Below, one piece after another: positions 1 through 64,000 of a DNA stretch of 64,000 nt (positions are counted from its first letter, which is position 1; every line of letters begins with the position of its first letter). This DNA comes from Archaeoglobus sp. JdFR-27 (GTDB lineage: Archaea; Halobacteriota; Archaeoglobi; Archaeoglobales; Archaeoglobaceae). A program made the translations under genes and the position numbers. The stretch spans positions 1-64,000 of the forward strand of contig MTMO01000040.1 of assembly GCA_002011235.1 (NCBI GenBank), given 5' to 3'. Below the pieces are notes generated by a model. The model had not been told where the DNA came from and searched no databases. It saw only the letters and a list, made by a program, of their open reading frames with translations.

Positions 1-1
1 G

Positions 2-121
2 ATTCTAAAAGTTTTAAAAAGGTACTATGACGGAACGATAACCTTAGAAGTATTTTCGAGGGACAGGGATTATGTGTTGCTTGCGAGGGACAAGTTGAGG
101 AACCTGTGGGATAGATTATAG
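2..121 (+). CDS. C-terminal fragment of a probable TIM-barrel sugar-phosphate isomerase/epimerase-like protein
   Basis: Only the last 39 codons are inside the window; the reading frame is open from base 2 to a TAG at 119-121. The tail (YDGTITLEVF...DYVLLARDKLRNLWD) resembles the end of xylose-isomerase-like TIM-barrel proteins (AP endonuclease family 2), where GxITLEVF is the last strand and is followed by a helix with LxxSxxxLxxLW. The substrate cannot be told from this piece. The family call is inference from a short stretch. Confidence 0.5.
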   Translation: MLKVLKRYYDGTITLEVFSRDRDYVLLARDKLRNLWDRL

Positions 122-182
122 CATTGTTTAGGTTTTACTTTTTATAGTCAAAATAGAGAAAAAATCGCATTTGCCAAAAGCT

Positions 183-208
183 GATTCATCCAATCGATTC
201 ATCCAATC
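183..208. repeat. Perfect 13-bp tandem duplication
   Basis: The unit GATTCATCCAATC occurs twice head to tail at 183-195 and 196-208, in the spacer before the RNase P RNA gene. No coding role is visible; it looks like a slippage duplication. Confidence 0.7.
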
Positions 209-251
209 AACTCACCACAAAAGATTTAACTCTTTTAAATGAAATATTAAA

Positions 252-517
252 GGGAGAGGCGGTGGGCGGCTAACCTGCGGTTAGCATACAAGCTGACCGA
301 AAGGAGGAAAGTCCCCCCACCGTAAAAGGCGGACTCCCGCAAGGGAGTATGCCGAGAGGCATGGCAACGGCACAGAAACGATACCCGCTTGGGGAAATGC
401 TATGAAGCGTAGCTGAGATCACCCAAGCGGGATGAAACGTTCCGACCCCGCCGGTGCAAGCTTATGCGCTCAGACTGATGCCGCCGGAACAGAAGGGGGC
501 TTACCACCGCTACTCCC
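252..517 (+). ncRNA. rnpB: RNase P RNA, archaeal type
   Basis: Catalytic RNA of RNase P, which removes tRNA 5' leaders. Seen: a long P1/P2-like closing helix, since GGGAGAGGCGGTG at 252-264 pairs with CACCGCTACTCCC at 505-517; the universal GAGGAAAGTCC core near 303-313; the ACAGAAACGATACC core near 371-384; and the ACAGAAGGGGGCTTACC 3' core near 490-506. About 266 nt is compact for the archaeal type A form. A TATA-like stretch (GATTTAACTC / CTTTTAAAT) lies 12-30 nt upstream. The matching protein subunit Rpp29 is encoded at 34572-34931. Confidence 0.93.
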
Positions 518-530
518 TTATTTTTGATTT

Positions 531-1373
531 TTAATTTAAACCCTTCTCTTCAGCACTCTCACTTAATGAAACGTAAAACCCTGCCATAAAAATGTAAAAA
601 AGAACTATCAGGGCTGGCCAAAAAAAGATGAGAGGTGGAAAAATAAAAGATATGGTGATGAGAGGTAGTGTAATAACGAACCAAACAAAAAAGATTATGA
701 GCACTCCAGAAATATTTTTGAAAAGAAACTCAGTTCCCCTTGCTATCGAATCGAAAATCCCTGTATCCTTATCAATGACGTAGAATCTTGAAAAAGTTGT
801 GAGAAGCATTACAAAAATAAGAACTATTGAAAATGTTATTTCAATAATAAAACTCTGAAAACCAAAATAAAATAGCAAAAAAATTGGTGATGATACTGCA
901 ATTCCAATTAAGATTGCTATGAGATCGATTTGAACCATTTTTACCGTATAGAGATATCCTTTTTCAAGAAAATAAGATAAGCTAACGGTTTTACTTCTTG
1001 AGAGTTCCATCGATGAGGTGGCAAGTCCTGCGTTATTGAACTCATGCAGTACAAAAAGGAGCAATCCGAAGAGTAGGAAGATGGAAGCTGTCCTGACTAG
1101 ATCTTTGGTGAGATATGTGGACAGTTCTTTGATAACTTCCTCTCCAACCTTTTCCGAGGTTGTGACATCTATGCTCTGGTATTTTTCCGTTATTTCTTGA
1201 ATTTTCTCTGATGGAATGACACTCAGCACCGCGAAAATTATCAGGAAATAACTTAGGAGAACAATAGACAAAACCGGAATAACCAGCTGTAAATTCTTTA
1301 GGAAAAGGATTAATCCTTCTTTTATCGAATAAATGGCATAGTTAACTTTCTTACTCTCACTTAAAGAATCCAT
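531..1373 (-). CDS. Conserved archaeal integral membrane protein
   Basis: 280 aa with about six hydrophobic helices: near residues 30-55, 94-113, 148-170, 175-196, 218-240 and 245-270. Between helices 1 and 2 lies a charged loop of about 40 residues. I recognise no catalytic motif; the architecture resembles the glycerophosphoryl-diester-phosphodiesterase-membrane/DUF7847-like family of archaeal membrane proteins, but this is a weak resemblance. It is convergent with the RNase P RNA and divergent from hemD (52 bp between starts). An AAAGGA site precedes the ATG at 1373. Confidence 0.7.
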   Translation of the reverse strand: MDSLSESKKVNYAIYSIKEGLILFLKNLQLVIPVLSIVLLSYFLIIFAVLSVIPSEKIQEITEKYQSIDVTTSEKVGEEVIKELSTYLTKDLVRTASIFLLFGLLLFVLHEFNNAGLATSSMELSRSKTVSLSYFLEKGYLYTVKMVQIDLIAILIGIAVSSPIFLLFYFGFQSFIIEITFSIVLIFVMLLTTFSRFYVIDKDTGIFDSIARGTEFLFKNISGVLIIFFVWFVITLPLITISFIFPPLIFFWPALIVLFYIFMAGFYVSLSESAEEKGLN

Positions 1374-1390
1374 GTCCTTTTGATTGGCAC

Positions 1391-1400
1391 AAGAAATAAA
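1391..1400 (+). promoter_or_regulatory. TATA box of hemD
   Basis: AGAAATAAAA centred about 27 nt before the hemD ATG at 1425. There is no Shine-Dalgarno sequence between it and the ATG, so the transcript is probably leaderless. Confidence 0.45.
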
Positions 1401-1424
1401 AAGCTTGGTGTCGGCGAGTAAACG

Positions 1425-2165
1425 ATGAAGAATATCGCAATCCTAAGACCTGTAGAATATCTTAAAAAGACTGAAGAATTGTTTTCATCTGCTGGCTTTA
1501 ATGTTATTTCTGTCCCATTCTTAAAAATCGAGGAGGAAAAGTTGATCACTTCCAACGATCTACAGTTTGATTATGTTATTGTTACGAGTCAGAGTGCTGC
1601 TAGAATTATTTTGAAAAGTCCCAACCTTTTGGATAAACTCAGAAAAGCAGAGATCATATCTATTGGAAGCTCTACAGCAAGGATACTGGAAGAGGCTAAT
1701 CTTAAAACCGTAACACCATCAAAATACGATTCATCAACTCTTTATAACGAATTCAAGGAAAAACTAAGAGGGAAAAAAGTTGCCATTTTTAGGAGCGATA
1801 AGGGAGACCCATTGCTATTGGAATTATCAAAGGTTGCAGAGGTTAGAGAGTATATTCTATATAGAATCCGATTTGAGCACGGGGAGATGCAGATCGATTT
1901 TTTAAAAAAGCTGATGGAAGGAGAAATCGATTATGTTGTCTTCTCATCGAGAATGATGGTCCAAAGCCTTTTCGAGCTGGCGAAAAAACTCAAAGAGGTG
2001 GAGAGAGTAAAGGAAGCTTTGAAAAGATTGCGCGTTATTGCGATAGGTCCTCCAACAAAACAGGAGCTCGAAAAATTTGGTATAGCTGCGATGGTACCTG
2101 AGAAATACACATTCAATGGAATCTTAGATCTAATAAACCGTTTGGAGTACAGTTTGAATGAATAA
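1425..2165 (+). CDS. hemD: Uroporphyrinogen-III synthase
   Basis: 246 aa, normal length for HemD. The enzyme closes hydroxymethylbilane to uroporphyrinogen III, the branch point to siroheme, heme and cobamides; it acts in the cytoplasm. Seen: the two-lobe HemD pattern, with N-terminal IAILRPVEY, then FDYVIVTSQSAARIIL in lobe two, SIGSSTARILEEA, KVAIFRSDKGDPLLLE and YVVFSSRMMVQSLFE, ending with VIAIGPPTKQELEKFG. Sequence similarity in this family is low, but this set of SxS/T and IGxxT motifs is typical. It stands alone, with no other heme genes nearby. Confidence 0.85.
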   Translation: MKNIAILRPVEYLKKTEELFSSAGFNVISVPFLKIEEEKLITSNDLQFDYVIVTSQSAARIILKSPNLLDKLRKAEIISIGSSTARILEEANLKTVTPSKYDSSTLYNEFKEKLRGKKVAIFRSDKGDPLLLELSKVAEVREYILYRIRFEHGEMQIDFLKKLMEGEIDYVVFSSRMMVQSLFELAKKLKEVERVKEALKRLRVIAIGPPTKQELEKFGIAAMVPEKYTFNGILDLINRLEYSLNE

Positions 2166-2277
2166 TTTCAGAGTTAGTGTTAGCAAGGGAGTAATTTCGA
2201 TTGTTGCTTTTGATCTTATCGACGGTTCGAGGTTCGTACAAAACGTTTATACAAAATGAATTCTTAAGTCCCTGAAA

Positions 2278-3291
2278 ATGAAGAGAAGAGAGTTTCTGAT
2301 AGGGTCTGCAGCCATAATTTCTTATCTCCTTTCAGGCTGTGTTTCGTTTAAAAAGAGGGAAGTTTCAAGAGAAATTTCAAAAGAAAAAGAATGGAAACCT
2401 CTGAAAGGCAAATCTAAAGTTTACATAATAAAAACTGAGAACAGAAAAAAAGGAATCAAGGAACTGTTGCAAAAATTCGATCTGAAGAAGCTAGAAGAAA
2501 AGAAAGTTGCTTTAAAAGCCAATTATAACAGTGCTGACGCTTTTCCAGCAACAACTCATATTGACACTTTGGCTGCGATTGTTGATGAGCTACTTAATGT
2601 TAACGCTAATATCATACTCGCTGAAAGGAGCGGGATGGGATACACAGACAAAGTCCTAGAGAAAATGGGAGTCATCGATTTGGCAAGGCAAAAGAGATTC
2701 GATGTCGTTGCGCTCGATAACTACAACGGCTGGATCAGACACAAACCTGAAGGAAGTCACTGGAGGAATGGTTATCTATTTGCCGACGTTTTTGCAAATG
2801 CTGATGCAATAATTCAAACCTGCTGTCTAAAAACCCATAGATTTGGAGGACATTTTACGATGTCTTTGAAAAATAGCGTGGGAATGGTGGCAAGATACGA
2901 GAATGGGTATGATTACATGGCTGAGCTTCATGGCCCTCATCAAAGGAAGATGATCGCTGAAATAAACACCTCCTACCAACCTTATGTCGTGATAATGGAT
3001 GCGATAAAAGGATTCTCCCACGAAGGCCCAGAAAAAGGAACTCTAATAAGTCCGAGATTGATTCTTGCAAGCAGAGATAGGGTTGCAATAGATGCTGCTG
3101 GAGTGGCGATACTCAGAATTTATGGTACGACTCCGAAAGTTTCCAGAGGTTCTGTTTTCGAACAGGAGCAGATTGCAAGGGCTGTAGAACTTGGACTTGG
3201 GGCTGCTAGCCCTGAAGATATAGATATTATTCCTCTAAACGAAGAAGCGGAAGAAATGTGCATTGAAATTGAAACAGAGTTACAAGCATAG
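2278..3291 (+). CDS. DUF362 family protein, Tat-exported lipoprotein
   Basis: 337 aa. The N-terminus has a twin-arginine type motif (KRREFL, residues 2-7), a hydrophobic stretch and a lipobox ending at C21 (LLSGC), so it is probably exported folded and lipid-anchored outside the membrane. The rest is a DUF362 domain: VALKANYNSADAFPATTHIDT near residue 80, then ERSGMGYTDKVLEKMG, CCLKTHRFGGHFTMSLKN (about 182-199) and a C-terminal QIARAVELGLGAASPEDIDII. DUF362 proteins often accompany ferredoxins, but no Cys cluster is present here and the function is unknown. TTTATA sits 28 nt before the ATG. Confidence 0.8.
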   Translation: MKRREFLIGSAAIISYLLSGCVSFKKREVSREISKEKEWKPLKGKSKVYIIKTENRKKGIKELLQKFDLKKLEEKKVALKANYNSADAFPATTHIDTLAAIVDELLNVNANIILAERSGMGYTDKVLEKMGVIDLARQKRFDVVALDNYNGWIRHKPEGSHWRNGYLFADVFANADAIIQTCCLKTHRFGGHFTMSLKNSVGMVARYENGYDYMAELHGPHQRKMIAEINTSYQPYVVIMDAIKGFSHEGPEKGTLISPRLILASRDRVAIDAAGVAILRIYGTTPKVSRGSVFEQEQIARAVELGLGAASPEDIDIIPLNEEAEEMCIEIETELQA

Positions 3292-3351
3292 ATAAATCTG
3301 GTTAAACTTGGGTTAGCCTGAATTAAAGCTAGCTAATATTGTGGGTTTGAA

Positions 3352-3525
3352 ATGTTTGGTTTGGAATACAACAAGCCTGACCATATCAAAGGGCTTAAAG
3401 AGGTTGGCTTCCTTACAAGCGACACAATACTTCACATCGATGAACTTCCGGAAAGTATTGGCATAATTAGAGGGATGTTGCCGCGGAATACAGATATTTT
3501 CTTTTTTCGATGGGATCAGATGTAA
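3352..3525 (+). pseudogene. C-terminal fragment of a second DUF362-like gene
   Basis: 57-codon open frame from ATG 3352 to TAA. Its start (YNKPDHIKGLKEVGFLTSDTI) aligns by eye with the C-terminal end of DUF362 proteins (DPxHIKLAxExGLGxxD), including the intact neighbour just upstream (EQIARAVELGLGAASPED). No upstream portion remains. I read it as the remnant of a tandem duplicate; it could also be a short expressed protein. Confidence 0.4.
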
Positions 3526-3997
3526 CGATTTCCGGTAGAAATAGAAATTCCTATTTTCTGCCTCGGTCCTAAAATATTATTGGTATGGCAATAAAAAACT
3601 GATGTTGGAGATTATCTTACTTTCCCATGAATCATTCCTTCTACAAAGCTTTATAATTTAGGGAAGATCTTTGTGGGCATCTAAGTCTTTTGTCCTTTCA
3701 GTGTCATAGCCTTGCTTTCTCAACTAAATTCAATGTATCCTAAAGTTGAGCTAAATTCTTTATAGTCCGTTTCAATTTCAACAAACAGCAGAATTTTCTT
3801 GATCCAGAGTTCACGTTCGATTAAGTTCCCCTTTTTCCAACCTATCCTTATTACAAAGCATCCCCATCCTTTCGATCTTTTCTTTGAAGTTTTGTGTTTT
3901 TATTATGCCTTTGTGTTACTTTTTTAAATAATTTTAGAATAAAAACAAGGTTGAATAGTCGTGGTACAATGGGTAAATAATAATCGTCTGCAATAGT
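3526..3997. other. Gene-poor stretch with a possible decayed minus-strand fragment
   Basis: No complete gene is visible in these 472 bp. On the minus strand a frame is open from about 3905 to a TGA at 3720-3722 and reads protein-like (GWKKGNLIERELWIKKILLF...), but it has no ATG, GTG or TTG near its beginning. It may be the tail of a decayed gene. The stretch near 3900-3950 is AT-rich (TTTTTTAAATAATTTTAG). Confidence 0.3.
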
Positions 3998-4528
3998 TCA
4001 CTCCTCTTTGTATACAATCAGCTTGCCAAAACCCTCATTTATTCTTGCATTGATCTTCTGTCCCTCGAAAACTTTTTCAAGGAAGACTTTTACGAATTTC
4101 TTTATTTTGAGATCGTTTAATATGAGGGTATAGATACCATTTCCCTCCTCTTTTATCTCGTACCAGTTTGCCTTCTCAACATATCGCAATATCTTATCTA
4201 CATTATCAAGACCTTTCATTTTGTATTGGAAGGCATGACTTAATCCAATTTCCTCCATATGTTTCCAGAAATTCTCGTCTTGGATTTGTTCGATCTCTGA
4301 AAATATCACCCTCCAATGTTCTATATCGAGGATCATATGCTGTCTTTTTGCAAGGTAATCTATCCATATTTTTATACTATCTACATCAACCTCAGCTTTC
4401 ATAAGTTCATAACCAAAATTTATGAGATCTCTCACAATTTCGCTGGAACTCTTATTCTTTTTTCTGCGTATTTCATCAAGTTTTTGCTTTGTCTTATTAT
4501 CAATTGAAATGCTTAGTCTCTCAGTCAC
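3998..4528 (-). CDS. Ribbon-helix-helix transcriptional regulator
   Basis: About 176 aa from a GTG at 4528. The N-terminal 45 residues form a CopG/MetJ-type RHH fold (ERLSISIDNKTKQKLDEIRR, then SSSEIVRDLINFGYELM). The C-terminal 130 residues are an unrecognised alpha/beta domain that may bind an effector. Start choice: a longer frame with ATG at 4570 exists, but the TATA box at 4549-4560 would then lie inside the gene, and the GTG is 26 nt from its centre and directly precedes the RHH strand. It is divergent from acs across about 220 bp, so it is a good candidate regulator of the acetate operon (inference). Confidence 0.75.
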   Translation of the reverse strand: MTERLSISIDNKTKQKLDEIRRKKNKSSSEIVRDLINFGYELMKAEVDVDSIKIWIDYLAKRQHMILDIEHWRVIFSEIEQIQDENFWKHMEEIGLSHAFQYKMKGLDNVDKILRYVEKANWYEIKEEGNGIYTLILNDLKIKKFVKVFLEKVFEGQKINARINEGFGKLIVYKEE

Positions 4529-4548
4529 AATACTTACAGGATAATTGC

Positions 4549-4560
4549 TATATATTAAAT
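4549..4560 (-). promoter_or_regulatory. TATA box of the RHH regulator gene
   Basis: Reading on the minus strand, ATTTAATATATA is a strong archaeal TATA element centred 26 nt before the GTG at 4528, implying a leaderless message. Confidence 0.5.
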
Positions 4561-4568
4561 TTTGCATC

Positions 4569-4578
4569 AATCATGATT
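4569..4578. promoter_or_regulatory. Short palindrome in the regulator-acs spacer (candidate operator)
   Basis: AATCATGATT is a perfect 10-bp palindrome lying 9 bp upstream of the regulator's TATA box, in the divergent spacer with acs. RHH dimers bind short palindromes, so it could be an operator half-module; a 10-bp palindrome in AT-rich DNA can also be chance. Confidence 0.2.
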
Positions 4579-4708
4579 AATACTAAAGGAAAATAAACCA
4601 AGATTTTTATGATAAATTATTAACGATTGTTTTGGTGGTTGTAAGTTGGAGTAGATCAGTTACAGAAAATTAAAAAATTAAATATCATTAATAAATAATA
4701 ATAACAAT

Positions 4709-4719
4709 ATTTTTATATA
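4709..4719 (+). promoter_or_regulatory. Promoter of acs
   Basis: ATTTTTATATA-type TATA element about 26 nt before an expected start site near 4740. The short leader then carries a GGGTGATT ribosome site at 4740-4747 just before the acs ATG. Confidence 0.55.
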
Positions 4720-4751
4720 ACGAGTCCTTTATCGTTTTTGGGTGATTAACA

Positions 4752-6734
4752 ATGACAGAAACCATAGCCAGTCTTTTGCAGGAAGGGAGAATTTACAATC
4801 CACCGGAAGAATTGGTTGAGAACTCGAATGTCAAGAAGTTCATGGACAAGCATGGAATAAAAACGTATGAAGAATTGTTGGAGAGGGCGAAGGATATCGA
4901 ATGGTTCTGGAATGAGATGGTAAAAGAGGTAGGCATTGAATGGTACAAGGAGCCCGAGAAGACACTGGAATGGAATCCACCCTACGTAAAGTGGTTTATC
5001 GGAGCGGAGTATAACATAGTTAATGATGCTTTGGATCGACAAGCTAGGCTGAGAAAAAATAAGGTTGCATATATTTGGGAAGGGGAGCCGGGGGATATTA
5101 GGAAGATTACCTATGGTGAACTTCACAGGGAAGTTAACAGGTTTGCCAACGCTCTGAGGGAGTTTGGAGTCGAAAGAGGTGATAGAGTTACAATATGGCT
5201 CCCGATGATTCCGGAATTGCCGATAGCAATGCTGGCATGCGCCAAAATCGGAGCCATTCATTCTGTTGTCTTCTCAGGCTTTAGTGAAAAAGCCTTGCTC
5301 GACAGAATTCTTGATGCTGAAGCAAAAATTCTGATAACTGCGGATGGATTTTACAGGGGGGGAAACGTTATAGAACTAAAAAATCGAGCTGATGGCGTTT
5401 TAAATGATGCACCAAGCATTGAGAAGGTGATTGTCTACGAAAGATGTAATGTTCCAACGAATATGAAGGAAGGGAGAGACTACTGGTGGCAGGATGTGGT
5501 TAGAAACCAGCCTAAGGAATGTGAGACAGAAGTAATGGATGCAAATGATATCCTCTTCATCCTCTACACCTCTGGAACCACAGGTAAGCCAAAGGGTGTC
5601 ATCCATGCTCACGGTGGTTATGCTGTTGGCGTTGCTGCAACCCTGAAGCTCATTTTCGATCTGAAAGAAGATGATATCTGGTGGTGTTCTGCAGACATAG
5701 GCTGGATAACTGGGCACAGCTACATCGTTTACGGTCCGCTTATTCTAGGCACTACATCCGTTATGTATGAAGGTTCGCCCACATATCCAAAGCCTGACAG
5801 ATGGTGGGAAATGATAGAGAAGTATGCTGTCACGGTTTTCTACACAGCTCCTACTGCAATCAGGATGTTTATGAGGCTTGGTGAGGAATGGCCCCAAAAG
5901 CATGATCTCAGCACTTTAAGACTGCTTGGGACTGTTGGCGAGCCAATTAACCCTGAGGCTTGGATCTGGTATTACAAGTACATTGGGAACGAGAAATGCC
6001 AGATCATGGACACTTGGTGGCAGACCGAAACTGGTATGCAACTGATGTCTCCTCTGCCAATAACCCCGCTTAAGCCCGGATCAGCCACAAAGCCTTTCCC
6101 CGGAGTTGAAGCAGACGTTTACGATCCAGATGGGAACTCGCTGTCCAAGAAAAACGCTGGCGGATTCCTCGTTCTTACGAAACCATGGCCAGCAATGCTC
6201 CGAGGCCTGTGGAGGGCTGAGGAGAGGTACATAAACACCTACTGGAGCACCTACAAGGACATATACTTCACCGGCGATGCTGCCAGAATCGACGAAGATG
6301 GCTACTTCTGGATCCAGGGAAGGCTTGACGACGTCTTGAATGTTTCAGGTCATAGGATAGGGAATTCTGAGGTTGAATCCGCCTTGGTAAGTCATCCTGC
6401 AGTTAGTGAGGCTGCTGTGGTTGGAAAACCCCATGAGATAAAGGGAGAATCTATCGTTGCCTTTGTAGTGTTACGTTCTGGAATAAGTCCCGATGGTAAA
6501 CTTATGGATAGTCTAAAGGAACATGTAGCAAAGGAAATTGGAAAAATCGCAAGGCCGGATGAAATTTACTTCGTTTCTGATTTGCCTAAGACCAGAAGCG
6601 GGAAGATAATGCGTAGAGTTTGCAGGTCTGTGATGCTGGGTAAAGATCCCGGTGACATCTCAACTCTTGCAAATCCTGAGGCTGTTGAGGTCGTTAAGGA
6701 AGCGGCAAAATTTGGAGGAGTAACTTCCAAGTAA
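4752..6734 (+). CDS. acs: Acetyl-CoA synthetase (AMP-forming)
   Basis: 660 aa, full length for Acs. It activates acetate with ATP and CoA through acetyl-AMP. Seen: the ANL-family A3 loop [12 protein letters not shown] (about residues 274-285), WWQTETG (near 425), the A7/A8 region [24 protein letters not shown]...SGHRIG, and the C-terminal SGK motif with catalytic Lys618, the residue normally acetylated in regulated Acs enzymes. It is followed by symporter genes for its substrate, so its role is in acetate assimilation or oxidation. It has its own TATA box and a GGTGAT site, and faces an RHH regulator gene. Confidence 0.95.
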
Positions 6735-6809
6735 AATCGCAGACCTTCGAGTTGATAAAAAAATTGATTTTTATTTTTTAAATCTATATAGTAAAAAAGG
6801 TGGGAAAAA

Positions 6810-7079
6810 ATGGTGGTTGAAAAGGAAGAAGTGGATGTGTATAGAAGATACTGGAGCCGACTGAAGAAAATTACAGCGATTTGGATGATAGCATGGACGA
6901 TTCCGGCGATATTTCTTCAGCTTCCAGCAAACGCGCTAAAGCACATAAAAATACTCAATGGAATTCCGTTGCACTGGTTTATGGCTGCTTTTGTTTCGAT
7001 CATCCTTGGAATATCTCTGATCTTTCTCTACGCATACGTTATGGAAAAGACAGACAGGGAGATTCTGGATAGAGCATAG
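6810..7079 (+). CDS. DUF4212 small subunit of a sodium:solute symporter
   Basis: 89 aa with two membrane helices (about residues 19-42 and 53-77) and short charged ends. DUF4212 proteins are always found just before symporters of the VC_2705 subfamily, as here (27 bp to the next gene), and are taken to be an accessory subunit. A TTTTTTAAATCTATATA promoter element lies at about 6773-6789 and an AGGTGGG site just before the ATG, so this may be the first gene of the transport transcript, separate from acs. Confidence 0.85.
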   Translation: MVVEKEEVDVYRRYWSRLKKITAIWMIAWTIPAIFLQLPANALKHIKILNGIPLHWFMAAFVSIILGISLIFLYAYVMEKTDREILDRA

Positions 7080-7106
7080 AATTGGGATTGGATATAGGGT
7101 GATAGT

Positions 7107-8864
7107 ATGGGTTATTTAGAAGGTAAAAACGCGGTAATACTCTTTGTTGGACTATATATAGTGGTTGTTGCTGGAATAGCTGCAACTGGTAACGTCTTTG
7201 TTGCTTCAGCGGTAGGAGTCTTTGGATCACTATTTCTGTATGTCATCGTCGCAGTGCTTATGAGAACGCAGGTTACGAAGGACTTCTACGTTGCTGGAAG
7301 AACGATAGGCTCTATACCAATCGGCTCATCTATAGCATCTAACTGGATGAGCGGAGCATCCTTTGTCAGCATGGCAGGAGCCATTGCCGTGCTTGGATAT
7401 GACAGCATGCCTTACATAACGGGCTGGACTCTCGGTTACTGTATAGCTGCCTTCATGATAGCACCGTTCATAAGGAGGTCTGAGACCTTCACCGTTCCTG
7501 AGTTCGTAGAGACAAGGGCTGCAAACTGGTCTATAGCTAGAGTTATAGCTGTATTGATGCTTTTCATAGTCTCGTTCACGTATCTCGTTGCTCAGCTGGT
7601 TGCAACTGGAGTTATAATAGGCAGGTTCTTAGGACTACCTGCCGTTCTTGGAGCTTTTCTTGGATCAGCGATAGTTATACTTTTCGCTGGAACAGGAGGC
7701 TGGAGGTCGGTTGTCTGGGTTCAAGTTACCCAGTACTGGATCCTGATAACCGCTTACTGGATAGCTTTCCTTACAGCAGCCTACGTCGCTGGGATATTCA
7801 AACCATGGCCACACTTCGGATATGGGGAGTTACTTACTCAGCTCGAGAGCAGGGAGATCTCCTTTGGTTTGAAGGCGTTTACCGAGCCATTTACAAAAAC
7901 GTTTGGAGGTGGTACGGGAGAGATTAACTGGATTCTCTCAGCGGTATGTTTGATGTTGGGGACTGTTGGCTTACCTCATGTCCTTTCACAGTTCTACCTA
8001 GTTAAGGATGTTAAGACTGCAAGATACGGAGTCGGATGGGGATTGACATTCATAGCCTTGCTATATCTAACAGCTCCTGTGTATGCGATTCTGGCAAGAT
8101 CTGCTTTCTCTTCGGCCTGGGGGATGCCGATCGATCAGGTTAAGCAGCTAGCATGGATTCAGAAATGGTTGCCTACTGGATTAGTCAAGATAACCGATTT
8201 GAATGGTGATGGAATACTCCAACCCATTGAGATGTCCTTCCACAAAGATATAGTCGTCGTTGGGATGCCGGATATGTTTGGTTTGCCATGGTTCATCGCA
8301 ATGATAGTGGCTGTTGGAGGTTTGGCAGCAGCTCTGAGCACAGCTAATGGTTTGCTCATGGTCATGACCGTCGGAGCGACAAGAGACATCTACAAGAGGT
8401 TCATAAATCCAAACGTTACAGAGAGAAAAGAGGTCTGGGTTGGTAGGGCGATGCTAATAGTTCTTGCGATAATCTCGGGCTTTGCTGGAGCAAGGGCTCT
8501 GATGGATCCAACCTTCTCGAGATACGTCGCATTGCTTGTAGGATGGGCGTTCGTCTTTGCAACAGCATCTTTCACACCTATAATCATTCTGGGGATATTC
8601 TGGAAAGGTCTCAATAAATATGGAATAGTTGCCGGAATGATCGCAGGAATGGGCATAGCCTTACCGTACGTTATAGGTGTTGGCTTAATGGGAGTCTCAC
8701 CGATAATATTTGGCGGCCATAAGATCGGCACTCTTGCCTGGGGTGTTGTTGCGTTCTTCGTCAATCTGATAGTGGCGACTATTGTCTCATTAGCAACGAA
8801 GGCTGAAGAGGCAAATCCACCGGAAACGATCGAATTCGTTGAGAAGTTAAAAATTCCAGAGTAA
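7107..8864 (+). CDS. Sodium:solute symporter, VC_2705 subfamily (probable acetate/monocarboxylate permease)
   Basis: 585 aa, about 13 membrane helices of the SSS (LeuT-fold) family. The N-terminal core DFYVAGRTIGSIPIGSSIASNWMSGASF is typical, as is the paired DUF4212 gene upstream. The position after acs argues for acetate or a related monocarboxylate as substrate (inference; ActP is the named relative). A soluble loop between helices holds D364-L-N-G-D368-G-I, an EF-hand-like sequence with E375 at the usual twelfth position. The gene reads directly towards the CBS/DUF294 genes. Confidence 0.88.
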   Translation: MGYLEGKNAVILFVGLYIVVVAGIAATGNVFVASAVGVFGSLFLYVIVAVLMRTQVTKDFYVAGRTIGSIPIGSSIASNWMSGASFVSMAGAIAVLGYDSMPYITGWTLGYCIAAFMIAPFIRRSETFTVPEFVETRAANWSIARVIAVLMLFIVSFTYLVAQLVATGVIIGRFLGLPAVLGAFLGSAIVILFAGTGGWRSVVWVQVTQYWILITAYWIAFLTAAYVAGIFKPWPHFGYGELLTQLESREISFGLKAFTEPFTKTFGGGTGEINWILSAVCLMLGTVGLPHVLSQFYLVKDVKTARYGVGWGLTFIALLYLTAPVYAILARSAFSSAWGMPIDQVKQLAWIQKWLPTGLVKITDLNGDGILQPIEMSFHKDIVVVGMPDMFGLPWFIAMIVAVGGLAAALSTANGLLMVMTVGATRDIYKRFINPNVTERKEVWVGRAMLIVLAIISGFAGARALMDPTFSRYVALLVGWAFVFATASFTPIIILGIFWKGLNKYGIVAGMIAGMGIALPYVIGVGLMGVSPIIFGGHKIGTLAWGVVAFFVNLIVATIVSLATKAEEANPPETIEFVEKLKIPE

Positions 8865-8922
8865 ATCTGTGTATAAGTAACGGGTGTCAGATTTCAATTT
8901 TTAAAATAATATTTTTTAACAA

Positions 8923-10350
8923 ATGAGGCTGAAAATTGTCATGCAATATGGCTTTGACGAACACAACAGATTTTCCGAGAAACATCTAAAAATTAAAAAA
9001 TTTCTCAAACGAGAACTAGTGTATGTGCCGCCCGAAACCTCAATTAGAAAGGCAGCAGCAATGATGCATAAAAATAACGTTTCATCAGTTGTTATTATGA
9101 AAAATAACGTTCTTCTCGGAATATTGACCGATTCTGACCTCAGACGTCTTATAGCTGAAAATTTTGACTTAAATAAAAGTGTTATGGAATTTTTGAAATT
9201 AGATCTGACTGAAAAAAAACCTCTGGTCACTGTTGAATCAAATGAAAGCATTCTGGCTGTACTATCAAAGATGCTTGAAAATAAAATAAAACATACCATC
9301 GTTATGGAAAGAGGAAAACCGAAAGGTATCATCACTCTAGGTGATATCGCCTACGATTTGGGACCTTTTTATATGAAATATATCATAAAACTTCAGAGGG
9401 CCAAAGACATTGGAGAAATAAAAGAATCTATGAAAGAATTCAAAAATGCTGTAAAAGATCAGGCTTTGAAACTGGTTGCTGAATCAAAAGATGTAAGTCC
9501 AGTCTTTTTTTTCGAAGCAATAAGCTATGTTGTAGATTCAGCGGCTAAGAGCTTATCAAGAATTATAGGTGAAATCCCAGATGGGCTGGTATATGCTGCT
9601 ACTGGAAGTTGGGGAAGGAGAGAGCAGTTTTTGCTTACTGATAGAGATACGCTAGCCATATATGCTTCTGAAAATTCTGAGGACTTGGTGTCTCCCGTTG
9701 AAGAAATTGAATTCCATAGCTACATCGAGGATTTGGAGGGTCTTATGGATATTGTGGGCTTTCCTCCATGCCCCCATGGTTATACGGCTAAAAAGTACTT
9801 ATTCTCGGAAGATTTTTTACAAAATCAAATCATTGAATGGGCTAGAGAACCAGAAACCAATGCTGTTAATATCTCAATAATTGCCGATGCTAGAGCGATT
9901 CTTGGAGATTCCACAATTTTGGAAAGAATCAAGAAAACTTTAATAAAAAAATTACACAAAGATAGGTTTTTGATGGCTCATTCATTGATGTATAAGCCTG
10001 CGTTAAATGTTTTAGGGCGTATGGTTAAGTCCTTTAACTTCAAGTCAGGGGCCGTAGCACCGATTGAGTATCCTGTAAGGGCTTTGTCTATCATAAATGG
10101 AATAACACATCCTCTGAGTACCTATGGGAGAATAAAAGCTCTCGAACAAAAAGACATTTTAAGTCATGAACTCGCCAGTGAACTTCTATATTCCTATAGT
10201 CTTATTATGAGGCAGAAAATATCATTGCAGATCAAAGCTAAATCTGAGCTTAATTCATCAGAACTTACTCCAATTGAGCGAAACATGCTAGAAAATGCTT
10301 TGAAAACTATAAAAAAGTTTCAGGACTATGTTGAGAGAAATTACGTTTAA
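8923..10350 (+). CDS. CBS-pair / DUF294 nucleotidyltransferase-like protein
   Basis: 475 aa. Order: two CBS domains (about residues 25-80 and 88-150), a helical linker, a DUF294 domain of the Pol-beta-type nucleotidyltransferase superfamily (about 190-340) and a DUF294 C-terminal helical domain. The nucleotidyltransferase signature is intact: G-S-W-G-R-R-E from residue 228 followed by TDRDT (DxD). CBS pairs bind adenine nucleotides. In bacteria, such proteins are encoded beside DUF4212/symporter genes and an exonuclease, the same order as here. The reaction and target are unknown; nucleotidylation of a protein or synthesis of a nucleotide signal are both possible. A second ATG at 8941 could be the start. 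Confidence 0.82.
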   Translation: MRLKIVMQYGFDEHNRFSEKHLKIKKFLKRELVYVPPETSIRKAAAMMHKNNVSSVVIMKNNVLLGILTDSDLRRLIAENFDLNKSVMEFLKLDLTEKKPLVTVESNESILAVLSKMLENKIKHTIVMERGKPKGIITLGDIAYDLGPFYMKYIIKLQRAKDIGEIKESMKEFKNAVKDQALKLVAESKDVSPVFFFEAISYVVDSAAKSLSRIIGEIPDGLVYAATGSWGRREQFLLTDRDTLAIYASENSEDLVSPVEEIEFHSYIEDLEGLMDIVGFPPCPHGYTAKKYLFSEDFLQNQIIEWAREPETNAVNISIIADARAILGDSTILERIKKTLIKKLHKDRFLMAHSLMYKPALNVLGRMVKSFNFKSGAVAPIEYPVRALSIINGITHPLSTYGRIKALEQKDILSHELASELLYSYSLIMRQKISLQIKAKSELNSSELTPIERNMLENALKTIKKFQDYVERNYV

Positions 10351-10392
10351 TCTTTTTTTGATCCTTTATTTTCCTAATTCTGGGGAGATGGT

Positions 10393-12072
10393 ATGAGTTT
10401 TCCTCCACTCCATTATCTGTCTAAAATCAAACCTTTTTCATTCCTAACGGAAAAAGAAATTGAAATTCTAATTGATGACATGGAAGTTGCTTTTTACAAA
10501 GCGGGTAAGACTATTTTTAAAAAAGGTAAAAAGGTCAATCGACTCTATTTCGTTAGAGAGGGCAAAATTGGACTAATCAGCGATAAAGATTTAATTGAAG
10601 TTGTTTTTGAAGATGAGGTTTTCGGAATAGAGGCCTCGCTAAACGGCTTACCGGCAGAATATACAGCAAAAGCCCTGGAAGATTCTGTTTGTTTTGAACT
10701 CAAGGCAGAGAGGGTTAAAAAGTTGATCTCAAGAAATGAAAGATTCGGGGAATTTTTTAGAAAAATTTTGTCAAGGAAGTTCCACTCTTTGCTTAAACTG
10801 TACGATGAAAATAGGGTGGACAATCTGTATGCGGATTCAGTGATTAACCTAGCTAAAAAATCTCTTGTAGTTATAGCATCTCATGAGAGCATTATGGATG
10901 CTGTCAGGTTGATGAACTTGCATAGGGTGGGAAGTGTTGTTGTAGTGGATGGAGGAATGAGACCTCTTGGCATAATCACCCATTCTGACATCGTTAGATT
11001 TGTCAACAAAAATATCTCCTTTAGTCTACCGGTAAGGGAAGTTATGTCTTTTCCCGTTGAAGTTGTCGATTCAGAAGCCTCGCTTATGGATGCATATCTG
11101 AAATTCGTTTCGAAGGCAATCAATCATCTTCCCGTTGTGGAGGATGGTAGAGTTGTTGGATTGATTTCCTCAAAAGATCTGATATCAAAGATAGAGTCCC
11201 ACTCTTCTCTGCTTCCCTTATCAAAAAAGATAATCAGATGTAGAGATATAGAGGAATTAGAAAATATATTCGGTGAAGTCGAGGTTTCTGTTATAAACAT
11301 GATCGAGTCGGGCTTTGATTATTCTTCGATTTCCACTGTTGTCACAAGTTTGGTTGACATGATTCTGAAAAAGATTGCCGAATTCAATAGGATTGAGAGG
11401 AAAGAAATCTCAAAGGATTTTGTTTGCGCTCCTTTTGGTGATTTTGGAAGAAGAGAACCCTCGTTTCCCATCAAACTCAGATTTTTCATACTCGTAAGAG
11501 ATGATTTACAATCACTTCTCAATGGATTTTATGAGGATGTCAGAAGGGTTGGAATTGGGCTTGAGGTTAATCTGTGTCGCAAGGCCGAAGTTGATAGCTT
11601 CTTGCATTCCAGTGTAGATGCTTCAAACACCCTCGATTTTCTCGATTCAAGATATCTTCTTGGTGATGGGGGATTGTATGTTAGTTTCAGAGAAGCTGTA
11701 AATTCTTACCTAAGTAACGATCTGGCGATCTCATCTTTGAGAAAGCTTTTATCAGAATTAAAGCTCTCCGAATATCACAATAACTCGGTTGAAAATCTGA
11801 GTTTTTTTGTGTCTAACTGTGCAAAGTCTCTATCAATTTTGCTGGGAGATAAAACATCTAGGCCCACACCAGAGCGGATAAAACTCCTCTCAGGTGTCAT
11901 CATCCCGAAAAGCCTTGCAGAAGACCTGAGGGAAGCATATCTTGCCCTTAAAAAGATAGAGCTTAAGATAAAACTAGCAGGAAAAGACAAGTTCGATGAC
12001 TTGGTGATCAAAAAATCAAGTGGGGTCATCAGGGAGATGGGAGAATGGGTGGAAACGAGCTTTCTGAAGTAG
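10393..12072 (+). CDS. cNMP-binding / CBS-pair / DUF294 sensor protein
   Basis: 559 aa. Order: a cyclic-nucleotide-binding-type beta-roll (about residues 10-130, with GKTIFKKGKKVNRLYFVREGKI and FGIEASLNGLPAEYTAKAL), a CBS pair (about 150-275), then a DUF294-like domain (about 290-440) and a C-terminal helical domain. The DUF294 part keeps GDFGRRE but the following strand reads PIKLRFFILV, without the Asp pair seen in the upstream paralogue, so this copy is probably catalytically dead and regulatory. A GGGGAGATGG stretch with GGAGATGGT lies before the ATG. Its 3' end overlaps the exonuclease gene by 28 bp. Confidence 0.82.
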   Translation: MSFPPLHYLSKIKPFSFLTEKEIEILIDDMEVAFYKAGKTIFKKGKKVNRLYFVREGKIGLISDKDLIEVVFEDEVFGIEASLNGLPAEYTAKALEDSVCFELKAERVKKLISRNERFGEFFRKILSRKFHSLLKLYDENRVDNLYADSVINLAKKSLVVIASHESIMDAVRLMNLHRVGSVVVVDGGMRPLGIITHSDIVRFVNKNISFSLPVREVMSFPVEVVDSEASLMDAYLKFVSKAINHLPVVEDGRVVGLISSKDLISKIESHSSLLPLSKKIIRCRDIEELENIFGEVEVSVINMIESGFDYSSISTVVTSLVDMILKKIAEFNRIERKEISKDFVCAPFGDFGRREPSFPIKLRFFILVRDDLQSLLNGFYEDVRRVGIGLEVNLCRKAEVDSFLHSSVDASNTLDFLDSRYLLGDGGLYVSFREAVNSYLSNDLAISSLRKLLSELKLSEYHNNSVENLSFFVSNCAKSLSILLGDKTSRPTPERIKLLSGVIIPKSLAEDLREAYLALKKIELKIKLAGKDKFDDLVIKKSSGVIREMGEWVETSFLK

Positions 12073-12674
12073 TGCAATCCGACCTCGAAAAAACCGAATT
12101 TTGTGTCATCGATCTTGAAACAACGGGTTTGAATCCTAAGAAAGATGAAATCTTAGCTATTGCCATAATCCCAATGATAGGTATGAGAATTCATGCGGGG
12201 AAGCACTATTACACCCTCATTAAACCGAAGAAGTTCCGTTACAAATCAATAGAATTTCACGGCATCTGCCCTAGGGACATTTCTCCCGCCCCATCCTTTG
12301 AGGAAATTGGCGAAAGGATTTTAGAACTCATTGAGGGAAAAGTTTTGATAGGGTTTGCCACCCTTTTTGATATTGAATTTTTGAAAAAATCTTTTAAAGA
12401 CAAGATGAAAAAGAAGTTCTCTCCTGAAAGGTACGCTGATATCGCCGAGATTGAGGCGTGGCTTTTAAGGAAGAAGGGAATGGCTATAACCTACAGGCTT
12501 GATTTTGACACGATTATGAAAACCTATGGTATCTCAGAGAGTACAAGACACGATGCTCTTAGCGATGCATACATCACAGCCAGAATTTTTCAGAAACAGA
12601 TTTCTAAGTTAATAGAATACAATGCAACGATATTTGATCTGGTTAGGGTTGGAAGAAGACTCTTTTACTTTTGA
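12045..12674 (+). CDS. DEDDh 3'-5' exonuclease (DnaQ/PolC epsilon-like)
   Basis: 209 aa. All DEDDh residues are visible: D23 and E25 in VIDLETTG, D109 in ATLFDIEF, H169 and D174 in RHDALSDAY. The fold is that of DNA polymerase III epsilon exonucleases, but no polymerase is nearby and archaea do not use DnaQ as a replication subunit. It overlaps the cNMP/CBS gene by 28 bp, so it is translationally coupled to it. In bacteria, this exonuclease class also accompanies CBS/DUF294/symporter genes. It may act on RNA, DNA ends or a nucleotide signal; which is unknown. Confidence 0.85.
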   Translation: MGGNELSEVVQSDLEKTEFCVIDLETTGLNPKKDEILAIAIIPMIGMRIHAGKHYYTLIKPKKFRYKSIEFHGICPRDISPAPSFEEIGERILELIEGKVLIGFATLFDIEFLKKSFKDKMKKKFSPERYADIAEIEAWLLRKKGMAITYRLDFDTIMKTYGISESTRHDALSDAYITARIFQKQISKLIEYNATIFDLVRVGRRLFYF

Positions 12675-12689
12675 TTAGAGATGGTCCCT

Positions 12690-12752
12690 CTGTTGAATCC
12701 TGTTGAGTCCTATTGAACTCCTATTGAACTCCTATTGAACCCCTATTGAACC
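12690..12752. repeat. Tandem array of 10-11 bp units between convergent genes
   Basis: Six imperfect units: two 10-mers (CTGTTGAATC, CTGTTGAGTC) then CTATTGAACTC, CTATTGAACTC, CTATTGAACCC and CTATTGAACC. The array fills the gap between the exonuclease and the convergent HPS-RraA gene and supplies that gene's last codons and stop (12743-12745). Confidence 0.85.
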
Positions 12753-14107
12753 TTCTCCCACTTATAAAGCTCGACTATGTCTGCTAGTGTTCTCCCTTTA
12801 TCTTCAATTTCTCCTCTGATCCTTTCTTCATGTTTTTTAACTTCCATCGCCCTCCTTGCAATCTCGTAGGCTCGCTGCTTTGGTATAACCATGACTCCAT
12901 TATCATCTGCCACAATCCAATCTCCTGGGTTAACCTCAATACTACCACAGTAAATCCTGACATTTATCTCGCCAAAACCCTTTGGCTCCCCAGCGTTTGG
13001 TACTTCTCTTTTCGCAAAAAGTGGGTAGCCAAGTTCGCGTATATCATCAACGTCTCTTACAGCTCCATCGATTATCACGCCCTCGATTCCCTTGTTAATG
13101 CAGCTTCTTGTTGCAAGCTCCCCCCAGACTGCAGTCGTGTCTCCAGAGCACTTGATCACAAGAACATCTCCCTTTCCAGCAACATCTATGGCCTCCACAG
13201 TCTTTGCCCAGTCACCATCCATCGTGCTAACTGTCACGGCTTTTCCAACGATTTTTTTCCCCCGGTTAATGGGATATACTCCCATCATCGCTTTTGCCCT
13301 ATGCATGGCATCGCTTATGTTTGGAGTCGAAACCTGATTGAAAAGATCCCTAATTTCATCTTCTATGCTTTTTCTTTTCACCTCAGCAATCTCAGCTTTC
13401 TGCCATGCTTCATCGATGGCCTTTCTAACCTTCAAGGCTGACTCTGTGACATTCCTTGATTTTACTATGTTACTTCCGACTATGACGATTCTTGCACCCT
13501 TTGAAACACAAATTGCTGCCTTTTCAGCGTTTAAGCCACCCGCCCCAGCAACAGGAATGTTAACAACCTTTACCATCTCTTCGAGGAGTTCAAGTGGATC
13601 CATACCCATCATCTGCTGATCTATCCCGATATGGCAGTTAATGTAATCTACACCTATCTCCTCGAGCTCTTTTGCCCTTGAAATCGGATCTGGGACATTT
13701 ATTACATCGACCATGACTTCTGATCCGTATTTTCTTGCAGCTCTTATCGCTTCTTCGATTGTTGGATTGTCACTGACAGCCAGAATTATTACAACATCAG
13801 CACCACTTTTGGCAGCCATCTCTACTTCAATGGCTCCGGTATCTATTGTTTTCATGTCCGCAACGATCTTGTAGTCTCGGAATCTTTTCTTTAGTTCTCG
13901 AACGGCATTCATCCCTTCGCTCTTTATAAGAGGAGTTCCAACTTCCAGCCAGTCAGCTCCACCCTCAACAGCCTCTCCGGCAATTTCAATGGCTCTTTTT
14001 AACTCGAGGAGATCTAATGCAACCTGGAGAATTGGTTTACCAGATTTATTAGAATTTTTATCCATGACTGAAATTTTCCTAATGGTAATAAATCTTTTCC
14101 ATTTCAA
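12743..14107 (-). CDS. Fused 3-hexulose-6-phosphate synthase and RraA-like protein
   Basis: 454 aa from the upstream ATG; the ATG at 14065 (MDKNSNKSG) gives a more usual N-terminus of 440 aa. Residues about 25-225 are an HPS/OMP-decarboxylase-type TIM barrel (VALDLLELKRAIEIA, VADMKTIDTGAIEVEMA with the DxKxxD catalytic triad, INCHIGID, VAGAGGL). Residues about 240-440 are an RraA/aldolase-like domain (GDTTAVWGELATRSC, IDGAVRDVDDI). In archaea, HPS run in reverse makes ribulose 5-phosphate and formaldehyde from fructose 6-phosphate, the source of pentoses. The fusion is known from Archaeoglobus and methanogens; the role of the RraA part is unclear. Confidence 0.9.
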   Translation of the reverse strand: MKWKRFITIRKISVMDKNSNKSGKPILQVALDLLELKRAIEIAGEAVEGGADWLEVGTPLIKSEGMNAVRELKKRFRDYKIVADMKTIDTGAIEVEMAAKSGADVVIILAVSDNPTIEEAIRAARKYGSEVMVDVINVPDPISRAKELEEIGVDYINCHIGIDQQMMGMDPLELLEEMVKVVNIPVAGAGGLNAEKAAICVSKGARIVIVGSNIVKSRNVTESALKVRKAIDEAWQKAEIAEVKRKSIEDEIRDLFNQVSTPNISDAMHRAKAMMGVYPINRGKKIVGKAVTVSTMDGDWAKTVEAIDVAGKGDVLVIKCSGDTTAVWGELATRSCINKGIEGVIIDGAVRDVDDIRELGYPLFAKREVPNAGEPKGFGEINVRIYCGSIEVNPGDWIVADDNGVMVIPKQRAYEIARRAMEVKKHEERIRGEIEDKGRTLADIVELYKWEKVQ

Positions 14108-14110
14108 ACT

Positions 14111-15046
14111 CTAAAAGAGAAATGCCCTTGCGAAAACGTAACCTAAAACCATAGCTACAAAGGGAGTGATAACCCAACTTAGGAATATTCTCTTTAAAAA
14201 GGGAGATTTAGCAGTTTTTGTGCTTTTAAGCATCCCAACACCTAAAATAGCACCTATCACACAGTAGGTTGTTGAAACAGGCATACCCAACGTTGTAAAG
14301 AGTAAAACGCTAAGTCCTGCTCCAAACTGAGCTGCAAAGCCAGAAAATGGATCAAGGGCTGTAATTCCCTTTCCAATCGTCTCCACAACCCTTCCACTTA
14401 GGAGAAAAGCTCCTATCCACAGGAGAATTGAACCCATAAAAGCAGCTTGTAAAGGTGTAAGCAATCCGAAATAAACAACAGGCCCTAGGGCGGTTGCAAG
14501 TTCATTGGCTCCCGTATTGTAGGCTATAACACTTCCACTGAGCAGAAGGAGATATCTTATACACCTTTCTGCTTTTAACGGAGGTATTTTTGAAATCCCG
14601 ATTATCAAAACTCTGTACACAAAAATCGAAAGAAAGAATGCTCCGATAGGAGATATTATCCATGATTCGACAATTTTCATAAGTGTATCTACATCGATAG
14701 AAACTCCGAAAGCTAACCCAGAGCCTACAAGACTGCTGACTATTGCCTGATGACTTGAAACCGGAACCTTTTTCCAGTTTGAAAGGACTATCGCAAGTGA
14801 AGATATTATCAGTGATATGCCTATTATCTCGATCCGGAGAGAAACCAGATCCTTCCCGACAGTTTTCATCACGCTGTGTCCTTGCAACACCATCCCTAAA
14901 AAAACAAGGAAGACCAGGAGGTATATCGCCCTTCTAAAACTTACTATTCCACAACCTATGGAGATCCCGTAAGAATTCGAAGAGTCATTTGAACCTATGC
15001 TGAATGATATGAAAGCTGCAGCAATTAAAGGAATTACTTCAAAAAT
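14111..15046 (-). CDS. PiT family phosphate permease with no standard start codon
   Basis: About 311 aa. The first ATG in frame is at 14893, but 51-52 codons upstream are open and encode the conserved PiT N-terminal helix and loop (AAAFISFSIGSNDSSNSYGI, compare FxxGANDxxNAFG), so the protein must begin upstream. That extension holds no ATG, GTG or TTG; after an in-frame TAG the first codons are ATC (15047-15049) and ATT (15044-15046), just after GGGGGAT. The second PiT repeat is seen at YNTGANELATALGP. About nine helices. The PhoU-like gene ends 9-12 bp upstream, so the two are coupled; substrate is probably phosphate. Confidence 0.85.
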   Translation of the reverse strand: MFEVIPLIAAAFISFSIGSNDSSNSYGISIGCGIVSFRRAIYLLVFLVFLGMVLQGHSVMKTVGKDLVSLRIEIIGISLIISSLAIVLSNWKKVPVSSHQAIVSSLVGSGLAFGVSIDVDTLMKIVESWIISPIGAFFLSIFVYRVLIIGISKIPPLKAERCIRYLLLLSGSVIAYNTGANELATALGPVVYFGLLTPLQAAFMGSILLWIGAFLLSGRVVETIGKGITALDPFSGFAAQFGAGLSVLLFTTLGMPVSTTYCVIGAILGVGMLKSTKTAKSPFLKRIFLSWVITPFVAMVLGYVFARAFLF

Positions 15047-15057
15047 GATCTATCCCC

Positions 15058-15696
15058 CTATCTTAAGCTAACATTTAGTATTTGAATCACATCAGCGGCA
15101 TCCTCGATCTTGTCACTGATATTAACGAGATTATCCAGAAAGTTTGAAAGAATATATCCTTCCCAGAAAGATTTGATGTCAATTTGTACCATTTTTGAAT
15201 GGATTTCTCTCTTAAGACCATCGATCTCCTGCTCCTTTGCCCTTAGCTTGATGGTTTTATCAGAAAGATCTGCCTCTTTTTCCAGTGAGTCAAATGCATG
15301 GTAAAGATAATCCACCATCTTGCAGTTTATTTCAGCAATCCTGAGACAAAGGTCTCTTATCTCAGGATTTATATTGGACATCATGTTGAAATAAACGGAT
15401 GTGTCCTCGATGAGATCTATGCTCTCATCAACAAGCTCAGCAAATCTGTAAAATTCAGCCCTAACAGCGGGTAAAAAAGCACCCTCATAGAGTCTTAATG
15501 CAATTTCTCTTCTTATTATATCGCCTGTTCTCTCAAGTTCACATATATCATAACTCAAGGAAGGGTCGTCAGCTTCTATTGCAATTTTCAGAGTTTCTGC
15601 AGCCTCACTGAGTATTTCGATATGTTCTCTAATAAGATCGAGTATCTCTTTCTCTTTTTCTCCACCAACCAGAATTTTTCTGATCCCTTTGAACAT
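15058..15696 (-). CDS. PhoU-like DUF47 (TIGR00153) phosphate-transport partner
   Basis: 212 aa, all-helical, with the PhoU-type pattern ELVDESIDLIEDTSVYFNMM and ANFLDNLVNISDKIEDAADVIQI-like C-terminal repeat. Members of this family sit next to PiT permeases and are thought to regulate them; the permease gene follows at once here. The ATG at 15696 is preferred over an upstream in-frame GTG at 15705 because AGGTGGGTG precedes it at good spacing. Confidence 0.85.
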   Translation of the reverse strand: MFKGIRKILVGGEKEKEILDLIREHIEILSEAAETLKIAIEADDPSLSYDICELERTGDIIRREIALRLYEGAFLPAVRAEFYRFAELVDESIDLIEDTSVYFNMMSNINPEIRDLCLRIAEINCKMVDYLYHAFDSLEKEADLSDKTIKLRAKEQEIDGLKREIHSKMVQIDIKSFWEGYILSNFLDNLVNISDKIEDAADVIQILNVSLR

Positions 15697-15866
15697 AACA
15701 CCCACCTGACTCCTAAAAATTCAGCTAATTCAATTACCAATCAAACATAAATACTATCGGTGGAGGATAAAAAGATTGTGAGTCAATAGGGGGTTTAGTA
15801 TGGTTTACGTTTTGTCTATGTGGTTTATATGGTTTAATTGGATGGTTGAGTGAGTCAGGTTAGGGT

Positions 15867-16823
15867 TTATGGAGATAAACGGAAGGAAGGTTTGAATGGT
15901 ATGATATCTGACATTTTTATAAGTCCTGGTGAATGCTCTACTACAGTTTCAGCAAGATTTACAACGACAGCTGCCGTTCCAAGATCACCTTTGGTGCCAG
16001 TGCTTCTCCATTTTACTTCGTTATCTCCTTGAATGTATACTTCTTCGTATTCTTCTGAACCGGCAATCGAATGGAACTCTACTCTAATTTTCTCCTTTCC
16101 ATCTTTCAAAGCAACTCCCCATCCTTTCATACCAGCAACTTTTCCCTCTTCAATCGGACTTTCTTTTGTAGCCAAAACGATTTCCTGTCCCTCAATTATC
16201 CTATCCGGGTTGAGTTTCATTGCCTCACATATAAGAGCAACGGACTCTCCATAACCAACATGTCCCGTTAGTTTACCTTCTCTAAGCAACTTTTCTATCT
16301 CGAACTTATCCTTTCCTATCCCTACCTTGTGCTGAAAAGATTCCCTCCTTTTTAGTGCATCTATACATCTAACTGCTTTAATCGAATCTATATCTATGGA
16401 AGTTGCTGAAAGAGTAATAATCAAAGAGTCAAGCAGAAAACCGGGATTTATTCCAGAGCCAAGAACTGTTTTGCCATTTTCCTTGGCGATAAAATCCAGT
16501 TTTTTGGTCAATTCCGGATACCTGAATGCCGGGAAGCTAAGCGTCTCACATGTGCTGATAACATTGAAACCTCTGTTAAGACATTCAACAATCTGTGGAA
16601 AGATTTTGTCTAAGAATGAGCCAGTTGATAGAAAGATAATATCTCCTCTAAAATCCAGTGTTGCTTTGATTGGAGCATTTGAGTCAATTCCAAAATCATT
16701 TAATCTCTTCCCAGTAATCTCCGGATTTACATCTACCGCACCAACAACGTTTATGCCTTTTTTCAAGCAGCATCCTGCGATTAATCTACCTATAGGACCA
16801 AAACCATAGATTACAGCATCCAT
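15867..16823 (-). CDS. Diaminopentanoate-dehydrogenase-like NAD(P)-dependent oxidoreductase
   Basis: 318 aa. The N-terminal Rossmann domain (VIYGFGPIGRLIAGCCLKKG) resembles dihydrodipicolinate reductase; the middle TCETLSFPAFRYPELTKKLD and GSGINPGFLLDSL and late sections match the 2,4-diaminopentanoate dehydrogenase (Ord) family. In clostridia, Ord acts in ornithine degradation; here no other ornithine genes are present, so the substrate is uncertain (an amino acid with an amine to oxidise is likely). A TATA-like AAATTTAAAAA lies about 26 nt before the ATG, so it is probably leaderless. Confidence 0.75.
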   Translation of the reverse strand: MDAVIYGFGPIGRLIAGCCLKKGINVVGAVDVNPEITGKRLNDFGIDSNAPIKATLDFRGDIIFLSTGSFLDKIFPQIVECLNRGFNVISTCETLSFPAFRYPELTKKLDFIAKENGKTVLGSGINPGFLLDSLIITLSATSIDIDSIKAVRCIDALKRRESFQHKVGIGKDKFEIEKLLREGKLTGHVGYGESVALICEAMKLNPDRIIEGQEIVLATKESPIEEGKVAGMKGWGVALKDGKEKIRVEFHSIAGSEEYEEVYIQGDNEVKWRSTGTKGDLGTAAVVVNLAETVVEHSPGLIKMSDIIPFKPSFRLSP

Positions 16824-16845
16824 TAAATCGCTAGCATGAATGCGG

Positions 16846-16856
16846 TTTTTAAATTT
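16846..16856 (-). promoter_or_regulatory. TATA box of the diaminopentanoate-dehydrogenase-like gene
   Basis: AAATTTAAAAA on the minus strand, centred about 28 nt before the ATG at 16823, with no ribosome site in between. Confidence 0.4.
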
Positions 16857-16920
16857 TTACAGTTACAATTTGAGTTTTAGCGTTTCCAACTTAATCGATG
16901 TCATAAAATCAAAAACCAAA

Positions 16921-16930
16921 ATTTAAAAAA
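16921..16930 (+). promoter_or_regulatory. TATA box of the CoA-transferase gene
   Basis: ATTTAAAAAA centred 26 nt before the ATG at 16952. It supports that ATG over an in-frame TTG at 16934 and a leaderless message. Confidence 0.45.
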
Positions 16931-16951
16931 TACTTGTATCCAAGCAGTTTC

Positions 16952-18016
16952 ATGCTTAACGGAATAAAAGTTATAGAAATCGCACCTTTCTATCCCGGCC
17001 CGTTTTGCACTCAAATCTTAGCTGAACATGGCGCTGAGGTAACCAAAGTCGAGCCACCGAGTGGAGATCCAATGAGATTCAACGAAGAGATGTTTGCTGC
17101 GATAAATAGGAATAAAAAGAGCGTTGTTTTGAATTTGAAAGAAGAAAAAGACGTTAAGGCTTTTTTTGACCTCGCAAAAAAATCAGATGTTATTGTTGAG
17201 GGTTTTAGGCCGGGTGTTGCAAAAAAACTTGGAATTGATTATGAATCAGTAAGAAAGGTGAATGAGAAGATTATATACTGCTCGATATCCGGATTCGGCC
17301 AGAATTCCGAGTTTTCTGACATTCCTGTTCATGATATCAACATTCTATCGATGAATGGAATATGCGGAATAACCGGTTTGAAAACTAGCAAGCCTACAGA
17401 CCCCAACGTTCAACTATCAGACTTCTCATCAGCGATATTCGCGACCATAGCTATATTAATGGCGATAATCAAAAGAGAGAGAACTGGTGAGGGAGAATAC
17501 ATAGATGTAAGCATGTACGATTCCTCCTTTGCTGCAATACCCCTGCACACTTCCAGATATCTCAACAGTGGCAAAGATCTTGAAGATTTTATCTTAAATC
17601 CTGGATATGATATCTACAAAACGAAGGATGGGTTCGTCTCTCTGGGAATGCTTGACGAACCCCACTTTTGGAAAAACCTATGTGTTGCCCTTAAGCTTGA
17701 GAAGTATATTAATCTGAGCTATGATGAGAGGATCAGAGGATATTCCGAGATAAGAGGTGAAATTGAGAAAAGAATATCTAAGTACTCTAGCAGAGAAATA
17801 TTCGAGCTTTTCAGAAAGTCAAATCTGCCATTCGGAGTAGTTAAGGATGTTCTTGAAGGATCCAAGCTCTGCGAAAAAAGAGGATTTCTTGCCAAGAGTT
17901 ATTACGGAAAAGAATATACTGTTGTAACATTCCCAGTTGTTTACAAGGGGATGAAACTTAGAAGAGATGGTAAGGCTCCTAAGATTGGAGAAAATAACGA
18001 TCTGATTAAGGGGTGA
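16952..18016 (+). CDS. Family III CoA transferase (CaiB/BaiF type)
   Basis: 354 aa. Opening LNGIKVIEIAPFYPGPFCTQILAEHGAEVTKVE and INRNKKSVVLNLK are diagnostic of the family, as is CSISGFGQNSEFSD. The probable catalytic Asp is in QLSDFSSA. These enzymes move CoA between carboxylic acids, or racemise 2-methylacyl-CoAs. The substrate is not evident; the next gene, an unknown Cys-containing protein, starts 4 bp after the stop and may be its partner. Start at ATG 16952 chosen by TATA spacing. Confidence 0.88.
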   Translation: MLNGIKVIEIAPFYPGPFCTQILAEHGAEVTKVEPPSGDPMRFNEEMFAAINRNKKSVVLNLKEEKDVKAFFDLAKKSDVIVEGFRPGVAKKLGIDYESVRKVNEKIIYCSISGFGQNSEFSDIPVHDINILSMNGICGITGLKTSKPTDPNVQLSDFSSAIFATIAILMAIIKRERTGEGEYIDVSMYDSSFAAIPLHTSRYLNSGKDLEDFILNPGYDIYKTKDGFVSLGMLDEPHFWKNLCVALKLEKYINLSYDERIRGYSEIRGEIEKRISKYSSREIFELFRKSNLPFGVVKDVLEGSKLCEKRGFLAKSYYGKEYTVVTFPVVYKGMKLRRDGKAPKIGENNDLIKG

Positions 18017-18020
18017 AAGA

Positions 18021-18701
18021 TTGTTTGATCTAGTCTTTGGTGGTGGTAAATACGGGATGGAGGCTGTAGAGTATCTTTTATCGAGAAAAAGAAATTTTGT
18101 AGTTCTCGATATCGATTCGAAGTGCTTGGTTGCAAAGAATTACGATCTGACCAGGATCAACATTAAAGACATTGAGAAGTTGAGATTTAGGGATGAAAAA
18201 GATTATTTCGAGGGTTACTTTATAGAGGGAGGGATATTTGAGGCTTTGAAAGTAATAGAGCTACTGAAACCAGAACATATTTTTCCCACAGCCCCCATTC
18301 ATCTTTCAGCTGCACTAATTCAGGAAAAATTCAAGCTTAGTCCATGGTTTGAGGGAGTGGACAGAGTACTTCCTGGACTTCCGTCGAAAATAATCGTTAG
18401 TGCTGGAAGGGGGAGTGTTGTTGTGACTTACAATAGAGACTATGAATGTCAGCCCAACTGCAACGCTCCAGAAAGATGCCCCGTTACTGGGATTTTAAAG
18501 CCTGCTCCAATGTATAGGCTGCTGGAATTTGCAGCTCCTAATGGTTTTATCCTTCAGAGCCACCAGCTTAGGCCTGGGATTGGTGCTTTAAAGGGAAATG
18601 AATTAGAGTTACTTGTTAAATGGGCACTTGGGAAGAAAGAGCTAATAATTGGAACCGCATGTAAATGCCATGGTGTTATTACCGCATTGAAAAAATTGTA
18701 G
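18021..18701 (+). CDS. Conserved hypothetical protein with Rossmann-like start and Cys motifs
   Basis: 226 aa from a TTG start with GGGGTGA 5 nt before it. The first 35 residues read like a nucleotide-binding beta-alpha-beta (LVFGGGKYGMEAVEYLLSRKRNFVVLDID). The C-terminal half has two Cys groups, ECQPNCNAPERCPVTG and TACKCHG, which could hold a metal or Fe-S centre. I do not recognise the family. It is 4 bp downstream of the CoA transferase and surely co-transcribed, so a role in the same acyl pathway is the best guess. Confidence 0.65.
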   Translation: MFDLVFGGGKYGMEAVEYLLSRKRNFVVLDIDSKCLVAKNYDLTRINIKDIEKLRFRDEKDYFEGYFIEGGIFEALKVIELLKPEHIFPTAPIHLSAALIQEKFKLSPWFEGVDRVLPGLPSKIIVSAGRGSVVVTYNRDYECQPNCNAPERCPVTGILKPAPMYRLLEFAAPNGFILQSHQLRPGIGALKGNELELLVKWALGKKELIIGTACKCHGVITALKKL

Positions 18702-18757
18702 ATTACATGATTGTGAAATTATTGGATAACATCAAGAAAATTTCTCGATTTTAGAAA

Positions 18758-18769
18758 AAAATTAATATT
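18758..18769 (+). promoter_or_regulatory. TATA box of the AN1-rhomboid gene
   Basis: AAAATTAATATT centred about 23-25 nt before the ATG at 18786; no ribosome site between. Confidence 0.4.
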
Positions 18770-18785
18770 CTCTCTACCATACTTG

Positions 18786-19622
18786 ATGAAAGTGGGAACA
18801 AAATGTGATTTCTGCGGAAAGGAAGAATACCTACCCTTTGAATGCCGGTATTGTGGGGGTAAATTCTGTGCCGAACATAGGCTTCCTGAAGCCCATAACT
18901 GTGAGGGAATAATTACCGATGAATACTGGAATGTACCGGTAAAGGTGAAGAAAAAACCCAAGGTTAAGATTCCAGTTGGTGAGAGTGAGCGAATTAAACC
19001 TAAAATTAGACCTAAAATCAAACCTAAAATAAAATTCAACATCGCAACCTATGGATACAACAACATTTTTCTGGGGATAATTACGTTAGTGTTTTTTATC
19101 AGCCTGATTTTTCGATCATCTTTTTACATCTTTGCTTTATTCCCAGATAGGTTTATAGAAATGCCTTGGCAGCTCATCACGAGTATATTTTTCCATATGG
19201 ATTTTGGTCATTATCTTGTTAATGCGATTGTACTCCTGTTCTTCGGAGGAGAATTAGAAAGGAGAGTTGGAGGCAAAAACTACCTAAAGATATTTCTTCT
19301 CTCTGGTTTAGCTGGAAATATAGGATATTTAGCTTTTGCATTTCTCACAGGCAGCTCAAGCGGAGCTCTTGGTGCTTCAGGGGCGATCTATGGAGTGATG
19401 GGGACACTCGCCATAATTGCTCCGGAAATTAGGGTTTTATTCTTTTTCTTCATCCCGATGAGCATCAGGGTAGCTTTGCTAATTTTTGCAGCCTATGATC
19501 TTTTCATGCTTCCTTTGAGCAATGTAACGGGTGTTGCCCATGCAGCCCACCTTGCAGGGCTTGTTATTGGGCTGTACTATGGGAAAAAACTTAAAGTTCT
19601 AAGAAAAAGATGGCCTTGGTGA
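18786..19622 (+). CDS. AN1 zinc finger fused to a rhomboid intramembrane protease
   Basis: 278 aa. Residues 7-39 match an AN1 zinc finger exactly: C7, C10, C20, C23, C28, H31, H37, C39. A basic linker of KPKI/RPKI repeats follows (about 62-82), then six membrane helices of rhomboid type with the serine in GASGAIYG and the histidine in GVAHAAHLAG, both needed for proteolysis. The protease would cut membrane substrates; the cytosolic finger may recruit them or bind ubiquitin-like tags (inference). The ATG at 18786 is preferred over a TTG one codon earlier. Confidence 0.92.
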   Translation: MKVGTKCDFCGKEEYLPFECRYCGGKFCAEHRLPEAHNCEGIITDEYWNVPVKVKKKPKVKIPVGESERIKPKIRPKIKPKIKFNIATYGYNNIFLGIITLVFFISLIFRSSFYIFALFPDRFIEMPWQLITSIFFHMDFGHYLVNAIVLLFFGGELERRVGGKNYLKIFLLSGLAGNIGYLAFAFLTGSSSGALGASGAIYGVMGTLAIIAPEIRVLFFFFIPMSIRVALLIFAAYDLFMLPLSNVTGVAHAAHLAGLVIGLYYGKKLKVLRKRWPW

Positions 19623-19649
19623 TCTAAACTTCAAATGGTGATCGGTTAA

Positions 19650-20657
19650 ATGGCAAATAAAAGAAATCCAAGAAATCTGGATAGGCCAGTGAGCTTCTGG
19701 TTAAATAAAGAACTCTTCTGGGAGAAAAACAGGGTCGAAGACTGTGTCACCATAATTTTAAGAACGAAGGGTTGTCATTGGTATGAAAAAGCCGGTTGCA
19801 TTATGTGTGGGTACAATGTAGAATCAGATAAGCATATTACTCAGCAAAATGTGCTAAATCAACTTGATTTTGTAAGAAAAGAGCTAGAAAAGTTCAATAA
19901 ATTCCCAAAAATAGTCAAGGTTTTCACTTCCGGCAGTTTCTTTGATTCGTCTGAGTTATCTAATGAGACAAGATCTGAATTCTATGTTTTTGTTGAGGAA
20001 ATAGGGGCAGAGAAACTTATAGTTGAAAGCAGACCAGAATTCGTGAAAAATGCTAAAGAAGTTTTTGGAAGGGATTTTATCTTAGAAGTGGGAGTAGGAC
20101 TTGAAAGTGCAAATGACTTCATCAGAAATAAAATAATCAACAAGGGATTTACCTTTGAGAGTTTCAGTGAAGCATCGAGATTCTTGAAAGATAATGGTTT
20201 CAGTGTAAAGGTATATCTCTTGCTAAAACCACCTTTCATTTCTGAGAGTGAAGCGATACATGATGCGGTCGCCTCCTCAAAGATTTTGATTGAGAGAGGT
20301 TTGGCTGATTTAATATCTCTAAATCTGATGAATATTCAGTCCGGTACTGAGGTAGAAAGGCTTTGGAGAAGAGGATTTTATCGTCCTCCATGGCTCTGGA
20401 GCGCTGCTAAGGTTCTTAAAGAGGTCAAAGAAATGAACGGACTGATTATCTCTGATCCTGTCGCTGCTGGAAAAAGAAGAGGACCATGCAACTGCGGAAA
20501 GTGCGATAATAAGTTTGCTGAGGGCATCAAAAGGTTTTCACTCTCACAGAATTCGAGAGAATTGAATGTTCGGTGCGAATGCAAAGAATGGTGGGAGGAT
20601 TATCTTCTGGCAGAAGAGATTTCAAGGCTTCCTGTGACGTTCAGAGGCAGGAGTTGA
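19650..20657 (+). CDS. raSEA: Archaeosine biosynthesis radical SAM enzyme RaSEA
   Basis: 335 aa. A radical-SAM type cluster C42-x7-C50-x2-C53 (GCHWYEKAGCIMCGY) and the sequence FTSGSFFDSSEL and VGVGLESANDFIRN fit TIGR01210. A C-terminal zinc-type cluster (CNCGKC and later CECKEW) is also usual in this family. RaSEA works with ArcS to turn preQ0-lysine at G15 of tRNA into archaeosine. ArcS is not in the window. GGTGATCGG precedes the ATG and the rhomboid gene ends 27 bp upstream. Confidence 0.88.
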   Translation: MANKRNPRNLDRPVSFWLNKELFWEKNRVEDCVTIILRTKGCHWYEKAGCIMCGYNVESDKHITQQNVLNQLDFVRKELEKFNKFPKIVKVFTSGSFFDSSELSNETRSEFYVFVEEIGAEKLIVESRPEFVKNAKEVFGRDFILEVGVGLESANDFIRNKIINKGFTFESFSEASRFLKDNGFSVKVYLLLKPPFISESEAIHDAVASSKILIERGLADLISLNLMNIQSGTEVERLWRRGFYRPPWLWSAAKVLKEVKEMNGLIISDPVAAGKRRGPCNCGKCDNKFAEGIKRFSLSQNSRELNVRCECKEWWEDYLLAEEISRLPVTFRGRS

Positions 20658-20676
20658 GAGAGACTATAAATGAAAC

Positions 20677-21483
20677 TCATGTGGCAAACATCATTCTCAA
20701 CGAATCTCTCAATCCTGGAGCCAATCCGAGAACGATGAGGATGAATTTTATGAAGTTCTTAAAATTCTCCTCCTCTTCAGTCGAATCCAATATATACAGA
20801 ACGGGCACAAACACAGCTATTTTTGCCACCACCATAATCCATGGACCGGCAACATTGATCAGAAACCTTGGCAAAACATGCAGTTCCCAGTAACCGAGGA
20901 ACTGAATTCCTAAGAAAGTTGCAAATCCATCAATCATGTGGGAAAAGAAAACGAGTTTGCTCAAACGGTTGTTCATTGCTGGATAGACTCTCTCGAAAAT
21001 GAATTGATACGCAATGGTAAATATTGCTGCAAAAAAGATTACTGCTGGGAAAAGCCAGCCGTTAATTACTTCAAGATTACTAAAGAGTATTCCAAGGCAT
21101 AAAATGGAGAGAAAAAGACCGGTGGCTCCATAATATTTCCAGTAATCCTCCCCCTTCATTTTTATAGAGATTATAAGAGTCGGGAAGGCTATTAGAAAGA
21201 TAAGAATATAAATAAAAGGAGTCATGAAAAGGTAAGAAACTGGTGGCTCAAGAAAGCCAGCGTCTTCAATCACCCTTGCTGAGGAACCGAGAAGGACAAA
21301 TGGAAGGTTTCCTATAACAAAATTAAAATCAAAGCTTATGTACTTCCTTAGGAACCTATATAGAAGGATAACGACGATTATTAGTATGATTGCAAAGGTA
21401 ATCGTATTCACTATGTTGTATCCCTGCTTATAAACTAAAGAATCAATATAATATTTTTTTATAAAATCATAAATCTGACTCAT
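20677..21483 (-). CDS. DUF63 family membrane protein
   Basis: 268 aa from ATG 21483, which has GGGGAT before it; an upstream in-frame ATG at 21573 would overlap the divergent gene and adds 30 unlikely residues. About eight helices. MSQIYDFIKKYYIDSL...GYNIVNTITFAIIL and the charged IGNLPFVLLGSSARVIEDAGFL are the DUF63 hallmark; the family is almost restricted to archaea and has no known function. It is convergent with raSEA and divergent from ala. Confidence 0.85.
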   Translation of the reverse strand: MSQIYDFIKKYYIDSLVYKQGYNIVNTITFAIILIIVVILLYRFLRKYISFDFNFVIGNLPFVLLGSSARVIEDAGFLEPPVSYLFMTPFIYILIFLIAFPTLIISIKMKGEDYWKYYGATGLFLSILCLGILFSNLEVINGWLFPAVIFFAAIFTIAYQFIFERVYPAMNNRLSKLVFFSHMIDGFATFLGIQFLGYWELHVLPRFLINVAGPWIMVVAKIAVFVPVLYILDSTEEEENFKNFIKFILIVLGLAPGLRDSLRMMFAT

Positions 21484-21565
21484 GGTTATCCCCTTCTTGA
21501 GCAATTTAAAAACTTTACTTTGTTGTTTAAAAAATCGATAATGTTTTTTACTTCCACTTTGAATT

Positions 21566-22531
21566 ATGTCCATGGAGACACTAATTCTTACTCAAAAGGA
21601 AGTTAAGACTCTTTTAACAATGGAGGATGCTTTAAAAGCCGTTGAACATGCGTTTGAAATGCATGGGTTTAATGCTGTCCAAATGCCAGCAAAAATATAC
21701 CTCGAATTTGAAAAAGGAGATCTTAGAGCAATGCCTGCATACCTTGACGGAAAAGCTGGAGTAAAGTGGGTAAATTCTCATCCTGAAAACAGCAAAGTTG
21801 GTTTGCCAACCGTAATGGCTTTGTTGATCTATAACGATCCGGAAACAGGTTTTCCGCTTGCTGTTATGGATGCCACCCATATAACCAACATGAGAACAGG
21901 GGCTGCAGGGGGTATTGCATCAAAATATCTTGCCAAACCAAACAGCAAAGTTCTTGGATTCGTTGGCTGCGGTACGCAAGCGTACACGCAGTTGGTAGCC
22001 CACAAAGAACTCTTTGACATAAAGAAGGTAAAATGCTTTGATATCAGTAAGGAGAAATCAAGTAGATTTGTCGAATTTTGTGAGGAAGAAGGTATACATG
22101 CAGAGTTTATGGAGATTGAAGAAGTTTGCAACTGTGATATTCTCATCACCACAACGCCTTCGAGAAAACCCATTGTAAAAAAGGAATGGATAGTTGAAGG
22201 CACCCATATAAATGCAATTGGAGCAGACGCTCCAGGGAAACAGGAACTCGACTCTGAGATTATAAAAGATGCAAGAGTTTTTGTCGATGACAGAGTTCAG
22301 GCTTTCCATAGTGGAGAAGTTAACGTACCCCTCTCTAAAGGTATAATAAAACCAGAAGATATCGTTGGTACCTTGGGTGAAGTCATCACAGGAAGAATAA
22401 AAGGAAGACAAGGAGATGAGATTACCGTTTTTGATTCTACTGGATTAGCAATCCAAGATATAGCTACTGCAAGTATAGTTTTCCAGCGAGCAACAGAGAA
22501 AAAAATTGGTACCAAAATAAGTTTCTTCTGA
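21566..22531 (+). CDS. ala: Alanine dehydrogenase, archaeal ornithine-cyclodeaminase-like type
   Basis: 321 aa. It matches the Archaeoglobus AlaDH/ornithine cyclodeaminase (mu-crystallin) family: PAYLDGKAGVKWVNSHPENS, VMDATHITNMRTGAAGGIASKYLAKP, a Rossmann motif VLGFVGCGTQAYTQL, and GADAPGKQELD. It interconverts alanine and pyruvate with NAD(H). MSMETL has two Mets; either could start. The divergent DUF63 gene starts 83 bp away. Confidence 0.85.
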   Translation: MSMETLILTQKEVKTLLTMEDALKAVEHAFEMHGFNAVQMPAKIYLEFEKGDLRAMPAYLDGKAGVKWVNSHPENSKVGLPTVMALLIYNDPETGFPLAVMDATHITNMRTGAAGGIASKYLAKPNSKVLGFVGCGTQAYTQLVAHKELFDIKKVKCFDISKEKSSRFVEFCEEEGIHAEFMEIEEVCNCDILITTTPSRKPIVKKEWIVEGTHINAIGADAPGKQELDSEIIKDARVFVDDRVQAFHSGEVNVPLSKGIIKPEDIVGTLGEVITGRIKGRQGDEITVFDSTGLAIQDIATASIVFQRATEKKIGTKISFF

Positions 22532-22698
22532 TAGTTTATGGATTCGATTTGGCAAGATCATGAAATGATTGGAATTGAAAGTCCAGAATAAATCTAGAGA
22601 AGTTCTAAAAAATTTTGATTCACAACTTCAATCCAGATTTTTTGTAATTTGAAATGGAATAAATTTTTGTAAAAGTTTTTGTGATAAAACACAAACCC

Positions 22699-22710
22699 GA
22701 TATATTAAAA
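22699..22710 (+). promoter_or_regulatory. Promoter of the rubredoxin gene
   Basis: CGATATATTAAA is a TATA-like element; start of transcription would fall near 22730, leaving a short leader with a full AAGGAGGT ribosome site at 22741-22748 before the ATG at 22756. This is one of the few first genes here with both a leader and a strong ribosome site. Confidence 0.5.
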
Positions 22711-22755
22711 TAGATAAGCTTTAAATGACTTCTAAACTCGAAGGAGGTTAGTAAA

Positions 22756-22917
22756 ATGGCGAGATATCAATGCTCTGTCTGTGGGTATGTGTATGATGAG
22801 AATGAAGGAGATCCTGAGAGTGATGTTCCACCTGGGACGAAGTGGGAGGACTTGCCTGACGATTGGGTCTGTCCTGTTTGTGGAGCCTCAAAAGAAGAAT
22901 TTGAAGAATTAGATTGA
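22756..22917 (+). CDS. Rubredoxin
   Basis: 53 aa, standard rubredoxin length. Iron ligands C6, C9 ([10 protein letters not shown]) and C39, C42 (CPVCGAS) are all present with the conserved [16 protein letters not shown] loop. A single Fe(Cys)4 centre carries electrons, in anaerobes commonly to superoxide reductase or rubrerythrin. No such partner is adjacent. A consensus AAGGAGGT ribosome site suggests high expression. Confidence 0.97.
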
Positions 22918-23194
22918 TAGGTCAATATAAATCTTAAATTTTTTATCAAAATAAAATCAAAATAAAATTTTTAGAGATAATTAAAAGTAATATAAATGAA
23001 TCACCTTGGAGAGAAATTTCTTAGAAAAGTAGATCTGTCTGATCAATTAGACATAAAAATCAATTAGAAATAGGCTAAAAAGAGAAATCCGAATAGAACT
23101 TGGGAAGAAGTACAAAGCAAAAATCACAAATTTTAATTACACAAATTGCATACATTCTTTGATATTTTTAAAGTCGGTTTCTGGAGGTGGAAAA

Positions 23195-24082
23195 TTGAAA
23201 ATTGGATTTGTCGGAGCAGGAAGAATAGGCTCAACTTCTGCTTTTACTTGTTTGCAACATCTGGATGTAGAGGAGATGGCAATTGTTGATATAATTGAAG
23301 ATCTTGCTGTTGGTGAGGCTATGGATCTCTCGCATGCTGCCGCTGGATTAGACAAATATCCTGAGATTAAAGGTGGATCGGATTATTCTCTACTCAAGGA
23401 GAGCGATATTATTGTTGTAAGTGCTGGACTTGCAAGAAAGCCGGGAATGACTAGGCTAGATCTTGCAACGAAAAATGCGGGAATTATTAAAGATATCGCT
23501 AAAAATATCATGGCAAATTCACCGGAGAGCAAGATCTTGGTTGTAACAAATCCTATGGATGTCATGAACTACATAATGTGGAAAGAGACTGGGAAGCCGA
23601 GAAATGAGGTTTTTGGGATGGGAAACCTTCTCGATTCATCAAGATTTAAGGAGAGACTTCATACTCATGGAGCGAGGAACATCAGAAAAGCGTACATTAT
23701 CGGGGAACATGGCGATAGCATGTTCCCGGCTAAAAGTCTTGCCGACTTCGACAATGAGGTTGACTGGAAAAAGGTAGAGGAGGAGACCAGGTTCATCGCT
23801 GCAGAGGTAATAAAAAGAAAGGGAGCCACTATATATGGGCCTGCAGTCTGCATTTACCAGATGGTCAAAGCTGTGGTTAAAGATACGAAAGAGGAAATCC
23901 CGACAAGCGTTGTTCTCGATGGAGAGTATGGGATAAAGAACGTAGCTTTAGGTGTTCCCGTTTTGCTTGGAAAGAATGGTGTTGAAAAGATAGTTGAGCA
24001 CGATTTGACACCTGAAGAGATCGAGGGCTTAAAGAATTCTGCAAGGATCCTCAGAGGAAGATTAGAAGAGCTTGGATACTAA
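23195..24082 (+). CDS. mdh: Malate dehydrogenase (LDH-like)
   Basis: 295 aa from TTG 23195, chosen because GGAGGTGG lies at 23182-23189 and the protein then opens with MKIGFVGAGRIGSTSAFT as in Archaeoglobus MalDH. Catalytic residues: ARKPGMTRLD (R substrate clamp), VTNPMDVM, and the HGDSM histidine (IGEHGDSMF). It oxidises malate to oxaloacetate with NAD. Close similarity to the well-studied A. fulgidus enzyme is from memory of that protein. A longer frame from 23159 is unlikely. Confidence 0.93.
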   Translation: MKIGFVGAGRIGSTSAFTCLQHLDVEEMAIVDIIEDLAVGEAMDLSHAAAGLDKYPEIKGGSDYSLLKESDIIVVSAGLARKPGMTRLDLATKNAGIIKDIAKNIMANSPESKILVVTNPMDVMNYIMWKETGKPRNEVFGMGNLLDSSRFKERLHTHGARNIRKAYIIGEHGDSMFPAKSLADFDNEVDWKKVEEETRFIAAEVIKRKGATIYGPAVCIYQMVKAVVKDTKEEIPTSVVLDGEYGIKNVALGVPVLLGKNGVEKIVEHDLTPEEIEGLKNSARILRGRLEELGY

Positions 24083-24129
24083 TACAAAGTCATCTAGGTT
24101 TCTATTTACATAATAAATTTTTAGATTAC

Positions 24130-24800
24130 ATGAGAAAAAGTGAAGTTATCGTTTTGGGGATAATTCTCCTCTCTTTCACTGTAAGCATCTATTTTTATCC
24201 CAAAATGCCAGAAAGGATGGCAGCGCACTGGAACGCTCAGGGAGAGGTAAATGGGTATATGGGGAATTCTGGGGGTTGTTTCTGATACCCTTTACACTTA
24301 CTGGATTTGCCTTGATTTTCTTCGCCATCCCAAAAATAGACCCGTTGAAAGAGAACATCGAAGAGTTCAGAAGGTACTATGATGGGTTTGTAGTTCTGTT
24401 CTTACTCTACATGCTTTTGTTTCATTTTCAAATCATTCTATGGAATATCAGGATAGAGATCTCCCCAAATGAAACCCTGCCAATCATGTTGGGAATTCTG
24501 TTTTTCTATGTTGGTGTTCTTTGTGAAAAGGCAAAAAGAAACTGGTTTATCGGAATCAGGACACCGTGGACGTTGAGCAGTGAAAGAGTGTGGGAAAAGA
24601 CCCACAGAATTGGTGGAAAGCTGTTCAAAATTGCTGGAGTAATCTCATTTGCCGGAGTGCTTTTTCAGAGCTATTCGTTACTCTTCATTCTCGTTCCAGT
24701 ATTTTCGGTCGCTGCTTATACCATTGTTTATTCTTACGTCGAATACAGAAAAGAAGAGAGAGTTAGGAGAGGGTTAGGAAGGATAAATGCCAAGCACTAA
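24130..24800 (+). pseudogene. Frameshifted SdpI/DUF1648-type membrane protein
   Basis: The frame from ATG 24130 encodes the DUF1648 start (PKMPERMAAHWNAQGEVNGYMG) but stops at a TGA at 24283. The rest (FWGLFLIPFTLTGFALIFFAIP ... CEKAKRNWFIGIRTPWTLSSERVWEKTHRIGGKLFKIAG, ending TAA at 24800) is in another frame. Joining them needs one extra base around 24260-24264 (ATGGGGAATTC). The combined protein would be about 223 aa with five or so helices, including the SdpI signature. SdpI-type proteins protect bacteria from membrane toxins; here the role is unknown. Either a recent pseudogene or a one-base error in a G run. Confidence 0.8.
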
Positions 24801-24824
24801 GAGATCAAATTCCAGATCCAACGA

Positions 24825-25844
24825 TCAATAAACGTACGCGTCAACAACCACATGAACCACACCAGGCGAGTAGTTTTTCACCTTTCTGAGGTTTAAAATT
24901 TTAATTTCTTTACTCAGCTGTGATGCTGCATCCTTCAGCCTCCTTACAGGCCTGTCCTTCACCGCAAGCGGTACCGCTTCATGATAGTGTATGAAACCCT
25001 CGTTCTTCAATGCTCTTATCGCCACTTCAATAAACTCATGGCAGTTTATGTGGCCCATGAGAACCCTGTCCGCAACTCCCTCAGGAGTAACGAATTTCGA
25101 ATCCCCGAGAATTGGGATGATGTTTGTAACTTCATTCAGCCTCATGTTTTCCAGCAAGTAGTGATAGGATTCAGGATTTATCTCGATGGCATAGATTTTT
25201 CTGGCCCTGGAGTGCTTTGCAATCGGGATTGAAAAGTAGCCTACCCCCGCAAACATATCAACTACAACCTCACCTTCCTCGATCATCCCAGCAACCCTCA
25301 TCTTCTCATACTGGTTCCCCGGACTGAACATAACCTTCTTAACATCGAACTTGAAATAACAACCATTTTCCAGTTTAGTCGTTTCGGTTGCCCTTGGATC
25401 TCCGGCTAGAAACTCCAGAGTGGGTCTTCTCAAAGCACCTTCTTTCCCGAGATCTCTCCAAACCGACCTGCATTTGGGATGGATTCTCAAAAGCGCCTCC
25501 CCGATCTCTTTTGAATAGGAGGAAACCTCGTTGGAGATCTTTACGAGAATTATATCGCCCAGGATTTTGTATGACCTCGGTATATAATTTTGGAGATCGG
25601 AGGGTATTTTATTCTTCAAAACTTCATAGATACTCTTTTCCCTTATAAAAATGGGATTTTCCTGTTCTATTAGCTCGAAGTCTTTAAATTTATCTTCAAA
25701 TCCTTCTAGGATGGGAATTATAACATAATCACCTTCCGTGGTTATCAATCTATCCCTATCTTTAGCACCAATTGATTCGGCCCTCTTTCTGATCTCGTCG
25801 GCCTTACTTTTTGGAACTTTTATTGCAAGAAACGTCATTTCCAA
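24825..25844 (-). CDS. Trm5/Taw2 family tRNA-modifying enzyme, probably Taw2
   Basis: 339 aa. N-terminal D1-like domain, then a class I SAM fold: VKKVMFSPGNQYEKMRV, VVDMFAGVGYFSIPIAKHS, IYAIEINPESYHYLLENMRLN. Where Trm5 methylases have an N-x-P-P/NLP motif this protein has MGHINCHEFIEVA, which favours the aminocarboxypropyl transferase Taw2 of wyosine synthesis over tRNA m1G37 methylation. The distinction is from motif memory and is not certain. Its 5' end overlaps the Nmd3 gene by 10 bp. Confidence 0.8.
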   Translation of the reverse strand: MEMTFLAIKVPKSKADEIRKRAESIGAKDRDRLITTEGDYVIIPILEGFEDKFKDFELIEQENPIFIREKSIYEVLKNKIPSDLQNYIPRSYKILGDIILVKISNEVSSYSKEIGEALLRIHPKCRSVWRDLGKEGALRRPTLEFLAGDPRATETTKLENGCYFKFDVKKVMFSPGNQYEKMRVAGMIEEGEVVVDMFAGVGYFSIPIAKHSRARKIYAIEINPESYHYLLENMRLNEVTNIIPILGDSKFVTPEGVADRVLMGHINCHEFIEVAIRALKNEGFIHYHEAVPLAVKDRPVRRLKDAASQLSKEIKILNLRKVKNYSPGVVHVVVDAYVY

Positions 25845-26815
25845 TCAAAATCTGGAAAGATGTAGGGTCTCCCTTTGTCTTCAAAGTAGAGTACCCTGTC
25901 ACCTATGGAATAATCTGTCTTTTTCTCAATCTGAACAACTTCCTGAGTAGATGGGTTCAAGACCTCTACAACACTCCCGTCAACATTAACGACAAAGGTC
26001 TTTTTGATGTTCTCTCTCTTTACGATTACCTTAGGATTTTTCAGAACACGGCTTTTACCAGCCAAGTCTACTCCTTTTCCCTTAACAGCATTTGTGACAA
26101 GTAGAATTTTTGCTCCATCTTTCACTATATCTCCCACTCTATACTCTTTAAAGCGAATAGAATAGGTTGTTCGATAGATTTCCCTTCCATCCTTTCTCCC
26201 CGACAATTTCTTACTTTCGGTGACCTTTCCCCCGAGTTCCTCCTCGATCTTTCTCGCAATTTTTTTGGCCAAATTTCTGTCACCTATATAATAGTCTATC
26301 CCCTCTCTTTTTTCTACGATTTTAGACACAAACGCTGTTGGATAATCAGCATTCTCTATGCTCTCATCGATAAGCTTTTTTGCTCTCTCGATCTCATCTT
26401 CTTCGATATCTCTATTTTCTGCTCTGAGCTGGATGATGGATTCGAAGTAACCGCCGTAAAGTCTACTGCATCTCTCACAAACCTCAAACTTTTGTCTTAG
26501 CTCGAAATGAAGTTCGTAGGTAAGCTTCTTCCCTCTGAATTCTCCCCCAATTTGGACAGCCCCATTGTTTTCACTAAGGTTTTCGATCTCAAAACTGTTA
26601 ATTTTGAATTCAGGATCATGGGTGAAGTTTTTTAAGATAGTATCCATTAAAGCTGCTTCCTTATCAATCCATCCCCTTGAATAAGCTTTTCCGCACTTCG
26701 GACATACCTTTATTTCGATGTAGGGATGAAACTCGTAAATACTATATCTTTCCAGATAGCATTTTGGACAGATTTCATGGGTTGTTTCTGTTCCGCAGAT
26801 CGCACATCTTCTCAT
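25835..26815 (-). CDS. nmd3: NMD3 family 60S-type ribosomal export/maturation protein homologue
   Basis: 326 aa. Opens with two zinc ribbons (CAICGTETTHEICPKC and, near residue 38, CPKCGKAYSRGW), followed by another Cys pair (CERCSRLYGGYFESIIQLR), all typical of Nmd3. In eukaryotes Nmd3 is an adaptor on the large subunit; archaea keep the N-terminal part and probably use it in late 50S maturation. It is the first gene of a two-gene unit with the Taw2-like gene (10-bp overlap). Confidence 0.88.
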   Translation of the reverse strand: MRRCAICGTETTHEICPKCYLERYSIYEFHPYIEIKVCPKCGKAYSRGWIDKEAALMDTILKNFTHDPEFKINSFEIENLSENNGAVQIGGEFRGKKLTYELHFELRQKFEVCERCSRLYGGYFESIIQLRAENRDIEEDEIERAKKLIDESIENADYPTAFVSKIVEKREGIDYYIGDRNLAKKIARKIEEELGGKVTESKKLSGRKDGREIYRTTYSIRFKEYRVGDIVKDGAKILLVTNAVKGKGVDLAGKSRVLKNPKVIVKRENIKKTFVVNVDGSVVEVLNPSTQEVVQIEKKTDYSIGDRVLYFEDKGRPYIFPDFDWK

Positions 26816-26975
26816 CGATAATGAGATGTGGGAGCGGATATTTTAGTTTTAAGTTTAACCAATTTAAAACACCTGTCATCAATTTTCTAAATATTTCATT
26901 TTTTAACCATCCAATCGAAAAGAACCAATCGAAAAGAAGCTTCTCGAATCGCTCTATAGATGCAAATTTCATAAC

Positions 26976-26985
26976 CTTAATAAAC
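26976..26985 (+). promoter_or_regulatory. TATA box of the HdrD-like gene
   Basis: CTTAATAAAC centred 25-26 nt before the ATG at 27006. Upstream, at 26918-26945, a 14-bp stretch CAATCGAAAAGAAC is nearly repeated in tandem. Confidence 0.4.
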
Positions 26986-27005
26986 TTGAGGTAAAATTCC
27001 TTTTG

Positions 27006-28088
27006 ATGATAGCTAACGCAGAGAAGAACGCTTTGTTTCTATGCATGCAATGTGGGACATGTTCTGCCAGCTGTGTATCAAAATCATCTTTCAATCTGAG
27101 AAAACTCGTTTTTGAAAGTTTCCTGAAAGACAAAGAATTGAGGTATCAGGATCTTTGGGATTGCACGACATGTTACAACTGTCAGTCCAGATGCCCTCGT
27201 GGTATACCTTTGACGGATTTGATCGTAAGCTCGAGGAAAGAATATATTGAAGAGGGCTTTATTCCGTCTGAAATTAGAGATTATCTAGACTCAATCCAGA
27301 AATTTCGGAATCCGTTCGATCAGCCAAAGTATAAAAGAATTGAATGGGCTTCAGATTTAGATTTAAAAATCTTGAATGGTGAAGCGGAGTTCGAGTGGCT
27401 CTGGTTCGTTGGGTGCTTCAGCCATGATACAAGAGCACAGGAAGTGGCTAAGAAAACGGCTAAGATTTTCAATGAAATTGGTCTTAACTTTGCAGTTCTA
27501 GGAAACAAGGAAGGTTGTTGTGGAAACGATGCACTGGCTTTGGGAGAAGAAGGACTTTTTGAGCTTTTAAAGGAAGAAAATGAGTCAATTTTTGAGGAAT
27601 ACGGGGTAAAAAAGCTGGTTACTCCATCCCCTCACTGTTACAATACCTTTAAAAATTACTATGAGGTTGAGACTTTCTTCACTCTTGAAATAATCTACAG
27701 AGCGATAGAGAATGACATGCTTGAATTCAAGTACGATGTCGAGGCGAGAGTTACATACCACGATCCATGCTATCTTGGAAGGTATAACGGCATTTACGAT
27801 ATCCCGAGGGAAGTACTTAAATCGATCTACAACATAAATTTAGTCGAGATGAGAAGGATAAAGGAGAACAGCTTTTGCTGTGGAGGTGGCAGTGCAAACT
27901 TTATGAGAGAAGGCAGTAGAGCAAATGTTTCAAGAGCCAGAGAAGCTGTGCAAACCGATGCAGACATCCTGGCTGTATCTTGCCCGATATGCCTAAACAT
28001 GCTTGAAGATGGTGTCAAGTCTATTGATGCTGATATTAGGGTCATGGATATTGTTGAAATCGTACATTTGGCTATGTTTGGAGAATAA
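27006..28088 (+). CDS. HdrD-like Fe-S protein (HdrC+HdrB fusion)
   Basis: About 360 aa. The N-terminus has two [4Fe-4S] ferredoxin motifs of HdrC type (CMQCGTCSASC and CTTCYNCQSRCP). Two CCG domains follow: GCFSH...GCCGND...SPHCYN, and DPCYLG...FCCGGGS...CPICL, as in heterodisulfide reductase HdrB/HdrD and GlpC. Family members pass electrons to disulfides or quinones. No HdrE cytochrome or HdrA flavoprotein gene is adjacent, so its partner is unknown. A TTG one codon earlier is also open; ATG 27006 fits the TATA spacing. Confidence 0.87.
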   Translation: MIANAEKNALFLCMQCGTCSASCVSKSSFNLRKLVFESFLKDKELRYQDLWDCTTCYNCQSRCPRGIPLTDLIVSSRKEYIEEGFIPSEIRDYLDSIQKFRNPFDQPKYKRIEWASDLDLKILNGEAEFEWLWFVGCFSHDTRAQEVAKKTAKIFNEIGLNFAVLGNKEGCCGNDALALGEEGLFELLKEENESIFEEYGVKKLVTPSPHCYNTFKNYYEVETFFTLEIIYRAIENDMLEFKYDVEARVTYHDPCYLGRYNGIYDIPREVLKSIYNINLVEMRRIKENSFCCGGGSANFMREGSRANVSRAREAVQTDADILAVSCPICLNMLEDGVKSIDADIRVMDIVEIVHLAMFGE

Positions 28089-28156
28089 ATAACATCGGTT
28101 ATTTAGGGAAAAAATGAATAAGGAGAAATGATAAGGATAGGACTGGGTATAGGGAC

Positions 28157-29089
28157 ATGGAAGTTGAGATCGTTTTAACATCCCACAGGGTTGAATTCCT
28201 GCCAATGTTGAGAGACGAGGCTATATCTGCCGAGATAATCATTTTAGAAGAGCCCACAAATGAGAATCTTTACAAATTGTTTAGAAATGAGATTACACCT
28301 GAAGAGTACGTTAGAGGCTTAGATACTTCGTTCCCCCTTTACACCTATTTTCTTTCAGACCTTCTGAAGAATCTTCACCAAATGGGAAAGAGAATCTACC
28401 AGATCGAGCCTTATCTAGAGACAATTCAAAAGATTCAGAGATCGATTGAAAATGGAACGTTTTCCGATGTAATAAAAGACGTGGAAACTGAAAAAATAAG
28501 ATTGATAGAGAAAAAAGCATTTGGTGCTTTTATTGATTATCAAGAAGCGTTCATTTCAGGCGATTTTGAAGAACTTATTGAGAAAACAATAGAATTCTCG
28601 AAGGCAGATGCGGAGAGATTTAAGTTCAGAGATTCGATGAGGTTCAGGAAAATTGTTGATTTTATCGAAAGTCTGAGAAAGAAAGAAGACGATCCAGCTT
28701 TGAAGCTCATAATCGAGGCTGGTTCCATTCATACTTCTCTTCCCGACTCTCTGGAAAAGGTGCTCGAGACAGATTACGTAAGCTCAATAAATCTAAAAGA
28801 GGAGGCTGCAAAGAAAATAGGAGTTGAATTCATGAATAATCCTGGAACAAGGCTTACAGAGGTTTTTATTAAGGGAAAACAGATTGGAGAGAGTGAACTT
28901 AAGACACTTGCAGCAAGAAGTCTGGTTTACATTTCGAAAATCAGTCCCGAAGAAATGTTTCCCGAGGGTAAAAACAAATTCCCTCATCTTATGGAAGAAC
29001 TAAGAGTGACCGAAGAAGTCGAAAAAATGGACTATAACGCTTGTAGAGAGGAATTTCAGAGGATATGGAGAAAGAAATACAGATCCTGA
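28157..29089 (+). CDS. Conserved hypothetical protein, possibly TraB/Tiki-like
   Basis: 310 aa, soluble, mostly helical. Opening strand IVLTSHRVEF and AEIIILEEPTNENLYKLF, then PLYTYFLSDLLKNLHQMGKRIYQIEPYLE, and later IIEAGSIHTSL resemble the layout of the TraB/Tiki/ChaN superfamily (an early acidic strand, xxQIEPY, and a late E-x-GxxH), but this is a weak call. About 70 bp after the HdrD-like gene and on the same strand, so possibly co-transcribed. Confidence 0.55.
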   Translation: MEVEIVLTSHRVEFLPMLRDEAISAEIIILEEPTNENLYKLFRNEITPEEYVRGLDTSFPLYTYFLSDLLKNLHQMGKRIYQIEPYLETIQKIQRSIENGTFSDVIKDVETEKIRLIEKKAFGAFIDYQEAFISGDFEELIEKTIEFSKADAERFKFRDSMRFRKIVDFIESLRKKEDDPALKLIIEAGSIHTSLPDSLEKVLETDYVSSINLKEEAAKKIGVEFMNNPGTRLTEVFIKGKQIGESELKTLAARSLVYISKISPEEMFPEGKNKFPHLMEELRVTEEVEKMDYNACREEFQRIWRKKYRS

Positions 29090-29130
29090 TAGACCCGATA
29101 TTATTTCCACATTATTCCTATGGGGGTTCC

Positions 29131-29140
29131 TTTTTTAAAT
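29131..29140 (+). promoter_or_regulatory. TATA box at the head of the ribosomal protein cluster
   Basis: TTTTTTAAAT centred about 24 nt before the ATG at 29161. The spacings downstream to rpl15 are tight, so this is likely the main promoter of the whole S10/spc cluster. Confidence 0.45.
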
Positions 29141-29160
29141 CTTCACACCTTACTTAACTC

Positions 29161-29928
29161 ATGAAAAAAGGGATTGCAGTACCCTCTTCAGCCTTGATAA
29201 ATGAGACTGATGAAAAGATCAAAGCATACAAAATTTGGCAGATTGCCAGAGCTGCGGCTATTTTCAGAGTTGAAAGGATTTACATATATCATGATCCAAG
29301 GAAAAATGAGGCCGATTACATCAAAGATGTACTCGAATATCTTGAGGTTCCGCAGTATCTTAGAAAATATCTAATACCGATAAAGCAATCCTTGAGGTTC
29401 GCTGGTTTACTTCCACCTCTCTCCATTCCCAGCCATCGTCCGAAACATTTAAAAGTCGGTGAGTTGAGGGAGGGAGTCGTAAGAAAGGTTGGTCCTGACG
29501 GAACGTCATGGGTTGATATTGGCTTAGATGCCCTGGCCGCCATAAAGGCTTCAAAGCCCATGGGGGCCCGCGTTACCGTCAGGGTCTGTTCGAAGAAACC
29601 GTTGGTGGTTGAGGAAAGCAAACCCGAGGAGTACTGGGGATATAAGGTAAAAAAGGCCAGATTGAAAGACCTGCTCGAGGAAAGCGTTGTGCTTTCCAGG
29701 AAAGGTGAGAAGGTATCTTTCCAGAATAAGGGGAAACTTTGCAAATCCGTACTCCTCTTCGGAAGCCCCGTTGAAGGGGTGATGGAAATAGCGGAAAGAC
29801 TTGGTATAAAAATCCCCGATAACATCCCGATCATCAACACGATACCCGATCAAGGAACGGAAACCGTGAGGTTGGAGGAGGCGATAATTTCCACCCTCGC
29901 TGTAATGAATGTAATCTGTGAAAGGTGA
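29161..29928 (+). CDS. SPOUT-fold RNA methyltransferase (COG2106)
   Basis: 255 aa. The archaeal SPOUT gene that regularly precedes rpl3. Seen: IWQIARAAAIFRVERIYIYHDP early on, an inserted OB-like strand group (VGELREGVVRKVGPDGTSWVDIG), and the knotted C-terminal end KSVLLFGSPVEGVMEIA and NTIPDQGTETVRLEEAI. Its position suggests rRNA methylation during 50S assembly; the target is not stated by the sequence. rpl3 starts 6 bp after its stop. Confidence 0.87.
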   Translation: MKKGIAVPSSALINETDEKIKAYKIWQIARAAAIFRVERIYIYHDPRKNEADYIKDVLEYLEVPQYLRKYLIPIKQSLRFAGLLPPLSIPSHRPKHLKVGELREGVVRKVGPDGTSWVDIGLDALAAIKASKPMGARVTVRVCSKKPLVVEESKPEEYWGYKVKKARLKDLLEESVVLSRKGEKVSFQNKGKLCKSVLLFGSPVEGVMEIAERLGIKIPDNIPIINTIPDQGTETVRLEEAIISTLAVMNVICER

Positions 29929-29934
29929 TGAGAG

Positions 29935-30924
29935 ATGAAAGAACACAGGCCAAGAAGAGGCTCAATGGCGTATTCCCCAAGAAAAAGAGCGAAGAGTATT
30001 GTGCCAAGGATAAGGGCTTGGCCCGAACTCAGCGAAGCAAAGGTACTTGGGTTTGCCGGCTATAAGGCTGGTATGACCCATGTTGTGATGATAGATGATA
30101 GAAAAAATTCCCCAACCTATGGAGAAGAAATCGTTATGCCAGTAACTGTAATCGAATCTCCACCCCTTAAAGTAGCGGGTGTGAGAGCTTACAGAAAGAC
30201 ACCCTACGGGTTTGAAATAGCATATGAGGTATGGGCTGAAGACCTCGATAGGAATCTTGATAGGCTCATAAACTTGCCCGAATCCATAGAGGCGGGTCTT
30301 GAAGACATTGATCTGGATAGAGTAGATCATTTCAGACTGCTGACCCACACCCAACCCTATTTGATCTCTGGTGTACCAAAAAAGGTACCTGAGCTCATGG
30401 AGCAAAAGGTTGGTGGGAATGTAGGGGAGGCATTCGAATACGTTAAGGAGAAATTAGGAAAGGAAATCAGGGTTTTTGAGGCTTTTGAGGAAGGATCAGT
30501 TGTTGATGTTGTCTCAATAACAAAAGGAAAGGGCTTCCAAGGCCCGGTCAAGAGGTGGGGAGTTATCACTTTGAACGCGAAACATGCGAGAAGCAGCAAG
30601 CATAGAAGAGTTGGAAATTTGGGGCCATGGAATCCGCATCATGTAAGACATACAGTTCCGCAGGCAGGACAAATGGGATTCCATCAACGCACAGAATTCA
30701 ACAAGAGAATTGTTAAGATGGGAGAGAATGGGGAAGAGATAACTCCTAATGGCGGATTCGTACATTACGGTATTGTGAGAGGAGATTACGTTTTGGTTTC
30801 GGGAAGTGTTCCAGGTTCGGTAAAAAGGCTGATCCGGTTTAGGCATGCGATAAGACCGCCTACAGCAACTTATGAGGGAGTTAATGTTATTTACGTGAGC
30901 ACCAGCTCAAAGCAGGGTAGGTGA
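29935..30924 (+). CDS. rpl3: Ribosomal protein uL3
   Basis: 329 aa, archaeal/eukaryotic length. Opens with [16 protein letters not shown] and has [22 protein letters not shown], the conserved strand that reaches the peptidyl-transferase centre, and the W-finger region [20 protein letters not shown]. Binds early to 23S rRNA near the 3' end. The ATG has a GGTGATG site, and rpl4 starts after a single base. Confidence 0.97.
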
Positions 30925-30925
30925 T

Positions 30926-31687
30926 ATGATGAAGGCAAAGATTTACGATCTCAACGGAGAAGTTCAGGAAGAAATCGATTTGCCTATCGTGTTCGAGACT
31001 GAATTTAGGCCAGATATAATAAAGAAGGCTGTTCACGCTATTCAGAGTAACAGAAGGCAGCCTTACGGCCCTAACCCACTTTCAGGGATAAACTACTCGG
31101 CAGAGAACTGGGGTCCAGGACATGGCGTTGCAAGAGTTCCCAGGCTTAAAACAGGCAGGAGAGCTGCTATAGTTCCACAGGCTGTGAAAGGAAGGCAAGC
31201 TCATCCACCAAAAGTTCAGAAAGTATGGACAGAGAAAATCAACAAGAAAGAGATGAAAAAAGCTCTCTGTTCTGCTATCGCTGCTACTTCCAATCCCCAA
31301 CTCGTTTCTGAAAGGCCTCATATTTTTGGGGGCGACCTTCCAAAGATCATTTCTGACGATTTTCAAGCTCTCAAGAAAACAAAAGAGGTTATTGAGGTTC
31401 TCAAATCTCTCGGCTTATACGATGACGTCGAAAGGGCAAAAGCAAGGAAAAGATATCGTGCCGGAAAAGGAAAGATGAGAGGAAGGAGATATGTAGGGAA
31501 GAAAAGCCTGTTGATCGTTGTAAACGATAATTCAGATGTTATTAAAGCGGCAAGGAATTTGCCCGGGGTTGATGTGGTAGCAGCGAGGAACCTCAACGTT
31601 GAGTTACTTGCCCCAGGAGCCAAAGCTGGAAGGTTAACTCTCTGGACAAAATCTGCCGTTGAATTTCTGGAGGGGTGGTTATGCTGA
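30926..31687 (+). CDS. rpl4: Ribosomal protein uL4
   Basis: 253 aa. The tunnel-lining loop RQPYGPNPLSGINYSAENWGPGHGVARVPRLKTGRR is clear, as is the globular domain AIVPQAVKGRQAHPPK. uL4 forms the constriction of the nascent-chain tunnel. GTAGGTGAT before two adjacent ATGs (30926, 30929); the second may be used. The 3' end overlaps rpl23 by 7 bp. Confidence 0.97.
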   Translation: MMKAKIYDLNGEVQEEIDLPIVFETEFRPDIIKKAVHAIQSNRRQPYGPNPLSGINYSAENWGPGHGVARVPRLKTGRRAAIVPQAVKGRQAHPPKVQKVWTEKINKKEMKKALCSAIAATSNPQLVSERPHIFGGDLPKIISDDFQALKKTKEVIEVLKSLGLYDDVERAKARKRYRAGKGKMRGRRYVGKKSLLIVVNDNSDVIKAARNLPGVDVVAARNLNVELLAPGAKAGRLTLWTKSAVEFLEGWLC

Positions 31688-31926
31688 TAAAATGCTTCTT
31701 GGTTACAGAAAAATCAACTGCTGAGGTAGAGAAAAACGTTCTCACAGCTATAGTGGACAAAAACGCAACGAAGAAAGACATCAAAATGGACATCGAAAAA
31801 AGATTCGATGTTAAGGTTGAGAAAGTGAACACTCTGATAACTCCAAAAGGTGAGAAAAAAGCATATATCAAGCTTTCACCAGATTATTCGGCAGAAGAAG
31901 TCCTGTCGAAGTTGGGTGTATTCTGA
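31681..31926 (+). CDS. rpl23: Ribosomal protein uL23
   Basis: 81 aa: LIKCFLVTEKSTAEVEKN...IKMDIEKRFDVKVEKVNTLITPKGEKKAYIKL, the usual compact archaeal form. Sits at the tunnel exit and contacts SRP and the Sec translocon. The ATG at 31681, preceded by GGAGGGGTGG, is preferred over an in-frame GTG at 31675. Confidence 0.96.
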   Translation: MLIKCFLVTEKSTAEVEKNVLTAIVDKNATKKDIKMDIEKRFDVKVEKVNTLITPKGEKKAYIKLSPDYSAEEVLSKLGVF

Positions 31927-31943
31927 TTGAGGTTGATTGAGGT
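31924..31943. repeat. 10-bp tandem duplication in the rpl23-rpl2 spacer
   Basis: TGATTGAGGT occurs twice; the first copy holds the rpl23 stop codon and each holds a GAGGT ribosome-site core. Confidence 0.75.
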
Positions 31944-31949
31944 GATTAA

Positions 31950-32660
31950 ATGGGTAAAAGAATAATATCTCAGAACAGGGGGAAAGGAACCCCAACCTAT
32001 AGAGCTCCATCTCACAAATATAAGGCTGATCTCAGGCATTTGAGTTTTACCGAGGCTGTAAAGGCTAAAGTAATTGATATAGAACATGATCCAGCCAGAA
32101 ATGCACCTATCGCGAGAGTACTGTTACCTGATGGAAGTAAGAAGTATATCATCGCAACTGAGGGAATGGGTACTGGAGACATAGTTGAAGCGGGTGATGA
32201 CGTTACCTTAAAACCAGGAAACATAACCTATTTGAAAAACATCCCTGAAGGGACTCCGGTTTGTAACATCGAATCCATGCCTGGAGATGGTGGTAAATTC
32301 GTGAGAGCAAGTGGAACCTTTGCCCTGATAGTATCTCATGAAGAGAACAGAAGTCTCGTTCAGATGCCCTCAGGCGTGCTAAAGTGGTTCAATCCGATGT
32401 GTAGGGCCATGATAGGTGTTGTTGCTGGGGGTGGTAGAACTGACAAGCCTTTCGTAAAAGCTGGTAAAAAGTTCTACAGATATAGGAGCAAGGCAACGAA
32501 GTGGCCGAGAGTTAGAGGAGTTGCTATGAACGCTGTCGACCACCCATTCGGAGGGGGTAAACACCAACATACAGGCAAGCCGAAAACCGTAAGCAGAAAC
32601 GCCCCTCCAGGAAGGAAGGTTGGAAGTATAGCTGCAAGAAGAACAGGAGCTAAGAGGTGA
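31950..32660 (+). CDS. rpl2: Ribosomal protein uL2
   Basis: 236 aa, archaeal length. [24 protein letters not shown] at the start and [27 protein letters not shown] near the end, with the conserved His in [10 protein letters not shown] near the peptidyl-transferase centre. Needed for subunit association. AGGTGATTAA precedes the ATG. Confidence 0.97.
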
Positions 32661-32664
32661 TTTG

Positions 32665-33066
32665 ATGGCTCTAAAAAGTAAGGTTGTGAGGCCGAGGGAT
32701 TTTAAATACCGCGGATATACGCTTGAGGAAATTCAGAAGATGACCCTTGAGCAGTTCGCTCAGCTTTTGCCTTCACGAGCAAGGAGAAAAGTGTTGAGAG
32801 GGTTCAACGAACAGGAGGAAAAACTCCTCAGAAAGCTGAAAAAGAAGGATGTCGTGAAGACCCACTGCAGAGACATGATCGTTTTGCCCGAGATGGTTGG
32901 CAAGATAATCCTCGTTCACAACGGAAAGGACTTCGTTAGAGTTGAGGTTAAGCCAGAGATGATAGGCCATAGGCTAGGAGAGTTCGCCCAGACAAGAACG
33001 TTCATAAAGCACAGCGGGCCGGGTGTTGGAGCTACGAGGAGCAGTAAATTCGTGCCTCTCAAGTAG
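32665..33066 (+). CDS. rps19: Ribosomal protein uS19
   Basis: 133 aa from ATG 32665 (a TTG at 32662 is also open). [24 protein letters not shown], then [24 protein letters not shown] and [26 protein letters not shown] are uS19. Head of the small subunit near the A site. The AGAGGTGA site ends at the uL2 stop. Confidence 0.96.
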
Positions 33067-33074
33067 GTGATAGA

Positions 33075-33536
33075 ATGGCTAGGGTACGCTACGCATACGA
33101 GCCCGAAGATGCTGCGAAAGCTGCAAAGGCAATGGGATATGAAATGGATATAAGCTTCAAGCATGCAGTCGAGCTATGCTCAGCGATAAGAGGTATGAAG
33201 ATCGATCAGGCGATCAGATTTTTAGAAGAGGTAGCAGAAATGAAAAGGGTTGTTCCGTTCAGGAAACATCATAAAAAGGTACCCCATAAAAGAGGGCTTG
33301 AGAAATGGTATGCTGGCAGGTATCCTCAGAAGGCTGCAAAACACATTCTAAAGGTTTTGAAAAATCTTGATGCAAACGCTGAATATAAGGGAATCGAGAA
33401 AGAACGACTCGTTATTACTCATGCTCAGGCTAAAAAGGGGAGGGTTTTGAAAAGGTACATGCCCAGAGCCTTTGGGCGGGCAACTCCTAGATTTAAGTAC
33501 CTGACAACCGTTGAGTTTGTGGCAGAGGTGCGATAA
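33075..33536 (+). CDS. rpl22: Ribosomal protein uL22
   Basis: 153 aa. Long beta-hairpin lining the exit tunnel (KGRVLKRYMPRAFGRATPRFKYLTTVEFVAEV at the end) and the helical core DISFKHAVELCSAIRGMKIDQAI. Archaeal length. TAGGTGATAGA precedes the ATG. Its last codons form part of the 12-bp duplication before rps3. Confidence 0.96.
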   Translation: MARVRYAYEPEDAAKAAKAMGYEMDISFKHAVELCSAIRGMKIDQAIRFLEEVAEMKRVVPFRKHHKKVPHKRGLEKWYAGRYPQKAAKHILKVLKNLDANAEYKGIEKERLVITHAQAKKGRVLKRYMPRAFGRATPRFKYLTTVEFVAEVR

Positions 33537-33547
33537 GAGGTGCGATA
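33524..33547. repeat. 12-bp tandem duplication with doubled ribosome site before rps3
   Basis: AGAGGTGCGATA occurs twice, perfectly, ending at the base before the rps3 ATG (33548). Copy one contains the rpl22 stop; both contain the AGAGGTG ribosome site at the same distance from a possible start. Confidence 0.85.
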
Positions 33548-34372
33548 ATGGCTGTAGAAAGGAAATTTGTTGAAGATCGGGTAAGAAAGCTCAGAGTAAA
33601 GGAATGGATGGCTCAGGAAGTCAGAAATGCTGGATTTGGGGGAGTAGACATCACAAGAACCCCTTTGGGCACTCAGATCACTTTATTCGTTGAAAGACCT
33701 GGCCTCGTGATAGGGAAGGGTGGAAGAAGGATAAGAATGTTAACAGAGAGGTTAAAGGAGTTCGGTATAGAGAACCCTCAAGTTAGCGTTGATGAAATTC
33801 AGAATCCTGAATTTAATGCAAAGCTCATGGCTTCTCTGCTCGCTAGAGCACTTGAGAGAGGATGGTATTTCAGGAAAGCCGGCTATAGATTTCTATACAG
33901 AATAATGGAGGCTGGGGCAAAAGGATGTGAAATCGAGATCAGTGGAAAGCTTACCGGCGAGAGGGCGAGAACTGAGAAATTCGTGGCAGGAACGATGGTT
34001 CATACCGGCGAGCCAATTTACACAGCGGTAAGAGTAGGATACGATGTCGCAATCAAGAAACTCGGCGTGCTTGGTGTTAAGGTGAGAATAATCCCGCCAG
34101 ACGCAGAACTTCCGGATGAGTTTGAGGTGAGAGAGCCCATTCAAGTTGAGAAGATTGAAGAAACTAAGGAAACCAAGGAGACTAAAGAGACTGAGGAATC
34201 GGAAGCCAAAACTGAAGAGACAGAGATAAAGGAAAAAGCAACTAAGAAATCTGACAAGGCTGGTGATAAAAAAGAAGTTAAAGAAGTTAAAACAGCTGAA
34301 AAAACCGAGAAAACTGATGAAGGAGTGCAAAAGAGTAAAGACGACAAGGCCGAGGAGGTGGCAGAGGGATGA
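33548..34372 (+). CDS. rps3: Ribosomal protein uS3 with a charged C-terminal tail
   Basis: 274 aa. KH domain with RPGLVIGKGGRRIRMLTERLKEFG, then the C-terminal domain KGCEIEISGKLTGERARTEKF. uS3 guards the mRNA entry channel. The last 65-70 residues (from about 205) are a Glu/Lys/Thr repeat, EETKETKETKETEES and onward, longer than in most archaea. The stop overlaps the rpl29 ATG (ATGA). The tail DNA holds 9-bp repeats around 34159-34191. Confidence 0.96.
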   Translation: MAVERKFVEDRVRKLRVKEWMAQEVRNAGFGGVDITRTPLGTQITLFVERPGLVIGKGGRRIRMLTERLKEFGIENPQVSVDEIQNPEFNAKLMASLLARALERGWYFRKAGYRFLYRIMEAGAKGCEIEISGKLTGERARTEKFVAGTMVHTGEPIYTAVRVGYDVAIKKLGVLGVKVRIIPPDAELPDEFEVREPIQVEKIEETKETKETKETEESEAKTEETEIKEKATKKSDKAGDKKEVKEVKTAEKTEKTDEGVQKSKDDKAEEVAEG

Positions 34373-34566
34373 AAATGGAAGATATAAGGAAGATGAGCAG
34401 GGACGAAAAGATTAAAAAACTAACAGAGCTTGAAAATGAACTCCTTAGGATCAGGACACTTGTTAGATCTGGTGGGGCAATTGAAAATCCAGGAATGGTG
34501 AAAGCAATCAGAAAAGACATTGCAAGGCTGAAACTTGCTTTAGGAGAGGAAGATTTCAAGGTATAA
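34369..34566 (+). CDS. rpl29: Ribosomal protein uL29
   Basis: 65 aa, two-helix hairpin protein: IRKMSRDEKIKKLTELENELLRIRTLVRSGGAIENPGMVKAIRKDIARLK. Lies at the tunnel exit, beside uL23. Starts within the rps3 stop (ATGA), so it is translationally coupled. In many archaea a SUI1 (eIF1) gene follows; here Rpp29 follows directly. Confidence 0.95.
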   Translation: MKMEDIRKMSRDEKIKKLTELENELLRIRTLVRSGGAIENPGMVKAIRKDIARLKLALGEEDFKV

Positions 34567-34571
34567 TTGAT

Positions 34572-34931
34572 ATGAAAGGTGCTAAGATGAGACCAGAATA
34601 TTTGATAGCTCACGAACTCATAGGGTTGGAATGTGAGGTAGTATCAAGCCCAAATAAGTTTGAAGAAGGTATAAAGGGAGAGATAGTTGACGAAACTATG
34701 AAAACTCTCCTTATAAAAACCCAAACCGGATTGAAAAGAATTGAGAAGAAGAGTAGAAGCTTCCGAATAAAGTTCAGAGGAGATAATTTTATTGTTAATG
34801 GAGATATAATTTTATACAGACCTGAAGACAGAATAAAGAAAGGAATCATAGTAATAAAAAGATATAAAGGTAATTTTAATAATCTGGGTAATTTAAAGAC
34901 GAAACTCAGGAAAAGGCAGGTGATAGGGTGA
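34572..34931 (+). CDS. rnp1: RNase P protein subunit Rpp29 (Rnp1)
   Basis: 119 aa. The N-terminus LIAHELIGLECEVVSSPNKFEEGIKGEIVDETMKTLLIKT is the Sm-like barrel of archaeal p29, which binds RNase P RNA with Rpp21. IKGEIVDETMKTLLI is the signature. Archaeal p29 genes lie between rpl29 and rps17, exactly as here. Its RNA partner is at 252-517. The stop overlaps the rps17 GTG by 4 bp. Confidence 0.92.
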   Translation: MKGAKMRPEYLIAHELIGLECEVVSSPNKFEEGIKGEIVDETMKTLLIKTQTGLKRIEKKSRSFRIKFRGDNFIVNGDIILYRPEDRIKKGIIVIKRYKGNFNNLGNLKTKLRKRQVIG

Positions 34932-35257
34932 GAGACATAGGCTATGATGTTAAACCTCCTGAAAACGAATGTAACGATGAGAACTGTCCCTTTCATGGTA
35001 AGTTATCCGTTCGAGGACAGGTTTTCAGAGGAAGAGTCGTTAAGACGTATGAAAAGTCAGCGGTAATCGAAAGGGAGCTCTTGAGATATGTTCCAAAGTA
35101 TGAGAGATATCTCAAAAAGATTTCAAAGCTACACGCCCACAACCCGGAGTGCATCGATGCAAAGGAAGGGGATACAGTCACGATTATTGAATGCAAACCA
35201 ATCAGTAAGACCAAATCCTTTGTAATTGTTGAAAAAATCCCGGGGGTGAAAGAATGA
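34928..35257 (+). CDS. rps17: Ribosomal protein uS17
   Basis: 109 aa from GTG 34928, which is overlapped by the Rpp29 stop (GTGA); GGCAGGTGATAG precedes. [29 protein letters not shown] and [31 protein letters not shown], with [20 protein letters not shown], are the S17 barrel with the archaeal N-terminal extension. Confidence 0.95.
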
Positions 35258-35652
35258 GGGCAAGGAAGTCAAAAATTCCAAGACCTCTTCCAACAGGAGC
35301 GAGACTGATTTGCACTGATAATACTGGGGCTAGGGAACTTGAAATAATCTCGGTGAAGGGATACAAGGGAGTAAGGAGAAGGTATCCTGCCGCCGGAATA
35401 GGAGACATAGTTGTTGTGAGCGTGAAGAAGGGATCACCCGACATAAGGAAGCAGATCCACTATGCGGTCATTGTAAGGCAAAGGAAGGAATATAAAAGAC
35501 CCGATGGTATGAGGGTTAAATTTGAGGACAATGCCGCTGTAATAACCGATCCCAATGGAAACCCGAAAGGAAGTGAGATTAGAGGAGCAGTAGCAAGGGA
35601 GGCCGCAGAGAGATTCTCGAAGATTGGATCTCTTGCCTCTTCAATAATTTGA
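35254..35652 (+). CDS. rpl14: Ribosomal protein uL14
   Basis: 132 aa. [30 protein letters not shown] and [22 protein letters not shown] are diagnostic. Forms bridges to the small subunit and is the docking site for initiation-factor 6 proteins. Starts in the rps17 stop (ATGA). Confidence 0.97.
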
Positions 35653-35661
35653 GGTGATTGA

Positions 35662-36027
35662 ATGATTCCCAAATCAAAACAACCAAGAAAGCAAAGAAGA
35701 TGGTTGTATAAAACCTCCAAGCTTCATGAAAGGCATAGATTGCTGAATGCAACACTATCAAAGGATTTGAGGAAGAAGTACGACAGAAGAACATTAAGGG
35801 TGAGGAAGGGAGACAAGGTAAGAATAATGAGAGGGGAGTTCGCCGGAAGTGAAGGAAAAGTCTTAGAGGTTGACATGAAAAAGGCGGTGATAAAGGTGGA
35901 CGGGGTTACAACAAACAAGGTTGATGGAACAGAGGTTTCTGTACCTATTCACCCCTCTAATGTCATGATTATCAGCTTAGGTGAGGTAGATTCCGTGAGA
36001 AAGAAAAAGCTTGAAGGAAAAGCTTGA
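35662..36027 (+). CDS. rpl24: Ribosomal protein uL24
   Basis: 121 aa. Archaeal form with the N-terminal helix SKQPRKQRRWLYKTSKLHERHRLLNATLSKDLRKKY and a KOW motif KGDKVRIMRGEFAGSEGKVLEVD. Starts 50S assembly. GAGGTGATTGA precedes the ATG. Confidence 0.96.
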   Translation: MIPKSKQPRKQRRWLYKTSKLHERHRLLNATLSKDLRKKYDRRTLRVRKGDKVRIMRGEFAGSEGKVLEVDMKKAVIKVDGVTTNKVDGTEVSVPIHPSNVMIISLGEVDSVRKKKLEGKA

Positions 36028-36044
36028 GAATATAGGGTGGTAAA

Positions 36045-36740
36045 ATGCACCAGAAAAGATTATCAGCACCGAGAACTGTTAAAATAGCAAGAAAGGAGAA
36101 GAAATGGACCGTTAAAACTTCTCCAGGACCTCATGATAAGGGAGCCGTCCCATTGCTGGTACTTGTAAGGGACCTTCTAGGATTAGCAGACACGGCAAGG
36201 GAAGCAAGAAGGATAATCTCTGCTGGAGAAATACTCGTAGATGGAAAGCCGAGAAGGGATTACAAATTCCCTGTAGGTCTGTTCGACGTTGTGACGATCC
36301 CCAAAATCGAAAAAAGCTATAGGATACTTTTCGATGAGCGCGGTAGATATACACCTAAAGAAGTTGAGGATGCGGACAGGAAGATCTACAAGATAACCGG
36401 TAAAACCCTCCTTAAAGGAGGAAAAGTCCAGTTAAACCTTTTTGATGGGACCAATATCCTTGCATCAAACGATTTCTCCACTAAAGATTCCTTGATTTTA
36501 AAGATACCTGAAAAAGAGATTCTTCAACACCTTAGATTTGAGGAGGGCGTTCTTGTTATGATCATAGGTGGAACTCACGCAGGAGAAATCGGTAGGATAA
36601 AGGATTACAAGATTGTAAGAGGTTCAGCACCCAATCTTGTGACAGTTGAAGGGGAAAAGAGAGACATCACAACGATAGAGGATTATGTTTTCGTTGTTGG
36701 TGGAAAAGATACGAAACCCGTGATAGATCTGGGAATATGA
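36045..36740 (+). CDS. rps4e: Ribosomal protein eS4
   Basis: 231 aa. An archaeal/eukaryotic protein: HQKRLSAPRTVKIARKEKKWTVKTSPGPHDK, an S4-like domain (LGLADTAREARRIISAGEILVDGKPRRDYKFPVGLFDV) and a KOW near the C-terminus (MIIGGTHAGEIGRIKDY). Small-subunit body. GGTGGTAAA precedes the ATG. Confidence 0.97.
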   Translation: MHQKRLSAPRTVKIARKEKKWTVKTSPGPHDKGAVPLLVLVRDLLGLADTAREARRIISAGEILVDGKPRRDYKFPVGLFDVVTIPKIEKSYRILFDERGRYTPKEVEDADRKIYKITGKTLLKGGKVQLNLFDGTNILASNDFSTKDSLILKIPEKEILQHLRFEEGVLVMIIGGTHAGEIGRIKDYKIVRGSAPNLVTVEGEKRDITTIEDYVFVVGGKDTKPVIDLGI

Positions 36741-36760
36741 AAGAGTGAGAGGTGTCAGAG

Positions 36761-37273
36761 ATGTCAATCGAGAACTCGAACATGAGAGAAATTCTCATTG
36801 ATAAGATCGTAATCAATATGGGTATCGGAGAGAGCGGTGAAAGGCTTAAAAAGGCAGCCAAGCTTTTGGAGGAGCTTACAGGGCAGAAACCAGCTACCAC
36901 ATTTGCTGAAAAAACGATAAAGAACTTCGGGATAAGAAAAGGTGAAGCCATAGGTGTTAAAGTTACGCTTCGGGGAGAAAAGGCTGAGAAGTTCTTGAAA
37001 GATGCTTTAACAGTTCTGGAAAATAAAATGAGGAAGAGACAGATAAATGCTGGGGAATTCTCCTTCGGTATTCATGAGCACATAGATCTCCCAGGTGTTA
37101 ACTACGACCCCGATGTTGGGATATTTGGAATGGATGTGAGTGTTTGTTTGAGGAGAAAAGGATATAGGGTTAAACGGAGGAGAATCTCCAAATCAAAGAT
37201 CGGTAAGAATCATTTAATCACAAAGGATGAGACAATTGAATTTTTGAGGAAGACCGGCGTGGAGGTTGAGTAA
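36761..37273 (+). CDS. rpl5: Ribosomal protein uL5
   Basis: 170 aa from ATG 36761, with GAGAGGTG seven bases upstream; a GTG at 36752 is also open. [29 protein letters not shown] and [17 protein letters not shown] are diagnostic, and [17 protein letters not shown]-like ([19 protein letters not shown]) C-terminal part. Binds 5S rRNA in the central protuberance. Confidence 0.96.
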
Positions 37274-37274
37274 G

Positions 37275-37424
37275 ATGGAGAAAAGAAAGATTTTTGGCAG
37301 AGGGGCCAATGAATGCAGAAGATGCGGCAGGAAAAGCGGTTTAGTAAGAAAATATGGCCTTTACCTCTGCAGACAGTGCTTCAGAGAAATCGCTCCGGAG
37401 TTAGGATTTAAAAAGTACTGGTAG
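37275..37424 (+). CDS. rps14: Ribosomal protein uS14, zinc form
   Basis: 49 aa. [44 protein letters not shown]: the C-x2-C, C-x2-C zinc ribbon (CRRC, CRQC) of the C+ form. Small-subunit head. Starts one base after the uL5 stop. Confidence 0.96.
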
Positions 37425-37433
37425 GTGGGAGAG

Positions 37434-37826
37434 ATGAGTCTTAGCGATACCCTTGCCAATACGATGATCGCAATAAAGAATGCCGAATTTGCTGGATATC
37501 CAGTATGTGAGGTTAAGCCAGCATCTAAGCTCGTTGGTAACGTTCTAAAGGTTTTGAAAGACCATGGATACATCAAGGAGTTTGAATACATCGATGATAA
37601 CAAAGGCGGGAAATTTAGAATTTCACTCCTCCGAAGGATCAACGATTGTGGAGCCATAAGGCCGAGGATGAGCGTTAAAAAAACTGAATACGAGGAATTT
37701 GAGGCTAGATTTTTACCGGGCAAGGACTTCGGCATCCTCGTTGTTTCGACTGTTAAAGGAGTAATGTCTCAGAAAGAAGCTATGGAAAAGGGTCTTGGAG
37801 GGGTTCTTCTCGCTTATGTTTACTGA
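37434..37826 (+). CDS. rps8: Ribosomal protein uS8
   Basis: 130 aa from ATG 37434 (GGTGGGAG precedes; an in-frame GTG at 37425 belongs to that site). SLSDTLANTMIAIKNAEFAGYPVCEV and the end KDFGILVVSTVKGVMSQKEAMEKGLGGVLLAYVY are uS8. Organises the central domain of 16S rRNA. Confidence 0.96.
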   Translation: MSLSDTLANTMIAIKNAEFAGYPVCEVKPASKLVGNVLKVLKDHGYIKEFEYIDDNKGGKFRISLLRRINDCGAIRPRMSVKKTEYEEFEARFLPGKDFGILVVSTVKGVMSQKEAMEKGLGGVLLAYVY

Positions 37827-37835
37827 GGTGATCGC

Positions 37836-38387
37836 ATGATAGCAGTGGAGATAACTGAAAAGGTTGTTGAAATCCCAGATGGTGTCGAGGTATCGATTGA
37901 AGGAGACGATGTTCAAGGTTATACTCTGAAAGCAAAAGGCCCTAAAGGGGAAAACTCAAGAAAGCTGAGATATAGGGGAGTCTTAATTGAAAAACAGGAT
38001 TCAAAGATAAGAGTATATACAAAGGAGAAGAAGACGAAAACGAAGGCGATTGTAGGAACATTTGCATCTCATGTTAGGAATCTTATAAAAGGTGTATCAG
38101 ATGGGTTTGAATACAAATTAAAAGTGGTCTACGCTCACTTTCCCGTAAAAGTTAGGGTAGAAGGTGATGAAGTTATCATCGAGAATTTTCTGGGAGAAAA
38201 GTACCCCAGAAGATCGAAAATTGTTGGAAGAGCCCAGGTTAAAGTCCAAGGAAATGATATAATTGTTACAGGAATCGACAAAGAAGAATGCGGACAGACC
38301 GCTGCGAATCTCGAACAGACAACGAGAATTAAAAATCTCGATGAGAGAATCTTTCAGGATGGAATTTACATTGTTGAGAAACCCTGA
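37836..38387 (+). CDS. rpl6: Ribosomal protein uL6
   Basis: 183 aa. Two repeat folds, with [51 protein letters not shown] and a C-terminal [37 protein letters not shown], both diagnostic. Base of the L7/L12-stalk side. GAGGTGATCGC precedes. Confidence 0.96.
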
Positions 38388-38396
38388 GGTGTTTAT

Positions 38397-39035
38397 ATGG
38401 CTAGAAAGAGTAGCGGAAAAGGCAGAAAAACAAAGAAAAGCGAAATAGAAGCTGAAACTAGGGATGTCGAAAGTTCTGAAGGCGTTTCGAAATCTGAAGA
38501 AACTCAGGTTGAGCCTGTAGAAGAGTTAGAAACCAAACCAGAGGAAGAATCTACGGAACAAGAACCTGAAATGCCATCCGAAGAAGGTGAAGTGGAATCT
38601 GAAGTTCAGGAAGAACTTGAGCAGGAGAAAACTGAACTTAAAACCCCAACGCTTGATCCAGAGATCAAGAGGCTCATGAAGGTGAGGATCAGACAGAAAT
38701 CCAGAAAACCGGAATTTAAGAGATATGAGTCACACAAGAAATTAAGATTAAGAGATAAAAGCTGGAGGAGACCTAGGGGGATGGATAACAAAATGAGAAA
38801 GAGGATCGCCGGTAAAAAACCCGTTAGTGTTGGATTCGGTACTCCTTCGGCTGTGAGAAATCTACACCCAAGTGGATTTAGGGAAATCTTGGTAAGAAAC
38901 CCATCCGAGCTTGACGGCATCAATGCGGAAAAAGAAGCAATAAGGATAGCTTCTACAGTTGGGTTAAGAAAGAGGCTTGCAATTGAAGATAAAGCGAGAG
39001 AGTTAGGTATCAGGATTTTAAACCCCCAAAGGTGA
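38397..39035 (+). CDS. rpl32e: Ribosomal protein eL32 with a long acidic N-terminal extension
   Basis: 212 aa. From about residue 85 it is ordinary eL32 (RQKSRKPEFKRYESHKKLRLRDKSWRRPRGMDNKMRKRIAGKKPVSVGFG). The first ~80 residues are first basic (ARKSSGKGRKTKKS) and then strongly acidic and disordered (EEESTEQEPEMPSEEGEVESEVQEELEQE). Usual archaeal eL32 is nearer 130-150 aa. GAGGTGTTTAT precedes the ATG. The extra segment may be a chaperone-like tail; that is inference. Confidence 0.94.
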   Translation: MARKSSGKGRKTKKSEIEAETRDVESSEGVSKSEETQVEPVEELETKPEEESTEQEPEMPSEEGEVESEVQEELEQEKTELKTPTLDPEIKRLMKVRIRQKSRKPEFKRYESHKKLRLRDKSWRRPRGMDNKMRKRIAGKKPVSVGFGTPSAVRNLHPSGFREILVRNPSELDGINAEKEAIRIASTVGLRKRLAIEDKARELGIRILNPQR

Positions 39036-39041
39036 ATGGTC

Positions 39042-39509
39042 ATGAATTTGAAGCTTCAAAGAAGGCTTGCTGCAAGTATATTGAAGTGCGGTGAAAACAG
39101 AGTCTGGATGGACCCAGATGAGCTTGAAACAATTGCGGAAGCGGTGACGAAGGAAGATGTAAGAGGCCTCATTGAGGATGGATTGATAAAAAGAAAACCC
39201 GTAAAAGGAACCAGCAGAGCAAGGGCAAGGATAAGAGCCATCCAGAGATCTAAAGGGAGGAGAAGAGGGCATGGAAGGAGAAAGGGAAGAAAGACCGCAA
39301 GGATGCCAAGAAAAAGAAGGTGGATTATAAGGATAAGGGCTCTCAGAAAGAAGCTTAAGGAACTGAAAGAAGAGGGAATGCTCGAAACAAGAGCTTATCG
39401 GATGCTCTACAGAAAGGCAAAGGGTGGAGAGTTCAGAAGTGTGGCCCATCTCGAATCATACATCGAATCCCAGAAGCTGATAAAGGTAAAATCAGGAGAA
39501 AAAGAGTAG
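39042..39509 (+). CDS. rpl19e: Ribosomal protein eL19
   Basis: 155 aa from ATG 39042, with AAAGGTGA at 39029-39035; an ATG two codons earlier lies almost on that site. NLKLQRRLAASILKCGENRVWMDPDELETIAEAVTKEDVRGLI and the basic GRGRRKGRKTARMPRKRRW type stretch (HGRRKGRKTARMPRKRRW) are diagnostic. Contacts the small subunit. Confidence 0.96.
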   Translation: MNLKLQRRLAASILKCGENRVWMDPDELETIAEAVTKEDVRGLIEDGLIKRKPVKGTSRARARIRAIQRSKGRRRGHGRRKGRKTARMPRKRRWIIRIRALRKKLKELKEEGMLETRAYRMLYRKAKGGEFRSVAHLESYIESQKLIKVKSGEKE

Positions 39510-39552
39510 AGAAAATAGATGAGATAAAAAGTTTAGATTTAGGGGTGATTTA

Positions 39553-40116
39553 ATGGCAAAGGGACCTAGATACAAAGTTCCATACAGGAGGAGGAGAGAA
39601 GGTAAGACAGATTACAGGAAAAGATTAAAGCTACTTGTTTCAAGAAAACCGAGACTGATAGTTAGAATAACAAATAACAGAATTATAGCTCAGATTGCTG
39701 AATATACTCCAATCGGTGATAGGACTATCGCATCGGTGGACTCATCCATGCTGGTTAAATATGGTTGGAAAGGAGACCTCAATAACACTCCCGCAGCCTA
39801 CCTGACAGGATTACTAATTGGCAAAAAAGCTTCTGAGACAGGAGTCAGAGAAGCTGTTCTCGATATAGGACTAAAAACCCCAACCAAAGGTTCAAGGGTT
39901 TTTGCAGTTCTAAAAGGAGCTGTCGAGAGTGGCTTAGAGGTACCACACTCTCCAGAAGTCTTTCCCGACGATCAAAGGATTAGAGGAGGGCATATAGCTG
40001 AATACTATGAAAAAGTAGGTGGTTTTTCGGAGTATGAGAAAAGAGGATTAAATCCTTCAGAACTTCCAGCTCATGTTGATGAAATTAAATCTAAGATAAT
40101 TGAAGGTAGTAAGTAG
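39553..40116 (+). CDS. rpl18: Ribosomal protein uL18
   Basis: 187 aa, archaeal length. [35 protein letters not shown] and [42 protein letters not shown] are diagnostic. 5S rRNA partner with uL5. GGGGTGATT precedes. Confidence 0.96.
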
Positions 40117-40189
40117 GTAGTGAGTAGTATGTATATGAAAATAAAGATGATGGAAACAATCCAGACAACCCAGAAATGGAGATGATTAG

Positions 40190-40792
40190 ATGGATGCCGT
40201 TCAGGAGTGGGTTCCAAGAACGAGACTAGGAAAACTCGTTGCAGAAGAGAAGATAAGGACTATTGATGAGGCTATAGCAAGCGGACTACCGTTGAAAGAA
40301 CCCGAAATAGTGGATGTATTACTCCCAAATCTCGAGGATGAAGTGCTTGAAATCACACTCGTACAGAGAATGACAGATAGCGGGAGAAGAACTAACTTCA
40401 GAGTAACAGCGATAGTCGGGAACAGAGATGGTTATGTTGGGATCGGAGTTGGAAAAGCTTCACAGGTTGCACCATCGATCCAGAAAGCTATTGTAAGCGC
40501 AAAGCTCAACATCTTCAAAGTAAACAGAGGCTGTGGTTCTTGGGAGTGTGGCTGTGGGGGCACACACTCAATTCCCTTCAAGGTCATGGGAAGCTCAGGA
40601 AGCGTTCGAGTCACATTGATTCCCGGACCAAAGGGTTTGGGGATTGTTGCTGGTGACGTTGCCAGAAAGGTTCTCGAGTTTGCAGGGGTTAGTGACGTCT
40701 GGACATTTACCAGGGGAAATACTAGAACTACGATAAATTTTGCAAGGGCAACCTTCAACGCCTTGAAGCAAACAATGTACGTTAAAAGGTAA
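40190..40792 (+). CDS. rps5: Ribosomal protein uS5
   Basis: 200 aa. [17 protein letters not shown] and the dsRNA-binding type core [40 protein letters not shown], with [18 protein letters not shown] and [14 protein letters not shown]. Small-subunit, translational accuracy. Preceded by a 73-bp spacer full of GTAG repeats (40107-40130) and ending in GGAGATGATTAG, its likely ribosome site. Confidence 0.96.
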
Positions 40793-40809
40793 GAAGGAAG
40801 GTGGAGATC

Positions 40810-41274
40810 ATGAAGTACTATGCCGTTGTGAGGTTAAGAGGTCAGCACGATATCCATATAAGGATAAGAGATACACTCAAAATGCTCCGACTACACAAGA
40901 AGTATCACTGCGTTCTCGTGCCTGAGAACGATTCCTATCTGGGAATGCTTCAGAAGGTAAAAGACTACGTCGCTTACGGAGAGATCAATGCTGAGATGCT
41001 TGCAGAGCTGATACGAAATCGCGGAAGACTTGCTGGTAACAGAAGGGTTAGTGATGAGTATGTTAAAGAGAAAACAGGCTACAAATCAATTGAAGAGTTT
41101 GCAAAAGCTGTACTTGAAGGAAAAGCCAAATTATCAGATCTCGAGATAAAACCCGTTTTCAGATTGCACCCTCCGAGAGGTGGCTTGAGAAACATAAAAT
41201 GGCATTTCAAAGCAGGTGGAGAACTCGGATATCAGGGAGAAAACATCAATAGTCTTCTTTACAAAATGAGATAA
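40810..41274 (+). CDS. rpl30: Ribosomal protein uL30
   Basis: 154 aa from ATG 40810 with GGAAGGTGGAG before it (an in-frame GTG 40801 is within that site). [51 protein letters not shown], then [29 protein letters not shown]: the archaeal/eukaryotic (L7-type) length. Confidence 0.96.
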
Positions 41275-41289
41275 TGCTGAGGTGGTAGT

Positions 41290-41811
41290 GTGCCAAAAAA
41301 GAGGATAAAAAAGATCAGAGGGAGCAGAACCTGTGGTGGAGGTTCACATAAGAATAGAAGGGGTAGAGGAAACAGGGGTGGAGCTGGAAATGCCGGTTCA
41401 AGGAAGCATAAGTATATAAAAACGATAATTGAAGGAGTCGAAATAGGAAAACACGGTTTTACAAGACCAGAATCCATTAGAAGTGACTTCAGACTCAGAA
41501 AGGATCTCTTTGAGACGCTTAAAGAGCTAAGGAAAGAAGGTAAACTCGATGGCTATACCTATAAATATCTTAAATCCAGGCCGGAATTAAATGTGGGCGA
41601 TTTGGATGAGATCATTGAAAGGCTTAAAGAACTTGGACTTGCCGAGTTGGAAGAGGACTTGTTTAAAATAGATCTTGGAAACCTCGGATACTACAAACTT
41701 CTCGGAAGGGGAGAGGTTTCGAAGAAAATAGCAGTTAAGGTTGGATTTGCAACGGAAACTGCGAGGCAGAAAATCGAGGATGCAGGAGGGGAGGTAGAGA
41801 TAGTCGAATAA
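41290..41811 (+). CDS. rpl15: Ribosomal protein uL15
   Basis: 173 aa from GTG 41290, with GAGGTGGTA upstream. RIKKIRGSRTCGGGSHKNRRGRGNRGGAGNAGSRKHK is the uL15 signature; the C-terminal part YYKLLGRGEVSKKIAVKVGFATETARQKIEDAGGEVEIVE is the conserved RNA-binding region. Last ribosomal gene in the cluster. Confidence 0.96.
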   Translation: MPKKRIKKIRGSRTCGGGSHKNRRGRGNRGGAGNAGSRKHKYIKTIIEGVEIGKHGFTRPESIRSDFRLRKDLFETLKELRKEGKLDGYTYKYLKSRPELNVGDLDEIIERLKELGLAELEEDLFKIDLGNLGYYKLLGRGEVSKKIAVKVGFATETARQKIEDAGGEVEIVE

Positions 41812-41859
41812 TCTAGACAACAAACACAATCTCTAACAAAAATGCCTCTGATAGAATGT

Positions 41860-41869
41860 TTTTTATACC
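41860..41869 (+). promoter_or_regulatory. Possible internal promoter before secY
   Basis: TTTTTATACC in the 133-bp rpl15-secY gap, the longest gap in the cluster. Transcription would begin near 41892 and leave a leader of about 50 nt containing the GGGTGA ribosome site. Confidence 0.35.
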
Positions 41870-41944
41870 AATTCTTCTACCTAGGTTAAATCAAGATCCT
41901 GAAAGCAAATGCATGGCGAAGATCCACTGTAAAGGGTGAATAGA

Positions 41945-43420
41945 ATGGTAGACCAGGTGTTAAAAGCTCTTCAACCTTACTTCGAGAGAATTCCAAGTGT
42001 AGAGAGACCTGTAGGACATGTTTCTTTCAGATCCAAATTCTCATGGACAATGGGAATCCTTTTGCTTTATTTTGCGCTAGCAAGTGTTCCTGTTTTTGGT
42101 CTCTCTCCAGACTCAATAGATCTTTTTGAGCAATACAGGGCATTTTTTGCTGGTAAAACAGGTTCTATACTTTCACTCGGTATCGGACCCATAGTTACAG
42201 CTTCAATCATTCTCCAGCTGCTCGTGGGAGCCGGGATAATAAGATTAGATCTAACAAATCCTGAAGACAGGGCGGCATATCAGGACTTTCAGAGATTTCT
42301 AGTCTTTGTTATGATTGCCGTAGAGGCCTTGCCCCAAATTCTTGGAGGGTTTTTAAAGCCCAATCTTGATGTTGCAGCCTCGTTAGGTGTGTCTCCTTCA
42401 TTTCTTTCTGGATTGATTTTCCTCCAGCTCTTCATCGGAGGTGCTCTGATAGTTTATATGGATGAGGTTGTCTCGAAATGGGGAATCGGAAGTGGTGTTT
42501 CCCTCTTCATTCTGGCAGGTATTTCAGAATCGATAATAATCGGACTTTTCAACTGGATATCTCCCACGGGCGAGATGCCACCCGGTATAATTCCGAGGTG
42601 GATCTGGATTGCCCAGAACATCCCAGTTGAACAATTGCTAACCGCATCGGGAATAGGCTATCTGCTTCTGAACGGGGGGATTCTAGCTTTAATAACTACC
42701 CTGATAATAATTTTCCTGGTTGTGTTCGCAGAAGGGACGAGAGTTGAGATTCCGTTGGCTCATTCTCTTGTCAGGGGAGCGAGAGGAAAGTTCCCGATAA
42801 AGCTCATATACGCCAGTGTTCTTCCGATGATCTTCGTCAGGGCATTGCAGGCAAACGTGCAAATAATGGGGATGCTTCTCTATAACAGAGGTATAACCAT
42901 ATTTGGGGAATATGTTGAAAATACCCCTATAAACGGATTGATGTATCTTATTTCACCTATTAGAAGCCCATATAGCTGGATACCTTCCTTAGTTAAGCAG
43001 AATCCGTATTATGCGGATCTTCCAACCTGGATGATAGGACTTCACCTGATTATCGATGCCACCATCTTGATAGTCGGAGGTATTCTTTTTGCGATATTCT
43101 GGGTTCAGACAAGTGGAATGGATGCTAAAACGGTTGCAAGCCAGATAGCAAGAAGTGGCATGCAAGTTCCCGGTTTCAGGAAGAGTCCTCAGACACTTGT
43201 AAGGGTACTTAATAGGTATATACCCAAAGTAACGGTGCTAGGGGGTGCAGCGATAGGTTTGCTCACACTCATAGCCAACATGCTCGGCACTGTGGGCAAT
43301 GTAAGTGGAACTGGACTGCTACTTGCAGTTAGCATAGCATACAAGCTATACGAAGACCTCGCGAAGGAGCAAATGACAGAGATGCATCCAATGCTCAGAA
43401 AGTTTTTGGGTGAAGAATGA
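41945..43420 (+). CDS. secY: Protein translocase subunit SecY (Sec61 alpha)
   Basis: 491 aa, ten membrane helices. The archaeal pattern is clear: FSWTMGILLLYFALASVPVFGL at TM1, SIGSGVSLFILAG-type motif (WGIGSGVSLFILAGISESI), GARGKFPIKLIYASVLPMIFVRALQANVQ and a C-terminal QIARSGMQVPGFRKS loop. It is the channel of the Sec machine. ATG 41945 has GGGTGA before it; an upstream in-frame GTG is part of that site. Follows rpl15 as in most archaea. Confidence 0.97.
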   Translation: MVDQVLKALQPYFERIPSVERPVGHVSFRSKFSWTMGILLLYFALASVPVFGLSPDSIDLFEQYRAFFAGKTGSILSLGIGPIVTASIILQLLVGAGIIRLDLTNPEDRAAYQDFQRFLVFVMIAVEALPQILGGFLKPNLDVAASLGVSPSFLSGLIFLQLFIGGALIVYMDEVVSKWGIGSGVSLFILAGISESIIIGLFNWISPTGEMPPGIIPRWIWIAQNIPVEQLLTASGIGYLLLNGGILALITTLIIIFLVVFAEGTRVEIPLAHSLVRGARGKFPIKLIYASVLPMIFVRALQANVQIMGMLLYNRGITIFGEYVENTPINGLMYLISPIRSPYSWIPSLVKQNPYYADLPTWMIGLHLIIDATILIVGGILFAIFWVQTSGMDAKTVASQIARSGMQVPGFRKSPQTLVRVLNRYIPKVTVLGGAAIGLLTLIANMLGTVGNVSGTGLLLAVSIAYKLYEDLAKEQMTEMHPMLRKFLGEE

Positions 43421-43500
43421 AAATTAGATTAGAGATGAGAAAGCTGTTGAAGCTAATAGGATATGAGAAAAATCTTATTTACTGGAAGATGGAAGTTTAA
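43417..43500 (+). CDS. Possible 27-aa small protein in the secY-DUF106 gap
   Basis: ATG overlaps the secY stop (ATGA), and the frame runs 27 codons (MKIRLEMRKLLKLIGYEKNL...) to TAA, 9 bp before the DUF106 start. The overlap would couple it to secY. It is basic and partly amphipathic. There is no family evidence, and it could equally be a chance open frame. Confidence 0.22.
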   Translation: MKIRLEMRKLLKLIGYEKNLIYWKMEV

Positions 43501-43509
43501 GGTGAAAGT

Positions 43510-44088
43510 ATGCCCAAGAGATTCATTTCAAGATTTTTCATGAGCCTCGGAATCGTTTTCTTGGTAGGCATAATGATCAGCAATGAATTTAGAATGCATC
43601 TCGCAAGCTATGTGGCCCCATTTCTTGATCCGGTTGCAAAAAGCATGCCGATTTATATGGTGATAATTGTACTTGCTGCGATTACCGGAATTTACACGTC
43701 ACTTATCCAGAAGTTTACGGTTGATACCAAGAGATTAAAAGCTATCCAGAAAAGGGTTATGAATTTCCAAAAAGAATACATGGAGGCAACGAAACAGGAC
43801 AATAAGTACAAGTTAAAGCAAATGGAGGCAGAAAAGGCAGAAATCCAGCAACTTCAGAGTGAGATGATGAGCATGCAATTCAAACCGATGTTTTATTCTA
43901 TGGTCGTAACCCTTCCGATTTTCATGTGGCTACTAACAAAAACAAAAGAGAATGCTTCGGTCGTAGTTCCATTCTCTGGGCCGATTCATATAGCAGATCC
44001 GGTACTCGTATTTCCATGGTGGCTTTTCTGGTACTTTCTCTGTTCCATAGCCATAAATCAGGTTATAAGGAAGGCGTTGAAAATCTAA
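43510..44088 (+). CDS. DUF106/EMC3-type membrane insertase (archaeal YidC homologue)
   Basis: 192 aa with three or four membrane helices (about residues 8-28, 46-66, 125-150, 165-185) and a helical coiled region between (IQKRVMNFQKEYMEATKQDN...MEAEKAEIQQLQSEMMSMQFKPMFYSM). This is the archaeal Oxa1/YidC-like arrangement of DUF106, and the gene is regularly next to secY in archaea. Start ATG follows AAGGTGAAAGT. Function: likely membrane protein insertion. Confidence 0.88.
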   Translation: MPKRFISRFFMSLGIVFLVGIMISNEFRMHLASYVAPFLDPVAKSMPIYMVIIVLAAITGIYTSLIQKFTVDTKRLKAIQKRVMNFQKEYMEATKQDNKYKLKQMEAEKAEIQQLQSEMMSMQFKPMFYSMVVTLPIFMWLLTKTKENASVVVPFSGPIHIADPVLVFPWWLFWYFLCSIAINQVIRKALKI

Positions 44089-44139
44089 CTAGGTTGAGAA
44101 TCCGAGTGAATTTTGTCTTGAAGCCTTTAATTTTAAAAG

Positions 44140-44170
44140 TTTTAACAAATTTTTAACAAATTTTATCAAT
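44140..44170. repeat. 11-bp tandem units upstream of cmk
   Basis: TTTTAACAAAT twice (44140-44161) followed by a degenerate third copy TTTATCAAT. AT-rich spacer; may overlap the cmk promoter. Confidence 0.65.
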
Positions 44171-44191
44171 CTTCTCTTGGAGAGAAATACC

Positions 44192-44812
44192 ATGGATAGG
44201 AATCTGAATAATAGCGTAAACAGAGGATGCAAACTAAACCGTTGGGTTAAAATCACTATCTCTGGCCCTCCTGGGAGTGGCACAACAACGATTGCAAAAA
44301 AGATCTCCGATGAGTTAAATATTCCGCTTATTTCAGCAGGAGACCTTTTCAGGAGGTTGGCAAGGGAACGAGGAATGACTGTTGAGGAATTTGGAAGGTA
44401 TGCAGAATCAAACCCGGACATTGACATGCTGATAGACAAAACACAGAAAGAAGAGGCAGCTTCGCTTGATGAATGTGTTGTTGAAGGGAGACTTTCTGCA
44501 TGGATGGTTGAGAACACGACTCTGAAAGTGCTCATATTCGCCGATGACAGAGTTAGATTTGAGAGAATAGCAAGAAGAGAGAGAAAATCGATTGAGGCAG
44601 CTAAGCAAGAAACACTTAATAGGGAAAACATTGAGAGAGAAAGATACAGAAAGTATTATGGTATCGAAGTCGACAACTGGAGCATTTACGATTTGATTAT
44701 AAACTCTGCCTCATTCAAACCTGATGAGATAGTTGGAATTATTTTAAAAGCTCTTGAATTTAGGAAAGATAGGGGAAAGAATGATGCAGAAAAAGAAAAA
44801 AAATCAGGATGA
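44192..44812 (+). CDS. cmk: Cytidylate kinase
   Basis: 206 aa from ATG 44192 (GGAGAG site upstream); an upstream in-frame TTG adds five residues. P-loop GPPGSGTTTIAKKI at about 25-38, LISAGDLFRRLARERGM, VVEGRLSAWMV, and LRER-type lid RRERKSIEAAKQETLNRENIERERYRKYYG. Phosphorylates CMP/dCMP. The roughly 18 residues before the first strand are unusual for archaeal Cmk, which normally begins right at the ITISGPPGSG strand. Confidence 0.9.
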   Translation: MDRNLNNSVNRGCKLNRWVKITISGPPGSGTTTIAKKISDELNIPLISAGDLFRRLARERGMTVEEFGRYAESNPDIDMLIDKTQKEEAASLDECVVEGRLSAWMVENTTLKVLIFADDRVRFERIARRERKSIEAAKQETLNRENIERERYRKYYGIEVDNWSIYDLIINSASFKPDEIVGIILKALEFRKDRGKNDAEKEKKSG

Positions 44813-45785
44813 AAAACTTGAAGATACCTTTTTAATCAAAGAGGAGGCGTCGACCGATGAGGATTACGGTTTTTATCCGTTTAACAGACCAATTGGGGAA
44901 TATATCAGAAATGGTGTTGTGTGTATTGACAAACCTTCGGGCCCAACCAGCCATGAGGTGGTTGTCTGGGTAAGAAAGATTCTGGAAATAAATAAAACAG
45001 GTCATGCTGGAACTCTGGATCCTAAAGTAACAGGAGTATTGCCTGTTCTTATCGAGAATGCAACCAAACTCGTAATATTCCTTCAGACCTCGGAAAAGGA
45101 ATATGTAGCTTTGATGAGACTTCATTCTGATACGAATGAAAAAGCGATTGAAGAAGCGTTTAATCTCTTTAAGGGTAAGATCTACCAGAGACCTCCTTTG
45201 AAATCAGCCGTAAAGAAGAGAATTAGAATTAGAGAGATCTATGAAACAGAAATCTTAGAAATTGACGGGCGAGACGTTCTTTTCAGAGTAAGGACAGAAG
45301 CAGGCACCTACATAAGAAAACTCTGCAGTGATCTTGGGGAAGTTATTGGAACAGGAGCCCACATGCAGGAACTTCGAAGAACGAAAACAGGTGTGTTCAA
45401 GGAAAGTGATGCCTTCACCCTTCAAGAGCTGCTAGATGCCTACAAGATATACAAAGAGACGGGAGATGAAACTTTCCTAAGGAAAATAATACAGCCAATG
45501 GAAATAGCTGTTAGAGACGTTAAAAAAATTGTTGTGAAGGATACAGCGGTGGATGCCATTTGTCATGGTGCAGACCTTTCAGCGAGGGGAGTATGTTATG
45601 TTCAAAAGGACGTTAAGAAAGGTGATACCGTAGCGATTTTCACTCTTAAGAATGAAATCGTCGCTCTAGGGAAGGCTCTTGTATCTGCAGAAGACATTTA
45701 CAGGGCAAAAAGCGGAATAATGGTAGAAACTAACAGAGTTATAATGGAAAGGGGGGCCTATCCTAAAGTGTGGAAATCAACCTGA
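44781..45785 (+). CDS. cbf5: Cbf5/TruB tRNA and rRNA pseudouridine synthase
   Basis: 334 aa from ATG 44781. Catalytic Asp80 in GTLDPKVTGVLPV; IDKPSGPTSHEVVVWVRKIL, YTIRKLCSDLG-like segment (GTYIRKLCSDLGEVIGTGAHMQELRRTKTG) and a C-terminal PUA domain (VKDTAVDAICHGADLSARGVC). In archaea it acts in H/ACA RNPs with Nop10, Gar1 and L7Ae and can modify tRNA Psi55. It overlaps the cmk end by about 32 bp, so it is coupled to it. A GGGGAAAGAATG site is visible. Confidence 0.95.
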   Translation: MMQKKKKNQDEKLEDTFLIKEEASTDEDYGFYPFNRPIGEYIRNGVVCIDKPSGPTSHEVVVWVRKILEINKTGHAGTLDPKVTGVLPVLIENATKLVIFLQTSEKEYVALMRLHSDTNEKAIEEAFNLFKGKIYQRPPLKSAVKKRIRIREIYETEILEIDGRDVLFRVRTEAGTYIRKLCSDLGEVIGTGAHMQELRRTKTGVFKESDAFTLQELLDAYKIYKETGDETFLRKIIQPMEIAVRDVKKIVVKDTAVDAICHGADLSARGVCYVQKDVKKGDTVAIFTLKNEIVALGKALVSAEDIYRAKSGIMVETNRVIMERGAYPKVWKST

Positions 45786-45911
45786 TTTTTGTCTTTGATC
45801 TTAAATCTTTGAGTCTCATCATAAATCGAAATAATTTTAAAGATAAAGATCTTGAAAAAGGAAAGGATAGAGATTTGTTTGTAGGTCTTATTTATCCAAA
45901 ATGGTGGTAAT

Positions 45912-46259
45912 GTGACTAAGATAATGATTGTTGACGATGAATCAGCGATCAGAGATCTAATTAAACTTTTTCTTGGTATTAGATATCAGTTTATTGATGC
46001 AAGAGATGGGATGGAAGCTGTAGAACTCTACGAAAAGGAGAGACCTGATCTTGTGATAATGGATATTAGGATGCCCAGAATGAACGGAATTGAGGCAATA
46101 AAAAAGATTAAATTAAAATATCCAGATGCAAAAATAATCGTTCTTTCTGCATACGCAGCTGGAAAAATGGAGGAGTTAAAGGAAGCTGGTGCAAACATCA
46201 TTTTGGAAAAACCCCTCAGAAGAGGTAAAGTTTTAGATGCTGTCAACAAGCTTTTGTAG
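45912..46259 (+). CDS. Stand-alone response-regulator receiver protein
   Basis: 115 aa, a receiver domain and nothing else. Acid pocket D8, D9; phospho-acceptor D51 in VIMDIRMP; K100 in LEKPL; the Ser of LSAYA. GTG start with GGTGGTA before it. No kinase or output domain is adjacent. Stand-alone receivers in archaea act in chemotaxis-like or unknown phospho-relays. Confidence 0.88.
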   Translation: MTKIMIVDDESAIRDLIKLFLGIRYQFIDARDGMEAVELYEKERPDLVIMDIRMPRMNGIEAIKKIKLKYPDAKIIVLSAYAAGKMEELKEAGANIILEKPLRRGKVLDAVNKLL

Positions 46260-46315
46260 AAGTGTCCCGTAAATTTTATAATTACTCTATAAAATTATAA
46301 ACAAGGGGTGGTTTT

Positions 46316-47092
46316 ATGGATGCAATCGTTTTTGAGAAGGAAGATGGGATACTCTGGGCAAAATTAAACCGACCAGAGGCTCTTAATGCAATAAATGAGG
46401 ATGTTGTAGCTGGTTTAGAGAAGTTGGTTGAGAAGGTCAGAGAGGAAAGAGATGTTAGAGTCGTTATAATTATCGGAACCGGCAAAGCTTTTTGTGCAGG
46501 AGCGGATATAAAGATGTTTCTTAGATCCGACACATTTACTGCCAGAGAGATAATAGAGAGGCTTGGAAAAGCGTTAGAGGGTTTTGAAGACCTTGATGCT
46601 CCAATCATAGCTGCAGTAAACGGGTTTGCCCTTGGTGGTGGGTGTGAAATGGCAATGGCTTGTGATCTGATAATTGCGAGCGAAAAAGCATTCTTCGGAC
46701 AGCCGGAGATAAACATCGGAATTATTCCTGGAGCGGGTGGAACACAAAGATTGGCGAGACTTATCGGATGGAAAAAAGCTATGGAACTATGTCTTACTGG
46801 AGACAGAATTTCAGCTCAGGAGGCTGAGAAGTTGGGTTTGGTTAATAAAGTTGTTAAAGATGACGAATTGGAAGAGGAAGTTAGAAAAATCGCAAAGATA
46901 ATTGCTGAAAAATCTCCTACAGCTGTCACACTTGTGAAACAGGCTGTAAATAGAGGTTTCAAAATGGGATTGAAAGATGGGATCGCTTATGAAAGGGATC
47001 TTTTTGCTCTTTCCTTCTCTTCTGAAGATGCAAGAGAAGGTATGACGGCTTTTGTTGAAAAAAGGAAACCGGAGTTTAGAAAAACGAGATAG
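46316..47092 (+). CDS. Enoyl-CoA hydratase/isomerase (crotonase)
   Basis: 258 aa. Full crotonase fold with both catalytic Glu residues in place: NGFALGGGCEMAMACDL (first Glu) and FFGQPEINIGIIPGAGGTQRL (second), and oxyanion Gly of AFCAGADIKMF. Fits hydration of enoyl-CoA in beta-oxidation, which Archaeoglobales carry out. RBS GGGGTGG before the ATG. The neighbours are not beta-oxidation genes. Confidence 0.92.
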   Translation: MDAIVFEKEDGILWAKLNRPEALNAINEDVVAGLEKLVEKVREERDVRVVIIIGTGKAFCAGADIKMFLRSDTFTAREIIERLGKALEGFEDLDAPIIAAVNGFALGGGCEMAMACDLIIASEKAFFGQPEINIGIIPGAGGTQRLARLIGWKKAMELCLTGDRISAQEAEKLGLVNKVVKDDELEEEVRKIAKIIAEKSPTAVTLVKQAVNRGFKMGLKDGIAYERDLFALSFSSEDAREGMTAFVEKRKPEFRKTR

Positions 47093-47119
47093 ACTTAAAT
47101 TTTTGGATTTCGATTGAAA

Positions 47120-47758
47120 TTAATAATCCAGACTTTGATTTTTTAGTTCTCTCAAAATAGCTTCTTTTGTTTCTAAAGGAATGCTAAGTTTTAACCTGTT
47201 AAGCCCTAAAGCCACCTCGTCTTTTTCAAGCCCCTCAACAGGTGTTTCAAATATGAGTTTTCTTTCCCATTTACCCCCTGTCAAGGTTTTGCTGTATCTG
47301 AGGATTATTGAGAAAAGCCTAGAAATCATTATCTCCTCCCTTTCACTTTGTGCTCCCTTTATCAGCGAACCAAAAAATTTTCTGTTTTGGGATGTAGTTT
47401 TACCAATAACATTCATTAAAAACATAAAGGTCTTTTCAAGACCGTGAATGAGCAAGAGTTCGGGAATTGCACTTAGAACAACGACAAAATCTTCCATCCC
47501 CTCACTAAGTTTTGAAATTAAAATCCCAACTTCGCTCAGATTGTTTACATTAACATGCCTATATTTTGAGCTCTGAATGAGAGATAGAACACTCACTCTG
47601 TCTTGAATTTCATAGAGGTTGAGAATAGAGGATATCAAGTCAGGAGGCTCGGAGGCAACCCAAATTACCATATCAGAGATCGATGAGGCAATATCTATGA
47701 GTATTGATGGTCCCTCGGCTCCTCTCTCCGAGATTAGCAACAATGAATTTTTTTTCAT
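47120..47758 (-). CDS. Uncharacterised archaeal protein
   Basis: 212 aa with no membrane segments. Alternating strands and helices (SLLLISERGAEGPSILIDIA, VIWVASEPPDLISSIL, DFVVVLSAIPELLLIHG) look like a RecA/KaiC-type fold that has lost its Walker A motif, perhaps DUF7504-like. I cannot name it. It ends 28 bp from the crotonase stop, facing it. Confidence 0.55.
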   Translation of the reverse strand: MKKNSLLLISERGAEGPSILIDIASSISDMVIWVASEPPDLISSILNLYEIQDRVSVLSLIQSSKYRHVNVNNLSEVGILISKLSEGMEDFVVVLSAIPELLLIHGLEKTFMFLMNVIGKTTSQNRKFFGSLIKGAQSEREEIMISRLFSIILRYSKTLTGGKWERKLIFETPVEGLEKDEVALGLNRLKLSIPLETKEAILRELKNQSLDY

Positions 47759-47810
47759 TTGGGTCTTATCTGCTAAATCTTTAATAAAACTTTTTCGTTA
47801 AGGCCTATCT

Positions 47811-48053
47811 TTAGAGCTTGCTCGAAGATTTCGCGATAGCCATCAAATTTGCAAGGTAGATCGGATATCTTCCGCCTCCCCTCTTTCTTGCCTTTTTAAT
47901 TTCCCCAGTATGGTGTTTTGCATGTTCACAGCTTATGTAGTGCATTATTGCCTTAGAAAGTGCCTCTTTAATTGTACTTTCTCTCGTAACCTCTTTCAGC
48001 TTTTTTAGCGTTTCATCCGACAATTGGGTTTGGACGATCACATACCTCTCCAT
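47811..48053 (-). CDS. Small RHH-like protein (DUF5371-like)
   Basis: About 80 aa from ATG 48053 (MERYVIVQTQ). VQTQLSDETLKKLKEVTRESTIKEALSKAIMHYISCEH resembles a ribbon-helix-helix monomer of the DUF5371 type found in methanogens and Archaeoglobales. The frame extends upstream to 48092 through repeated ATG/ATA codons made by a trinucleotide run (48073-48094), so other ATGs at 48059 and 48065 could be used. The C-terminus has a KKARKRGGGRYPIYL stretch. Probably DNA-binding. Confidence 0.65.
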   Translation of the reverse strand: MERYVIVQTQLSDETLKKLKEVTRESTIKEALSKAIMHYISCEHAKHHTGEIKKARKRGGGRYPIYLANLMAIAKSSSKL

Positions 48054-48072
48054 TCTCATTACCATAACAGTT

Positions 48073-48094
48073 ATTATTATTATCATCATCATTT
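48073..48094. repeat. Trinucleotide run at the start of the DUF5371-like gene
   Basis: TTATTATTATTATCATCATCAT: four TTA units followed by three ATC units, i.e. a minus-strand string of ATG and ATA codons just inside or upstream of the start region. Lies between a TTTATAAA element at 48093-48100 and the likely start codon. Confidence 0.7.
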
Positions 48095-48100
48095 ATAAAG

Positions 48101-48338
48101 TTTTCGGTTGTCTAAAGGATAGAGAATGTATAAAATGCAGTTAAAGAATTCTAAATTGAATTTAATTAACATAGATAGCCATACAAAAGTCACTAACATT
48201 GGTGAAAATTTCTTCAGATCGAGGCAATGAGAACACTCATTACACCAATTGTCGGGGGAGGGTAGAAAATATTTCATATATTTTTTGAAATTTTTGAAAA
48301 ATTTTAGCTGTAAGGTGTGTAAAAATCTATCTGATAAA
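48101..48338. other. Noncoding spacer between the DUF5371-like gene and afpA
   Basis: No gene is convincing here. A minus-strand open frame of 88 codons spans it but reads like random AT-rich translation. Promoters of both flanking genes lie at its two ends. Confidence 0.5.
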
Positions 48339-48347
48339 CTTTTAATA
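48339..48347 (+). promoter_or_regulatory. TATA box of afpA
   Basis: CTTTTAATA centred 26 nt before the afpA ATG at 48369, with no ribosome site between, so the message is probably leaderless. Confidence 0.5.
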
Positions 48348-48368
48348 TTGCCCAAGAAGCTTTAGGAT

Positions 48369-48962
48369 ATGGAAAAAAGGATGCGAGTTGTTTGGGGGAT
48401 AACTGGAGCTGGTGACAGGATTGAAGAGATTTTTGAGATTATGAAAAGGATTAATGAGGACAAAGATGTTGAAATAAAGGTTTATCTTTCTAAGGCAGGA
48501 GAACAGGTTGTTAAGATTTACAGATTGTACAACAAGTTAAAGGAGTCTTTTGAGAGAGTATATGTGGAAAAAAATGCGAACTCCCCTTTTCTGGCCGGAC
48601 AGTTGCAAAGTGGGAAGTTTGAGTTTATGATAATCGCTCCTTCAACAGCAAACACAACTGCGAAAATCTCTTTGGGGATAGCTGATACATTACTTACAAA
48701 CTCTGCCCTAATGGCTTTAAAGGCATATGTTCCTGTATATATACTTCCAACTGATTATAAAGTAGGAGATGTGCTTACAAAACTTCCAAATGGGAAACTA
48801 ATAAAGATTAGGGTGAGGAAGGAAGACGTGGAACATGTTGAGAGATTGAGGAAGATGGATGGAGTATTCATTATTGAAAATCCAGAAGAGATACCAGCGG
48901 TATTTGAAAAACATATGAAAGTTTTCAGAGAAAAAAAAATTGTTGATGATGAGGAATTATAG
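48369..48962 (+). CDS. afpA: Archaeoflavoprotein AfpA
   Basis: 197 aa. VVWGITGAGDRIEEIFEIMKRI, VYLSKAGEQVVKIYRLYNKL, NSPFLAGQLQSGKFEFMIIAPSTANTTAKISLGIADTLLTNSALMALKAYVPVYILP: the flavin-binding AfpA family (TIGR02699), similar to flavoproteins of the PPC-decarboxylase type. In Archaeoglobus it accepts electrons from ferredoxin and is linked to iron or redox metabolism. Located alone with its own promoter. Confidence 0.9.
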   Translation: MEKRMRVVWGITGAGDRIEEIFEIMKRINEDKDVEIKVYLSKAGEQVVKIYRLYNKLKESFERVYVEKNANSPFLAGQLQSGKFEFMIIAPSTANTTAKISLGIADTLLTNSALMALKAYVPVYILPTDYKVGDVLTKLPNGKLIKIRVRKEDVEHVERLRKMDGVFIIENPEEIPAVFEKHMKVFREKKIVDDEEL

Positions 48963-49078
48963 GAAGTATTATAAACTACCTTCTTTAAAATTCTGTTAAT
49001 GTTCACGAACGAAGAGGTTCTTGAGAACACAATTCGTGAGTTATGAGGAACTTAAAATAGTTGCATATGGGAGCCATC

Positions 49079-49294
49079 ATGAATGAATTTATTACAACGA
49101 TAAAAAGTTGTATCGGCTGTAATGGAAACAACGAAATTTGGGAGAGCAAGGCAAGAGTAAGGATAATAGAAGTGAGAGAGCTTACAAACTTTGAGGTTGA
49201 GAAATCAGAAAACAAAAAACCAACCAGATTCTTCCCTATCTATAAAAACAATAGAAAAAATGTGTTAAACCTAGTTAAGATCAAGATAAGGTGA
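49079..49294 (+). CDS. Small hypothetical protein with a Cys pair
   Basis: 71 aa from ATG 49079 (NEFITTIKSCIGCNGNNEIWESKARVRIIEV...). C-I-G-C is the only motif. It lies 24 bp before the second receiver gene, on the same strand. The basic, Lys/Asn-rich C-terminus and the lack of a clear ribosome site make this uncertain. Confidence 0.35.
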   Translation: MNEFITTIKSCIGCNGNNEIWESKARVRIIEVRELTNFEVEKSENKKPTRFFPIYKNNRKNVLNLVKIKIR

Positions 49295-49317
49295 ATTGGA
49301 GGTTAAGGGTGAAATAA

Positions 49318-49677
49318 ATGAAAGCAAAAATACTGCTTGTAGATGATGATGAGCTTCTTAGGGGGATTCTAGCTTCTATGCTTTCCGAGTACACCGTTAT
49401 TGAGGCAAGCAATGGTAGAGAAGCTGTAGACCTTTACAAAAAACACAGACCCGACCTCGTTTTAATGGATGTGATGATGCCCTTAATGGATGGAGTTGCT
49501 GCCACGAAGCTAATCTTGGAAGAAAATCCGAATGCAAAGGTTTTAGCAATAACAGCCTTTGCACCAATTAGAGGGCAAGAGATGCTCGATGCTGGAGCCC
49601 TCGGTATAATATCAAAGCCAATTACCAGAAAGAGACTCAATGAAATCGTTCAGAGATACCTTGATATGTCTCGATGA
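49318..49677 (+). CDS. Stand-alone response-regulator receiver protein
   Basis: 119 aa. LLVDDDE (D9-D11 acid pocket), D51 in VLMDVMMP, the Thr of AITAFAP and K100 in ISKPIT make a complete receiver domain with no output domain. A paralogue of the receiver at 45912-46259, 3 kb upstream. No histidine kinase is in the window. GGTTAAGGGTGAAATA precedes the ATG. Confidence 0.88.
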   Translation: MKAKILLVDDDELLRGILASMLSEYTVIEASNGREAVDLYKKHRPDLVLMDVMMPLMDGVAATKLILEENPNAKVLAITAFAPIRGQEMLDAGALGIISKPITRKRLNEIVQRYLDMSR

Positions 49678-49710
49678 GATTAAAAGCAAAAAAATTTGGT
49701 ATTAATCTTT

Positions 49711-49740
49711 TTATTGAATTTTATTGAATTTTATTGAATT
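49711..49740. repeat. Three perfect 10-bp repeats between convergent genes
   Basis: TTATTGAATT three times head to tail, in the gap between the receiver gene and the convergent beta-propeller gene, 8 bp from the latter's stop. Confidence 0.9.
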
Positions 49741-49748
49741 TTGGGTTT

Positions 49749-51680
49749 TCACGTTAAATCCAGCTCGTTCACCTTCTCCCATGTATTCTCGTCAAATACA
49801 ACAATTTTCTGGCCGATTATGTAAAGGTAGTCGTCAATGTAGAGTGCCCTTATCGCTGGCATGTCCACTGCCTTAATGAGTTCGAGCTTTTCTTTATAGG
49901 AGAATATGTAACCTCCACTCCCTCCAGGGAGGAAGAATATCTCATGCTTTGAATCGAGTAGGAACGCATGGTGGGTTCGAAGCACGTCAGACCAGTATTC
50001 CTTCAGTGTATACTTGTCAACCTCCTTGGGATCTTCTGAAGACGATACATCGAAGATCGATATCTTTACATTTCCTCCTTCCTTTCCGATTCCAAGAATG
50101 AGGTCATCCTTCAACGGATGGAGGTATGACGAGTATCCCGGAATCTTGAGCTTCCCCTTCATCTCAGGCTTCTCTGGGTTTGAAAGATCCATTACAAAGA
50201 ACGGATCGATCTGGCGGAAGGTAACGACGTATCCTCTATCACCCATGAACCTGACCGAATAGATTCTTTCGTTTTCTCCGAAGTTCAGCAGTGAGCCGAC
50301 TATCTTCAAATCTTTATCCAGCACATATAGATCGTTCGCATCGCTAATCGTAGTTGCAACCCTGAGGTAGCCGTTGTACTCGTCGAGGGAGAACTGGTTT
50401 AGCAACCTTCCAGGTACATCTCCGCTAGCAACTGGCTTCAAATCCATGGATATTTTTACGATTTGTGTTTTTTCAAGATCTCTCTTATGTTCCTCTCTGT
50501 GATCTCTCAACCTATTCCAGAATTCGTTTTCAAATCTCTTTCGCTCATCCTTGCTTAAGGAGGAAGAGTACTGCTCCAGTATTACTTGAATCTCAACTGC
50601 TTTAGCCCTGTTGCTAATATCGTAATCCAAAAGCTTTTCTATCCTCTTGATCACATCCTCGCTAACCAAATCTTTGTTCTCTTTTAGGAAATCGTACATC
50701 AGCTTAACTTGGTCTGGGGTTTTGTAATAGGTGATGTAAATCGCGTTTCTTGACATGTAAATGACGGACTGCCCTGATGAGCCCACGAATGAGGTCGAAT
50801 TCTCAACCTCTCCCGTATTCGGATCTATTTTTATTATGTTGTAGGTTATGTCCGCATAGACAGGAGTTATTGGGTGATAGATGTTTCTACAATCAATAAC
50901 AAAAGGCTTCCCGTTGACTTCAAGGGGTTTAATCGGACATGGAGCGTAATAGTCGATCCAGCTCCTTGTTACAAGGTATATGCTGCCATTGTAGAATCTT
51001 GCAGTCACCAAGTTACTATCTAAGTTGATTCTCCAGATTTTTTCGGGCTTTTCTGAAATGTTGTATGCAGTTATTCGATCAGGGCTGAGAATTATCAAAA
51101 TCTTTCCATAAAGAAGGAGATCTCCCGATTCATCGATCTCATACTTCTTCTCAAGGTCTTCTGGAGGGAAAGCGACGATTACTTTCGTTTCTCTCTCAAA
51201 CTCAGGCGTGTATCTGATCGGATATATCCAGTATTTTGAGAGGTATATGTTTCTGCCATCTGTTTTAACTATATCCGGCTCGTCAATTCCCAAAACCTGG
51301 ACATTCGTCTCCGAATATCGTCCGGGAGTTGGAATCGGCGTTGCTGTTGGAACCGGTACAGGAGTTGGTGTAGGTGCTGGCATGGGGGCTGGAGTTGGCA
51401 TGGGAACTGGGCTTTCGACACCCTTCTCAGCTATGTCGAGGGTTACAGCCCTGACCCCTCCAAAAAATCCATAGAATCCAAACAAGCCATAGCTCTCAGA
51501 ACTCTGGATGTATTCCTTCAGCTCTTTTTCCGATGAAAATGTGGTAAATGCTTTGAGCTCGGTCTTGTTCACAGGCTCCTTAACATGGTCTTGATCTTCA
51601 CTTTGGTTTTCACCTATACAGCCCAGAAACGCTAGACTTATTACGATGACAGTTAAAACTAACCATTTTCCCTTTCTCAT
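49749..51680 (-). CDS. Secreted beta-propeller lipoprotein
   Basis: 643 aa. Signal peptide with a lipobox ending at C21 (LAFLGC), a short N-terminal part, a Pro/Thr/Ala-rich stalk (about residues 92-121, made of repeated PxP and TPTP), then a C-terminal beta-propeller domain of the Beta_propel type (TNVQVLGIDEPDIVKTDGRNIYLSKYW is its opening signature; NQFSLDEYNGYLRVATTI and others follow). Lipid-anchored outside the cell with the propeller held away from the membrane by the stalk. Function unknown. Confidence 0.88.
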   Translation of the reverse strand: MRKGKWLVLTVIVISLAFLGCIGENQSEDQDHVKEPVNKTELKAFTTFSSEKELKEYIQSSESYGLFGFYGFFGGVRAVTLDIAEKGVESPVPMPTPAPMPAPTPTPVPVPTATPIPTPGRYSETNVQVLGIDEPDIVKTDGRNIYLSKYWIYPIRYTPEFERETKVIVAFPPEDLEKKYEIDESGDLLLYGKILIILSPDRITAYNISEKPEKIWRINLDSNLVTARFYNGSIYLVTRSWIDYYAPCPIKPLEVNGKPFVIDCRNIYHPITPVYADITYNIIKIDPNTGEVENSTSFVGSSGQSVIYMSRNAIYITYYKTPDQVKLMYDFLKENKDLVSEDVIKRIEKLLDYDISNRAKAVEIQVILEQYSSSLSKDERKRFENEFWNRLRDHREEHKRDLEKTQIVKISMDLKPVASGDVPGRLLNQFSLDEYNGYLRVATTISDANDLYVLDKDLKIVGSLLNFGENERIYSVRFMGDRGYVVTFRQIDPFFVMDLSNPEKPEMKGKLKIPGYSSYLHPLKDDLILGIGKEGGNVKISIFDVSSSEDPKEVDKYTLKEYWSDVLRTHHAFLLDSKHEIFFLPGGSGGYIFSYKEKLELIKAVDMPAIRALYIDDYLYIIGQKIVVFDENTWEKVNELDLT

Positions 51681-51701
51681 AGGTTTAACTGGGCGGAATA
51701 T

Positions 51702-51712
51702 AGATATATAGG
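51702..51712 (-). promoter_or_regulatory. TATA box of the beta-propeller gene
   Basis: On the minus strand CTATATATCTA, centred about 26 nt before the ATG at 51680; no ribosome site between. Confidence 0.5.
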
Positions 51713-51829
51713 TTTTTAATTAGTTAGAAAAAATAAAAGAATATAAATTATTACATTTAATGAAGGTCATCGGTCTTCTTCAAAAAGTTCAAGAAGGCTT
51801 ATAAAATTCATAAAGAGTATTAAAGGTGT

Positions 51830-52605
51830 GTGGAAGTAATTTACTCATTCCTCTACCCCGTATGTGGAAAAGATCTGAGTTTGGAGGAAATCAAGAGAGA
51901 GTTATGCAAAATTAAAGGTGTTCCTCTATGCGGTGAGGATGGCTTATACAGAGAGTGCATCCAGTTTTTCAGCAGGATAATCGGTAAACCCAGAACCAGA
52001 AGATGTGGGCAACCTAACCCTTCTTGGATTCTATTATGACAAGAAAGAGAGTTGGAGAAAAAAGAATCGTATAGGATATCTCATGATTTCAATAGCAACC
52101 GCAAAGAAAGGAAAGAAGGCTGAACTCTTTAAGAAACTCATCAATTTTGATGTTGGCCCTTCAACGTTCTCGATAAGGAACATAGAGGACATCATGGTAA
52201 ATTCGATAGACATATACTTTTTGGAGGAGATACTGAAGAGAATGAGTGGAGGGCATTGCATTATGACCTTGACTGGGAACGTGGATGTAAGAAGTCCTTC
52301 AAGGTTTTCATGCCAGTACACTTTGCTGAGCAACTACACAGGATTAACATAAAGCCCCATGCAGCCTACAAGTACTTTTCAAACAGAGGTCTCAACTTGA
52401 AGTATGCACGAAACTGGTTCATTGACAAAATGGTGAAAGCCAAAGTACCTGAGAGCATATAAAGTTCATGATAGGACATTCTATGGATTCAGTGTTCATG
52501 ACCAACTACTTGGAAAAATTAAATAATAGTATACTGGAGTGCTCTGAGAAACATCATGTGCTGGTGGAAGTTATTGAGTCTGTTGAGGCGGTTGGAAGTG
52601 CTTAG
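51830..52605 (+). pseudogene. Decayed gene(s), the downstream part a tyrosine integrase of SSV type
   Basis: Four frames must be joined. 51830-52039 and 51977-52352 carry an unrecognised protein (SLEEIKRELCKIKGVPLC, then TLLGFYYDKKESWRKKNRIG). From about 52230 a third frame gives WRALHYDLDWERGCKKSFKVFMP, FAEQLHRINIKPHAAYKYF and GLNLKYARNWFIDKMVKAKVPES, then, after another shift near 52459, KFMIGHSMDSVFMTNYLEK. These are the C-terminal boxes of archaeal SSV-type integrases: KYAR (box II R), GHS and the TNY tyrosine. Three shifts make it non-functional as read. A TATA-like ATAAAATTC is 27 nt before the first GTG. Confidence 0.7.
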
Positions 52606-52606
52606 T

Positions 52607-53142
52607 TTAGAGCATGCTCCAAAAATCATCTTTTTTCTTTCTAGTTGAAGTTCTTTTTTTGGTCTTCTTGGATGTAGTTTTCTTTGCTTTGCTCTTTGTT
52701 TTGGTTTTAGTGCTACTGCCTTTTTTGGTGGAAGAACTGCGTTTCTTTCTGCCACTACTTGAAGTGTCAAGTAAATTAGGTACTTTAATTGCAGGTACAT
52801 CAAAAGGACTTTTCTCTTTTGGTTTACCCCTTTTCGGTATTAAGCGTTTGTATAACTTTTTGTCAATTCTAAGTCTTTTCAATTCGGTTTCAGTGGCTTT
52901 TCCGGCATCATATTTTGTATGGCAAGTGGGGCATAAGGGAATCACAGCTCCCTCTCTACCACCTTTTGAATGTGCCAGAATATGTGCTTGTTCCAACCTT
53001 CCGACGCTTTTTTCACTCCTACCACACATGAGACACTTGTTTCCATATATTCTCTTTATCGTTTCCCATTCTGTTTTTGTAAGTCTCTTTCTTGTTCTCT
53101 TTTTTTACCAGTTAGAAGGTCATAATTTGGATCAAACACCAT
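52607..53142 (-). pseudogene. HNH endonuclease gene broken by a one-base shift in a T run
   Basis: The clear HNH part begins GNKCLMCGRSEKSVGRLEQAHILAHSKGGREGAVIPLCPTCHTKYDAGK, with two Cys pairs (CLMC, CPTC) for zinc and the AHILAHSKGG core. A Lys/Ser/Thr-rich tail follows (RKKRSSSTKKGSSTKTKTKSK...). The frame open to 53029 starts inside the zinc knuckle; the true N-terminus (MVFDPNYDLLTGKK...) lies in another frame from ATG 53142. A single-base change in the T7 run at 53100-53106 would restore one ~178-aa protein. Probably element-encoded. Confidence 0.7.
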
Positions 53143-53157
53143 GCTTATCCCCTATTG

Positions 53158-53342
53158 TTATTTCTTCTTTCTTCTCTTCTTTGTACCCTTTCTTGTCGTC
53201 CCACCTTCCAGTGCTTTTTTCAAGGCTTTACTTGCTTCGTTCATGGACTTTGTTAGTTCTTCCATTGGTGTTCGTCTCCTACCGTCACCCGTCCAAAACT
53301 TTCTAACCTTCCCCTTTTCTGTTTTTGGGCCTTTTTTGACAT
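53158..53342 (-). pseudogene. Lysine-rich small gene broken in an A/T run
   Basis: On the minus strand an ATG at 53342 (MSKK) runs into a T6 run (53332-53337), after which a different frame reads protein-like: PKTEKGKVRKFWTGDGRRRTPMEELTKSMNEASKALKKALEGG and a basic end KKRRKKK. A one-base change joins them into about 61 aa. It is immediately upstream of the HNH gene and on the same strand, so they may be one transcript. No family recognised. Confidence 0.4.
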
Positions 53343-53762
53343 GACGTACACCACTAGATTGTTACAAACAAAAATAATTATAATTTTCGTTATCTACTTG
53401 AAAGTTATAAAGTATAGTATATTTTTCATGTAAATAAATACACAAAAATAGTACAACCAACTTATCGAATAAAAAATAAGACATATGCTATATTCAGTTT
53501 GGTACTTTACACTGTTCAGTCAGATACTATTCCTTGTTTTTTTACAGGCCCCATTATGCCAACCTCTTTTTCATTTAAAAATTTATATTACTTTCCGATA
53601 TCAAATCATAAAAGGGAAAATAGTTAAACCTAAGTAGCTTAACTGAGAATTAAACCAACCGTTGGATGAAACTTAAGATCGAAGTCAAAAGTCCAGATCG
53701 CTAAAATTTTTGACCTGACTACGTTTAATGTATTGCATCCGGTGCTTATATATGTGTCTAGT
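53343..53762. other. AT-rich gene-free stretch in the decayed accessory zone
   Basis: 420 bp with no convincing gene on either strand, markedly AT-rich at 53370-53500. It separates the two minus-strand remnants from the RHH fragment and tRNA. Its base composition differs from the neighbouring core genes and fits foreign or decayed DNA. Confidence 0.4.
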
Positions 53763-53785
53763 ACTGAATTTTTATGAAATTCAGT
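53763..53785. promoter_or_regulatory. Perfect inverted repeat upstream of the RHH fragment
   Basis: ACTGAATTT, five bases, AAATTCAGT: 9-bp arms with no mismatch, 33 bp upstream of the RHH start. RHH proteins commonly repress their own gene through such palindromes; a transcript could also fold here. No T tract follows. Confidence 0.45.
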
Positions 53786-53818
53786 TATATTAATGTAGTA
53801 TTGTGTGATTCTGTGTTT

Positions 53819-54159
53819 ATGAACAGCTACAGCTACAGTGTGTATAGGAATACGTATAATGGGCCGAAAAAGCGTATAAACCTAACAGTAAACTCAGAGC
53901 TAGTAGACCTAGCAAAGTCCTAGGACTTAATATCAGTGCATTTGTGGAACAGAGGTTGCAGGAATGGGTAAAAGAGCAACGCAACACGGACCCGGCGGGA
54001 TTTGAACCCGCGATCTACGGCTTAGGAGGCCGTCGCCTTATCCATGCTAGGCTACGGGCCCTTACACTATTAAATTTCAAGGTTAAGTATCTAGATGAAT
54101 ATTTGAAAGTTTTGGTGTTTGATTTTCGGATGGAAGAGATGGCAATAAAAGCTACTTAA
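53819..54159 (+). pseudogene. RHH-domain fragment that reads into tRNA-Arg, possible integrase N-terminal half
   Basis: ATG 53819 opens KKRINLTVNSELVDLAKS and stops at a TAG (53921); one base over, the frame continues LGLNISAFVEQRLQEWVKEQ and then runs antisense through the tRNA gene (DPAGFEPAIYGLGGRR) to 54159. A one-base deletion around 53918-53920 explains both. The first part is a good RHH (CopG/CcdA-like). In archaeal SSV-type elements the integrase N-terminal half lies against the tRNA attachment site on this strand, so this may be int(N); that is inference. Confidence 0.55.
53987..54061 (-). tRNA. tRNA-Arg (anticodon CCU)
   Basis: 75 nt, cloverleaf folds by eye: acceptor GGGCCCG / CGGGTCC, D arm TAGCCTAGCATGGATAAGGC, anticodon stem ACGGC-CTCCTAA-GCCGT with CCT at 34-36, and T arm GCGGG-TTCAAAT-CCCGC. 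Discriminator base G. No intron and no encoded CCA. Decodes AGG. It borders the decayed element on its side and is the likely attachment site. Confidence 0.95.
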
Positions 54160-54230
54160 CAAGCTGTTAATTGGTAAAATAATCGGGAAGTAATCTGCTC
54201 GATGAGGTAAATATAAAGAAAAGTCAGATT

Positions 54231-54459
54231 TCAATTCTTAAAGATCTTTATAATAGCACTTGCCACAATCAACCATGAAATAATGGAACTGAGGGCTATA
54301 AAGAGGCCTGTGGTCAGATTACCTACAAAATTATTTGCTGAAATCAAAAACGAACCGACTGCTTTATACCCTGCTGCAATCAAAAAAGCACTTGCTATGA
54401 TAATAACTATGCTACGCTCGTTAGGCTCAACTAGACCAAACCAAAAACAATGATTCCAT
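54231..54459 (-). pseudogene. Decayed small membrane protein
   Basis: Minus-strand frame GLVEPNERSIVIIIASAFLIAAGYKAVGSFLISANNF...IALSSIISWLIVASAIIKIF ends at TGA (54231-54233) and has two hydrophobic helices, but no start codon in frame. An ATG at 54457-54459 (MESLFLV) in another frame, followed by a two-base shift, would supply one. No family recognised. Confidence 0.4.
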
Positions 54460-54533
54460 CAATTATATTTGACAGATCGTTAATTATCGATCTCACCAAA
54501 TTAAAATTTGGTAATAATTTATTTAAAAGTTAC

Positions 54534-54785
54534 TAACTTTCTACACTTAGCTTTTCCATACATTTCGCTTTCTTTGACTCTTTGTTCTTAAGTTCATCAA
54601 GTGTTTGCTTGGCCCACTCTTTCTTTTCCTGCTCGTAAACCTCAGCTGGGTATCAAAGCTGTGAGACCCTTAGCCAGAAAGCCAATTGATTCTTCTAGGA
54701 TAGGAGCGAGCTCATTGATAACTGTGTCGAGACTCCAAACATCGATTGATGTAGGCTGAATCGGTAGCCTTAGTTGATTGACCCC
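54534..54785 (-). pseudogene. Decayed gene remnant before the liv operon
   Basis: Two minus-strand frames join at a one-base shift near 54650: NQLRLPIQPTSIDVWSLDTV...GFLAKGLTALIP then AEVYEQEKKEWAKQTLDELKNKESKKAKCMEKLSVES and a stop at 54534-54536. The joined text reads as a protein C-terminus, but there is no start and no family. It lies 19 bp downstream of livF on the same strand. Confidence 0.35.
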
Positions 54786-54803
54786 TCAGCTCTGAAATAG
54801 TAG

Positions 54804-55481
54804 CTAAACAAGCATGTACTCTCCCAATTTCTCAATCGCCCCTTCAACTGTTTCTATTCTGGCTTCATAGGCAACCCTGCCAGCAATCATGATGTAAAAT
54901 TTATCAGCTATTTGAATTAACTCCTTTATCCTTTCATGAGATATTATGGCAACTCCTACATTTTCTTTTTTCAGTTTTTCAATCACTTCAATGATCTTGT
55001 CTCCAGCCTCTTTCTGAAGTCCTTGGAAGGGTTCATCAAGCAGGAGATATTTTGGGTTTGTCAGTAAAGCTCTTCCAAAAACGACCATCTGTCTTTCGCC
55101 CCCACTCAAAGTAGATGCCCTCTGCTTCCTTAGTTTCTTAAGGTTTGGGAAAATATTGTAAACCTTTGAGACATCACTCCCTCCAATCAGTAAGTTCTCT
55201 TTAACTGTAAGATTTGGAGCTACTCTCATCTTCTCAGGAGCAAGAGTAATCCCCTGAAGAAATCTCTTATGGACAGGAAGATGCGTAATATTTTCTCCAT
55301 CCATCAATATTTCTCCCGAAGTAAGCCCAATGACGCCCATTATCGCATGGAAAACCGTCGACTTTCCGCTTCCATTTGGTCCAAATAGAAGGGTAGTCTC
55401 ACCTCTTTCTATCCTAAAATCAACGTTTTCTATGATCTTTTTTCCATTCCTGTCAACAACCCCATTAACCAGCTCTATCAT
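54804..55481 (-). CDS. livF: Branched-chain amino acid type ABC transporter, ATPase LivF
   Basis: 225 aa, full ABC ATPase: Walker A GPNGSGKSTVFHAI, Q-loop in the LAPEKMRVAPNLTVKENL region (LivF-type), signature LSGGERQM, Walker B KYLLLDEPFQGL, H-loop ISHE. LivF is the second of two ATPases. It is the last gene of the minus-strand liv operon, separated from livG by 148 bp. Confidence 0.88.
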   Translation of the reverse strand: MIELVNGVVDRNGKKIIENVDFRIERGETTLLFGPNGSGKSTVFHAIMGVIGLTSGEILMDGENITHLPVHKRFLQGITLAPEKMRVAPNLTVKENLLIGGSDVSKVYNIFPNLKKLRKQRASTLSGGERQMVVFGRALLTNPKYLLLDEPFQGLQKEAGDKIIEVIEKLKKENVGVAIISHERIKELIQIADKFYIMIAGRVAYEARIETVEGAIEKLGEYMLV

Positions 55482-55628
55482 CCTATCCCTTCGTTGTTTT
55501 CAGACTTTTCCAAGTTTTTTCAGGTTATTTTAGATACATTTTCTCTTCGATTCCCAACTATATTTTGATCCGTTTTAATGATCTCGACATACCAAACATC
55601 TTTAATCTTATTTCTCTTGCTCAGGTCT

Positions 55629-56288
55629 CTACCCTTCTACCCTTTCTATCCTTTTTATCTTTCCCAGTTCTATCCAGTAAGTTTCATCAGCCAATTTTTC
55701 GAGTATTCGTGTTTTATGAGCCGTGATGAGCATCCCCACACCCATCTTTTTCATCATTTTTAACTTTTTACGAACGTTCTTAGTGTTCTCCCGATCCAGT
55801 GCTGCAAAGGGCTCGTCGAGTAGTATGAAGTCTGGTTCTGTTGACAGACTTCTACACAATTCAAGGAGTTTAAGTTCTCCTTGAGAAAGGTTCATCGCTT
55901 TTCTCCCAGCCAATTTTTCTAAACCGAAGAGTTCAAGGAGTTCTTCCGCTTTTAGCATTGCCTCCTTTTTTTCATACCTGAGCATGCAGCCCGTTAGAAG
56001 ATTCTCAAAAACCGTCATTTTTAGAAACGGCCTGGGCATCTGGAAAGCGAAACTTAATCCAAGCTCAACTCTTTCTTCAACGGGAGTCTTTGTTATATCT
56101 CGTTCGTTAAGAATTATTTTACCACAGCTTGGTTTCTCAAATCCAGAAATGATCTTAAGCAAGGTGGATTTTCCGCTTCCGTTAGGCCCACATAATCCCA
56201 CTACCTCACCCTTCCTTAGATTAAAGCTTACATCCTTCAGAACTGTAAGACTGTTAAACTGCTTTGAAACACCTTTAATCTTTAACAT
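55629..56288 (-). CDS. livG: Branched-chain amino acid type ABC transporter, ATPase LivG
   Basis: 219 aa from ATG 56288 (GGTGGTTGGG before it; an upstream in-frame start at 56333 adds 15 residues). Walker A GPNGSGKSTLL, LivG-type FAFQMPRPFLKMTVFENL, signature LSQGELKLLE, Walker B FILLDEPFAALD, ITAHK. Slightly shorter than typical LivG (about 250). Confidence 0.87.
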   Translation of the reverse strand: MLKIKGVSKQFNSLTVLKDVSFNLRKGEVVGLCGPNGSGKSTLLKIISGFEKPSCGKIILNERDITKTPVEERVELGLSFAFQMPRPFLKMTVFENLLTGCMLRYEKKEAMLKAEELLELFGLEKLAGRKAMNLSQGELKLLELCRSLSTEPDFILLDEPFAALDRENTKNVRKKLKMMKKMGVGMLITAHKTRILEKLADETYWIELGKIKRIERVEG

Positions 56289-56360
56289 CCCAACCACCGT
56301 CGTGTCTCCTATCAAACTCATTGCCAATTTCATTTAACCATTTCATCTATTTCAACCAAT

Positions 56361-57377
56361 TTACACTCCTCCAGTTAACTTTGCTTTTCTAGCCCTCCAT
56401 CTGATTATTCCTGGGGATACGATAAGCAAGGCTGAATAAAGAAGTAAGTGAAGTTGTGGGAAGATTGAATTAAGGTAGTTTGAAACGAAAACAAGGATGA
56501 AACTTCCCGTTACACCCCCAATTTCTGAATCGTTTTTGAAAAATATCGTTGCAATAAATGGGAAAAGAGCAATATGGATTGAAAAAACCTCAGGATTTAC
56601 ATGGGAAAAGTGTAAGGCGTACAAGCCCCCTGCTAAAGCCGTTATTATGCAAGAGATTAGAGTACAGAAAGCTTTCACCCTATTAACTTTTACACCTACA
56701 AGTCTTGCGGCCCTCTCATCATCTCTGACCGTTGTGAATTTTAAACCGGTTGCTGAAGTCCTAAGAAATCCGAAAAACAGGAAAACTGCAAGTAATAATA
56801 CTACTGAAAGACTATAAGTAACTAAGATAGGGTTTGAGGGAAGAGAAAATCCTTCTTCACCACCATAAATCTCACCACCCATCGTAATTGTAAAGAGGGG
56901 TGAAAAGATCCAGATAATAGCTCCAATAAGAAAGCTGATAAAAACGAATGCAACCCTGTCTCTTGAAAGAGAGAGAATGTATAGAACCGAAGCTGAAAGC
57001 ATACCAGCAACTATCCAAGTAAGCGGGAAGAGCAAAGGATTTTTGGTATAAATATACAAAAGAGCTGAGAGATAACCAGCCAAACCAAATGGAATCGCAT
57101 GGCCAAGGCTAGTTCTACCAATCATGGTTTCCATCCAGTTCCAAGCTAAGGTGTAAGTTGAATAGATGACCCCTAAGGTTATCAACCAGAGTAAATAGAA
57201 CCCGCTGACAAAGGGGGCAAATATGAGGATTGTGGCTAAAATCGAAAATTCGGCTAGTTTAATTCTTCTCTTCTTTCTGTAAAATTCCTTGTAGCTTTTA
57301 ACAGCATTGCCGACCATTTCTATCTTGTTGAGTTCTTCTCTTTCTTCTTCTCTCCCCTCTCTTCCTTTTCCATCCAT
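56361..57377 (-). CDS. livM: Branched-chain amino acid type ABC transporter, permease LivM
   Basis: 338 aa, about nine helices, with the LivM-type start LAWNWMETMIGRTSLGHAIPFGLAGYLSALL and the permease EAA-like ATGLKFTTVRDDERAARLVGVKVNRVKAFCTLIS. The N-terminal 20 residues are very charged (KGREGREEEREELNK), and the Met at residue 21 may be the true start. Confidence 0.87.
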   Translation of the reverse strand: MDGKGREGREEEREELNKIEMVGNAVKSYKEFYRKKRRIKLAEFSILATILIFAPFVSGFYLLWLITLGVIYSTYTLAWNWMETMIGRTSLGHAIPFGLAGYLSALLYIYTKNPLLFPLTWIVAGMLSASVLYILSLSRDRVAFVFISFLIGAIIWIFSPLFTITMGGEIYGGEEGFSLPSNPILVTYSLSVVLLLAVFLFFGFLRTSATGLKFTTVRDDERAARLVGVKVNRVKAFCTLISCIITALAGGLYALHFSHVNPEVFSIHIALFPFIATIFFKNDSEIGGVTGSFILVFVSNYLNSIFPQLHLLLYSALLIVSPGIIRWRARKAKLTGGV

Positions 57378-57454
57378 CTGTTTTTCAACTCCTTTTCAAC
57401 ACCCTCCTAGCTTTAAACTTAAGACTTTAGTTAACCATCAATCTCATTAACCCA

Positions 57455-58198
57455 TCATGACAGGAATATAGAAACTATGAGAGAGTAAACAAAGGCTATT
57501 AGTACTATTTTAGTATAATGTGCCAATCCAATGCTTCTGAAAAGAGCTGTTATGGCTGCGATGAGTATTCCTGCAATCAAAGGCATCCACCCGATTCCAG
57601 GATACAGAGCTTGGGAAGTTGAAGAGAGAAATCCCAGTAAACCTATGGCTGATGAGGTAAGCGCGATGCAAAAAAGAGAAAATTTTTCGTAATCAACACC
57701 GTAAATCCTTGCGAGAAACTCATCATCTTCGACGAATTTTAGTTTTATACCTGTTTTTGATTTATATACCACGAAGAGAGCTATTAGGATTATCAAAAGC
57801 ATCAAGCCCTGCATAATCTCCCAAAAATCTATCCCAGCAAACATCAGATTGGATTCAACGATGAGATAGTATCCCTTCCCATGAGCTATTCTAAGAATCT
57901 CCTCTAGGCCAATTGCGAAACCTAAGCTAATTATTGTCGCCTCGAAAATTCCATTACCGATTTTTTTAATTAACAAATAAAGTATCACACCTGTAAAAAA
58001 CGCAAGCACAGCTGCGAGGAACATTCCCATAACGATTCCTGATTTAATGGTGTAATAGGCGACATAAGCTCCAAGGGCAAAAATAGAGCCGTGGGAGAGG
58101 TTCAGGAATTTTGAGATTCTGAAATTCAGACTGATTACAATTGCGAATATGGACAGGAAGATAGTTGAGGAGAGTATAGAAAAAAAATTTAAGGCCAT
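57455..58198 (-). CDS. livH: Branched-chain amino acid type ABC transporter, permease LivH
   Basis: 247 aa, about eight helices; shorter than most LivH (about 290). FLNLSHGSIFALGAYVAYYTIKSG and the permease loop GIKLKFVEDDEFLARIYGVDYEKFSLFCIALTSSAIGLLG are diagnostic. Its ATG lies inside the last codons of livK (10-bp overlap), so the two are coupled. Confidence 0.87.
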   Translation of the reverse strand: MALNFFSILSSTIFLSIFAIVISLNFRISKFLNLSHGSIFALGAYVAYYTIKSGIVMGMFLAAVLAFFTGVILYLLIKKIGNGIFEATIISLGFAIGLEEILRIAHGKGYYLIVESNLMFAGIDFWEIMQGLMLLIILIALFVVYKSKTGIKLKFVEDDEFLARIYGVDYEKFSLFCIALTSSAIGLLGFLSSTSQALYPGIGWMPLIAGILIAAITALFRSIGLAHYTKIVLIAFVYSLIVSIFLS

Positions 58199-59424
58199 AA
58201 AACCTCAGATTCCGCGAACTTTGCTGGATAGAGGACTAACGCCTCTCCATTCACCCATTCTGCAATCTTGCCCTCAAGCTTATCGCTTCCCCACTTGGCC
58301 TGATGCTTGGCGTTAAACTTGTAGATCCCACAGGCTCCTTTGAATTCACTTTTTTCGAGTTCTTTTATCAAGGAGGTTCTCATCTTCTCATCAGCAGGCT
58401 TAACGTTTTCAAGTTTCTCCAAAGCCTGACCAAGGATCAAAATCGCATCGTAGGTGAGGACACCGGCATAGTTGTTTGCCTCTTCCCCATACTCTTTGCG
58501 ATAACCATCGAAGTAATTCTTTGTGTATTCAGTTGAGGGTATCTTTTCAAGCGCTGCAGCTTGGAATGCTGTATAATCAGCAGTGGAATCTAAACCTTTG
58601 AGTGTCTGTGGTAAAGCTAGAACTCCTCCAACAGAGTAAACAATCCCTTTTCCTCCATTTCCCCTATAAGCCTTCAAAAATGCTACTGAAAGGCTTCCAG
58701 GGTCGCCAAGAATCAGAACATCTTTATCTCCAACCTTCTGGGCGGCATCTCTCGCTTTGTTCTGTACATCCTTCGGATCAACGGATGGGTTATAGTAAAC
58801 CTCATCTATAAGCTTTAAATATGTGTTCTGCTGGATTACATTTAGCATTCCCTTATTGAAAGTACTTAAAGGCTGGAATCCCTGGAAGTAGTAAGCTTCA
58901 GCATTTGAAAGGCTGAGGAACTCAGATGCAAGCTTTCCCCAGTAAGTTGTGTTATAAGCATTTCTGAACACGTAGACATTGCCTTCAGATACTTTCTTCT
59001 CAATTAGGCCTGTAGAGGCGACACTTATAATGTAAGGTGTTTTCGTTTCAAGGGCAGCATCAGCAGCTGCAATGGCTTGTGGGCTCGAATAAGCTCCTAC
59101 AATGGCTATCACTCCTCTATTTGCAAGATCCAGAAATGCTGCCTTGGTTTTTTCCGCAGAGTCACCGCAGTCAGCGAACTCAAGCTCAATTTCAACCTTC
59201 CCATTCTCCTCGACATGTTTCTTGGCAAGTTTTGCAGCGTTTTCCATTACCACTCCCGCAGTCTGGAATTTTCCGGTTTTAGGCACCAAAACACCTATTT
59301 TCACCTTGATTTTCTGCGGTGTCGAGGTAGGAGTAGGAGTCGTTTTTTCCGTCTGAACGCATGCAGCTACAGATATGACAAGTAGAATCATTATAACGAT
59401 ATATAACGACCTCATGATTCCCAT
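58189..59424 (-). CDS. livK: ABC transporter substrate-binding lipoprotein, LivK type
   Basis: 411 aa. Signal and lipobox (VISVAAC), a Thr/Pro stalk (TTPTPTSTPQ), then a type I periplasmic-binding fold: KIGVLVPKTGKFQTAGVVMENAAKLA, ANRGVIAIVGAYSSPQAIAAADAALETKTPYIISVAST, DVLILGDPGSL, SVGGVLALPQ. First gene of the operon. The ATG at 59415 may be used instead, as the TTTTAATATT element lies at 59439-59448. Ligand is an amino acid or related carboxylate. Confidence 0.9.
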   Translation of the reverse strand: MGIMRSLYIVIMILLVISVAACVQTEKTTPTPTSTPQKIKVKIGVLVPKTGKFQTAGVVMENAAKLAKKHVEENGKVEIELEFADCGDSAEKTKAAFLDLANRGVIAIVGAYSSPQAIAAADAALETKTPYIISVASTGLIEKKVSEGNVYVFRNAYNTTYWGKLASEFLSLSNAEAYYFQGFQPLSTFNKGMLNVIQQNTYLKLIDEVYYNPSVDPKDVQNKARDAAQKVGDKDVLILGDPGSLSVAFLKAYRGNGGKGIVYSVGGVLALPQTLKGLDSTADYTAFQAAALEKIPSTEYTKNYFDGYRKEYGEEANNYAGVLTYDAILILGQALEKLENVKPADEKMRTSLIKELEKSEFKGACGIYKFNAKHQAKWGSDKLEGKIAEWVNGEALVLYPAKFAESEVLWP

Positions 59425-59548
59425 TCAGGATTTCGGGAATATTAAAATTTCGTTTTTGTTTAATCAAGTAATTTTGATTAGTATGGGGAGGAAATAAATA
59501 CTCAACATCCATATCTCCAATTGTAAGTAAAATTAAGAGGGTGAGACT

Positions 59549-60589
59549 TTGAAGGTTAGATTCGGAATCCAGCTCCCCCATGATCCAAAAGATCTCATTT
59601 TAAAGGCATCGGTTTTTGCAGATCGAAATGGGTTTGATTCAGTTTTCACTCCTGACCACTTAGTCGGAATAGGAATCAAAAACTGGAGTTCATACGAGGC
59701 TTTCACACTCCTCGGAGCGATTTCTCAGATTACAAGAAAGGTAAAAATTGGAACATGTGTGAGTGATGTTTTAAGAAGGCATCCTGCAGTTCTCGCGCAA
59801 TTTGCCGTGACGCTTCAGGACTTCTCAAATGGCAGAGCCGTGCTCGGGCTTGGTGCCGGTGAAGGTATGAATCTTATACCCTATGGAATTGAAAGCGATT
59901 ACCTAGTTTCAAGACTTGAAGAGGGGCTAAAGATTATAACAAGGCTTTTTGAGGATGACAAGGTTGATTTCTCAGGGAAATTCTTCAGACTTTCCCATGC
60001 GTTTATTATGCCTAGAAAGAGAGTACCTCTTTGGATAGCGGGAAACTCACCGAGAACTATGGAGCTAACCGCGATCTACGGGGATGGTTGGATTCCGACT
60101 GCTGGCATGGGGGCAAAGAGATATGGTGAGAATCTTAAAAAAATCCGTAAAAAGGCAGAAAATCTTGGAAGGGGCAGAATTGAGGGTGGCGTTTTTGCAT
60201 ACGTCGTTGTAGAGAAAAGATATGACGACGCCCTTAAGAAAATTGAGCTGCCTGCAAAACTTCTTGCTCTGATGTCTCCTGCCAGGAAGCAATTTCTGAC
60301 AAGGGCTGGTGTGGATGTGGAAAAAATCGACATACCTGACCTTTTCGGCTTTACCTTCAATGAGGATCAGATAAAAAAGGCAATCGAGCTTGCAAAAAAA
60401 CTGCCATTTGAGGCGGTGCAACATAGATTCATTTACGGCACACCCGATGACGTTGTTAAAAGGATCGAGGAGTTCATAAAAGCTGGAGCTGAGCATTTTG
60501 TTCTCACTCCTCTCGTCAGACACAGTGATTACATCCCCACAATTAAGCTTATAGCATCGGAAGTTATCTCCCACTTCAAGAATGGTTAG
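59549..60589 (+). CDS. LLM-family F420-dependent oxidoreductase, Mer-like
   Basis: 346 aa from a TTG at 59549 with GAGGGTGA upstream. VRFGIQLPHDPKDLILKASVFADRNGFDSVFTPDHLV and GTCVSDVLRRHPAVLAQFAVTLQDFSNGRAVLGLGAGEG are the LLM (luciferase-like, F420 or FMN) signature; WIAGNSPRTMELTAIYGDGW follows. It resembles 5,10-methylene-H4MPT reductase (Mer) of the reverse acetyl-CoA pathway in Archaeoglobales, but it is not the canonical Mer sequence, so the substrate is uncertain. Confidence 0.75.
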   Translation: MKVRFGIQLPHDPKDLILKASVFADRNGFDSVFTPDHLVGIGIKNWSSYEAFTLLGAISQITRKVKIGTCVSDVLRRHPAVLAQFAVTLQDFSNGRAVLGLGAGEGMNLIPYGIESDYLVSRLEEGLKIITRLFEDDKVDFSGKFFRLSHAFIMPRKRVPLWIAGNSPRTMELTAIYGDGWIPTAGMGAKRYGENLKKIRKKAENLGRGRIEGGVFAYVVVEKRYDDALKKIELPAKLLALMSPARKQFLTRAGVDVEKIDIPDLFGFTFNEDQIKKAIELAKKLPFEAVQHRFIYGTPDDVVKRIEEFIKAGAEHFVLTPLVRHSDYIPTIKLIASEVISHFKNG

Positions 60590-60636
60590 TAATTAGATTC
60601 TGAATTAGCCCGATATTAGCTTGAGATGAGACTGGT

Positions 60637-60702
60637 TTGAGATCTAATTGAGACCTAATTGAGGTCTAATTGAAACCTAGTTGAGATCTAACCGAGATCT
60701 AA
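60637..60702. repeat. Six 11-bp tandem units between convergent genes
   Basis: Units TTGAGATCTAA, TTGAGACCTAA, TTGAGGTCTAA, TTGAAACCTAG, TTGAGATCTAA and CCGAGATCTAA fill exactly 66 bp in the 169-bp gap between the LLM gene and the convergent rnhB. Most share the BglII-like GAGATCTAA core. Confidence 0.9.
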
Positions 60703-60758
60703 AACTGAGATTCAGTGAGTCTTAAAACTAGATCAAATTAAAACTAAATCAGATTAAA

Positions 60759-61394
60759 TCACAAATAATCACCAAGTGATTTCTGGGCAATTCTGTCCAG
60801 TGTTTTCCAGCTCTTTCTGACACATGATGGGAAACATCCATTTTTTTCAAGGTAGTTTTTCAAGAATTCCCTTGTTTTGCCATCACTTGCATATCCACTC
60901 CCAAAATCTCCAAAAATCTTTTTTAGTTTCTCAACCTCTTTATCCCTTGCAACCTTTGCGATTATTGAGGCCGCCGCCACTACCGGATATTTTTCATCTG
61001 CTTTATGCTCTGCAATAACCTCGATACCCTTTTTCTCCAACCTCTTTTTAAGACGATCTGGTTTAACATCGGGACTGTCAACATAAACGATTTCTGGCTT
61101 TAGTTTGTCAATCAGCTCTTCATAGCTCTCATAAAGAATTTCGTTGATTGTTTTTTTAGACATCAATTTGTCGAGGTCTTCAGGTTGGATCATTATGATT
61201 TCGCATTCTCCCTTCTTACTCAACAAACCGGATAATTCCTTCCTCTTGTTTTTACTTAGCTTTTTAGAATCCCTAATGCCAAGTTTTATTAGATCTTCAA
61301 GATCTTCTCTGCTTATCGCAAAACCGCACACAACGAGTGGACCTATAACCGGCCCCTTTCCAGCCTCATCTATACCTACTATCCTTCCAGACAT
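60759..61394 (-). CDS. rnhB: Ribonuclease HII
   Basis: 211 aa. IVGIDEAGKGPVIGPLVVCG with the first catalytic Asp (D7-E8), later IRDSKKLSKNKRKEL, EIVYVDSP, and AEHKADEKYPVVAAASIIAKVARDKE (catalytic His/Asp region). Removes single ribonucleotides and primers from DNA. A TATA-like stretch of the AATTAAAAAAG type sits 22-32 nt before the ATG. Confidence 0.95.
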   Translation of the reverse strand: MSGRIVGIDEAGKGPVIGPLVVCGFAISREDLEDLIKLGIRDSKKLSKNKRKELSGLLSKKGECEIIMIQPEDLDKLMSKKTINEILYESYEELIDKLKPEIVYVDSPDVKPDRLKKRLEKKGIEVIAEHKADEKYPVVAAASIIAKVARDKEVEKLKKIFGDFGSGYASDGKTREFLKNYLEKNGCFPSCVRKSWKTLDRIAQKSLGDYL

Positions 61395-61447
61395 CTTTTA
61401 GTGAAACTTTTTTAATTCTTTTTTAATTTTTTAATTTTTTAATTCCG

Positions 61448-62761
61448 TTAAAATCCAAGCTTTGGAAATCCTTTGATAGGCAATTTCCCCATCTTACCTT
61501 TCTTCATTCTCTTCATCAAGTTCTTCATTGTTTTGTAGTATTTCAGTAGTTCCTTTACCTCCTGGGGCGAGGTTCCCGAGCCTATCGCTATCCTTCTTAT
61601 CCTGGACGAGTCGATTATTGAGGGATTCGTTATCTCCTCTTCTGTCATTGAGTCCATGATGTACTTGAACTTCTGCATCTTTTCTTGGGTTGTTTCCATC
61701 ACATCGTCATCAAGCTTCAACCCCATTCCGCCAAATGGCAGCATATCGATGATCTTGGTCAATGGCCCCATTTTCCTCATCGCCTCGATTTGTTTATAGA
61801 CATCTTTTAAGGTGAAAGTTCCCTTAAGAAAAGCCTCTGGATCGAGATCTTCCTCTGAAACAACCCTTTCAACTTTTTCGAGCAATGCCCTGATGTCTCC
61901 CATCCCAAGCAGCCTAGAAACGAAGCCTGCTGGATCGAATCTCTCGAAGTCCTCAACTTTTTCTCCACTTCCGATGAATGCTATTGGAATGCCAATCTCT
62001 CTTGCGGCAGATAAGGCTCCACCACCCTTTGCAGTTCCATCGAACTTCGTTATAACGATTCCATCAATTCCTATCGCCTCATGGAATCTTTTTGCCTGAC
62101 CGCTCGCAAGCTGACCTATTGCTGCATCAAGGACGAGGAGCTTGTAGTCGGGCATCAAGGCCTTGCTGATCTGGATCATCTCCTCGATTAGATCTTCTTC
62201 AAGAGCATGTCTGCCTGCTGTATCCACGATTATCATATCGTAGTCCTTTAATTCTTTCAAAGCATTTTTGACGATCTTTACTGCGTTCTTCTCATCCCTC
62301 TTTCCGTAAAATCCGATCGCATATGAATCTGCGAGCTGCTTAAGCTGGTCGTATGCAGCAGGCCTCCATGTATCCGCTGCAACAACTGCAGTCTTCAAAC
62401 CCTTATCTTTGAAATATTTCGCCATCTTTGCCGTTGTGGTTGTTTTCCCACTTCCCTGTAAGCCAACGAGCATGATTTTTGACTTTTTGAGTGGGATGTC
62501 TAGCCCTTCTCCAATACCACCCATCAGCTCTTCGTAAACGATTTTAATTATGTGCTCTCGAACATTGAAAGTCGGAAGAACATCTTCACTCAAAGCCCTC
62601 TTCTTTATCGAGTCGCTGATCTTTTTTACAAGCCTAACGTTAACGTCTGCCCTCAAAAGAGCCCTCTGGATATCCTTTACTATTTCTTCCACAAGATACT
62701 TGTCAACAGAGGATGAAGTGGTGATCTTCCTTACAACTTCTCTTAAGGATTCAAGTGCCAT
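61448..62761 (-). CDS. srp54: Signal recognition particle GTPase SRP54
   Basis: 437 aa. N domain, then G motifs GLQGSGKTTTTAKMA, DTAGRHALEEDL (G3), TKFDGTAKGGGA (G4) and GSGEKVEDFERFD, and a Met-rich M domain at the end (MGPLTKIIDMLPFGGMGLKLDDDVMETTQEKMQKFKYIMDSMTEEE). Binds 7S RNA and signal peptides and targets ribosomes to SecY. A TATA element at 62781-62792 sits 26 nt before the ATG. Confidence 0.97.
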   Translation of the reverse strand: MALESLREVVRKITTSSSVDKYLVEEIVKDIQRALLRADVNVRLVKKISDSIKKRALSEDVLPTFNVREHIIKIVYEELMGGIGEGLDIPLKKSKIMLVGLQGSGKTTTTAKMAKYFKDKGLKTAVVAADTWRPAAYDQLKQLADSYAIGFYGKRDEKNAVKIVKNALKELKDYDMIIVDTAGRHALEEDLIEEMIQISKALMPDYKLLVLDAAIGQLASGQAKRFHEAIGIDGIVITKFDGTAKGGGALSAAREIGIPIAFIGSGEKVEDFERFDPAGFVSRLLGMGDIRALLEKVERVVSEEDLDPEAFLKGTFTLKDVYKQIEAMRKMGPLTKIIDMLPFGGMGLKLDDDVMETTQEKMQKFKYIMDSMTEEEITNPSIIDSSRIRRIAIGSGTSPQEVKELLKYYKTMKNLMKRMKKGKMGKLPIKGFPKLGF

Positions 62762-62780
62762 TGAAAGAATGCTTACTTAT

Positions 62781-62792
62781 CGAATTAAAACC
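62781..62792 (-). promoter_or_regulatory. TATA box of srp54
   Basis: On the minus strand GGTTTTAATTCG, centred about 26 nt before the srp54 ATG at 62761; no ribosome site between, so probably leaderless. Confidence 0.45.
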
Positions 62793-62825
62793 TTTTTCCT
62801 TTAAGTTTGCTTTAAATCATGAATT

Positions 62826-63530
62826 TCAGGATGAAAATAAGAAAAAAAGGAAAACGATAAGGCTAGAAATCAGAAAGTAAATCTCTTTAACTCCGATTTT
62901 CCCCAGGTCGCCTGAAAAGGAATGTTCTTCATATCTTCTGAGATAAAGATTCTCGGATATACTTATCGCTCTTAAAACCATCACCGAGATGGTAGCTTTT
63001 ACAATCTTGCGATAAAGTTCCAGTCTTTTTCTTTCGTTGATCGCGTGAATCTCTATGATGTTGGTGAAGTCTCTTGCATATACATTTAGAAGTCTTATAG
63101 CTATTAGCAGGGACATGGATATCTTTGGCGGGAGTCTGAAGAATTCCAAGGTAGCTAAGATCTTCTTTTGTTGAAGATTCAGCATTACCGCGCTCACTGA
63201 GATTATTGAGAATATAAAAAGCGAGGATCTAACCATACTGGAATGATCAGATGTTATGATAAAACTTGAAACGGAGAAAAAGATGATAAAGGGGACAGCA
63301 ACGAAAATACTGCTAACAACCCTTCTGATATTTCTCATTGCGATGGAGTAAATCGTGCTAGAAGCGATAACAAGGAGCATCATTTTGATGCTGAAGGCAG
63401 AGAGATTGATAGCCACAAAACTAGTTAAAATAAAAAGAAAAACAAACCTCGGGTCTGCAGAGTCTTTTCCTGAAGCTGTAAATCTTTCCACATGCCTGAA
63501 AATGCCTGCAAGCTTAATCTCTTTCATCAT
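62826..63530 (-). CDS. Energy-coupling factor transporter, transmembrane T subunit (CbiQ type)
   Basis: 234 aa, about five helices. HVERFTASGKDSADPRFVFLFILTSFVAINL is a CbiQ-like start; RAISISENLYLRRYEEHSF matches the coupling-helix region that docks on the ATPase. It overlaps the ATPase gene by 4 bp (ATGA). No substrate-binding S component is in the window, so the substrate (vitamin, cobalt or nickel) is unknown. Confidence 0.82.
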   Translation of the reverse strand: MMKEIKLAGIFRHVERFTASGKDSADPRFVFLFILTSFVAINLSAFSIKMMLLVIASSTIYSIAMRNIRRVVSSIFVAVPFIIFFSVSSFIITSDHSSMVRSSLFIFSIISVSAVMLNLQQKKILATLEFFRLPPKISMSLLIAIRLLNVYARDFTNIIEIHAINERKRLELYRKIVKATISVMVLRAISISENLYLRRYEEHSFSGDLGKIGVKEIYFLISSLIVFLFFLFSS

Positions 63531-64000
63531 TTATTATCTTCTCCGTCCACCTTTATTTCCTTCAGTTTACCTTTCTTGAGCTCATAGATGGTATCACAAA
63601 GGCTTGCTAGCTTCATATCATGGGTTGCAATTATCGCTGTCTTTCCTTCCTTTCTTAAACATTCAACCAGCTTAAAACAGAAATCAGGGTTGAGGTACAC
63701 TGTTGGTTCATCTAGAAATATCAGATCTCCAGAAAACACTTTCAAAATTGAAACGAGCTTTGCTTCCCCGGCACTGAGTGTGTGGGGGTGTCTTTCCATT
63801 AGATTTCCCAATCCAAAAAAATCGATAAGATCACCTGAAATTGAAAGCTCATCCTTAACACTTCTGGCAGTAAAACTATAGTATGAGTACTGGAAGCTGA
63901 TAGAGACCTTCTTTTCGTGCCAGTAAATTTTCCCGATTTCAGGTTTGAGTATGCCGCAAAGAATTTTCAGCAGTGTTGTCTTGCCTGAACCGTTATCGCC
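63527..64000 (-). CDS. Energy-coupling factor transporter ATPase (partial)
   Basis: 158 codons are seen; the frame is open to the window edge, so the N-terminal end is missing. Walker A GDNGSGKTTLLKIL is at the edge, signature LSAGEAKLV, Walker B LIFLDEPTVYLNPD, H-loop ATHD. CbiO/EcfA-type ATPase, first in a unit with the CbiQ-like gene (4-bp overlap). It reads away from the window edge. Confidence 0.9.
   Translation of the reverse strand, partial: GDNGSGKTTLLKILCGILKPEIGKIYWHEKKVSISFQYSYYSFTARSVKDELSISGDLIDFFGLGNLMERHPHTLSAGEAKLVSILKVFSGDLIFLDEPTVYLNPDFCFKLVECLRKEGKTAIIATHDMKLASLCDTIYELKKGKLKEIKVDGEDNK

Follow-up and report, generated by a model that had tools for sequence, protein, structure and literature searches.

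We found that the gene for a PiT-family inorganic phosphate permease of Archaeoglobus sp. JdFR-27 has no ATG, GTG or TTG ahead of its codon 52, and we predict with good confidence that its translation begins by Shine-Dalgarno (SD)-directed initiation at AUU (AUC in certain congeners) with the ordinary initiator tRNA, aided by a PhoU-like gene that ends just upstream. The gene lies in the window analyzed here, which comprises positions 1-64,000 of contig MTMO01000040.1 from a 2.36 Mb Archaeoglobus-type genome (G000) assembled in 67 contigs.

The permease is encoded on the minus strand at 14111..15046 (PHO4 family, Pfam PF01384, E 7.6e-59), with 311 codons counted from the proposed ATT start codon at 15044..15046 and a frame that is open from there to the stop codon at 14113-14111. 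Directly upstream on the same strand is the PhoU-like (PhoU_div/DUF47) gene (15058..15705), recognized by PF01865 (E 6.6e-40) and the list of open reading frames. The final base of its TAG stop (15060-15058, minus strand) doubles as the first G, at 15058, of the SD site GGGGG (15054..15058, minus strand), which is complementary, apart from one G-U pair, to the CCUCC at the 3′ end of 16S rRNA (GGATCACCTCCT, taken from the related genome G005). An in-frame TAG at 15050..15052 closes the permease frame just upstream of the start, and next to it stand an ATC codon (15049-15047) and the ATT, such that the minus-strand junction reads ...AGA TAG GGGGATAG ATC ATT TTT GAA GTA ATT CCT.... The first ATG in this frame (14893-14891, minus strand) is codon 52 counted from ATT, leaving codons 1-51 (14894..15046) upstream of any standard start. 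RNA folding of the PhoU-PiT junction showed nothing unusual (z 0.24). A run of 51 codons free of standard starts has a probability of about 7% by chance, with ATG, GTG and TTG together constituting 5.0% of codons here, and by itself such an absence is weak evidence. It goes beyond chance because three other genomes of the genus likewise have no standard start in the same stretch and share with this one a GGGGG-N7-ATT/ATC arrangement.

This arrangement emerged from a comparison of the same junction, as proposed in a preliminary description of the locus made from its letters, in five further genomes of the genus (G001-G005). The gene is present in four of them, giving a PiT-bearing set of G000, G001, G002, G003 and G005; the remaining genome, G004, is 80% complete and displayed only a distant paralogue. 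The PiT proteins are 87% (G003), 78% (G001) and 75% (G005) identical to that of G000, and the first standard start in the PiT frame falls at codon 52 in G000, 45 in G003, 52 in G001 and 60 in G005, the last being a closed genome of one contig of 2,076,931 bases. In all five PiT-bearing genomes GGGGG is followed by exactly 7 nt and then by ATT (G000, GGGGG-ATAGATC-ATT-TTT-GAA; G003, GGGGG-ACGAAGC-ATT-CTC-GAG; G001, GGGGG-ATTAACC-ATT-TTT-GAA) or ATC (G005, GGGGG-CAGTAAT-ATC-CTT-GAG; G002, GGGGG-TTAGTCT-ATC-ATA-GAA-CCA-ATG-GTT-GAG). The ATG of the sister-genus genes (e.g., ATG CTT GAA ATA ATC CCA in G023) is aligned with the ATT or ATC of G000, G003, G001 and G005. The start in G002 is ambiguous: an ATG follows the ATC there at codon 5, at the homologous position, and the gene may begin at that ATG with poor SD spacing. 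Counted from the first base of the stop codon that ends the PhoU-like gene, the PiT start lies 14, 35, 44, 25 and 44 nt downstream across the five genomes; the conserved element of the junction is hence the SD-to-start spacing, and the length of the PhoU-PiT linker varies freely. As a separate observation, the junction of G001 features, just upstream of PiT, a short tandem duplication (AGTCTTAGGTAAAAAGGG repeated), with the GGGGG site in the second copy.

The spacing of 7 nt is also that preferred by the genome at large. In a 703 kb sample of G000 with 663 genes, distances to 5′-proximal ATGs peaked at 7-8 nt for GGAGG, 7 nt for GGGGG and 5 nt for AGGTG, and the internal ATGs of the same sample had no such peak. 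The preliminary description had offered ATT and ATC together as possible initiation codons; we chose ATT (7 nt) over the ATC at 4 nt in G000 because 7 nt is the optimal spacing for GGGGG, and this choice is backed by the sister-genus alignment and by purifying selection on the codons that follow (see below). Counting against the proposed start, the SD strength of GGGGG is below that of GGAGG.

A variant of this explanation, which leaves the start codon unchanged, makes termination of the PhoU-like gene and local re-initiation at ATT/ATC the main route by which ribosomes arrive. Re-initiation had been raised in the preliminary description, and a supply of ribosomes from the PhoU-like gene is compatible with the layout, the PhoU-like stop being near the PiT start in all five species and the SD overlapping that stop codon in G000. 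As the main route, however, we consider it rather unlikely, since the stop-to-start distance ranges from 14 to 44 nt against a constant SD spacing, which makes the SD the conserved element, and since near-cognate starts are also found in the eS1 and aIF1A genes (see below).

Another alternative places the true start at the 14893 ATG, or at a GTG or TTG close by, and takes the stretch upstream to be untranslated or the gene to be decaying. This ATG is the first standard start and the one that annotation programs would pick. However, it has no SD (score 3, versus 15 at ATT), the first standard start in G005 is only reached at codon 60, and its product would be missing helix 1 and the GSND motif. 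These elements lie within the first 51 codons, because position 1 of the PHO4 profile falls at residue 17 and the match to the solved relative TmPiT (6l85) begins at residue 8; the preliminary description, which placed the N-terminal helix upstream of the first ATG, was accurate, as were its coordinates and codon counts. Profile positions 1-350 of PF01384 align with residues 17-302, which covers the full profile including the N-terminal G(A/S)ND repeat, and the N-terminal part of this match is included only with translation from ATT. The top NCBIfam match of the permease is a sulfate permease model with 150.7 bits, far under its cut-off of 400, and phosphate as the substrate is predicted from the family and from the neighborhood (the PhoU-like gene).

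The pattern of substitutions likewise argues against a start at 14893. Between species, codons 2-51 have a pN/pS of 0.07-0.20, versus 0.12-0.26 for the remainder of the gene, and the value for codons 2-51 is the lower one in every species pair. Between G000 and G005, it is 0.075 in codons 2-51 and 0.257 in the rest, and the differences in codons 2-51 fall 7, 1 and 40 times on codon positions 1, 2 and 3. Judged by these comparisons, codons 2-51 are under purifying selection and are hence predicted to be translated as protein, which renders a start at or near 14893 very improbable.

We assign an equally small likelihood to translation that continues beyond the PhoU-like stop by frameshifting, bypass or readthrough, which would join the PhoU-like and PiT proteins and dispense with a PiT start codon altogether. 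The two genes adjoin, with the PhoU-like stop 14-44 nt upstream and a run of G in between, as such a fusion would have it. Against this, in each species the PhoU-like gene has a stop codon that terminates its frame ahead of the G-run or right at it, the frames of the two genes differ, the PiT frame is itself closed by a stop upstream, and the spacing from GGGGG to ATT/ATC stays at 7 nt while the linker varies in length, which fits use of the G-run as an SD. Finally, a sequencing or assembly error that removed a normal start, also suggested in the preliminary description, might be suspected in a 67-contig assembly where a single base change would yield ATG, but is ruled out for practical purposes by independent assemblies of related species, among them the closed G005, in which this place is likewise devoid of standard starts amid different surrounding DNA.

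Returning to initiation at AUU/AUC, we posit that base pairing between GGGGG and the CCUCC in 16S rRNA would position the 30S subunit such that AUU (15046-15044) sits in the P site, where the ordinary initiator Met-tRNA, whose anticodon is CAU, would read it with a third-position mismatch; methionine would then be the first residue of the permease. A further share of ribosomes is probably delivered by the PhoU-like gene, whose translation ends 14 nt upstream. The initiator tRNA of G000 (AGCGGGG...CAU...CCCGCTA) has the anticodon CAU, begins with A, has an acceptor ending with U and displays three G-C pairs beneath the anticodon loop; a search of the same genome with ARAGORN for an unusual initiator found this normal CAU form, with several intron-bearing tRNAs left unresolved by the program. 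The simplest reading is that Met-tRNAi tolerates one mismatch once the SD puts the codon in the P site. Archaeal aIF1 disfavors non-canonical starts (PMC6237735), and because of this near-cognate starts should be weak and sensitive to aIF1. Low, aIF1-sensitive expression is accordingly to be expected of PiT, whose output would probably be kept low relative to that of the PhoU-like protein.

Several other genes of the lineage are likely to use the same kind of near-cognate initiation. We sought genes whose coding sequence extends 5′ of their first standard start in samples of 703 kb from G000 and 400 kb each from G005 and G009, and checked the candidates against relatives; homology was needed for this, as a tally of codons at SD-like sites alone is too noisy, with purine runs being common in coding sequence. 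This rough scan, a census covering about 30% of G000, yielded six candidates for near-cognate initiation from the roughly 663 genes sampled in that genome, and the start codons of all of them are one base away from AUG. In the gene for the ribosomal protein eS1 (S3Ae; G000:C13:44969-45616 in our genome, loci L176-L180), GGAGGGATTAA(A/C) is followed by ACG GCG in all five genus genomes; the eS1 genes of other genera mostly have ATG, and some TTG or GTG. In all five genus genomes, and in most relatives, the SD-placed codon of the aIF1A gene (loci L202-L222 and L334-L391) is CTG. Of 79 loci compared across the phylum, 50 have CTG as their best-placed codon (41 of these with a spacing of 7), 13 have TTG and 6 have ATG, and 29 of the 50 CTG loci have no ATG, GTG or TTG anywhere in the open 5′ stretch. 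The aIF1A gene of G000 itself (L205, G000:C13:94491-94658) is ambiguous, with an in-frame ATG 16 codons upstream.

More restricted cases are seen in three further genes. Topoisomerase VI-A (L262-L266) has CTG 9 nt from GGAGG in G000, G003 and G002, a TTG just before the CTG in G001, TTG in G005 and ATG in several other genera. A CfbC/NifH-like gene (L108:2516-3307, G000:C13) has ATT behind AGGGGTGATTCT in G000 only, and its relatives from other genera carry ATG at the position of this ATT or close to it. A DsrE-like gene (L288, G000:C13:80332-80571) has ATA behind GAGGTGGTAGG, again in G000 only, with ATG at the same codon in G003. Separately, two adjacent open reading frames on the minus strand of L156 in G009 (offsets 10327 and 10574) stand behind AAAGGAGGTGAGAAA and TTAGGGGTGAGAAA with the starts ATA and ACG, respectively, at an SD spacing of 7 nt; neither frame carries a family assignment. 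C-to-U editing was also considered; it could turn ACG into AUG but not AUU, AUC or AUA, and fails to explain the set.

Among the closest known systems is the infC gene for IF3 of Escherichia coli, which, as far as it is summarized in PMC9845219 (citing Butler et al. 1987), starts at AUU under translational autocontrol that is lost on changing AUU to AUG. Measured against that summary, the PiT gene is comparable in having AUU behind an SD, with a 3′-degenerate codon read by initiator tRNA; however, its product is a transporter rather than an initiation factor, such that the classic autocontrol does not follow, and the factors involved are archaeal. A closer parallel in these archaea is aIF1A with its CUG start, where autocontrol may apply. 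Among 61,358 ancestral AUG starts in 36 prokaryote groups, 1 switched to AUU and 2 to CUG (Belinky et al. 2017, PMC5622118). The cases described here resemble these switches in that AUG is swapped for a near-cognate codon, but differ in that the replacement persists across the species of a genus and in several genes. The machinery that would have to accept AUU, AUC, ACG and CUG is the one described for aIF1 proofreading, with the aIF1 of S. solfataricus discriminating against non-canonical starts (PMC6237735). When checked against other genera for a lineage-specific change or an odd start, the Archaeoglobus aIF1 displayed nothing obvious and is itself ATG-started throughout. In a search of open-licence papers, neither near-cognate starts in Archaeoglobus nor a CUG start of aIF1A turned up. 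Near-cognate starts are thus already known as a kind; new are their genus-wide conservation in a transporter, the ACG in a ribosomal protein and the CUG in aIF1A.

Archaeal annotation treats starts other than AUG, GUG and UUG as practically absent; with the starts proposed here, gene finders would truncate PiT, eS1 and aIF1A. Archaeal initiation would, on the reading favored here, tolerate near-cognate codons given a well-placed SD. Beyond this, we tentatively suggest, while thinking it somewhat less probable than its opposite, that CUG in aIF1A of much of the phylum, ACG in eS1 and AUU/AUC in PiT mark a gene set with deliberately weak near-cognate starts, whose output would track the start-codon proofreading factors. 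With these genes a direct test becomes possible of whether weak starts serve regulation in archaea, as in bacterial infC and eukaryotic eIF1. If true, these archaea would have their own version of the infC circuit of bacteria, broadened to include a ribosomal protein and, in Archaeoglobus, the uptake of phosphate.
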